The notes under the pieces are model-generated. The model was not told the origin of the DNA. It was given only the letters and a program-made list of their open reading frames with translations, and did no database searches. The position numbers were made by a program, and so were the translations under genes. Shown piece by piece: positions 1 through 32,653 of a DNA stretch of 32,653 nucleotides. Position 1 is the stretch's first letter, and every line of letters starts with the position of its first letter. Where the stretch lies: contig CAIOOA010000250.1 of NCBI GenBank assembly GCA_903859815.1, positions 1 through 32,653 on the forward strand. Direction: 5' to 3'. The stretch is from an uncultured Methylococcaceae bacterium. Its GTDB lineage: Bacteria > Pseudomonadota > Gammaproteobacteria > Methylococcales > Methylococcaceae.

Positions 1-243
1 CGGCAAACGCTGCGCTGCCAGCGGACAGCTTCATCAGGGGTAGCGGCAAACGCTGCGCTGCCAGCGGACAGCTTCATCAGGGGTAGCGGCAAGAGCAGCG
101 CTGCCAGCGGACAGCTTCATCAGGGGTAGCGGCCAGTGCTGCGCTGCCAGCGGACAGCTTCATCAGGGGTAGCGGCAAACGCTGCGCTACGAGCGGACAG
201 CTTCATCAGGGGTAGCGGCAAACGCTGCGCTACGAGCGGACAT
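1..243. repeat. 43-bp tandem repeat, five full copies plus a partial
   Basis: Copies start at 1, 44, 87, 130, 173 and 216, the last breaking off near 243. The array may continue beyond the left edge. Copies are nearly identical; differences cluster in the first 18 bases, and the segment AGCGGACAGCTTCATCAGG is invariant in the full copies. Each unit contains CGCTG-C-CAGCG, a small inverted repeat, and each junction reads GTAG followed by an imperfect CGGCA...TGCC palindrome, the layout of a classical REP element. 43 is not a multiple of 3 and no long frame is open, so it is not coding. There are no unique spacers, so it is not CRISPR. Confidence 0.9.
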
Positions 244-341
244 TTTATCAAAAATTTAATCTAACTCAACAAAATGCTCGGTTCCATGGCTATACTTTTT
301 GTGGAAGAAATTTTATCAATCACAAAGCGGAGAATATCATC

Positions 342-959
342 ATGGCAAACGATTACATTCCACGGTCCTATACGAATCTTCAACAATGGTTGCAAACCCA
401 GAAAGACAATATCGCCGAGGTCGGCGCATCCCTAGGCATGACTGCCGATGAGCAGACCGCCTACCTGTCCTCGGTGCAAAAATTATTGGATAAGGTGGTC
501 TCGATTGTCGAATTGACCCATCAACTCGATCATTTGAAAGCCGACTTTGAGCCATTGTTGGCGGCGGAAGTGCCGAATCTGCATCTGCATGTCAGACGGT
601 TGAAAACCCATGTTGAATATACCCCCAGCATCGGTTTGCGAATGCATTGGGTGGGCGAAAAACATGAGGTGGATTCCGCCACTTCGCAACCGACCATCAC
701 CGCGACGGGGATGGGCTTGCGCGTCAAGATCGAAGGCACCAAACCGGGCTTTGAAGCCGTCAATCTCTACATGCGCCGCAAGGGCGAAATCTCTTGGATT
801 CAAATCGCTGTGCGCAAACGGCGCTATCCGATTTATGACGAAATCCCCCCGATCAATTTGGACATTCCTGAGGTTCGGGAATATCTTTGCCGGGGTGTGG
901 TCGATGACGAGGAAACTGGCCTGCCCAGCCCCATCGTCGAAGCGGTGGTGGCGAAATAG
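342..959 (+). CDS. Hypothetical protein, 205 aa, probable helical N-terminus and beta-rich C-terminal half
   Basis: I do not recognise a named family with certainty. The ATG at 342 is preceded by GCGGAG about 10 bases upstream, a fair ribosome binding site, and a TATACT -10-like box lies at 291-296 without a good -35. Residues 1-75 look helical (QQWLQTQ, AYLSSVQKLLDKVVSIV). Residues 110-160 look like beta strands of an immunoglobulin or fibronectin-III type sandwich (TITATGMGLRVKIEG, AVNLYMRRKGEISWIQIAV). No signal peptide or membrane segment is visible. It resembles, from memory only, small uncharacterised proteins that begin with an M-x-DYIPR motif. It stands alone between two repeat tracts, upstream of the RAYT gene on the same strand and divergent from the NACHT gene's island. 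Nothing points to a specific role. Confidence 0.75.
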   Translation: MANDYIPRSYTNLQQWLQTQKDNIAEVGASLGMTADEQTAYLSSVQKLLDKVVSIVELTHQLDHLKADFEPLLAAEVPNLHLHVRRLKTHVEYTPSIGLRMHWVGEKHEVDSATSQPTITATGMGLRVKIEGTKPGFEAVNLYMRRKGEISWIQIAVRKRRYPIYDEIPPINLDIPEVREYLCRGVVDDEETGLPSPIVEAVVAK

Positions 960-965
960 AAAGTA

Positions 966-1062
966 GGAGTGCAAGGCTTGCCTTGCGGAACCTCGAACAT
1001 CATTGGAGTGCAAGGCTTGCCTTGCGAAAAAATAAATATAAGCAAGGCAAGCCTTGCACTCC
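966..1062. repeat. Three REP elements of the GGAG family; two form a head-to-head hairpin
   Basis: Copies lie at 966-987 and 1005-1026 (direct) and 1042-1062 (inverted). The core is GCAAGGC-TT-GCCTTGC, a near-perfect palindrome preceded by GGAGT. The second and third copies face each other across an A/T-rich spacer, giving about 21 bp of inverted repeat with a loop near 15 nt. The same head-to-head unit with a similar spacer recurs at 1776-1834 and 5015-5073. It sits between the stop of the 205-aa gene and the RAYT start, so it could also end transcription of the former. Confidence 0.9.
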
Positions 1063-1111
1063 AAATGTTATTATATTTTCTTGAGGCATTGACGATATAG
1101 AAGCTTTAACC

Positions 1112-1645
1112 ATGCTTAGGCATCATCCCAACACCCCCGCCCATCTATACTTGGACGATACGCCTTATTTCATCACCGGGGCTATTTACAACCGTCGGCA
1201 TTTGCTAGAGCTAGATGCGCTAAAGCAGGAATTTTTATTATGTATGAGGAATGTCTTTTCCTTTTATCACTGGGATTTGCAACATTGGGTCATTCTCGTC
1301 AACCATTATCATCTGTTGGCAAACAGTCGGAGGGGCAAGGACATGCCCTCCATCATCGGCGAATTGCATAGCCGCTCGGCGCATTTCATCCGGCAAGCCA
1401 CAGCCTGTGAACTACCCGTCTGGTGGAATTATTGGGACTACTGCCCAAGGGACGAGCAGGATTATTACCGCCATCTGAACTATTTACTTTATAACCCCAT
1501 CAAGCATGGCTATGTGACCGATCTAAAGCAGTATGCCTATTCCAGTTTCCATCAGTTGTTTGATCGACTTGGCAGGGAGGAACTGGCCCGACAGTTCCAT
1601 ACTTACCCCGATTTCCGTTCGCTGGATTTGTCGGATGACTTCTAG
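1112..1645 (+). CDS. REP-associated tyrosine transposase (RAYT, Y1/IS200-like HUH family)
   Basis: A 177-aa single-domain Y1 transposase. These enzymes nick single-stranded DNA at the foot of a REP hairpin, through a tyrosine that forms a covalent 5'-phosphotyrosine link, and are thought to spread REP elements. The sequence shows the metal-binding HUH-type motif in HWVILVNHYHLLAN near residues 58-71 and, near residues 119-134, YRHLNYLLYNPIKHGYV, which matches the catalytic-tyrosine helix IRYIHLNPxKAGLV of the family. The usual small aromatic-rich N-terminus (YLDDTPYFITGAIYNRR) is present. The length is close to typical. No strong Shine-Dalgarno precedes the ATG. The gene is bracketed by REP copies of one family, on the left at 966-1062 and on the right from 1659, as expected for a RAYT and its cognate REPs. 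It appears intact. Confidence 0.9.
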   Translation: MLRHHPNTPAHLYLDDTPYFITGAIYNRRHLLELDALKQEFLLCMRNVFSFYHWDLQHWVILVNHYHLLANSRRGKDMPSIIGELHSRSAHFIRQATACELPVWWNYWDYCPRDEQDYYRHLNYLLYNPIKHGYVTDLKQYAYSSFHQLFDRLGREELARQFHTYPDFRSLDLSDDF

Positions 1646-1658
1646 GAAATAATTATCT

Positions 1659-1797
1659 GGAGTTTCAGGCTTGTCTTGCGAATTTCCCATGCCGATTGGA
1701 GTGCAAGGCTTGCCTTGCGTAATTCCCGCGTCAATTGGAGTCCAAGGCTTGCCTTGCGTAATTCCCGCGTCAATTGGAGTCCAAGGCTTGCCTTGCG
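1659..1797. repeat. REP array, direct half: four copies at a 39-bp period
   Basis: GGAG-type REP copies begin at 1659, 1698, 1737 and 1776, exactly 39 bp apart. They are linked by a conserved spacer (TAATTCCCGCGTCAATT in the later copies). The first copy is the most diverged (GGAGTTTCAGGCTTGTCTTG). The array starts 14 bp after the RAYT stop codon. All copies point the same way and face the second half of the array at 1814. Confidence 0.9.
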
Positions 1798-1813
1798 AAT
1801 AAAATAAAAATAA

Positions 1814-2022
1814 GCAAGGCAAGCCTTGAACTCCCGCAGTAGCCGCAAGGCAAGCCTGAAACTCCCGCAGCATCGGCAAGGCAAGCCTTTGAACTCCCAC
1901 AGCAACGGCAAGGCAAGCCTTGAACTCCCGCAGCATCGGCAAGGCGAGCCTTGTACTCCCTCAGCGTCGGCAAGGCAAGTCTTGAACTCCCGCAGCATCG
2001 GCAAGGCAAGCCTTGCACTCCA
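1814..2022. repeat. REP array, inverted half: seven copies at a 31-bp period
   Basis: The inverse REP unit (GCAAGGCAAGCCTTGAACTCC) begins at 1814, 1845, 1876, 1908, 1939, 1970 and 2001, so spacing is 31 or 32 bp. The linker is CGCAG plus CATCG, TAGCC or a close variant. The orientation is opposite to the four copies at 1659-1797, and an A/T-rich joint at 1798-1813 separates the halves. Open frames through the array translate into cysteine- and leucine-rich repeats on the minus strand and are artefacts of the repeat. Extent from 1659 to 2022 is non-coding. Confidence 0.9.
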
Positions 2023-2066
2023 AGAGTTCGAGCGAAGCGGAATACGGGTTTCTGGGCTACGACCGC

Positions 2067-2099
2067 CCCGGATTACGCCGCGAAGCGGCACCATCCGGG
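2067..2099. repeat. Hairpin element, different REP-like family
   Basis: Outer arms CCCGGAT (2067-2073) and ATCCGGG (2093-2099) enclose a perfect inner hairpin GCCGC-GAA-GCGGC (2077-2089). It lies about 50 bp beyond the stop codon of the minus-strand NACHT gene, so it could protect or end that transcript, but there is no T-tract on the minus strand. The remaining bases 2100-2150 show nothing I can name. Confidence 0.65.
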
Positions 2100-2150
2100 C
2101 TGACTACCGCTTATGGGGCATTGCGGGTATGAGTGGTTTGGAAGATGGGT

Positions 2151-4928
2151 TTATTCGGGTTCATCGAAAATTGCGCCAGCGGTTTTGGCTTCTCGCAATT
2201 GCTCTGGGTCGTATTTTGCGCCTCTGAGATTAGCCATACTGAGATTGGCCTCGTGGAGGTTGGCCCCGCTGAGGTTGGCCCCGCTGAGGTTGGCCCCGTC
2301 GAGGCGGGCTTCGCTGAGATCGGCCCCACTGAGGTTGGCCCGGCTGAGGATGGCCCGTCTGAGGACGGCCTGTCTGAGGTCGGCCCCGCTGAGATCGGCC
2401 CCGATGAGGTCGGCTTCGATGAGGTTGGCCCTGCTGAGGTTGGCATCTCTGAGGTTGACATTGTAGAGGTTTGCATTGTCAAGTTGGGCATGGAAGAGGT
2501 TTGATTGGGCGAGGCTGGCTTGTAATAAAATTGCATAACTAGCTGAAACGTTCTTCAAATTGGCATTATCCAAATTTGCCTCATACAAATCCACCATTTC
2601 TAATATAGCTTGGTCTAGATCGACAAACGAGAGACAATCCAAGGCTAATACATTATCCGAGTTTTTGCGCTGCCCTTGTACCCGTCTAATCCACGCCCCA
2701 AACGTAGTCGGCTCGGGATGTTCGATTTTACTGACAATCTTCGTCACCCTAGCACAGGCATTCATCGCCGCGAGCAAGGCTTCTTCGGCATTGCGCGACT
2801 TAAACAACATATCGCTGAAGGTGGGCAGTTGCAGCCTTTCCATCGGGCTGCCATGGCGTAGCATAGTGCTGAATAAGCGGACAAAATGTTGTTGCCAAAG
2901 GGTAACTTCTTCTATTGAATGCAATGCCACTTCCGCCAACCAAAACCGATGCAAAAAGCCTGACACCGCCGTAGGCCCGCATAATCTGGCCCATTGCTCC
3001 AAGGCATAGGTTTCGCTCCACCCTTTGTTACCGCCTTTTATGTCCCGCGTTTCACGTTCTTCCACGATGTCTTCCATGGCCCGCACCAGCCGTCTGGCTG
3101 CGAGGTATTCGCCAAAGCTTTTGTGGGTAAACACAAAGGTCGGGTCGCCGCGTTGACGCTCGCCATGTTGCCGAAAAAAGAATGCAGCCAGCAAGCGGGT
3201 TATGCCCCGTTCCGCGCCTTCGCGAAAGGCTTCCAATTGCTTATCATAACCGGCATCGCGACAGTGCTGCTCGATTTCCTTGATCGTGGTGCTGCGTCCA
3301 TCGCCATGCCAAGCCGCCAAAGCGACTTCTTCCAGCATTAAGAAGAAATCCGCCAATTCCATGTGCCGCACCCCGGCATGACGTCGGCCTTCCCTGCCTT
3401 CATAACCGCGTTCATGTACGGCTTTGACGAGGCTGTAATAAATCTGGTTCAGATTGATGTCCTTGCTGAAATCCAATTCGCCCCGGCAATAGCTGATCGC
3501 CAGCAAGTAATTCAGCAAGGGTTGGGCATTCACCTCCTGCAAATCTTCCCGATTTAACTCTTGAGGCATCCCATCTATAGGTTTGCCAGTCAAATGTCCA
3601 TAATTCTGCCACCAGTCTTGGCGCAAATCCCGTTGCAGCCGTTGGTCCGAGTCTATCCATGTTTTGTCCTTGCGATCAGTCTCGCTAGTGAAGTAGGGCA
3701 ACACATGGAGAATTTGTTGGGGTTTGCGGAATTCTGACCGCGTGTCTTGGATGACCACTTCCCGTCCGCTAAACAACACCCGCAGGTTTAACATGCTTGA
3801 GTTTCTTTGATAAACGAAGTTCTGCACCGCGTTGACGAAATCCCTTGCCGTCAAAGCCGCTGCTTGGCCTTGGTTCGCCAGTTCGTCCAAGCCGTCTAGG
3901 ATCAGCAGCAAGTTGGTTTCGGCGTAATCTGGATGTAATGGATTATGCGGGAGGATTTCTAAATTGCGCACGAAACGACCAAAGGCTTCGACAAAATCGC
4001 CAGCCGGGTCGATCAAGTGTAAGGGTACGAATAACACTTTTAAGCGGCCCTCGGCGGAAACCCGTGCGGCGAACATCTTGGCAAAAGACGATTTGCCACT
4101 GCCGGGTCCACCACTCAGAACCCGCACGGCATCATCTTTGTTGGATTGTTGCAGCCATGCGGTTAATTCCTCAGCCAGTTCGACCACCATGCGCATTTTC
4201 GACTGGCGTGGTTCCATCTCTAATACCGCGTCGGCTTTTTCCTCGCGATAGCCATTCAGTGGAATATAGATCTGTTTCAGGCCGAAGGCTTCCCCAAACG
4301 CGCCTTCTTCTATATTTTTTTGAAGGGATGCATGATAAGTCCGCCAAGCCTGTTCTCGCTCGCTGGCTTTGGCGAACGGCGTATCCAAGGCGGCTTTAAT
4401 CGGTGCGTAACGCTCGCCGTGCTTGCGCCATTCCCGGTGCAGCGCAAATGGGAAATATCCGGGTAGACGGGCGGCTAGGGTTTCAGCGACGGCGGCTTCC
4501 GTATCATGGACTATCAGCCATGCGGCGAGGGCTTGCTGGATGGTTTGCAACAGCGGCAGGTTTTGCGGATGCTCAAAGAAATCCCGACTGATGCTGATGT
4601 TGGTGATATGCGGTTGTAGCGTGGTGACGAAATCGCCAGTGTGTTGTTCTAGCGTAGGCGGCAGATGGCTTTCGCTGTCGCGGAGCAAATCCGCCAAGGC
4701 CAATTGCAAGGCTTGTTGCACCAATAGGAAGAGCAAAACCTCCGGCTCGTTGCCGCGTAGCCCTAAAGCCTCCAAGGCATCCACGCCGTCATCGGCAAGG
4801 TCTTCAAACTTGCCTAACAATCCGTGGCCGATGGCTTTCGCCAAGACTTGGCTGAATGCCTTGGCATCCAAAGATAGGGGTTTGTCCCAAACGGAAACGG
4901 GGGGTGCAGCGTTTAATTCCAATGCCAT
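2151..4928 (-). CDS. NACHT-family NTPase with C-terminal pentapeptide repeats (925 aa)
   Basis: A STAND-class NTPase of the type used in bacterial immunity and programmed-death switches: ligand sensing drives NTP-dependent oligomerisation and effector activation. Walker A GGPGSGKSS is at residues 273-281, Walker B LLILDGLDEL at 341-350 and an Arg-containing sensor-1-like LRVLFSGRE near 382-390. FTHKSFGEYLAA at 600-611 is the motif common at the end of NACHT winged-helix regions. Residues 781-905 are tandem pentapeptides A(N/D)Lxx (for example LSGANLSGANLHEANL), which fold as a right-handed quadrilateral beta-helix and here may be the sensor. Residues 1-250 are helical and match no effector I know. 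The ATG at 4928 has AGGA about 8 bases upstream; a GTG at 4961 would add 11 residues but lacks a ribosome site. It is separated from its neighbour by 261 bp of REPs, so it may have its own promoter. Target and effector activity are unknown. Confidence 0.9.
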   Translation of the reverse strand: MALELNAAPPVSVWDKPLSLDAKAFSQVLAKAIGHGLLGKFEDLADDGVDALEALGLRGNEPEVLLFLLVQQALQLALADLLRDSESHLPPTLEQHTGDFVTTLQPHITNISISRDFFEHPQNLPLLQTIQQALAAWLIVHDTEAAVAETLAARLPGYFPFALHREWRKHGERYAPIKAALDTPFAKASEREQAWRTYHASLQKNIEEGAFGEAFGLKQIYIPLNGYREEKADAVLEMEPRQSKMRMVVELAEELTAWLQQSNKDDAVRVLSGGPGSGKSSFAKMFAARVSAEGRLKVLFVPLHLIDPAGDFVEAFGRFVRNLEILPHNPLHPDYAETNLLLILDGLDELANQGQAAALTARDFVNAVQNFVYQRNSSMLNLRVLFSGREVVIQDTRSEFRKPQQILHVLPYFTSETDRKDKTWIDSDQRLQRDLRQDWWQNYGHLTGKPIDGMPQELNREDLQEVNAQPLLNYLLAISYCRGELDFSKDINLNQIYYSLVKAVHERGYEGREGRRHAGVRHMELADFFLMLEEVALAAWHGDGRSTTIKEIEQHCRDAGYDKQLEAFREGAERGITRLLAAFFFRQHGERQRGDPTFVFTHKSFGEYLAARRLVRAMEDIVEERETRDIKGGNKGWSETYALEQWARLCGPTAVSGFLHRFWLAEVALHSIEEVTLWQQHFVRLFSTMLRHGSPMERLQLPTFSDMLFKSRNAEEALLAAMNACARVTKIVSKIEHPEPTTFGAWIRRVQGQRKNSDNVLALDCLSFVDLDQAILEMVDLYEANLDNANLKNVSASYAILLQASLAQSNLFHAQLDNANLYNVNLRDANLSRANLIEADLIGADLSGADLRQAVLRRAILSRANLSGADLSEARLDGANLSGANLSGANLHEANLSMANLRGAKYDPEQLREAKTAGAIFDEPE

Positions 4929-4967
4929 GTCAGTTCCTGCGTGGCGCGAATAAATAAGCACAGTTTA

Positions 4968-4997
4968 TCATTACCGGGTTCCCAGCTTCACGACCAA
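4968..4997 (-). promoter_or_regulatory. Candidate sigma-70 promoter for the NACHT gene
   Basis: On the minus strand TTGGTC (4992-4997) and TAATGA (4968-4973) are separated by 18 bp. This places a start site about 35 nt before the ATG at 4928. The match is moderate, and the position just downstream of the REP cluster fits an independently transcribed gene. Confidence 0.3.
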
Positions 4998-5014
4998 TCA
5001 GTTAAGCACAAATT

Positions 5015-5106
5015 GGAGTGCAAGGCTTGCACTGCATAAAAATAAAACATAAGCAAGGCAAGCCTTGCACTCCCAAAGCAACCGCAAGGCAAGCCTTGCA
5101 TTCTCC
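5015..5106. repeat. GGAG-family REP cluster, three copies
   Basis: One direct copy (5015-5035) faces two inverted copies (starting 5053 and 5084) across an A/T-rich joint. The two inverted copies are again 31 bp apart, the same period as the array at 1814-2022. The element fills most of the gap between the FGE-fold gene and the NACHT gene. Confidence 0.9.
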
Positions 5107-5136
5107 GAACCAGCCAAGCTAGAACTTGTAAGCCAA

Positions 5137-5163
5137 GGGTTCCCAGGCGGAACTTGGGAACCC
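5137..5163. repeat. Perfect 9-bp inverted repeat (hairpin)
   Basis: GGGTTCCCA and TGGGAACCC flank a 9-nt loop. It lies 27 bp past the stop codon of the minus-strand FGE-fold gene. No run of T follows on the minus strand, so it is a palindromic repeat rather than a convincing intrinsic terminator, although it may stabilise the transcript end. Confidence 0.7.
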
Positions 5164-5189
5164 GCCAAAAGAGCAAAGCATGAAGGCAA

Positions 5190-6398
5190 TTAGTCTTGAA
5201 CGAGACGGAAACCGTAGTTGAGGCTGCGGGAGTCAGGGAAGTGCGCATAGCGGGCGGCGGAACGCGCGGCCCTGTCGCCGATGTTCCACGCCCCACCCCG
5301 AAGCACCCGGCTGTCGGCGGCATCGTTTGTGCAAGTCTTCTCGCTGCCATTATAGGCATCAGCATAACCCGAGCAAGTCCATTCCCAAACATTGCCGGAC
5401 ATGTCATACAGTCCAAAGTCATTGGCTTGTTTTTTCCCAACCGAATGAGTCGTACCGCCCGAATTGTTGGAGTACCAAGCCACTGCGCCCGCATCGTCCG
5501 ACCCGCAACGGGTTTGCTGCTTTCCACCTCGGCAGGCATATTCCCACTCCGCCTCAGTGGGCAGACGGTAATTCTGTCCGGTCAATTGGTTGAGCTTGGC
5601 GATATAGACTTGCGCGTCATTGAAGCTGACTTGTTCAACCGGGCATTTGCCGCCGCAATTCTTGAAATAGGACGGGTTGGAACCCATCACCGCTTGCCAT
5701 TGGGCTTGGGTCACTTCGTATTTGCCGAGCTTGAAAGGCTGCACACAGACTTCATGTTGCAGTTCATCATGGTCTCTGTTGGCTTCGTTGGCAGGACTGC
5801 CCATTTGGAAACAACCGCCTTTGATTGCTACCATAGCCGGGAGCATGGCATGTAGTTGCCGTTTGGTTTCAGCAATTTCCGCTTGCAATTGCTTTTGTCT
5901 GGTTTCGGCATTGTCGTTGATCTCTTGCAACGCCTGTTGCAAACGCGGCAGGTCTCGCTTGATGTCGGCGAGGGTATTAATTTGATAGCGTTCGGTTTGT
6001 TCCCAAGCAAACGCCGCCGCCAGAACTCCGACTGCGGACAAACCCAGCAGGGCTGCGAATGCCATGGTCCGCCGCAACCAAACCCCAGTTAGTCCCGGTT
6101 GGGTTTGGGCATGGCCCAAGGCAGCCGTCAGGGCTTGGACAACCTGCAAAGCGGCCTGTTGGGCTAGGCCATGAATCTGTCGCAACTGTCGCACGGCTTT
6201 ACGGCGATTAGATTCGCCCGGATGCTTCCGCAACAAATCCACCACACCGGCCTCGTGCGCCGTTTCCATCAGCCATGCCTCCTGTTTGTGTTGACCGTCC
6301 AGCAACCGGCCTATCAACGGGCCGCGTTCCTGCAACACGCCCACGCCATGCTTATTGACCAAATCTTGCAGAATTTGGGTTAGGTCTAGCTTGGTCAT
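5190..6398 (-). CDS. Membrane-anchored FGE/SUMF-fold protein with helical N-terminal adaptor domain (402 aa)
   Basis: Residues 1-95 form a helical domain homologous to the start of the TonB-domain neighbour. A membrane segment at 109-132 follows R109-R110, so the N-terminus should be cytoplasmic. A coiled coil spans about 140-185. Residues 192-402 are a formylglycine-generating-enzyme (FGE-sulfatase) domain in the periplasm: GGCFQMGS, YEVTQAQWQAVMG, PVEQVSFNDAQVY, YRLPTEAEWEYACRGG, GLYDMSGNVWEW, RVLRGGAW and GFRLV. Where aerobic FGEs carry their two copper-binding cysteines, after the RGG motif, this protein reads NIGDRAARSAAR with no cysteine. It is therefore unlikely to oxidise sulfatases and probably binds a ligand, glycan or protein. 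The start at the ATG at 6398 has GAGG about 14 bases upstream. A candidate promoter lies at 6568-6596. No sulfatase gene is nearby. Confidence 0.88.
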   Translation of the reverse strand: MTKLDLTQILQDLVNKHGVGVLQERGPLIGRLLDGQHKQEAWLMETAHEAGVVDLLRKHPGESNRRKAVRQLRQIHGLAQQAALQVVQALTAALGHAQTQPGLTGVWLRRTMAFAALLGLSAVGVLAAAFAWEQTERYQINTLADIKRDLPRLQQALQEINDNAETRQKQLQAEIAETKRQLHAMLPAMVAIKGGCFQMGSPANEANRDHDELQHEVCVQPFKLGKYEVTQAQWQAVMGSNPSYFKNCGGKCPVEQVSFNDAQVYIAKLNQLTGQNYRLPTEAEWEYACRGGKQQTRCGSDDAGAVAWYSNNSGGTTHSVGKKQANDFGLYDMSGNVWEWTCSGYADAYNGSEKTCTNDAADSRVLRGGAWNIGDRAARSAARYAHFPDSRSLNYGFRLVQD

Positions 6399-6430
6399 TG
6401 GGTGTACTTTGACTCCTCAATAATGAAAAA

Positions 6431-6550
6431 TGTAGGGGGTTCTTTTGCCGTTTGGGAACGCCAAGCACCGGCTGGGCGAGCGGCTTGCTTATGCCAAGCG
6501 GGTGCTTGGCGTTCCATGGCTTAAGCTTGTCGATGGCTGCAACCCCTACA
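6431..6550. repeat. 120-bp nested palindrome, MITE-like or compound REP
   Basis: Outer ends TGTAGGGGGTT (6431-6441) and AACCCCTACA (6541-6550) are inverted copies apart from one extra G. Inside, GGAACGCCAAGCACC (6455-6469) and GGTGCTTGGCGTTCC (6501-6515) are a perfect 15-bp inverted repeat, and within its loop GCTTG (6484-6488) pairs with CAAGC (6494-6498). No ORF and no clear target duplication are seen. It lies in the 252-bp gap between the TonB-domain and FGE-fold genes, in the probable leader of the latter. Confidence 0.75.
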
Positions 6551-6567
6551 GGATCGTTCGGTCTCCG

Positions 6568-6596
6568 ATTTTAACCAGTGGTGTTACTACGCTCAA
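6568..6596 (-). promoter_or_regulatory. Candidate sigma-70 promoter for the FGE-fold gene
   Basis: On the minus strand TTGAGC (6591-6596) and TAAAAT (6568-6573) are 17 bp apart, a good sigma-70 match. The leader to the ATG at 6398 would be about 165 nt and would contain the nested palindrome at 6431-6550, which could therefore act at the RNA level. Confidence 0.45.
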
Positions 6597-6650
6597 CCAC
6601 TCTTGCTAATGGCTGGCAAGCTTACAAATGGGGGAACGCCCATCGTTTGA

Positions 6651-7619
6651 CTATTTCGGTATGGTAAACCGATAAGGTACGATCACCCACGAATCAACCG
6701 GTTTGTCGCCTCTGCGGGCTGGGGTGGCATGGGCATCTTTGACCATTACCATCGCCGCTTCATCTAAAATGCCATGGCCTGAGCTGCCGGTCATGATAAC
6801 TTCCCCGATTTCGCCTTCGCTACTGATGTGGACTTTCAGGGTCACCGTGCCTTGCCATCCCCTTTCTTTGGCCAGACGGGGATACCTTCTTTTAAAACCG
6901 CTCATCCCGGCGGGATGGTAACTTGTTCCATCTTCCGTGGCACGAGGGGCCGGCGGGGCTTCATGACGTGTCTCATGACGCGAATCTCCGGGTGCATCCC
7001 GAACCGGCTCTGGCGAAGGTGATTCGGACTGAAATGCCTTGCGCTTGATGCCTGCATCATTAGCGGCTTGTTCCATCTGCTGTTGCAATCCTTCTTCAAT
7101 CTGCTGGTGCAATGCATTTTGCTGCTGTTCGGCGGCTTGTAGGTCTTGTTGGAATTGTCGGGCGGTTGGCGTATCGTTGAACCGCGCCAATAACCAACCC
7201 GCCACAAGGCCAAGCAAGGCCAGCACAAGCAAGGACATCGCCAAGCGGGACACCCTCTTCCCTAAGCGGGCGGTAAACAACGGCGGCAATCTAGGCAGCT
7301 TGAATGGAACCGGCGGGGCCAACGGCGGCGGCGGTTTTTGGTTCAAGGCCAAAGACAACGCACGGACGGTTTCCTCCGCCGCGTCGGGAGACAGGGCGAA
7401 TTCGTTGGCAAGGATGTTATAGGCTTGCCATTGGATGGCTTCGTCGCCGCTACGCAGCAAACGCTCGACCACGCCGGCACGATAGGCGGCTTTCATTAGG
7501 AACCGCTCCCGCTCCGGCCATTTCCCGGTTTCCATCAATGCAAACAAAGCCCTCTGGTCGCGCAGCAGCTTGGGTCCGTGTTGTTTCAGCAGTCCGCTGA
7601 GGCGGGTGGCTAGGCTCAT
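6651..7619 (-). CDS. Membrane protein with helical adaptor domain and TonB C-terminal domain (322 aa)
   Basis: Residues 1-93 are a helical domain shared with the FGE-fold protein. A proline linker (PPPPLAPPVP, 97-106) leads to a membrane segment at about 125-146 preceded by Lys/Arg, so the N-terminus is probably cytoplasmic. Then come a Gln-rich coiled coil at 155-190, a charged, proline- and histidine-containing stretch at 197-230, and a TonB C-terminal domain at about 245-322 (YPRLAKERGWQGTVTLKV, GEIGEVIMTGSSGHGILDEAA, IVPYRF). Classic TonB has only a short cytoplasmic tail and a membrane helix with a key histidine for ExbB/ExbD. Here the tail is a full domain, the helix has no histidine, and no exbB/exbD lies in the window. 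An energy-transducing role is thus doubtful; signalling or envelope sensing is more likely. It starts 61 bp after the kinase stop, probably in the same transcript. Confidence 0.85.
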   Translation of the reverse strand: MSLATRLSGLLKQHGPKLLRDQRALFALMETGKWPERERFLMKAAYRAGVVERLLRSGDEAIQWQAYNILANEFALSPDAAEETVRALSLALNQKPPPPLAPPVPFKLPRLPPLFTARLGKRVSRLAMSLLVLALLGLVAGWLLARFNDTPTARQFQQDLQAAEQQQNALHQQIEEGLQQQMEQAANDAGIKRKAFQSESPSPEPVRDAPGDSRHETRHEAPPAPRATEDGTSYHPAGMSGFKRRYPRLAKERGWQGTVTLKVHISSEGEIGEVIMTGSSGHGILDEAAMVMVKDAHATPARRGDKPVDSWVIVPYRFTIPK

Positions 7620-7680
7620 GGGGATATTGTATGAAAATAAGGCAAGGTTTTGTTGTTACCGTTTGTGCGCGTTCCATCAT

Positions 7681-9012
7681 TCAGGCTAATCTGACTTTGA
7701 CAATTCTAGGCCCGATATGCAATTCCACGCCTTCCATCAAGGCGCGGGCTTTGCCGGGTTCGAGCTCAAGCAAACTGCCATCCGGGGCGCGATAGCCCCA
7801 AGTGTGGGCGGATTGGTTACGCAGAATCACATGGCCCGGCTGGTTGGGGTGCGGTTCCACGGTGGCCTCGACTTCGGTAGAGGCGGCATTGAACCGCGCC
7901 ACATCCAGATGATGACGGCGTAGGTTCGCGCCGGGATAGGCCAGTTGAACGCTATTGCCGTGGTGGGTGTGGTTCACCTCCAAGCATAACCCCAAGGCCA
8001 CGGATTTCTCGCACTTCCAACAGTTCAAGGGCTTGGACAAACCGTCCCACACATTCACCGCACCACAGCCACATTGTGGCGAGTTGGCTTCCATTTCCAA
8101 AAACACTCTGCGCCAGTCATTCAGGCGTTTGCGCTTGGATGGAACATGTACCGCATCGACAAAGGTTTCGGTGAATAGGGCTTGCAGTTTCGGCTGGCAT
8201 ATCCGTTGCCAACGAGTCACATGCAACTCTAATTCTGGTACGCCACGGGCGGTATTGGCCTGATTGGTATGGTGAAACACAAACAAGGGTTCGCTGGCAA
8301 AGTGTTTTTTCTTGGCGGGGATGTCCCATGAATAGAGTTTCATGGTTTCCTTGCCTTCCATCGGATGCTCCCACATCCACAAGTAATACAGTAGCACCGC
8401 CACCGAATACAAGTCGGTTTCGGCATTGGGCATGGACTTACCTAGAGATACTTCTGGGGCCATGAATTCCCAAACTCCCCGGATTTGGACGTTTGAATTG
8501 TTGACCACGACATTGTCGTTGTCGCAGATGACAATCTCACCTTGAACCGGGTCCAACATGATATTGCCTTGGTTGATGTCACAGTAAGCCAAGCCCGACG
8601 CATGGATGATTTCCAACGCGGCAGCCAGCCGATGGCCGATGCGGCAAAGGATGGGGAGCTTTGGCTGCTTGGTGCGACCGCTGCAAATTTGGTTGAAGGT
8701 ATAGAATTTGCCGGTATCTATCAAGGGCATTAAATAACCGAAGCCCACGGAGTTGGCAAATGACAGACATTCGATAGGCCAGATGAAATGAATGCCGGGG
8801 TCGTCTATGTGCGGGGCACCCCGATGCACCAACTCCTCAATCTGGCGCTGTTGTTGGTCCCGCCTGTCGGAGGGTTTGCACCATTTGGCCGCATAATAGT
8901 TGCCGGTGGCGGTGTCTTTGACGAGATAAACCGTGCCTTCCCCGCCGCTGCCTAACTCTTTTTCAATTTCGTAGCGTTTGCCGGAATCCCGGCCTGTGAA
9001 ATACTCAGTCAT
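7681..9012 (-). CDS. Ser/Thr protein kinase with zinc ribbon and FHA-like tail (TerY-P triad kinase), 443 aa
   Basis: Kinase domain at about residues 12-300: glycine loop GSGGEGTVY (21-29), ATP lysine K43 in YAAKWC, catalytic loop YCDINQGN (143-150, with D145 and N150), metal-binding D164 in the sequence DND instead of DFG, and APE at 185-187. All key catalytic residues are kept although the HRD arginine is replaced. A four-cysteine zinc ribbon follows (C314, C316, C331, C334). Residues 375-443 look like a small beta sandwich resembling an FHA domain (VILRNQSAHTWGY, LELEPGKARALMEGVEL, IGPRIVKVRL) but lack its usual phosphothreonine-binding residues. The ATG at 9012 has AGGA 7-8 bases upstream and overlaps the end of the phosphatase gene by 8 bp; a longer frame to 9126 lies inside that gene. 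vWA, PP2C and zinc-ribbon kinase in a row match the TerY-P triad described for tellurite-resistance-like stress systems. Confidence 0.9.
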   Translation of the reverse strand: MTEYFTGRDSGKRYEIEKELGSGGEGTVYLVKDTATGNYYAAKWCKPSDRRDQQQRQIEELVHRGAPHIDDPGIHFIWPIECLSFANSVGFGYLMPLIDTGKFYTFNQICSGRTKQPKLPILCRIGHRLAAALEIIHASGLAYCDINQGNIMLDPVQGEIVICDNDNVVVNNSNVQIRGVWEFMAPEVSLGKSMPNAETDLYSVAVLLYYLWMWEHPMEGKETMKLYSWDIPAKKKHFASEPLFVFHHTNQANTARGVPELELHVTRWQRICQPKLQALFTETFVDAVHVPSKRKRLNDWRRVFLEMEANSPQCGCGAVNVWDGLSKPLNCWKCEKSVALGLCLEVNHTHHGNSVQLAYPGANLRRHHLDVARFNAASTEVEATVEPHPNQPGHVILRNQSAHTWGYRAPDGSLLELEPGKARALMEGVELHIGPRIVKVRLA

Positions 9013-9940
9013 GGGGTTTTCCTGTTTCAGAATCTGCGTTTTGCTGGATGTCGGCGGACGGTTCCGGGCTTGATGCTGGACGCGGTGAAGAGGGCGGGAA
9101 ATAAAACACCGTGGCGATGTCGTCACCCACCCCCTGCTCGGTCAAGCGGGACAGGAAATCTTCCAGTTTGTCCTCCAGCCAGCCCAAACCTTTGTTTTCG
9201 GTGTCGCGCTGCAAAGCTATCAAAGTCTGCAATGGATTCGCCAACGAATCGGCAAACCCATCGGTGGCGGCTACAATCATATGGGTCTTTGCCAAAGGCA
9301 GCATCTTGTATTTCCATTTATAGATCGCATCAGCGGAAGCCAGGCTGTCGGTGGCCAGACCTAAACCTTCGGATTTTTCGCCAGTCAACAAATCCAATGC
9401 TTTGGTTGCCCCGGCTTCTTCGCGCACAAGGAAGACTGTGCTGTCACCGATGGAACCGGCAAACACCTGCTCGTGAAATATCAAGGCCAAGGCGACGGTG
9501 GTTCCGTAAGCTTTGAACAAGTCATTGCCTTGGCCAGCCAGTTCCAACGGATAAGCGGCCAGATGTTCGGTGACATTACGCTCCCAACTTTGGTACAACT
9601 GCCGGATAAATCGCTGACTGAATTCATTGCGCGCATTGATCAGCCAATCGTCAGCTTGGTTTTCCAAGCAATTTACCGCGAACAGCACCCAACGTGCGAC
9701 GGCTTCGGCGGCGGCACGGACGGCAAAATGAGCGCCTAATTCGCTACGGGTATACCTCGCCGCGCCATGCCCATCCGCAACAGCGAGTAGTACATAAGGA
9801 TGGCCTTTAAAATACCGAACGCTTGCCAAGCTGGCATCTTGGCAAGGCAGGTTTTTATCCACATGATTTGCGCCCCGGACGCAGCCAGTCAGTAATGTGC
9901 CGCTTTTTCCCCCTGCAATTTGTGTCCAGTCACCCGCCAT
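9005..9940 (-). CDS. PP2C-family Ser/Thr protein phosphatase (311 aa)
   Basis: A cytoplasmic metal-dependent phosphatase, presumably opposing the adjacent kinase. The PP2C motifs appear in order: NLPCQDAS (about 30-37), LAVADGHGAARYTRSE with the metal aspartate and the DGHG signature (52-67), AYGTTVALAL, FAGSIGDSTVFLV, AATDGFAD and, near the end, GVGDDIATVF. The C-terminal roughly 30 residues are Pro/Ser-rich and look disordered. No membrane segment is seen. The ATG at 9940 has GAGGA 7 bases upstream, overlapping the stop of the vWA gene, and the coding end overlaps the kinase start. The three genes are therefore likely translated in a coupled fashion at similar levels. Confidence 0.92.
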   Translation of the reverse strand: MAGDWTQIAGGKSGTLLTGCVRGANHVDKNLPCQDASLASVRYFKGHPYVLLAVADGHGAARYTRSELGAHFAVRAAAEAVARWVLFAVNCLENQADDWLINARNEFSQRFIRQLYQSWERNVTEHLAAYPLELAGQGNDLFKAYGTTVALALIFHEQVFAGSIGDSTVFLVREEAGATKALDLLTGEKSEGLGLATDSLASADAIYKWKYKMLPLAKTHMIVAATDGFADSLANPLQTLIALQRDTENKGLGWLEDKLEDFLSRLTEQGVGDDIATVFYFPPSSPRPASSPEPSADIQQNADSETGKPHD

Positions 9941-9949
9941 GGTAGTTCC

Positions 9950-10726
9950 TCAAAACACATCGTTGGGGTCTAAACCACCCAAATTGCCGGACCCCGGTCC
10001 AGTGACGGATTGCACGGATTTTGCGTCGATTTGCACCGGCACGGGGTTATTGTCTTGCAAATTGGATTTTGAGGAAGCCGAGGCCGAGGCGGCTTGGGTG
10101 CTGACCACTTTGATATGTTCCATCAAGCGACCCACATCGGGGGCCGGTAGGGTTTCCAAATGCGCTTCTTTACGCAGATAGGGCGAGATGAATTGATCCA
10201 ATTGATCTTTGTTGTAACTCCCGTCCGGGCCTATGCCGATGGCAATGCGCACCGCCTTGATTCCCCAAGGCAGTTTGTCCAATGCATTAATGGCTTGATT
10301 GTAGCGCTTCTCAGGGTCGGTACAATAACCGTCTGACAGCAGTATGACCACGGGTGGTACATTGCGACGGCCTATTTTATCCAAGGCCAATTCATCAACT
10401 AGCAATTCAATCGCTTGGGCAGTGGAGGTGCTGCCGCCCCGCGCATCCATGTCCTTCCAGTGGAATTGCTTGATGGGCACGGGCGCTGGGCCGACATGCC
10501 AACCCGCTTTGTCGCCGAATTTAATCGCCCGCATTAGAATATTGACACGTTCTCCGTCTTCAATTTTGCGTATGTCCGGCAACACGCTTTTGATGGCATG
10601 ATTGACCGCTTGGATTTTCTGACCGGACATCGACGCGGATTCGTCCACGACCCAGATAAAATGCAGGGTGCGTCGGACGGTTTCGCCTACGATGCCGTCG
10701 TCATTGATTTGGATATTGGCTGACAC
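9950..10726 (-). CDS. TerY-like von Willebrand factor A domain protein (258 aa)
   Basis: A single vWA domain with the complete metal-ion-dependent adhesion site: D28-E-S30-A-S32 (DxSxS), the threonine in GGSTSTAQA, and the aspartate in ILLSDGYCTD. Such TerY-type proteins are cytoplasmic and are thought to scaffold metal-dependent complexes with their partner kinase and phosphatase. The C-terminal 50 residues (ASASASSKSNLQ onward) are low complexity and may be a target for the kinase. The start is GTG at 10726, with AGGAG 6 bases upstream. It is the first gene of the minus-strand island; the phosphatase start follows its stop by 9 bp. Assignment to the vWA family is firm; the TerY-like label rests on its length and neighbours. 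Confidence 0.9.
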   Translation of the reverse strand: MSANIQINDDGIVGETVRRTLHFIWVVDESASMSGQKIQAVNHAIKSVLPDIRKIEDGERVNILMRAIKFGDKAGWHVGPAPVPIKQFHWKDMDARGGSTSTAQAIELLVDELALDKIGRRNVPPVVILLSDGYCTDPEKRYNQAINALDKLPWGIKAVRIAIGIGPDGSYNKDQLDQFISPYLRKEAHLETLPAPDVGRLMEHIKVVSTQAASASASSKSNLQDNNPVPVQIDAKSVQSVTGPGSGNLGGLDPNDVF

Positions 10727-10782
10727 GGGGAACTCCTGTTGTTGATGTTGACCTAAATCACAAAGGTTCTTACGAAAAGCTT

Positions 10783-10810
10783 ATCGTATCAAATTATTCG
10801 CGGATGGTAA
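10783..10810 (-). promoter_or_regulatory. Candidate promoter for the vWA-PP2C-kinase operon
   Basis: TTACCA (10805-10810) and TACGAT (10783-10788) on the minus strand with a 16-bp spacer; the leader would be about 50 nt. This is a weak match, chosen mainly because the operon must start in this 233-bp gap. Confidence 0.3.
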
Positions 10811-10860
10811 GTATGGAAAAGACAATCTCTAGGCTCCAGCCGACATTAATAAAGTTTCTT

Positions 10861-10933
10861 GGTGGGTTACGCTGCGCATCAGAACCAAAACAAACTGAAA
10901 GTTTGGTAGGATTGCGCATCTAACCCAACCCAC
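10861..10933. repeat. REP-like inverted repeat between the divergent vWA and dciA genes
   Basis: GGTGGGTTA (10861-10869) pairs with TAACCC (10921-10926), and each arm carries the small palindrome TGCGCA (10873-10878 and 10913-10918). It is a third repeat type, of the GTGGGTTACGCTGCGC style common in proteobacterial intergenic DNA. It lies just before the dciA start and may carry its leader. Confidence 0.6.
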
Positions 10934-10959
10934 TATTCGATTTAAACCTGCCAAAGACT

Positions 10960-11409
10960 ATGCCCAAACACCCCGACACCCCACAGGCATTTCTGCAAAA
11001 CGAAGTGTACATGACTATCTACAAGCGCATCGAATTTCATGCGGCTTTGCTTAAAACCATCAAGGCGGGGTTGCCGGAGATGTTGGCAAACCAATGCAGC
11101 CATTGCGTGGTGAAGGAGGGAGGGGTCGTGGTCATTTTCACCGAGTCACAATCGGTTGCCTCGCAACTTCGGTTTTATGCGCCAGCGATATTGATGAAGC
11201 TCAATGCGGACCCGCAACACTCTTTCCGCAAGGTGTTCGTTAAGTTGCTGGACCCGCCGGAGCCGGCAGTGGAAATCAAACCGATGAACCCGGTTTCATA
11301 CCGAACCGTGGAGATGGTCAGGGCCAGCATTCATTCCGAGCCTGAGGATCAATTGACGATGGCTTTGACTAGGCTGAGTGACACCATGGAACGGTACGCC
11401 AAGGATTGA
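10960..11409 (+). CDS. dciA: DciA-like (DUF721) protein, probable replicative helicase loader factor (149 aa)
   Basis: DciA binds the replicative helicase DnaB and helps load it in bacteria that lack DnaC or DnaI. Residues 25-90 show the family's KH-like pattern: a helical start (LLKTIKAGLPEML), then CSHCVVKEGGVVVIFTES, SVASQLRFYAPAILMKL and a strand near RKVFVKLL. The remaining roughly 55 residues are variable, as in relatives. It is convergent with lpxC, 49 bp apart, the position where many gammaproteobacteria have this gene. In those genomes secA often follows, but here the TerY-P island does. The ATG at 10960 has no clear ribosome site; an ATG at 11011 would remove 17 residues. I kept the longer form because the family has residues before the first helix. 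Confidence 0.72.
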   Translation: MPKHPDTPQAFLQNEVYMTIYKRIEFHAALLKTIKAGLPEMLANQCSHCVVKEGGVVVIFTESQSVASQLRFYAPAILMKLNADPQHSFRKVFVKLLDPPEPAVEIKPMNPVSYRTVEMVRASIHSEPEDQLTMALTRLSDTMERYAKD

Positions 11410-11458
11410 TCCTAGGCGTCGTTCCGTTTGTGTCAGTGAGTGTAACAGGGAGGGGAGC

Positions 11459-12373
11459 TTAGCGGAGCGCTTGGATGGTGCGCATGTAGGTAATGGGCAG
11501 ACTCTCGTCTTCGTTGTAGGTGACGGCTTCCCATGCATCCTTTTGTTTCAGCAATTCCCGCAACAATAGATTGTTGAGCCCATGCCCGGATTTGAAGCCG
11601 ACGAAGGAGCCGATCAGGCTGTGTCCGAGTAGGTAGAGGTCGCCAATCGCATCCAGTATTTTGTGTTTGACGAATTCGTCGGCATAACGCAAGCCGTCTT
11701 CGTTCAAAATACGGTAATTGTCCACTACAATGGCATTGTCCATGCTGCCGCCCAAGGCCAGCTTGCGCTTGCGCAGGGCTTCGATGTCTCGCATGAAGCC
11801 AAACGTCCTAGCCCGGCTGACTTCCTTGACGAAGGAGGTGGAGGAAAAGTCTACGCTGGCTGTTTGGTTGTCGGCGTTGAAAACTGGATGGTCAAAGTCG
11901 ATAGTGAAGGTGACTTTGAAACCATCGTAGGGTTCAAATTTCGCCCATTTGTCGCCGTCTTCAACGATAACTTCCTTTTTGATGCGAATGAATTTCTTCG
12001 GTGCGTCCTGCTCTAGGATGCCCGCCGATTGAACCAAGAACACAAAGGGACCGGCGCTGCCATCCATGATGGGAACCTCCGAAGCGCTCACATCAATATA
12101 AGCGTTGTCGATGCCCAAACCTGCAAACGCGGAGAGTAAATGTTCCACGGTGGAGATTTTGACTTTGCCTTGAACCAGTGTGGTCGATAGCATGGTATCC
12201 CCCACATTCTCAGGTTTGGCTTCGATCACAACCGGTTCGGCTAGGTCGACTCGCCTGAATTTGATGCCGCTGTTTGGCGCGGCTGGTCGCAAAGTCAAAT
12301 AAACTTTCTGGCCGGTATGCAGTCCCACACCGGTTGCCCGTATAACGTTTTTCAGTGTTCTTTGCCTTATCAT
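11459..12373 (-). CDS. lpxC: UDP-3-O-acyl-N-acetylglucosamine deacetylase LpxC (304 aa)
   Basis: A cytoplasmic zinc enzyme that makes the first committed step of lipid A synthesis, removing the N-acetyl group from UDP-3-O-acyl-GlcNAc. The start [19 protein letters not shown] is typical. Zinc ligand H78 is in STVEHLLSA, and the second site is [15 protein letters not shown], giving the other histidine and the aspartate. [12 protein letters not shown] is the conserved substrate loop. The length matches the roughly 305-residue family. The ATG at 12373 has AGGG/GGTG about 8 bases upstream. It lies 137 bp after ftsZ, the usual end of the dcw cluster, and may have its own promoter. Confidence 0.98.
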
Positions 12374-12432
12374 CGGTTCACCCTAAACTGTAGTTTTCAT
12401 CCGCCCTAAACGTCAAGGCGCATTGCTGATTA

Positions 12433-12460
12433 AGATAACCAGTCCTGCGTGTTGTTGCAA
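12433..12460 (-). promoter_or_regulatory. Candidate promoter for lpxC
   Basis: TTGCAA (12455-12460) and TTATCT (12433-12438) on the minus strand with a 16-bp spacer give a leader of about 50 nt before the ATG at 12373. A second possible pair, TTGACG and TACAGT, lies too close to the start codon. The 137-bp gap has no T-rich terminator, so read-through from ftsZ is also possible. Confidence 0.35.
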
Positions 12461-12510
12461 TGCTACAAATTGTCGCACACATCACACAGGTGGTTTGTTT
12501 CTCTGCTACG

Positions 12511-13656
12511 TTAATCCGCCTGTCGCCTCAAGAAAGCGGGAATGTCCAAGTATTCCAAATCCATTTCTTTTTTCTGCTCGTTCCTGTTATCGTGCTTGGG
12601 TTTGTTGCGGATGCTCGTTGGTTTGTCGAGCGCCCCATAATCGATTTCTCCATTATGGGTTTTCACCAAGCGAATGGGAGCCTCGTTCAGTTGGCGTTGG
12701 CTGGCAAGCCCGGTCGCAACCACGGTGACGCGCAATTCGTCGTTGAGTTCGGAGTCTACGGACACGCCTGCCACGACAATCGCGTCGTCTGCCGCGAACT
12801 CATGGACTACGTTGCCGACTTCGTTGAATTCGCTGAGGGTCAGGTCCGAACCGCCAGCGATGTTGATGAGAATGCCTCTGGCACCTTGCAAGTTGATGTC
12901 ATCCAACAGCGGACTCGCAATGGCCCTTTCCGCCGCTTCACGCGCCCGGTTTTCACCGACGGCAACCCCCGTGCCCATCATCGCCATGCCCATTTCGGAC
13001 ATTACCGTGCGCACGTCGGCGAAGTCCACGTTGATGATGCCGGGATGGGTGATTAAGTCAGCGATGCCTTGAACCGCGCCTAACAGTACATTATTGGCAG
13101 CGGCAAACGCTTCGATCAGGCTGACGTTTTTGCCTAGCACCGGTAACAGCTTTTCGTTCGGGATGGTGATCAAGGAATCGACAAATTGGCTCAATTCCTC
13201 TATGCCCTTTTCGGCGATAGCCCGGCGCTTTTTGCCTTCGAAATGGAAAGGCTTGGTGACGACCGCGACGGTCAAGATGCCGGCTTCTTTGGCTATTTCG
13301 GCAATGACCGGGGCCGCGCCAGTGCCTGTCCCGCCGCCCATGCCAGATGTAATAAAGACCATGTCTGCGCCATCCAGCACTTCAAGGATGCGTTCACGGT
13401 CATCCAAGGCGGCCTGACGTCCGATTTCCGGGTTGGCTCCCGCTCCAAGCCCTTTGGTCAATGCATTGCCAAGTTGTATGACAGACCGAGCATTGACATT
13501 TTTTAGCGCTTGCGCATCGGTATTGGCGCAGATGAAGTCCACGCCTTCGATATGACTATTAACCATGTGATTGACGGCATTGCCTCCGCCGCCACCAACT
13601 CCAACGACCTTAATAACAGCCTTCTGACTGTAGGAATCCGCTATTTCAAATTTCAT
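12511..13656 (-). CDS. ftsZ: Cell division protein FtsZ (381 aa)
   Basis: A tubulin-like GTPase that polymerises into the division ring at midcell. Visible are the N-terminal VVGVGGGGGNAVNHM, the tubulin signature GGGTGTGAAP at residues 107-116, the T7 loop INVDFADVRTVM and the C-terminal peptide LDIPAFLRRQAD that binds FtsA and ZipA. The linker before it is short and Lys/Asn-rich (KPKHDNRNEQKK). I chose the ATG at 13656 because residues from there match the family start (AVIKVVGVGG), with GGTGGA upstream; a frame open to 13704 adds 16 unlike residues. It follows ftsA by 51 bp. Confidence 0.99.
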   Translation of the reverse strand: MKFEIADSYSQKAVIKVVGVGGGGGNAVNHMVNSHIEGVDFICANTDAQALKNVNARSVIQLGNALTKGLGAGANPEIGRQAALDDRERILEVLDGADMVFITSGMGGGTGTGAAPVIAEIAKEAGILTVAVVTKPFHFEGKKRRAIAEKGIEELSQFVDSLITIPNEKLLPVLGKNVSLIEAFAAANNVLLGAVQGIADLITHPGIINVDFADVRTVMSEMGMAMMGTGVAVGENRAREAAERAIASPLLDDINLQGARGILINIAGGSDLTLSEFNEVGNVVHEFAADDAIVVAGVSVDSELNDELRVTVVATGLASQRQLNEAPIRLVKTHNGEIDYGALDKPTSIRNKPKHDNRNEQKKEMDLEYLDIPAFLRRQAD

Positions 13657-13707
13657 ACTATCCACCCCATGTCTTCCTGAGACTTGAATTACCAAAAATG
13701 ACAAAAC

Positions 13708-14943
13708 CTAGAAATTACCTTGAAACCAACTTTTCATTTTGCTTAACATTCTCCTGAAACTACCTTCTCCCATCGGGCCTCTCTCTCCGTGTGGGCCGTG
13801 CTGACGTCCAAATAACAATAATCCCACTCCGGTTGAGTAGGCGGGGTTGCGAACGACATCGTTCAACCCCGTCACAAATTGGGGCAAGCCCAATCTCACC
13901 GGCATGTGAAAAATCTCTTCGGCCAAATCGACCAAACCTTCCACCCTTGCACTGCCGCCACTTAGCACGATGCCTGCGGCGATCAGATCTTCAAACCCGC
14001 TACGCCGCAATTCAGCCTGTACCAGCAGCAGCAACTCTTCGTAACGCGGCTCCACAATTTCCGCCAAATTCAGCTTGGAAATCTGCCTTGAGGGGCGGTC
14101 GCCAATGCTGGGGACTTCAATCGTTTCCTCCAGCTTTGCCAACTGGGTCAGTGCGCAAGCATATTTGATTTTGATTTCTTCGGCATACTGTGCGGGTGTG
14201 CGCAAGGCGACTGCGATGTCGTTGGTCACTTGGTCCCCGGCTATCGGTATGACGGCGGTGTGGCGTATCGCACCGTCGGTAAACACCGCGATGTCCGTCG
14301 TGCCGCCGCCGATGTCAACTAGGCAAACCCCTAGTTCTTTTTCATCTTCCGCCAATACGGCTTGGGCCGAAGCCAATTGCTCCAAAATCACATCATCCAC
14401 CTCCAAACCGCAACGGCGAATGCATTTTTCGATGTTCTGTGCCGCACTGACCGCGCCAGTGACGATATGAACCCTCGCCTCAAGGCGAATGCCGGACATG
14501 CCAATGGGTTCTTTTATCCCTTCTTGGCGGTCAATGACAAATTCTTGCGGCAGGATGTGCAGTATTTTCTGGTCGGCGGGTATCGCCACCGCACGTGCCG
14601 AATCGATCACTCTGTCCACATCGCTTTGCGTGACTTCCTTTTCTTTGATGGCGACGATGCCATGGGAATTCATGCTGCTGATATGGCTACCGGCTATGCC
14701 TGCATAAACGGAGTGTATGCGACATCCTGCCATTGCTTCGGCATCTTCGATGGCGCGTTGTATGGATTGCACGGTGGCTTCCAAATTGACCACCACGCCT
14801 TTCTTGAGTCCGCGTGAAGGCTGGGTACCGATGCCGATAACCTCGATTTCACCGTCTTCCTTCATTTCGCCGACGATAGCGGCCACTTTAGAGGTGCCGA
14901 TATCCAATCCAACAATCAAATTGTGTTCCGATTTTCTTGCCAT
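13708..14943 (-). CDS. ftsA: Cell division protein FtsA (411 aa)
   Basis: An actin-like ATPase that tethers FtsZ to the inner membrane and recruits later division proteins. ATP-site motifs are NLIVGLDIGTSKVAAIVGE at the start, VCLVDIGGGTTDIAVF in the middle and AAGIVLSGGSARVEG further on. The 1C (SHS2-like) subdomain follows GLKKGVVVNLEATVQSI. The C-terminus FRRMLSKMKSWFQ is the amphipathic membrane-targeting helix. The ATG at 14943 lies 5 bp after the ftsQ stop. The length is close to the roughly 420 residues of the family. Confidence 0.99.
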   Translation of the reverse strand: MARKSEHNLIVGLDIGTSKVAAIVGEMKEDGEIEVIGIGTQPSRGLKKGVVVNLEATVQSIQRAIEDAEAMAGCRIHSVYAGIAGSHISSMNSHGIVAIKEKEVTQSDVDRVIDSARAVAIPADQKILHILPQEFVIDRQEGIKEPIGMSGIRLEARVHIVTGAVSAAQNIEKCIRRCGLEVDDVILEQLASAQAVLAEDEKELGVCLVDIGGGTTDIAVFTDGAIRHTAVIPIAGDQVTNDIAVALRTPAQYAEEIKIKYACALTQLAKLEETIEVPSIGDRPSRQISKLNLAEIVEPRYEELLLLVQAELRRSGFEDLIAAGIVLSGGSARVEGLVDLAEEIFHMPVRLGLPQFVTGLNDVVRNPAYSTGVGLLLFGRQHGPHGERGPMGEGSFRRMLSKMKSWFQGNF

Positions 14944-14948
14944 GCTAA

Positions 14949-15806
14949 TTAATTCTCTACCGCCTGTTTGCTGGTTTTGTCATTAAGTTGGAGTATTTCA
15001 CTGTCTTGTCCGTTGATTTCATCCGGGGACTTCCAAACTAAGGCGAAGCCATTGGGATAACGCAGATCGACACGCTTCAATTGCGCGAACACATCCTCGC
15101 CTAATTTGGGGACTAGGTTCAAAAACCACTCCAGCAACTTGACGGGGTCTTGTCTGCCGAAGTGAAGCTCCAAACCATTGTCCAGCTTCACGATCCACGC
15201 CCTTCTCTTGCTCATGTCCAAGGTTGCGACTTTAACCCCTGTTGGTGCAAGTCTATCATCAAGGGTGTTCAACATGTCCAATAAATAGCTTTCCATCCCT
15301 AGTGGCCCGTAGATGACTGGAAGATTGGTGAAAGCTTCCACTCCATCGGGCATAAACCGCTCTCCCCTGACATTCAGCAACGCCTTGTCACCCCATCTAG
15401 CCACTGCCTTTTGTTCAGTGATATCGACTTCCAAGGTGTCTGGCCAAATCCTGGACAACTTGGCGTGGTCTATCCAAGGAAACGAACGGACGGTCCTTTC
15501 CACTTCTAACAAATCTTGGTTAAAGTAGCCGCCGCTGAGCGTAGGTTGCAAGATTTCTTGCAGTTTCCCTGCGTCCAGATTTTCGATTTCACCTGCCACA
15601 CGCACATAATTAATCGGGAAAGCCATCGTCAGGTCTTGTGCCGATAGCCTTTCCCAGCCCAGCCAAGTCATCCCGCCCAAGGCTAACACGATGGCAATCC
15701 GCAGCAGCCATTTGCTAATGCTGGCAGCGCCGATCCCATTTCGCTGGGGCGGTTTGGCATAGTGGCGGGCTACGCTTGCCCGAGGCTGGTTTCTAATATT
15801 CGCCAT
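14949..15806 (-). CDS. ftsQ: Cell division protein FtsQ (285 aa)
   Basis: A bitopic inner-membrane protein that joins FtsB and FtsL in the divisome. It has a basic cytoplasmic tail of about 30 residues, a membrane helix at about 34-51 (LLRIAIVLALGGMTWLGW), a POTRA domain starting at INYVRVAGEIENLD and a FtsQ beta domain (WPDTLEVDITEQKAVARW, PNGFALVW). The ATG at 15806 lies inside the end of ddlB, a 37-bp overlap, with a weak ribosome site. No better in-frame start was found between it and the membrane helix, so translational coupling to ddlB is likely. Confidence 0.95.
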   Translation of the reverse strand: MANIRNQPRASVARHYAKPPQRNGIGAASISKWLLRIAIVLALGGMTWLGWERLSAQDLTMAFPINYVRVAGEIENLDAGKLQEILQPTLSGGYFNQDLLEVERTVRSFPWIDHAKLSRIWPDTLEVDITEQKAVARWGDKALLNVRGERFMPDGVEAFTNLPVIYGPLGMESYLLDMLNTLDDRLAPTGVKVATLDMSKRRAWIVKLDNGLELHFGRQDPVKLLEWFLNLVPKLGEDVFAQLKRVDLRYPNGFALVWKSPDEINGQDSEILQLNDKTSKQAVEN

Positions 15807-16705
15807 ACCAATTCATCAAATTCAATGCCAACGGACTTGGCAGCCATAGGCACTAGGCTATGGTCGGTCATCCCTGGGACTGTGTTCACTTCAATTAACC
15901 AAGGGCGGTTGGAATCGTCGACCAACAAGTCGACTCGACCCCAACCCTCCACACCCAAAACCTTGCAAGCCTTTACGGCAATTTCTCGGTACTCGGATTC
16001 AGTTGCCTCGTCCAAACCGCAAGGGCAATGGTAGCGAGTGGTATTGGCGCGGTATTTGGCGTCAAAGTCGTAAAATACATTAGGTGTTTCCAGCCGGATC
16101 AAGGGCAGCGCTTGGTCGTTCAGGACCGCCGCCGTGTATTCCTTGCCGGTCACCCAAACCTCGGCAAAAACGTCGCATTGAAATTGTGCGGCAAGTTCCC
16201 AAGCTTTACGCAATTCTTCTGGGTTTTCCGCGCGGCTCATCCCGATGCTTGAACCTTCATTGGCGGGTTTGACTATCAACGGAAAGCCCAGTTGTTCGGC
16301 GCAACGCTGTAAGTCTTCGGGCTGTTCCAACAGCATCCACTGGGGTGTCTGCAAACCGGCCCCTAGCCAACAGAGTTTGGTCCGCAGTTTGTCCATTGCC
16401 AACGCGGAGGCCAGTACACCACTCCCCGTATAGGGAATGCCCAAAGCTTCCAAGGCCCCTTGAACCACGCCATCTTCGCCGCCACGTCCATGAATGATGT
16501 TGAAAACCCTATCGTATTTAGACTGTAACAGGGGTTCGACCGGATTGGACCCCACATCCAAACCAACAGCCTCCACGCCACGGCTCAACAGTGCTTCCAA
16601 TACCGCCTTGCCGCTTCTTAATGAAACTTCACGCTCCGCCGCCGCACCGCCCATTAGCACGGCGACACGGCCAAAATCTTTGGCGTTAGTTATTCGAACG
16701 CTCAC
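15770..16705 (-). CDS. ddlB: D-alanine--D-alanine ligase (311 aa)
   Basis: A cytoplasmic ATP-grasp enzyme joining two D-alanines for the pentapeptide stem. VAVLMGGAAAEREVSLRSG is the N-terminal substrate loop. NIIHGRGGEDGVVQGALE, PLIVKPANEGSSIGMS (ATP-binding loop), GWGRVDLLVD and WLIEVNTVPGMTDHSLVP complete the family pattern. The E-x-N metal motif is in LIEVNT. Two GTG codons compete. The one at 16711 directly abuts the ribosome site, while the one at 16705 has AAGGAG five bases upstream, so I take 16705. It overlaps ftsQ and starts 14 bp after the murB stop. Confidence 0.96.
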   Translation of the reverse strand: MSVRITNAKDFGRVAVLMGGAAAEREVSLRSGKAVLEALLSRGVEAVGLDVGSNPVEPLLQSKYDRVFNIIHGRGGEDGVVQGALEALGIPYTGSGVLASALAMDKLRTKLCWLGAGLQTPQWMLLEQPEDLQRCAEQLGFPLIVKPANEGSSIGMSRAENPEELRKAWELAAQFQCDVFAEVWVTGKEYTAAVLNDQALPLIRLETPNVFYDFDAKYRANTTRYHCPCGLDEATESEYREIAVKACKVLGVEGWGRVDLLVDDSNRPWLIEVNTVPGMTDHSLVPMAAKSVGIEFDELVWRILETSLGQA

Positions 16706-16719
16706 AGTCACTCCTTAAG

Positions 16720-17658
16720 TTAGTCATTTTGTATGGTTTCGCCGACGATGCGGACTTCCGGCATCAGGCTTACTCCGTGGGAGCTTTTTACTTGCTCACG
16801 CACTCTATTAATCAATTGTTCAATGTCCTCAGCGCTTGCCCCGCCTAGGTTTACAATAAAATTGGCGTGTTTTTCCGAAACACATGCACCGCCGATGCGA
16901 AAACCCTTCAACCCACAGGACTCAATCAAACGGGCGGCATAATCGCCTTTCGGGTTGCGAAACACCGACCCGCAACTCGGTTGGTTGACGGGTTGTGTCG
17001 CGGCACGTTTAGCCAGCAAGGTTTTGATCTGTTCGCGGCCCTGTGCGGTATCGCCACGCTTGAGTTTCAATTCCGCAGCCAAGAACCATTCACCGTCCGG
17101 CCCATTGACGCTGCGATAGCCAATCTGATATTCCTCGACGGTTCTTTCATGGATTTCACCGAAGCGGTCAACGGTGATGACTTTATCCACCAAAGGCCAA
17201 GTTTCCCCGCCGAAAGCCCCCGCGTTCATCGCCAAGGCACCGCCAAAAGTGCCGGGTATGCCGGCCAAAAACTCTGCACCGCAAAGCCCTTTGTCGGTGG
17301 TGAACCTTGCGACATGCGCGCAGGGTACCCCGGCTTCCACATAAACCCGACCCTCTGCGATCTCCTGCATGGCTTTGAGGCGATTCTTGGTGCAGATCAC
17401 CACGCCGTGGATGCCACCGTCACGCACCAGCAGGTTGCTGCCCAAACCTAGCCAGAATAATGGCTTGTCTGTCGGCAATGAGCGCAGGAAATCAATCAAG
17501 TCCTGCTTGTCAGCAGGAAAATACATGTCCTCAGCCGGTCCGCCCACACGCCATGAAGTGTGATCGGCAAGCGATTCGTTATGGCGCATCTCACCGCGCA
17601 ATGTTGGGTGATAATCCATTGTATGATCCGCTCTGTCTTGATGAGCCAGACTAGCCAT
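16720..17658 (-). CDS. murB: UDP-N-acetylenolpyruvoylglucosamine reductase MurB (312 aa)
   Basis: A cytoplasmic FAD enzyme that reduces enolpyruvyl-UDP-GlcNAc to UDP-MurNAc with NADPH. FAD-domain motifs are [28 protein letters not shown] and [23 protein letters not shown]. The catalytic serine is in CGSVFRNP and the C-terminal glutamate in [10 protein letters not shown]. The compact length and [16 protein letters not shown] loop resemble the type II (Bacillus-like) enzymes rather than the longer E. coli type. The ATG at 17658 overlaps the murC stop by 8 bp with GGAAAG upstream; an ATG at 17619 would shorten it by 13 residues and is also possible. Confidence 0.96.
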
Positions 17659-19108
17659 GCTGGTTTCTTTCCACGTCGATCATCTTGGTGGCGAGCCGCC
17701 CCGGCAATTCTGCCGCGATTGCGCCAATATTGCCGGCTCCTGAAGTCAGGACAACATCGCCGGGATTTATAATCTTCGATAAAGTGTCACTCAATTCTTC
17801 GGCTTTAGGGAGGAAAATGGGGTCAACCAAGCCTCTCATGCGAATGGCCCTAGACAGTGAACGTCCGTTCACGCCGGCTAAAGGGGGTTCACCGGCAGCA
17901 TAAATGTCTAGCAGAACCAACAAATCGACTTTCGACAAGACAGAGACAAAATCTTCAAACAAATCCCGGGTACGGGTGTAACGGTGGGGTTGGAACACCA
18001 GCACCAAACGCCTACCCGGAAAAGCTTGCCTTGCGGCATCCAAGGTTGCTGCGACTTCGCGGGGATGGTGGCCATAGTCGTCCACGAAAGTGACAATGCC
18101 ATCGCCCAAGGGAATTTCCCCGTTGATTTGGAAGCGCCTGCCGATGCCTTTGAAGACCGCCAAAGCGTGTTGGATGGACTCGTCACTGACCCCTAGTTCA
18201 GTGGCAACGCCAATGACTGCCAAAGCGTTCAGCACGTTGTGTGTCCCCGGCAAGTTCAACGTGATGTCCAACTCGCTTTCGCAAACTGACCGCCGCACTT
18301 TGAAGCGTGTGCTTAAGCCTTGCCTGACGATGTCCACCGCACGGATGTCGGCCCCTTCTTGTAAGCCATAAGTGATGATTGGTTTGTTGACGCTGGGCAA
18401 AATCTCCCGAATGCCGGGGTCATCCACGCACAAGACCGCCAAGCCGTAAAACGGCAGATGATGGAGGAACTCGATGAAGGTTTCCTTGAGCCGCTGATAA
18501 TCGCCACCATAGGTTTCCATATGGTCTTCATCGATATTAGTGACGATGGCGATCATTGGCTGTAGGTGCAGGAACGAAGCGTCGCTTTCATCGGCCTCGG
18601 CCACTAAATAATCACCTTGGCCCAATTGGGCGTTGGTGCCTGCACTGTTCAATCGCCCACCGATGACGAAGGTCGGATCGAGTCCGGCTTCTGCCAAAAC
18701 GCTGGCGGTCAGGCTTGTCGTGGTGGTTTTGCCATGAGTGCCCGCCACGGCGATCCCGTAACGGAAACGCATCAGTTCTGCCAACATTTCGGCGCGCGAA
18801 ACGACCGGTATTTTGTTCAACCGGGCGGTTTCGACTTCCGGGTTAGTGTTGTTGACTGCACTGGAGATGACAACCACTTCGGCTGACTCTACATTATCCG
18901 CACTATGGCCTAGGAAAATTTCAGCGCCCAAGCTGGATAAACGCTTGGCGTTGGCATTCATTTGCAAATCCGAACCTGAGACAGAGTAGCCTAGGTTGAT
19001 GAGCACCTCGGCAATGCCGCTCATGCCGACTCCGCCGATGCCGACGAAGTGTATCCTGCGTATGCGATCCATGCCGTATTTTTCGACCATGGCTTGAGGA
19101 TATCTCAT
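17651..19108 (-). CDS. murC: UDP-N-acetylmuramate--L-alanine ligase MurC (485 aa)
   Basis: A cytoplasmic Mur ligase adding L-alanine to UDP-MurNAc. The N-terminal UDP-binding domain has [19 protein letters not shown] (residues 18-36), the ATP loop GTHGKTTT is at 123-130, and [11 protein letters not shown] and [10 protein letters not shown] are family signatures of the central and C-terminal domains. The ATG at 19108 overlaps the murG stop as ATGA and has GGAGG 6 bases upstream. A frame open to 19129 lies inside murG and is not needed. Confidence 0.98.
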
Positions 19109-20172
19109 AGACCGGCCTCCATCAGGCACAACTCGGCAACCCGCTGCGCAGCATCGGGTTTGGCGAGGGAGAGGGCATTGCGGGCCATGGCAGCAATGCG
19201 TTCTGGATTTTTGATTAAGGTTTTCAATTCCTCGGCCAATTTTTGAGGGGTTAATTCGGTTTGTGGTAATAAAACGGCTGCACCGGCATCCGCCATATAC
19301 CGTGCATTTGCAGTTTGATGATCGTCAATGGCAAAAGGGAAGGGAACCAAAACGGAAGGCAGTGCCGCGATGGACAATTCACTGACTGTCATCGCACCAG
19401 CCCGGCAAATGACTACGTCGGCCCAGCGATAAGCTTCCGCCATATCTTGAATAAATGCCGACACGCTTGCTTCGATTCCTAGTGTTGCATAAAGGTCTTC
19501 TGTCACCTTATGCATAGACTCTCCTGTCTGATGGCGAATCTCCAATTCTTCGCCGATCAAGGCAATCGCCTCGGGTACATTTTCATTCAAAGCCTTAGCA
19601 CCTAAGCTACCGCCTAGTATTAAAAGTTTGGTTGTTTTCTCCTTGGCTGGCTTGTCCTTGGCCATGGCTTCCACGATTGACAGGCGCAACGGATTGCCCA
19701 CGAAAACAGCATCTGCTTTGGCCTTGAAACTCCCGGGAAATGCCTCTAGCACTTTATTGGCCCATTTTAATAACAACCGATTGGTTGTGCCTGGGATGCG
19801 GTTTTGTTCGTGAATCACTAAGGGTATGCCCAACAACCTAGCCATTATACCCCCTGGCCCTGCTACGAAGCCACCCATGCCCAATACGACATCGGGTTTG
19901 AACTTGCGCAAAATCCGTCCAGCTTGCCAGCAAGCCACTGCCAGTTTTATAGGGGCTTGCAATTTTGCGATCCAGCCTTTGCCTCGAAAGCCAGCAATTG
20001 ACAGCCATTCGATGGGAATCCCCTCGCTTGGAACCAATCGGGATTCCATGCCGGCACGGGTGCCCATCCACCTGACCTCGCAACCCTGCTGGCGTAACAC
20101 GTTGGCTACCGCTAGTGCCGGGAAAATATGTCCGCCGGTCCCACCGGCTAAGATCATGATACGTGCGACCAT
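19105..20172 (-). CDS. murG: Lipid II synthase MurG (355 aa)
   Basis: A peripheral inner-membrane GT-B glycosyltransferase that adds GlcNAc from UDP-GlcNAc to lipid I. The first G-loop is [17 protein letters not shown], followed by [13 protein letters not shown] and [12 protein letters not shown] in the N-terminal domain. The C-terminal domain carries [17 protein letters not shown], the nucleotide-binding [10 protein letters not shown] and [14 protein letters not shown]. The start at 20172 has AGGGAA upstream and overlaps ftsW by 19 bp. A later ATG at 20157 overlaps the ftsW stop as ATGA but has a poor ribosome site. The end overlaps murC. Confidence 0.98.
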
Positions 20173-21356
20173 GCCGACCGTTCCCTTGACACGCCGCCGC
20201 AAGACTCGACGATTTCACTGCGGACACGGAATAGCAAAGCCAATGCCGAACACATGACAATCATGCTGCCGCCGCCATAGCTCATCAGCGGAAGGGTAAG
20301 ACCCTTGGTCGGTAACATACCCATATTGACACCCATGTTGATAAAGGCTTGCAAACCGAACCAAATCCCTAGTCCATAGGCGATGAAGGCCGCGAATGTG
20401 TTGCCGACCCGTTCTGCCAGGCGACCAATGACAAAGGCTCGCCATACGATAATGGCGAATAGAAAGATCACCAAGAATGCTCCCATCAACCCCAGTTCCT
20501 CGCCGATCACTGAAAATAGAAAGTCGGTGTGGGCTTCAGGCAGGAAAAATAGTTTTTGTACGCTGGACCCCAGCCCCACACCCATCCACTCTCCCCGCCC
20601 GAATGCAATTAAAGCCTGAGTTAATTGGAAACCGCTGTTTAAAGGATCTTCCCATGGTCGGGTGAAACTCATGACACGAATCAGGCGGTAAGGGGAGGTC
20701 ATGACCAAGTAAGCGGCACCGCTGCCGGCAATGGCGAGAAGAATGCCAAATTGCAACAAACGCGCACCTGCCAAGTAGAGCATGCCCATTGCCACTGCCA
20801 TAATGACGGCGGCGGAACCAAAATCAGGCTCTTTGAGCAATAAAGCACAGCCTATGGTCAACATCGCCATGGGCCGGATCATTCCTTGCCAAGACGTTCT
20901 TACCATTGGCAAACGGTGGGTGATGAAGGTCGCCATATAGATCACCGCAATCAGTTTGAAAATCTCGGACACTTGTATCCTCAAGCCCAAGATACTCAAC
21001 CAGCGCACACTGCCATTCACTTTTTTACCCAAGCCTGGGATCAACACCACTACCAATAATATCAAACCGAAGACAAATAATGCTTGGGCATATTTTTCCC
21101 AAAATATCAGTGGACGGGAGGCTACGAATATTGCCGCAGAAATGCCCATGAACACATGCACGAGTTGGTGTTTGGGAAAATAGAAGCTATCGTTGGCCAG
21201 TTTTTCGCCCAAGTGCAGTGAAGCGGATGCGACCATGATATAACCCAGTACCAAGATGCCCATGGAGACACTGAGCAATACCGTGTCCAAATAGAAGCGC
21301 TTATGCCCCCATTGCAAAACTAAACCCCGGCTTTTTCCGGCAACAAGTGTTTTCAT
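20154..21356 (-). CDS. ftsW: Peptidoglycan polymerase FtsW (400 aa)
   Basis: A polytopic SEDS-family glycosyltransferase that polymerises septal lipid II together with FtsI. About ten membrane helices are visible, beginning LLSVSMGILVLGYIMVASAS. Family signatures are KVNGSVRWLSILGLRIQVSE, the PEAHTDFLFSVIGEELG loop with the conserved E and D residues, and GLTLPLMSYGGGSMI near the C-terminus. The N-terminal basic tail is cytoplasmic. The ATG at 21356 overlaps the murD stop as ATGA with AGAGGT 8 bases upstream. The length matches the roughly 400-residue family. Confidence 0.98.
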   Translation of the reverse strand: MKTLVAGKSRGLVLQWGHKRFYLDTVLLSVSMGILVLGYIMVASASLHLGEKLANDSFYFPKHQLVHVFMGISAAIFVASRPLIFWEKYAQALFVFGLILLVVVLIPGLGKKVNGSVRWLSILGLRIQVSEIFKLIAVIYMATFITHRLPMVRTSWQGMIRPMAMLTIGCALLLKEPDFGSAAVIMAVAMGMLYLAGARLLQFGILLAIAGSGAAYLVMTSPYRLIRVMSFTRPWEDPLNSGFQLTQALIAFGRGEWMGVGLGSSVQKLFFLPEAHTDFLFSVIGEELGLMGAFLVIFLFAIIVWRAFVIGRLAERVGNTFAAFIAYGLGIWFGLQAFINMGVNMGMLPTKGLTLPLMSYGGGSMIVMCSALALLFRVRSEIVESCGGVSRERSAWSHVS

Positions 21357-22717
21357 TTCAACATACCTCTTACAGCTTCGGCAAACATTCGACCACGTTC
21401 TTGATAATCTTTATATTGATCCAAACTTGCACAGGCGGGGGCCAATAATACAATGTCACCGGAGTGTGCCAAGGTGCGCGCCATAGCGACGGCTTGTGCC
21501 ATATTATCAACTCTCACGGTTTTCACCACGGGTTCAAGTATCTGCTCTAGCAAGGGCGCGTCACGGCCCATCAACACGACGGCGCGGACTTTTCCAGTCA
21601 CAGCACCCACCAATTCAGAGAAATCCGCGCCTTTGCCATCGCCTCCTGCTATCAGGATCACTGGATCGCTGACACCTTCCAAAGCAGCGACGCAGGCCCC
21701 CACGTTGGTGGCTTTGGAATCGTTGATATAAGAAATCCCATTAACATCAGCCACCCATTGCATACGATGGTCCAAACCGGAAAATTCGCGCATTGCTTTA
21801 ATCATGGCAGCATCGGTGAGTCCAACGGCATCGCCCAAGGCCACGGCAGCCAAGGCATTGGCGATGTTGTGCCGCCCTTTGATGCGCACCTCGGAACACG
21901 GCAGAATGGGTTGGTCGCCACGGCTCAGCCAGCCGTCTTCGTTCAAACGATATTCAGCCTGAGAGTTCTCTTTGACACTGAAGCGCACACATCGCCGATT
22001 AGGTTCAGCCATGGATTCAACCATCGGATCATCCGCATTCAAAACCATGAGTCCATCCCCTTTGAATATCCTTTTTTTGGCATCGGCATAAGCATTCAGG
22101 TCGGTGTATCGATCCATGTGGTCAGGGCTGATATTCAATACCGTTGCAGCGTCGGCTCGCAGCAGTTCGGACCGTTCCAGTTGGAAGCTGGATAGTTCCA
22201 AGACATACAAATCGGCCTCTTCGTCCAGTAAATCCATCATCGGTATTCCCAGATTTCCCCCCACTTTGACCTTGCGTTGGTCTTCTTCGGCCATCAATCC
22301 CAATAAAGTGGTGACGGTGCTTTTGCCGTTTGATCCGGTGATGCCAATGATCGGTGCTTTGGCCATGCAAACAAACAAATCCAAGTCGCCAAAAACAGGG
22401 GTTCCCGATAGCATGGCTTGACGGATCATGGGCGTTTCCAATGACACGCCGGGGCTGACGATCAAATGAGTGGCACGGTCAAAAGCCAACTTATCGAATC
22501 CGCCCAGAAAAACGGCCACATCAGGTAGAAATTCCCGCAATTCGTTCAGCCCGGGAGGCTTTACGCGGGTATCGACCACTGCCAATTGAATGCCTTTGCC
22601 TGATAAAAACCTCGCCACTGATAAGCCTGTGGCACCCAGACCCACCACTAGTACCCTAGAGGAGCTGTTCAGCCCAATCTTGGCAAGCATTTGTGCATCT
22701 GAAATGGGTTCATTCAT
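21353..22717 (-). CDS. murD: UDP-N-acetylmuramoyl-L-alanine--D-glutamate ligase MurD (454 aa)
   Basis: A cytoplasmic Mur ligase adding D-glutamate to UDP-MurNAc-L-Ala. RVLVVGLGATGLSVARFL is the N-terminal UDP-binding fold, SPGV is the conserved uracil-side loop, IGITGSNGKSTVTTLLG is the ATP loop, and NISPDHMDRY, GRHNIANALAA and YINDSKATNV are family signatures. Two starts compete. The ATG at 22729 abuts the AAGGA ribosome site with no spacing, while the ATG at 22717 is 12 bases from it; I prefer the latter, with four residues in doubt. It begins about 20 bp after mraY and ends overlapping ftsW. Confidence 0.97.
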   Translation of the reverse strand: MNEPISDAQMLAKIGLNSSSRVLVVGLGATGLSVARFLSGKGIQLAVVDTRVKPPGLNELREFLPDVAVFLGGFDKLAFDRATHLIVSPGVSLETPMIRQAMLSGTPVFGDLDLFVCMAKAPIIGITGSNGKSTVTTLLGLMAEEDQRKVKVGGNLGIPMMDLLDEEADLYVLELSSFQLERSELLRADAATVLNISPDHMDRYTDLNAYADAKKRIFKGDGLMVLNADDPMVESMAEPNRRCVRFSVKENSQAEYRLNEDGWLSRGDQPILPCSEVRIKGRHNIANALAAVALGDAVGLTDAAMIKAMREFSGLDHRMQWVADVNGISYINDSKATNVGACVAALEGVSDPVILIAGGDGKGADFSELVGAVTGKVRAVVLMGRDAPLLEQILEPVVKTVRVDNMAQAVAMARTLAHSGDIVLLAPACASLDQYKDYQERGRMFAEAVRGMLK

Positions 22718-22737
22718 GCCTGTAGTCATTCCTTAGA

Positions 22738-23820
22738 TCATCTCAATTTTAAGGTTGCCAAGCCAGACAAAACCAAGACAACAGTGATTATCCAAAAACG
22801 GACAATCACACGTGGTTCCGGCCAACCCTTCAATTCAAAGTGATGATGAATCGGTGCCATGCGGAAAATGCGCTTCCCCGTCATTTTGAAGGAGAGCACT
22901 TGGAGCATGACGGAAAGAGTTTCCATCACAAATACTCCCCCCATTATCATCAATACAATTTCCTGCCTTACCAGCACGGCCAGCACACCCAAACCTCCGC
23001 CCAAGGCCAAAGCGCCCACATCACCCATGAAAACTTGGGCTGGATAAGTGTTGAACCATAAGAAACCTAGGCCGGCGCCAACCAAAGCACCGCAAAACAC
23101 GACCAATTCGCCAGATTTGGGCAGAAATGGAATGCCTAAATATTCGGAAAAATGACTGTTGCCGGAAGCATAGGCGAAGATGCCTAACGCCCCTCCGACT
23201 AATACAGTGGGCATGATGGCCAGTCCATCCAAACCATCGGTTAGGTTGACGGCATTGCTGGTTCCAACGATGACAAAATAAGTCATGAATATGTAAAACC
23301 AGCCCATATCGAAGGAAACATTTTTGAAAAAAGGCACTATAAACGTCGTCTCTGCCGGTAGGCTCGCCGTATGATAAAGATACAGGGCTGCGGAAAACCC
23401 AAAAATGGATTGCCACAAATATTTATGCTTGGCGGCAAGCCCTTTGCTATTGCGCAATATCAGCTTTTTGTAATCGTCAATAAAGCCGATCACGCCAAAA
23501 GCGAGGGTTAGCAACAAGGTGACCCACACGTAACGGTTGCTTAAATCTGCCCACAATAATGTGCTAATGGCAATCGACACAAGAATCAATGCACCCCCCA
23601 TGGTAGGTGTCCCTGCCTTGGAGAAGTGTGATTGGGGACCGTCTTGGCGGATGCTCTGACCAATCTTATACCGGCTTAGTCGGCGTATCATGCCCGGGCC
23701 TACGATCAATGAAATCACCAACGCAGTCAATACCCCAAGAATGGCACGGAACGTCAAATAGTGGAAAACGCGGAAAACATCAATATAATTTTCCAGCAGT
23801 AATGCCAGTTTCAACAACAT
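22738..23820 (-). CDS. mraY: Phospho-N-acetylmuramoyl-pentapeptide-transferase MraY (360 aa)
   Basis: A polytopic inner-membrane enzyme that moves phospho-MurNAc-pentapeptide onto undecaprenyl phosphate to give lipid I. The motifs are [19 protein letters not shown] (the aspartate pair), [17 protein letters not shown] (with the catalytic aspartate), [19 protein letters not shown] and [14 protein letters not shown] (the HHH loop). About ten hydrophobic segments are visible. The length equals the E. coli enzyme. The ATG at 23820 overlaps the murF stop by 10 bp, with AGGGTAG upstream. Confidence 0.99.
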
Positions 23821-25178
23821 AAATCTACCCTATTCCGAAGTGCTTCGATGACACGCTCCATGTGTTGGCTGCGTGAACCCTTAACCAACAAAGCCACATC
23901 TTGTTTTAATTCTGATTGTAATCCTACGATCAATTCTTCTTGGCGAGGGTAATACTGTGCGCCTGGCCCAAAGGCTTCAACCGCTTTGTCTGCAAGAGGG
24001 CCGGTTGCAAACAATCTTGCCACACCCAGAGACAGGGCGAGCTTGCCAAGTTCTGCATGAAATTCGGCGCTGGTTTCGCCCAGTTCCCCAAAAGCCCCCA
24101 AGGCGACCCACGGCTGCCCAGGCATTTCCAACAAAACTTCCAAGGCAGCCTTGAACGAAGAGGGGTTGGCATTATAGGTGTCGTTGATGAGTAATGCCCC
24201 GTTGGCAGCCCGATCAGGTTGGATGCGGCCCGAAACTGGAACCAAGCGCGACAAGCCTTCCTTGATTTGTTCGACGGCCACGCCCAAAGCCAAGCAGGTT
24301 GCCGCTGCTGCCAACGCATTTGCCACATTATGGCGACCTGCCAAGTTCAAGGCGATATCATGTTTTCTGTCCAAATATGCGTAGCTAAAGCGGGTCTTGA
24401 AACTGTCGCCTTCCCAACTGACCGTGACGGAATCTGCAAAGCCCCTCACATCGGCTACTTCAGAAAAGCCAAAACTAATTACCCTGCGAGTACCGGCAAG
24501 TTCAGTCCAATAGCCAAAGAACCGATCATCGGCATTCAAAATGGCAGTGCCTTCCGGGGGTAAGGCCGTGATGATCTCGCCCTTGCCCTTGGCGATTCCC
24601 TCACGACTGCCAAAGCCCTCCAAATGGGCTTCGCCGGCATTGGTGATGAGCGCCACATCGGGTTTTGCCAAGGCTGCCACATAGGCAATCTCACCCTGAT
24701 GGTTGGCACCCATTTCTATCACCCCGAAACGGTGTTCTTGAGTAAGGCCCATCAGGGTAAGGGGTACGCCAAAATCATTGTTTAGATTGCCGCGAGTGTT
24801 CAAAACCTTGGCGTTGACCGACAAGATGGCGGCAATCATTTCTTTGGCCGTGGTTTTGCCATTGCTCCCAGTCAGCCCCACAATCTGTCCGGCAAAGTGT
24901 TTGCGCCATGCGGAACCCAGTTGACCGAGTGCGATACGGGAGTCGGCAACACACACTTGGGGCAAGGAACAATCGACCCAGCGTTCGACTATCGCGGCGC
25001 AAGCACCTTGTTCGGCGGCTTGGCTAAGAAAGTTATGAGCATCGAAACGCTGTCCGCTAATGGCAATGAATAAATCACCCGGCTTCAATGTCCTTGTATC
25101 GATGCTGACCGCATTGAACTCAGCGTCCTCACCCTTCATTTCACCCGCAACCATAGGCTTAAGTTCGCTCAGGCGCAT
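23811..25178 (-). CDS. murF: UDP-MurNAc-tripeptide--D-alanyl-D-alanine ligase MurF (455 aa)
   Basis: A cytoplasmic Mur ligase adding D-Ala-D-Ala, made by the ligase encoded downstream, to the tripeptide. Motifs are [18 protein letters not shown] in the N-terminal domain, [16 protein letters not shown] for ATP, NANAGE-type [39 protein letters not shown] and a C-terminal [16 protein letters not shown]. The ATG at 25178 has a strong GGAGGA 5 bases upstream and overlaps murE by 10 bp. A frame open to 25211 lies inside murE. Confidence 0.98.
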
Positions 25179-26698
25179 ACGCTCCTCCGTTTTTCGGCAA
25201 GGCCAAGCCATTGGGTAACGACCTCACGGTCACTAAAGGGTTGTTTAACCCCCTTGATTTCTTGGGTATCCTCGTGGCCTTTGCCAGCAATCAGCAGCAC
25301 ATCGTCAGGGCCAAGTTGTTCCAAGGCGTAGGTTATCGCCAAGTGCCGGTCACGTTGGACGGTGATGTCTCGCCGTTTGCAACCGCCGATGATGTCCGCG
25401 ATGATGGCATCCCCGTCCTCGGAACGTGGGTTGTCGTCGGTTAAAATCACATGGTTTGCCAAGCTTTCTGCGATAGAACCCATTTGCGGACGTTTGCCGC
25501 GGTCCCTGTCACCCCCACAGCCAAATACGACCCATAACAAGCCCCTACAATGAAGCCTAAGGCTGGATAGGGCCTTTTCAAGTGCATCGGGGGTATGGGC
25601 ATAATCGACAACGGCGGTTGCGCCTTGGTCGGAGCAAAACCGCTCCATCCGGCCAGGCACGGCTCTGACTTTTTCCAGCCTTTGCGTGATTTCGGTCAAA
25701 GGGAATCCCTTTGCCAGCAATACCGCAATGACCCCCATTAGGTTTTCCACATTGAAGCTCCCAAACAGTGGGGCGAAAATACGCGCCGCCTGCTTGCCAA
25801 AATGGACATCAAAGGAAATTCCGTGTTGGCTGTGTTTGATTGAAGAAGCTTGGACAATCTCAATGCCATTAACTGGGACATGGCTTTCATCCAAGGTGTA
25901 TCCAATTTTCCTGATCGGGCCTTCAGCCCGTGCCATTACAGCTTTGGCGCTTTCGTCGTCCAGATTGAAGGCGATGAATTTCAGCCCGGGCCATGAAACC
26001 AAACGCAGTTTGGCTTCCAAATAGGATTCCATGGTCAAATGGTAGTCCAAGTGATCGCGGCTAAGGTTGGTGAACAAGCCGCCTTCGAAGCGGATTCCAT
26101 TCAGTCTACCTTGGTGGAGTCCATGGGAAGATGCTTCCATTGCCACAGTGGCGAATGAGCGAGCGCGTAATTTTGCCAATAGGCAATGAACTTCGATGGC
26201 ATCCGGTGTTGTGTGGTCGGTCGGATGCAGTGAGCCAGGCAGACCCCAACCCAGGGTGCCGACAACTGCCGACGGCCCATTATGTGCCAAGGCGGAGGCG
26301 AGAAAATGACTGCACGAGGTTTTGCCATTGGTGCCAGTGATGCCAATTACATCCATGTGCAATGAAGGCTCGCCGAAAAAGCGATCGGCGATGAACCCGA
26401 TACGCTGGCCCAAGTCATTGACCGGTAAGCACGGAATGCTCAGGTTGGCGGGGACTAGGTTGGCACCGCCTGCTGCTGGATCGTAAAGGATCGCGCAAGC
26501 ACCCGCAGCGGCGGCAGCTTCTGCGTGTCTGATGCCATGGGATTGACTACCAGCCAAGGCGAAAAACAAATCACCCGGCTGGACTTTTCTGCTATCAAGG
26601 CAAAGCCCTTTAACTTCCATGGCAGAGTCACCGGCAATATCCGCCCATCCAGCCAGAAGCTGGGATAGTGGTAGGCCGGTTACTCGCAAATTCGTCAT
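25169..26698 (-). CDS. murE: UDP-MurNAc-L-Ala-D-Glu--meso-diaminopimelate ligase MurE (509 aa)
   Basis: A cytoplasmic Mur ligase adding the third stem residue. The motifs are GLCLDSRKVQPGDLFFAL (31-48), the ATP loop TGTNGKTS (121-128), MEASSHGLHQGRL, RDHLDYH and YAHTPDALEKAL. DDNPR at 421-425 is the signature that selects meso-diaminopimelate rather than lysine, as expected for a Gram-negative. The ATG at 26698 overlaps the ftsI stop as ATGA, with AAGGA about 10 bases upstream. The length is slightly above the usual 495. Confidence 0.98.
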   Translation of the reverse strand: MTNLRVTGLPLSQLLAGWADIAGDSAMEVKGLCLDSRKVQPGDLFFALAGSQSHGIRHAEAAAAAGACAILYDPAAGGANLVPANLSIPCLPVNDLGQRIGFIADRFFGEPSLHMDVIGITGTNGKTSCSHFLASALAHNGPSAVVGTLGWGLPGSLHPTDHTTPDAIEVHCLLAKLRARSFATVAMEASSHGLHQGRLNGIRFEGGLFTNLSRDHLDYHLTMESYLEAKLRLVSWPGLKFIAFNLDDESAKAVMARAEGPIRKIGYTLDESHVPVNGIEIVQASSIKHSQHGISFDVHFGKQAARIFAPLFGSFNVENLMGVIAVLLAKGFPLTEITQRLEKVRAVPGRMERFCSDQGATAVVDYAHTPDALEKALSSLRLHCRGLLWVVFGCGGDRDRGKRPQMGSIAESLANHVILTDDNPRSEDGDAIIADIIGGCKRRDITVQRDRHLAITYALEQLGPDDVLLIAGKGHEDTQEIKGVKQPFSDREVVTQWLGLAEKRRSVCA

Positions 26699-28416
26699 AT
26701 GACGCCATCCTTGACAGCAACCAATGGGGGTTGTGCCTCTTGGTCCGGTGGGATGTTCAGCAATCTTAAAGCACCCTCCATGACGCTGGAGAAGACGGGG
26801 GCTGAAACCGCACCGCCGTAATACTCACCGGCGGAAGGCTCGTCAATCATGACTATCATCACCAACCTAGGGTCGCTGGCCGGTGCCATACCTGCAAATA
26901 AAGCAAGATAGCTGTTGTCAGTATAGCCGCCACGCGAACCGATTTTCTTCACCGTGCCGGTTTTTCCGGCAACCCGGAAACCATTGACGCTGGCCTTGAG
27001 GGCGGTGCCTTCGCGAGAAACCACATTCTCCAGCATCGAACGCACGCTGATGGCTGTTTTAGACGACATGATCTGATGGGTTTCAACTGGCTTGTCGCGT
27101 TTTAATAGTCCAACCATAGGCATCACGCCGTCATTTGCCAATGCCAGATAAGCGCGGCCAAGTTGCAGCAAAGAGGTGGACAAGCCATAACCGAATGCCA
27201 TCGTTGCTTTTTGGAAAGGCCGCCATTGGTTGTGATCGGACGACAAGCGTCCGCTGGTTTCACCGGGGAAACCGGTTTCCAAAGGCTGTCCGAAGCCTAG
27301 ATTATTGTAGAAAGCCCAAAATTTGCTTGAAGGCAGATTCAGCGCAATTTTCGAAACGCCGACATTGCTGGATTTTTGCAAGATATGGGCTACATCCAAC
27401 GCCCCATAATTATGCGTATCTTTGACCACATTCGGCCCAATGTGCATGGGGGATGTATCGAAGACAGTGGTTTGCTTGACTGTGCCCAATTCCATCGCAC
27501 AGGCGACGACAAACGGTTTTATCGTGGAGCCAGGTTCAAACACGTCGGTCATTGCGCGGTTGCGGGATACATTGCCGCTAATTTTGACTCGGCTGTTTGG
27601 GTTGAATGAGGGTTGGTTTACCATTGCCAGCACCTCGCCATTCTTGGCATCCAGCAATACTAGAGAGCCCGAACGGGCTTTGTTCTGGATGACCGCTTTC
27701 TTAAGCTCGCGGTAGGCTAAATACTGGAGGCGCTGGTCGATGCTCAACGAAAGATCCTTGCCGGGCTCGGGCAAACGCACATTTTCCAAGTCTTCAATGA
27801 CATGCCCTTTGCCATCGCGCATGATCCATTTTTGTCCGGGAATACCTTTGAGCCAATCGTTATGGGCCAATTCCATGCCTTCCTGCCCGTCATCTTCGAG
27901 ATTGTTGAAGCCGATTAAATGAGCGGTGACTTCACCGGCTGGGTAGTAGCGGCGGAACTCGCGATCTGCGTAGACACCCGATAGGCCCAAGGCAATCGCT
28001 TGGTCAGCCAGTTCCGGGCTAATCCTTCTTTTTATGTAAATGAAACCTCGGCTGGAGTCATCGATACGTTCGTGAATCTCCTTGGTGGATATCCCCAATA
28101 CGTCAGCAAGCGATTTGATGTCCCTTTCCGAGCCATCGAATTCTTTGGGGTTGATCCAAACCGATTTGACGGGTGTGCTGATTGCCAGCAATTCACCGCT
28201 TCGGTCTAGCAGGCGTCCACGGTGGGCAGCCACCGACACTAGGCCATCATGCCGTATGTGGCCCTCATGTTGCAGGAATTGCCTATCCAATACTTGCAGA
28301 TTGACTGCTCTTGCCACAAGGACAAGCATGCCAAACATCAGAGCGCCGAGGAGGACACTCCATCGTTTGGAATAATCGTTTTCCACTGTCATTCTGGGGC
28401 GTACAACTTTTATCAT
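26695..28416 (-). CDS. ftsI: Septal peptidoglycan transpeptidase FtsI (PBP3), 573 aa
   Basis: A bitopic class B penicillin-binding protein that crosslinks septal peptidoglycan with FtsW. A short basic tail leads into a membrane helix at about 20-40 (LLGALMFGMLVLVARAVNL). The pedestal domain starts at HRGRLLDRSGELLAIS. The transpeptidase active site is S297-T-I-K300, with S349-S-N351 and K485-T-G487. The family length is 560-590. The ATG at 28416 has AGGT upstream; the one at 28392 has no ribosome site. It follows ftsL by 15 bp. Confidence 0.99.
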   Translation of the reverse strand: MIKVVRPRMTVENDYSKRWSVLLGALMFGMLVLVARAVNLQVLDRQFLQHEGHIRHDGLVSVAAHRGRLLDRSGELLAISTPVKSVWINPKEFDGSERDIKSLADVLGISTKEIHERIDDSSRGFIYIKRRISPELADQAIALGLSGVYADREFRRYYPAGEVTAHLIGFNNLEDDGQEGMELAHNDWLKGIPGQKWIMRDGKGHVIEDLENVRLPEPGKDLSLSIDQRLQYLAYRELKKAVIQNKARSGSLVLLDAKNGEVLAMVNQPSFNPNSRVKISGNVSRNRAMTDVFEPGSTIKPFVVACAMELGTVKQTTVFDTSPMHIGPNVVKDTHNYGALDVAHILQKSSNVGVSKIALNLPSSKFWAFYNNLGFGQPLETGFPGETSGRLSSDHNQWRPFQKATMAFGYGLSTSLLQLGRAYLALANDGVMPMVGLLKRDKPVETHQIMSSKTAISVRSMLENVVSREGTALKASVNGFRVAGKTGTVKKIGSRGGYTDNSYLALFAGMAPASDPRLVMIVMIDEPSAGEYYGGAVSAPVFSSVMEGALRLLNIPPDQEAQPPLVAVKDGVI

Positions 28417-28431
28417 CGCCAGACCTGTGCG

Positions 28432-28689
28432 TTAAGGTTTGATGTAAATTATCGAATCTCTTTGCGGCATTCCCATGCCCAATCGACCGCGCGCCAATTT
28501 TTCAATTCGGCTATGTTCGGCCCACGTGTTTTGTTCCAATTGAAGCTGACCCAACTCCATATCATAGGCTTCCAATTCCTGCCCTATCCGGTTCTTGTCG
28601 TCGTTTAACATCCGCCACCGGTGAATTGTGTATTCTACACATAGGGCAGATGCCACTAAAATCACTAGCAAAACCATTACTCTTCTCAT
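28432..28689 (-). CDS. ftsL: Cell division protein FtsL (85 aa)
   Basis: A small bitopic divisome protein that forms a periplasmic coiled coil with FtsB and binds FtsQ. Residues 4-20 ([17 protein letters not shown]) are the membrane helix. Residues 25-75 show heptad-like leucine spacing ([29 protein letters not shown]) and end with the [10 protein letters not shown] motif common in gammaproteobacterial FtsL. The ATG overlaps the rsmH stop as ATGA, and GGAGAG lies upstream. It sits in the fixed dcw position between rsmH and ftsI. Confidence 0.95.
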
Positions 28690-29618
28690 GCAACCACTCT
28701 CTCCGCGACGCGCAATACGGCGCTTCGTGCCCTAATGTTCATACTCAATTCTTCCTCGGAAGGCATTCTTGCTTTGCCCACGGCCTTCAGCGTCGGCTCA
28801 TGCGTTTGTAACAAGGGCAGGCGTTTCGGGGTAGGCTTCCCGCGTTCCTGTTCTCGAATAAAATGCTTGACGATCCTATCTTCCAGAGAATGGAATGAAA
28901 TCACCACCAAGCGTCCCCCAAAGGCCAATACATTCAGAGTTTTCTTTAACCCAGCCTCCAATTCATCCAACTCGCTGTTGACCGCGATACGGATCGCCTG
29001 AAAACTGCGCGTCGCCGGGTGTTTGTGCTTTTCCCGAAGCGGGACTGCCCTTTCAATCAGCGTAGCCAGTTGCCGGGTGGTCTCTATTGGCCTCGCTTCC
29101 ACAATCGCCTTGGCGATACGCTTGGCAAACCTTTCTTCGCCATAGGTTTTTAACACTCGGATCATTTCGTTTTCATCTGTTAAAGTCAGCCATTCAGAGG
29201 CTGTTTTTCCTTTGCTATTGTCCATGCGCATATCGAGTGGCCCGTCGCGGAGAAAGCTGAAACCCCGCTCAGCTTCGTCCAATTGCGGAGATGACACGCC
29301 CAAATCCATCAAAACCCCGTCAATCTTGCCTGCAACCCCAAGTTGTTCGGCGTATTGTTGCAATTCCACAAAGCTTCCATGTATCAGGTTGAAACGTGGA
29401 TCTTGCAAAAGAGCCTTGGCCTCCACTGAATGCAGCGCGGCAGGGTCTTTGTCCATTGCCAATAACCGACCGGTTGCTCCTAAATGACGCAAAATCGACG
29501 CACTATGGCCTCCGCGACCGAATGTGCAATCGATGTAAATGCCGTCATGTTTGATCGAAAGCGCATCCAACACTTCCGTCATCATGACAGGTGTATGTAA
29601 TTCATTGAAATTAAGCAT
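28686..29618 (-). CDS. rsmH: 16S rRNA m4C1402 methyltransferase RsmH (310 aa)
   Basis: Also known as MraW. It transfers a methyl from S-adenosylmethionine to N4 of C1402 in 16S rRNA, at the ribosomal P site. The SAM loop is [16 protein letters not shown], followed by [28 protein letters not shown] and the C-terminal [16 protein letters not shown], all diagnostic. The [14 protein letters not shown]-terminus is typical. The ATG at 29618 shares one base with the mraZ stop (TAATG) and lacks its own ribosome site, so translation is probably coupled to mraZ. Confidence 0.99.
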
Positions 29619-30067
29619 TAAAATGAGAGAGAGCCTAAGTCAGGCGAAACGTCGTCCGAGTTTTCTTCTTCCAGCCATTCGTCGCGGCTACGGCTCCATG
29701 TGTCTTCGTCCCATATTTCAAATTTGATTCCCTGCCCCACTAAAACCACACGCTTTTCAAGTTTTGCGAACTGTCGCAATGGCTCTGAGATTAGCACCCG
29801 CCCTTGCGCATCCAGTTCGCACTCAGTGGCATGGCCGATTAACAAACGTTGTAAACGCTTGGCGCGTTTATCCAAGCTTGATAGCTTGCTTAGCTTGCGT
29901 TCGATCTCTTCCCATTCGGGCAACGGATATAGCAAAAGACACTTGTCTGGGCTGACTGTCAACACCAATTGTTGGTCACAACACTCCCGCAACTCGGCCC
30001 GATAGCGAGTTGGCACGGCCAATCGGCCTTTTTCGTCAATGTTGATTGGATTGAAGCCTCGAAACAA
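29618..30067 (-). CDS. mraZ: Transcriptional regulator MraZ (149 aa, probable TTG start)
   Basis: An AbrB-like DNA-binding protein that forms a ring and represses the dcw promoter by binding repeated TGG boxes. The two DxxxR loops of the family are in [12 protein letters not shown] and DAQGRVLIS, one in each half. The family normally begins MFRG; here [11 protein letters not shown] begins with a TTG codon at 30067, preceded by GGGGGA about five bases away. The in-frame GTG at 30106 would add 13 lysine/glycine-rich residues encoded by the operator repeats themselves and would leave a leader of only about ten bases. The TTG start gives the usual length of about 150. Confidence 0.9.
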
Positions 30068-30080
30068 CTTAGTCCCCCGT

Positions 30081-30115
30081 CCCCATTTTTTACCATTTTT
30101 TTCCACAGTTCCCCA
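30081..30115 (-). promoter_or_regulatory. Probable MraZ operator: four TGG boxes at 10-bp spacing
   Basis: On the minus strand, pentamers TGGGG, TGGAA, TGGTA and TGGGG start at 30115, 30105, 30095 and 30085. They are exactly one helical turn apart, each pair separated by five bases. This is the TGGGN-N5 direct-repeat pattern known for MraZ sites. It lies just downstream of the -10 box and upstream of the TTG start, which fits autorepression. The two inner boxes are degenerate. Confidence 0.8.
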
Positions 30116-30123
30116 CAGAAGGC

Positions 30124-30152
30124 AATATAGAAAGCAACCCCATTTAAGTCAA
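30124..30152 (-). promoter_or_regulatory. Sigma-70 promoter of the dcw cluster
   Basis: TTGACT (30147-30152) and TATATT (30124-30129) on the minus strand are separated by 17 bp, a near-consensus promoter. The predicted start site near 30117 precedes the MraZ boxes and gives a leader of about 50 nt to the TTG at 30067. Confidence 0.85.
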
Positions 30153-30371
30153 GCGGGATTTTCACGCTTTTTGAAAAATGTGATGAGAAAAAATGATTCG
30201 AACCAGTTATCAATAGTTTAGAGTCGTCCTTTACAAGCTTGCAGACCAAAAACTTTTTAAACCAGTAGAATTGCAGGGCTAGTTTGGGAAAGCCGTAAAA
30301 CGGGGGATGATGTAATGTTTACGCAACAGCAAGCGTGTGATCACATTTGGACAGGTTTTCATCAAGAAGGC

Positions 30372-30400
30372 TTGATCAGCCGATTGTATTTTCGTATATA
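30372..30400 (+). promoter_or_regulatory. Sigma-70 promoter of recC with overlapping palindrome
   Basis: TTGATC (30372-30377) and TATATA (30395-30400) are separated by 17 bp and point toward recC, giving a leader of about 20-30 nt. The -35 box overlaps a perfect inverted repeat ATCAAG-AAGG-CTTGAT (30361-30376), which could be an operator. The rest of the 30153-30360 gap holds no gene I can support. Confidence 0.65.
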
Positions 30401-30427
30401 GAAATCAAAGAAACAGGTTTATTCTAC

Positions 30428-32653
30428 ATGAGTCCTCTTATGATCCAACTCTTTCAGTCCAATAAGCTTGAAATTTTGCTTGAACTTTTGGCAGCCACAG
30501 TTGCGTTCCCGCAACGGAATGTGCTTGCCAAGGAAACTATCGTCGTCCAAAGCAAGGGGATGGGGCGTTGGATTTCCATGGGTCTAGCCGCAAAGCATGG
30601 TATATGTGCCAATATACAATTCCCCCTCCCTGCGTCCTATCAGTGGGAGCTATTGCGGATTGCACTCGGAGACTTGCCAAAACGCTCCGCTTTTTCCCCG
30701 GAAGCTCTCACTTTCCGCCTGATGGATTGGTTATCAAAGCCGCAAAATCTTGAGCTTACCCCCGATCTGGCTAATTATCTGCAAGTAGGGGATGACGTTC
30801 GACGCTTTGAATTGGCAGCCCGCATTGCTGACCTGTTCGACCAATACCTCGTTTATCGACCCGACTGGGTAGCAGCTTGGGAAAGAGGGAATACCCTAGG
30901 TTTAGGTTCGGATGAGGGTTGGCAGTCTTTGCTTTGGCGAGAAATGGTATCCTGTGTACAAGAACCCCACCGCGCCAACCTGATTGAACATTTGTTGCAA
31001 ATGCTTGATAGTGGAGGGATCCAAGCGCGATTGCCTGAACGATTATTATTGTTTGGCATATCTTCGCTACCCCCGGTTTTTTTGCAAATTATCAAGGAAT
31101 TGGCTAAGCATTGTCAGGTTGCGCTGTTTGTGCTTAATCCTTGCCGCCAGTCCTGGGGGGATATTCATGACAGCCTTGAAATTGCCAAGTTGGCTGGTGA
31201 AGACGATCCCGAAGATTTGTACTTGGAGGAAGGCAATCCATTGCTGGCATCGTTGGGCAAGCAAGGGCGGGAGTTTTTTGACGGTTTATTGGAGGAATCG
31301 CCTGAACTTATCGATCTGTTTGATGAACCAGATTCAGAAGGTCAAAACTTGTTGCATACATTGCAAGCCGACATACTCAATCTGGTGGATCGGAATCCCC
31401 ATGTAATACTTGAACATAATGACGACTCGGATGACGCTGTAAGGGCTAGGTCTCAACATCGTCAACTGATTGCCATGCATGATCGATCGCTACAAGTTCA
31501 TGTGTGCCATAGCCCCATGCGGGAGGTGGAAGTGTTGCGCGACCAATTGCTGGCGATGCTCGACCGAGACCCTACGCTAAACCTTGACGACATTGCCGTT
31601 TTGACCCCCGACATAGCCTTTTACACGCCCTACATTGAAGCGGTGTTCGGCACGGCGGAAACCGCCACCAGAATCCCTTACGGCATTGCCGACCGGGCTT
31701 CGAAAAGCGAACAATCACTCAAAGACACTTTTTTAAGATTCCTCGATTTGGCAAATTCCCGATTTGAAGCCGAATGGGTGTTGGATTTTTTAGAACAAGC
31801 ATTTGTGCGCAACCGTTTCGGGATAGTGGCAGACGATCTTCCAGCCATTCACTCAGTTGTGCGCGGAACCCATATTTGCTGGGGCAAGGATGCTAAGCAT
31901 CGCGCCTCACTGGGTTTGCCGGCAGAATCACTCCACACATGGACGGAGGGATTGCAAAGAATGATGTTGGGTTATGCCTTGCCGCGATCAGTCGCCGAGG
32001 ATGGAATCCCTATTTTCCATGAAGTTTTGCCCTTTGACGACTTGGAGGGCAGTTTGGCTCAAATGCTGGGACGGTTTGCCGAGTTTGTGGAAACCCTAAT
32101 GTCATTCAGTGAACAGTTAAAACCCAGTCGCACTATGACCGAGTGGATTGATCTATTTGCCCGGATCATTGAAAGCCTGATTTTGCCAAGTTCGGAAGAA
32201 GAGGTTGAAAGTCTGCAAAGGCTACGCGATGCATTGGAGCTATTAGGCGTACTGGTGGAAATGTCAGATTTTTCATCCCCTGTCGATTCAATCGTGGTCA
32301 AACGCTGGTTGGCTGACCAGTTAAACGTAGAATCCGGTGGTGGGTTTCTGACGGGTGGCGTCACTTTCTGTGCGATGGTGCCTATGCGTAGCTTGCCTTT
32401 CAAAGTCATTTGCCTGCTTGGGCTAAACGATGATGCTTTTCCCCGCCGTCAACACCCAAAAGGATTTGACTTGATCTCACGCCATCCCCGTCGGGGGGAC
32501 CGTTCCAGGCGGTTAGATGACCGTTATCTTTTCCTGGAGACCTTACTGTCGGCCCGAGAAACTCTATACATTAGCTATGTCGGGCGAAACATTCGCGACA
32601 ATGGGGTGGTTCCTCCCTCGGTGTTGGTTGCCGATCTGTTGGATGCTGTTCAA
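30428..32653 (+). CDS. recC: Exodeoxyribonuclease V gamma subunit RecC, 5' part (742 codons, runs off the window)
   Basis: RecC is the scaffold and Chi-recognising subunit of RecBCD, which processes double-strand breaks and degrades foreign DNA. The frame is open from the ATG at 30428 to the window end without a stop. Recognisable stretches are LFQSNKLEILLELLA at the start, ETIVVQSKGMGRWISMGLA, GICANIQFPLPASYQWELLR, RFELAARIADLFDQYLVYRPDW, LLLFGISSLPP, VHVCHSPMREVEVLRDQLL, GVTFCAMVPMRSLPFKVICLLGLND and FPRRQHPKGFDL. Full-length RecC is about 1100-1200 residues, so roughly a third is missing. A second in-frame ATG at 30440 (MIQLFQSNK) fits family starts equally well; neither has a strong ribosome site. 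It is divergent from mraZ, and recB and recD would be expected downstream outside the window. Confidence 0.96.
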   Translation, partial: MSPLMIQLFQSNKLEILLELLAATVAFPQRNVLAKETIVVQSKGMGRWISMGLAAKHGICANIQFPLPASYQWELLRIALGDLPKRSAFSPEALTFRLMDWLSKPQNLELTPDLANYLQVGDDVRRFELAARIADLFDQYLVYRPDWVAAWERGNTLGLGSDEGWQSLLWREMVSCVQEPHRANLIEHLLQMLDSGGIQARLPERLLLFGISSLPPVFLQIIKELAKHCQVALFVLNPCRQSWGDIHDSLEIAKLAGEDDPEDLYLEEGNPLLASLGKQGREFFDGLLEESPELIDLFDEPDSEGQNLLHTLQADILNLVDRNPHVILEHNDDSDDAVRARSQHRQLIAMHDRSLQVHVCHSPMREVEVLRDQLLAMLDRDPTLNLDDIAVLTPDIAFYTPYIEAVFGTAETATRIPYGIADRASKSEQSLKDTFLRFLDLANSRFEAEWVLDFLEQAFVRNRFGIVADDLPAIHSVVRGTHICWGKDAKHRASLGLPAESLHTWTEGLQRMMLGYALPRSVAEDGIPIFHEVLPFDDLEGSLAQMLGRFAEFVETLMSFSEQLKPSRTMTEWIDLFARIIESLILPSSEEEVESLQRLRDALELLGVLVEMSDFSSPVDSIVVKRWLADQLNVESGGGFLTGGVTFCAMVPMRSLPFKVICLLGLNDDAFPRRQHPKGFDLISRHPRRGDRSRRLDDRYLFLETLLSARETLYISYVGRNIRDNGVVPPSVLVADLLDAVQ

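What the first reader, a model, noticed from the sequence alone, without database searches (positions are those of the whole stretch)
2151..10726. Candidate undescribed signalling or defence island: TerY-P triad plus two membrane sensors plus a NACHT-pentapeptide NTPase
Seen: six co-oriented genes in the order vWA, PP2C, zinc-ribbon kinase, adaptor-TM-TonB, adaptor-TM-FGE, NACHT-pentapeptide. Known: the TerY-P triad is a recurrent module of predicted stress/phage-response systems, and NACHT NTPases are established antiphage and cell-death proteins. Inference: the periplasmic domains sense envelope events, phosphorylation sets the state, and the NACHT protein executes a response. I do not know this exact combination as a named system.
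Basis: partly seen in the sequence, partly recalled or inferred. Interest (0 to 1): 0.75.

Follow-up and report, generated by a model that had tools for sequence, protein, structure and literature searches.

The report
Kinase switch with arrayed adaptor proteins
A bacterial protein-kinase switch comes packaged with one or more partner proteins that share a helical adaptor domain not in current family libraries, each carrying a different sensing or linking domain; the neighbouring cell-death-like gene is a separate passenger.

Summary
The first five (vWA, PP2C, zinc-ribbon kinase, adaptor-TM-TonB, adaptor-TM-FGE; about 5027-10953) behave as one unit: in congener G002 (97% identical flank) the whole 5.9-kb block is missing while the NACHT gene remains. 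G003 (kinase, PP2C, broken vWA, one chimeric adaptor) and G005 (triad, TonB adaptor, part of a second) have no NACHT. So NACHT is outside the unit.

The ~95-aa N-terminal domain matches no Pfam family, is confidently predicted as seven helices, and travels with one branch of TerY-P kinases. In 398 genomes all five with a close kinase have it; one more has it, on a contig that ends where the kinase would lie. Adaptor-linked kinases form one clade (100/99). Copies recur in Lamprocystis, Treponema, a Methylomonas plasmid and two other proteobacterial lineages, fused to FGE lectin, ankyrin, Sel1, Tim44, Clp_N, ClpX finger or DUF805; a Prevotella plasmid match is weak.

Best reading: a TerY-P phosphorylation switch served by interchangeable adaptors, probably sensors. 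Sensing, phosphorylation and any anti-phage role are inferred. New variant of a known kind.

The parts
9950..10726 (-). TerY-like vWA protein, 258 aa, MIDAS-type DxSxS
   Evidence: Pfam VWA 3e-11; motif DESAS; 96% identical in G005
9005..9940 (-). PP2C phosphatase, 311 aa, DGHG, GDS, TDG and DDIA motifs present
   Evidence: PP2C_2 1.5e-28; motifs
7681..9012 (-). Ser/Thr kinase (443 aa from the ATG at 9012) + zinc ribbon + C-terminal beta-rich domain; overlaps PP2C by 8 bp
   Evidence: Pkinase 5.2e-20; AAKW, YCDINQGN, DNDNV, APE and CxC..CxxC; start supported by homologues; beta-rich tail about 381-439, block pLDDT 67-88 in a model that is poor overall
6651..7619 (-). Adaptor (residues 1-93) + one predicted TM (about 126-144) + linker + TonB_C
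   Evidence: adaptor HMM, TonB_C 1.2e-18; TM from the hydropathy scan of the G005 homologue; no His in the TM (read)
5190..6398 (-). Adaptor (residues 1-95) + one TM (about 112-131, by eye) + linker + FGE/C-type-lectin domain without the FGE cysteines
   Evidence: adaptor HMM, FGE 3.2e-47, best PDB match 2Y3C
7338..7619 (-). Adaptor domain copy 1, predicted as seven helices
   Evidence: E 5.7e-32 to the adaptor model, which includes it; AlphaFold2 pLDDT 90.6, pTM 0.81
6111..6392 (-). Adaptor domain copy 2
   Evidence: E 1.6e-30 to the adaptor model, which includes it
5027..10953 (.). The unit: block absent from congener G002, where about 55 bp stand in its place
   Evidence: window 823-5026 (85%) and 10954-13000 (97%) lie next to each other in G002
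2151..4961 (-). NNH3-NACHT-pentapeptide protein (936 aa; conserved ATG at 4928): outside the unit
   Evidence: NNH3 1e-37; 84% identical protein beside dciA in G002 without the block; no adaptor in G002
5053..5100 (.). Palindromic REP-like repeats between the FGE gene and NACHT, close to the left edge of the block
   Evidence: the same palindrome core recurs at 972-2016 in the window

Best explanation
It is an adaptor-coupled branch of the TerY-P phosphorylation triad. Shown by sequence: in the window the kinase, PP2C and vWA keep their catalytic or metal motifs; across lineages the triad is accompanied by one to seven proteins that share a ~95-aa domain, predicted to fold as seven helices. 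That domain is fused to interchangeable modules (FGE lectin, TonB_C, ankyrin, Sel1, Tim44, Clp_N, ClpX finger, DUF805, or only TM helices). In the window both adaptor proteins have one predicted TM, with the shared domain presumably inside and TonB_C or lectin outside. Inferred: the shared domain docks on a triad protein; the other module binds a ligand or links to the outer membrane or wall; occupancy shifts the kinase/PP2C balance; phosphorylation of adaptors or other clients is the output, protective or growth-stopping, as reported for other kinase-phosphatase defence modules. NACHT is not part of it.
For: Unit: the block is absent as one piece from G002, whose dciA-lpxC flank is 97% identical. 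Linkage: phylum survey of 398 genomes: adaptor in 6, close kinase in 5, all 5 with an adaptor (Fisher 7e-11, or 4e-5 counted by genus; the line for 'close' was drawn afterwards in the gap between E 3.6e-93 and 1.5e-35); in G479, G502 and G515 the adaptor is the next gene, and in G498 the gene next to a cut kinase piece. Whole-genome adaptor counts: Lamprocystis 2, both at the triad; Treponema 8, 7 at the triad; Methylomonas plasmid 5, all at the triad; G001, G002, G004, G006 and G030 none. Adaptor-linked kinases lie on one side of a branch, 100/99, 11 rows against 15. None of those 15 other loci shows an adaptor; 9 of them have a PP2C gene in view and 4 a vWA too. Sensor side: the FGE domain is closest to Treponema denticola variable protein (2Y3C) and lacks the FGE cysteines; array paralogues keep the first 60 codons (80-93% aa in the two Treponema pairs and one of two G258 pairs) but diverge at the lectin tip (33-53% and 50%), while g397 orthologues keep the tip at 80-93%.
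Against: No experiment; binding of adaptor to kinase is not shown, and no co-folding was run. The adaptor domain has no invariant Ser/Thr, so it is not an obvious substrate itself. The second G258 pair shows little contrast between adaptor (60-80%) and tip (53%). Some adaptor proteins lie away from a triad (repeat protein at G000 C274, beta-helix-like protein at G258 C126), and G092 and G363 have adaptors with no close kinase found. The Methylomonas plasmid array has no FGE; Clp_N, ClpX-finger and Tim44 fusions look like recruiters rather than sensors. TM helices are not universal. Motif patterns are incomplete in some relatives: no APE in three g397 kinases, no HRD-type motif found in the Prevotella kinase, no DDI motif in three PP2Cs. 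One phage-like contig has the kinase at its edge with no adaptor in view. Independent lineages are few (six plus one weak), and the models were built partly from their own sequences.
Confidence: 0.55

Rival explanations
1. The adaptor proteins are outputs rather than inputs: the kinase phosphorylates or recruits them, and their tail modules (Clp_N, ClpX finger, Tim44, TonB_C, lectin) act on proteases, the envelope or targets.
For: Fusions to Clp_N, ClpX C4 finger, Tim44 and Sel1 on the Methylomonas plasmid; no separate executioner gene was recognised in the unit.
Against: FGE domain closest to the T. denticola variable protein, a retroelement-diversified ligand binder (recalled); divergence among paralogues concentrates in the lectin tip in three of four pairs, as expected of recognition.
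Confidence: 0.3
2. Six-gene system in which the NACHT-pentapeptide protein is the executioner.
For: Same strand and neighbourhood in the window; NACHT proteins are known defence executioners (recalled).
Against: NNH3 in 2 of 61 relatives; G002 has NACHT without the block or any adaptor, G003 and G005 have triad genes and adaptors without NNH3; no NACHT among the few flanking ORFs scanned at L070, L097, L148, L149, L153 and L155; a 228-bp gap with palindromic repeats lies between.
Confidence: 0.06
3. The adaptor domain is an unlisted member of the effector-associated domains (EADs) and the locus is a form of the NTP-dependent conflict systems.
For: Small, all-helical by prediction, arrayed and fused to variable modules including FGE, with copies alike within an array; the EAD logic as read in PMC7159879; that paper also notes a kinase-zinc ribbon-beta-rich domain with PP2C and vWA in GAP1-N2 neighbourhoods.
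Against: No copy fused to a core triad protein was detected; no Pfam EAD matched any of 15 members at E up to 1.
Confidence: 0.25
4. Chance neighbours: a TerY-P triad beside unrelated membrane proteins.
For: Only 6 of 398 and 4 of 369 sampled genomes carry the adaptor.
Against: Recurrent adjacency in six separate lineages and one clade of kinases.
Confidence: 0.02

Closest known systems
TerY-P triad (Anantharaman 2012 as cited in PMC11090510; stand-alone anti-phage TerY-P of Gao 2020 as described in PMC11090510 and PMC7699616, tested in PMC10889362; passages seen)
   Same: TerY-like vWA, PP2C, Ser/Thr kinase with C-terminal zinc ribbon, in one cluster
   Different: This branch adds adaptor proteins with a shared helical domain; its kinases lie apart from the Ter-operon kinases of G002 and G030; the window unit holds no TerD, helicase or nuclease gene
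Kinase-zinc ribbon-beta-rich domain + PP2C + vWA in GAP1-N2 neighbourhoods of actinobacteria (PMC7159879, passage seen)
   Same: Same three genes and a beta-rich tail on the kinase
   Different: Different partner genes; no GAP1 gene was noticed at the loci examined here, but none was searched for by profile
EAD-coupled conflict systems (PMC7159879 section 30 read; PMC10907252 passages seen)
   Same: Small helical domain in several adjacent proteins with variable fused modules, FGE/CLec among them
   Different: No copy found on a core component; core is a kinase switch, not MoxR, STAND or GAP1
KKP kinase-kinase-phosphatase defence module (PMC11341870, passages seen)
   Same: Phosphatase-restrained kinases as a defence switch
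   Different: Two kinases; no vWA or adaptor array in what I saw
Treponema denticola variable protein (PDB 2Y3C; that it is a retroelement-diversified lectin is recalled)
   Same: FGE/C-type-lectin fold, nearest solved relative of the window FGE domain
   Different: No template repeat for the window gene was found in its draft genome

Membership tests
TerY-P triad | TerY-like vWA, PP2C and Ser/Thr kinase genes adjacent | tested here: met
TerY-P triad | kinase carries a C-terminal zinc ribbon | tested here: met
   four Cys at invariant columns in six kinases; Cys pattern found in 12 of 12 kinases scanned
Gao-type stand-alone TerY-P | kinase fused to an OB-fold | tested here: inconclusive
   tail is beta-rich in a low-confidence model; no PDB sequence match; not folded alone
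PADLOC-listed defence systems | match to a system-specific model | tested here: inconclusive
   kinase-domain similarity to PD-T4-6, mad6, MkoA and C3a189 models, and matches near E 0.005 for the NACHT and TonB proteins
[quoted passage not shown]
   adaptor profile finds copies on non-core proteins only
Effector-associated domains (EADs) | small non-enzymatic domain, mostly helical, on several adjacent variable proteins | tested here: met
   (helical by prediction)
FGE (formylglycine-generating enzyme) | two catalytic cysteines (recalled) | tested here: not met
   alignment to 1y1e: no Cys opposite either one
TonB energy transducer | N-terminal TM with a conserved His for ExbBD (recalled) | tested here: not met
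   no His in the TM, which lies at about 126-144 behind the adaptor domain
DGR target | template repeat plus reverse transcriptase matching the variable region | tested here: not met
   matches to the last 231 bp of the FGE gene elsewhere in the draft genome are only 27-42 bp long
NACHT six-gene system | NACHT gene co-inherited with the triad | tested here: not met

The most novel reading that the evidence does not exclude
A bacterial receptor system built on one kinase-phosphatase switch and an expandable array of receptors that plug in through a shared helical adaptor not in current family libraries; receptor tips diversify within the array while the plug is kept, giving one cell many specificities, possibly for phage or envelope attack.
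Probability: 0.3. Interest if true: 0.8.

Novelty: new variant of a known kind. Interest (0 to 1): 0.6.

Why it matters
How TerY-P switches are triggered is, as far as I know, open. A conserved adaptor domain that ties them to lectin-type, TonB and Clp-related modules gives a concrete, testable input or output route. It also supplies a profile with which such arrays can be annotated, and it removes the NACHT gene from the hypothesis.
Full report
Anatomy. The window is contig C250 of a 5.8-Mb, 315-contig genome. vWA, PP2C and kinase are packed (9-bp gap, 8-bp overlap); TonB follows after 61 bp, FGE after 252 bp and NACHT after 228 bp. In the window the kinase and PP2C motifs and the vWA DxSxS motif are kept. 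The kinase probably starts at the ATG at 9012, as its homologues do.

The unit and its edge. In G002, window 823-5026 (85% identical) and 10954-13000 (97%) lie next to each other with about 55 bp between. Everything from vWA to FGE is therefore missing in one piece, and the NACHT gene is not in that piece. Across 7 congeners: G000 has both; G002 only NACHT at this place; G003 kinase, PP2C, a broken vWA and one chimeric, frame-broken adaptor-FGE, no NNH3; G005 the triad, the TonB adaptor, an FGE fragment and the N-terminal part of a second adaptor (open frame of 113 aa) on a 5.5-kb contig without dciA, while its dciA has no triad in the 1.1 kb in view, and no NNH3; G004 has secA (by eye) next to dciA; G001 and G006 have other genes there. 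No adaptor was found in G001, G002, G004 or G006, and NNH3 only in G000 and G002 of 61 relatives.

Travel with the kinase. Phylum survey, 398 genomes: kinase profile in 22 at E <= 1e-15, of which 5 at E <= 1e-90 (G000, G479, G498, G502, G515) and 17 at 1.5e-35 or weaker (I drew the line in that gap afterwards); adaptor in 6, the same five plus G554. In G479, G502 and G515 the adaptor-FGE gene directly follows the kinase; in G498 it follows a cut C-terminal kinase piece; G554's contig ends 282 bp before its adaptor, where the kinase would be. All but G000 are of one genus, g397. Class survey, 369 genomes: kinase in 2 at E <= 1e-20, adaptor in 4; G092 and G363 have adaptor only. Fisher tests are; they do not correct for the fact that G000 and G258 sequences helped to build the models, and without G000 the class survey gives p 0.008. 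Named relatives: Lamprocystis purpurea (65%), a Treponema MAG (50%), Methylomonas sp. AM2-LC plasmid CP157007 (32%), Prevotella plasmid pE2-28 (27%, adaptor match weak).

Architectures. Window: TonB and FGE, each with a predicted TM. Lamprocystis: TM-FGE, and TM alone (by eye). Treponema: four FGE proteins, three of them with a detected TM, one short protein, one multi-TM protein and one DUF805 protein. G258: three FGE and one ankyrin (ankyrin by eye), and elsewhere a beta-helix-like protein (by eye). Methylomonas plasmid: Sel1, Tim44, Clp_N, ClpX finger and one without a Pfam match. g397: one FGE, no TM detected. Own genome: a third adaptor on a repeat protein at C274 (Sel1-like by eye). So FGE is common but not universal, and membrane anchoring is optional.

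A distinct TerY-P branch. In a tree of 26 kinases the 11 adaptor-linked ones form one side of a branch (100/99; one change against a shuffled mean of 8.6). The 11 include the Prevotella kinase, whose adaptor is weak. The 15 others include the Ter-operon kinases of G002 and G030; 9 of the 15 have a PP2C gene in view and 4 a vWA too, and none shows an adaptor at E 1e-4 (flanks are about 1.5 kb except 17-18 kb for G002 and G030). L153 was dropped as partial.

Sensor argument. The FGE domain's best solved relative is the T. denticola variable protein 2Y3C, E 2.8e-27. Against human FGE (1y1e) neither catalytic cysteine has a counterpart, so an enzyme is unlikely. In 30-codon windows, two Treponema pairs are 80-93% identical over the first 60 codons, 66-70% in the third window and 33-53% in the last two; one G258 pair is 90-93% against 50% at the tip; a second G258 pair shows little contrast (60-80% against 53%); three g397 orthologue pairs keep 80-93% in the windows that hold the tip. 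Array members thus mostly differ where a lectin binds. This is indirect.

Mechanism. Shown by sequence: recurrent gene set, shared domain, presence and absence as a block. Inferred from what is reported for TerY-P (PMC11090510, PMC10889362, PMC7699616: passages seen) and KKP (PMC11341870: passages seen): a phosphatase-restrained kinase whose balance shifts on a trigger. My step is that adaptors bring the trigger. The opposite direction, adaptors as outputs, is a serious rival because of the Clp and Tim44 fusions.

Literature. Searches listed no paper that I recognised as describing a shared adaptor domain with TerY-P. The primary TerY-P paper (Anantharaman 2012) is not held under the DOI I recalled, so it may mention these genes. 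Of PMC7159879 I read section 30 and passages, of PMC10907252, PMC4978471 and PMC4605624 passages; none of what I saw describes this combination.

Limits. Draft genomes, few lineages, models seeded from some of the same loci, no binding or phenotype data, and a poor kinase model.

Noticed in passing
L092 (G000 C274:15000-33000), 6163-10922: A diversity-generating retroelement in the window's own genome: reverse transcriptase (GLPIGNLTSQ), template and variable repeat of 113 bp with 14 mismatches, all 14 at template adenines; target is a 1043-aa protein ending in TM-FGE (middle looks like an nSTAND NTPase by eye).
   Followed up: partly
window 1112-1645 with palindromes at 972-2016 and 5054-5098: IS200-like (Y1) transposase beside many GCAAGGC/GCCTTGC palindromes, like a REP-associated transposase; two copies lie at the left edge of the block.
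   Followed up: no
L091 617-2278 (G000 C274): Third adaptor-domain protein of the genome, on a Sel1-like repeat protein, not near the window triad contig.
   Followed up: partly
L030 9931-10343 and 6300-7597 (G003): vWA with an internal deletion and stop, and a frame-broken chimeric adaptor-FGE: the locus looks to be decaying in this congener.
   Followed up: partly
L029 143-968 (G005): An FGE-domain fragment lies between the TonB adaptor and the N-terminal part of a second adaptor, so the adaptor part of the locus is rearranged.
   Followed up: no
L167 1-1296: A kinase of the adaptor-linked type at the edge of a phage-like viral contig (terminase-like and portal-like genes by eye), no adaptor in view.
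   Followed up: no
L070 2697-4568: A trypsin-like protein (Trypsin_2) encoded on the other strand near the Lamprocystis triad.
   Followed up: no
L095 6883-8376 (G258 C126): Adaptor domain fused to what looks like a right-handed beta-helix repeat protein, on another contig than the triad.
   Followed up: no
L031 and L032: Ter-type operons with TerD-like genes (by eye), several vWA, PP2C and kinase in G002 and G030, without any adaptor gene.
   Followed up: partly
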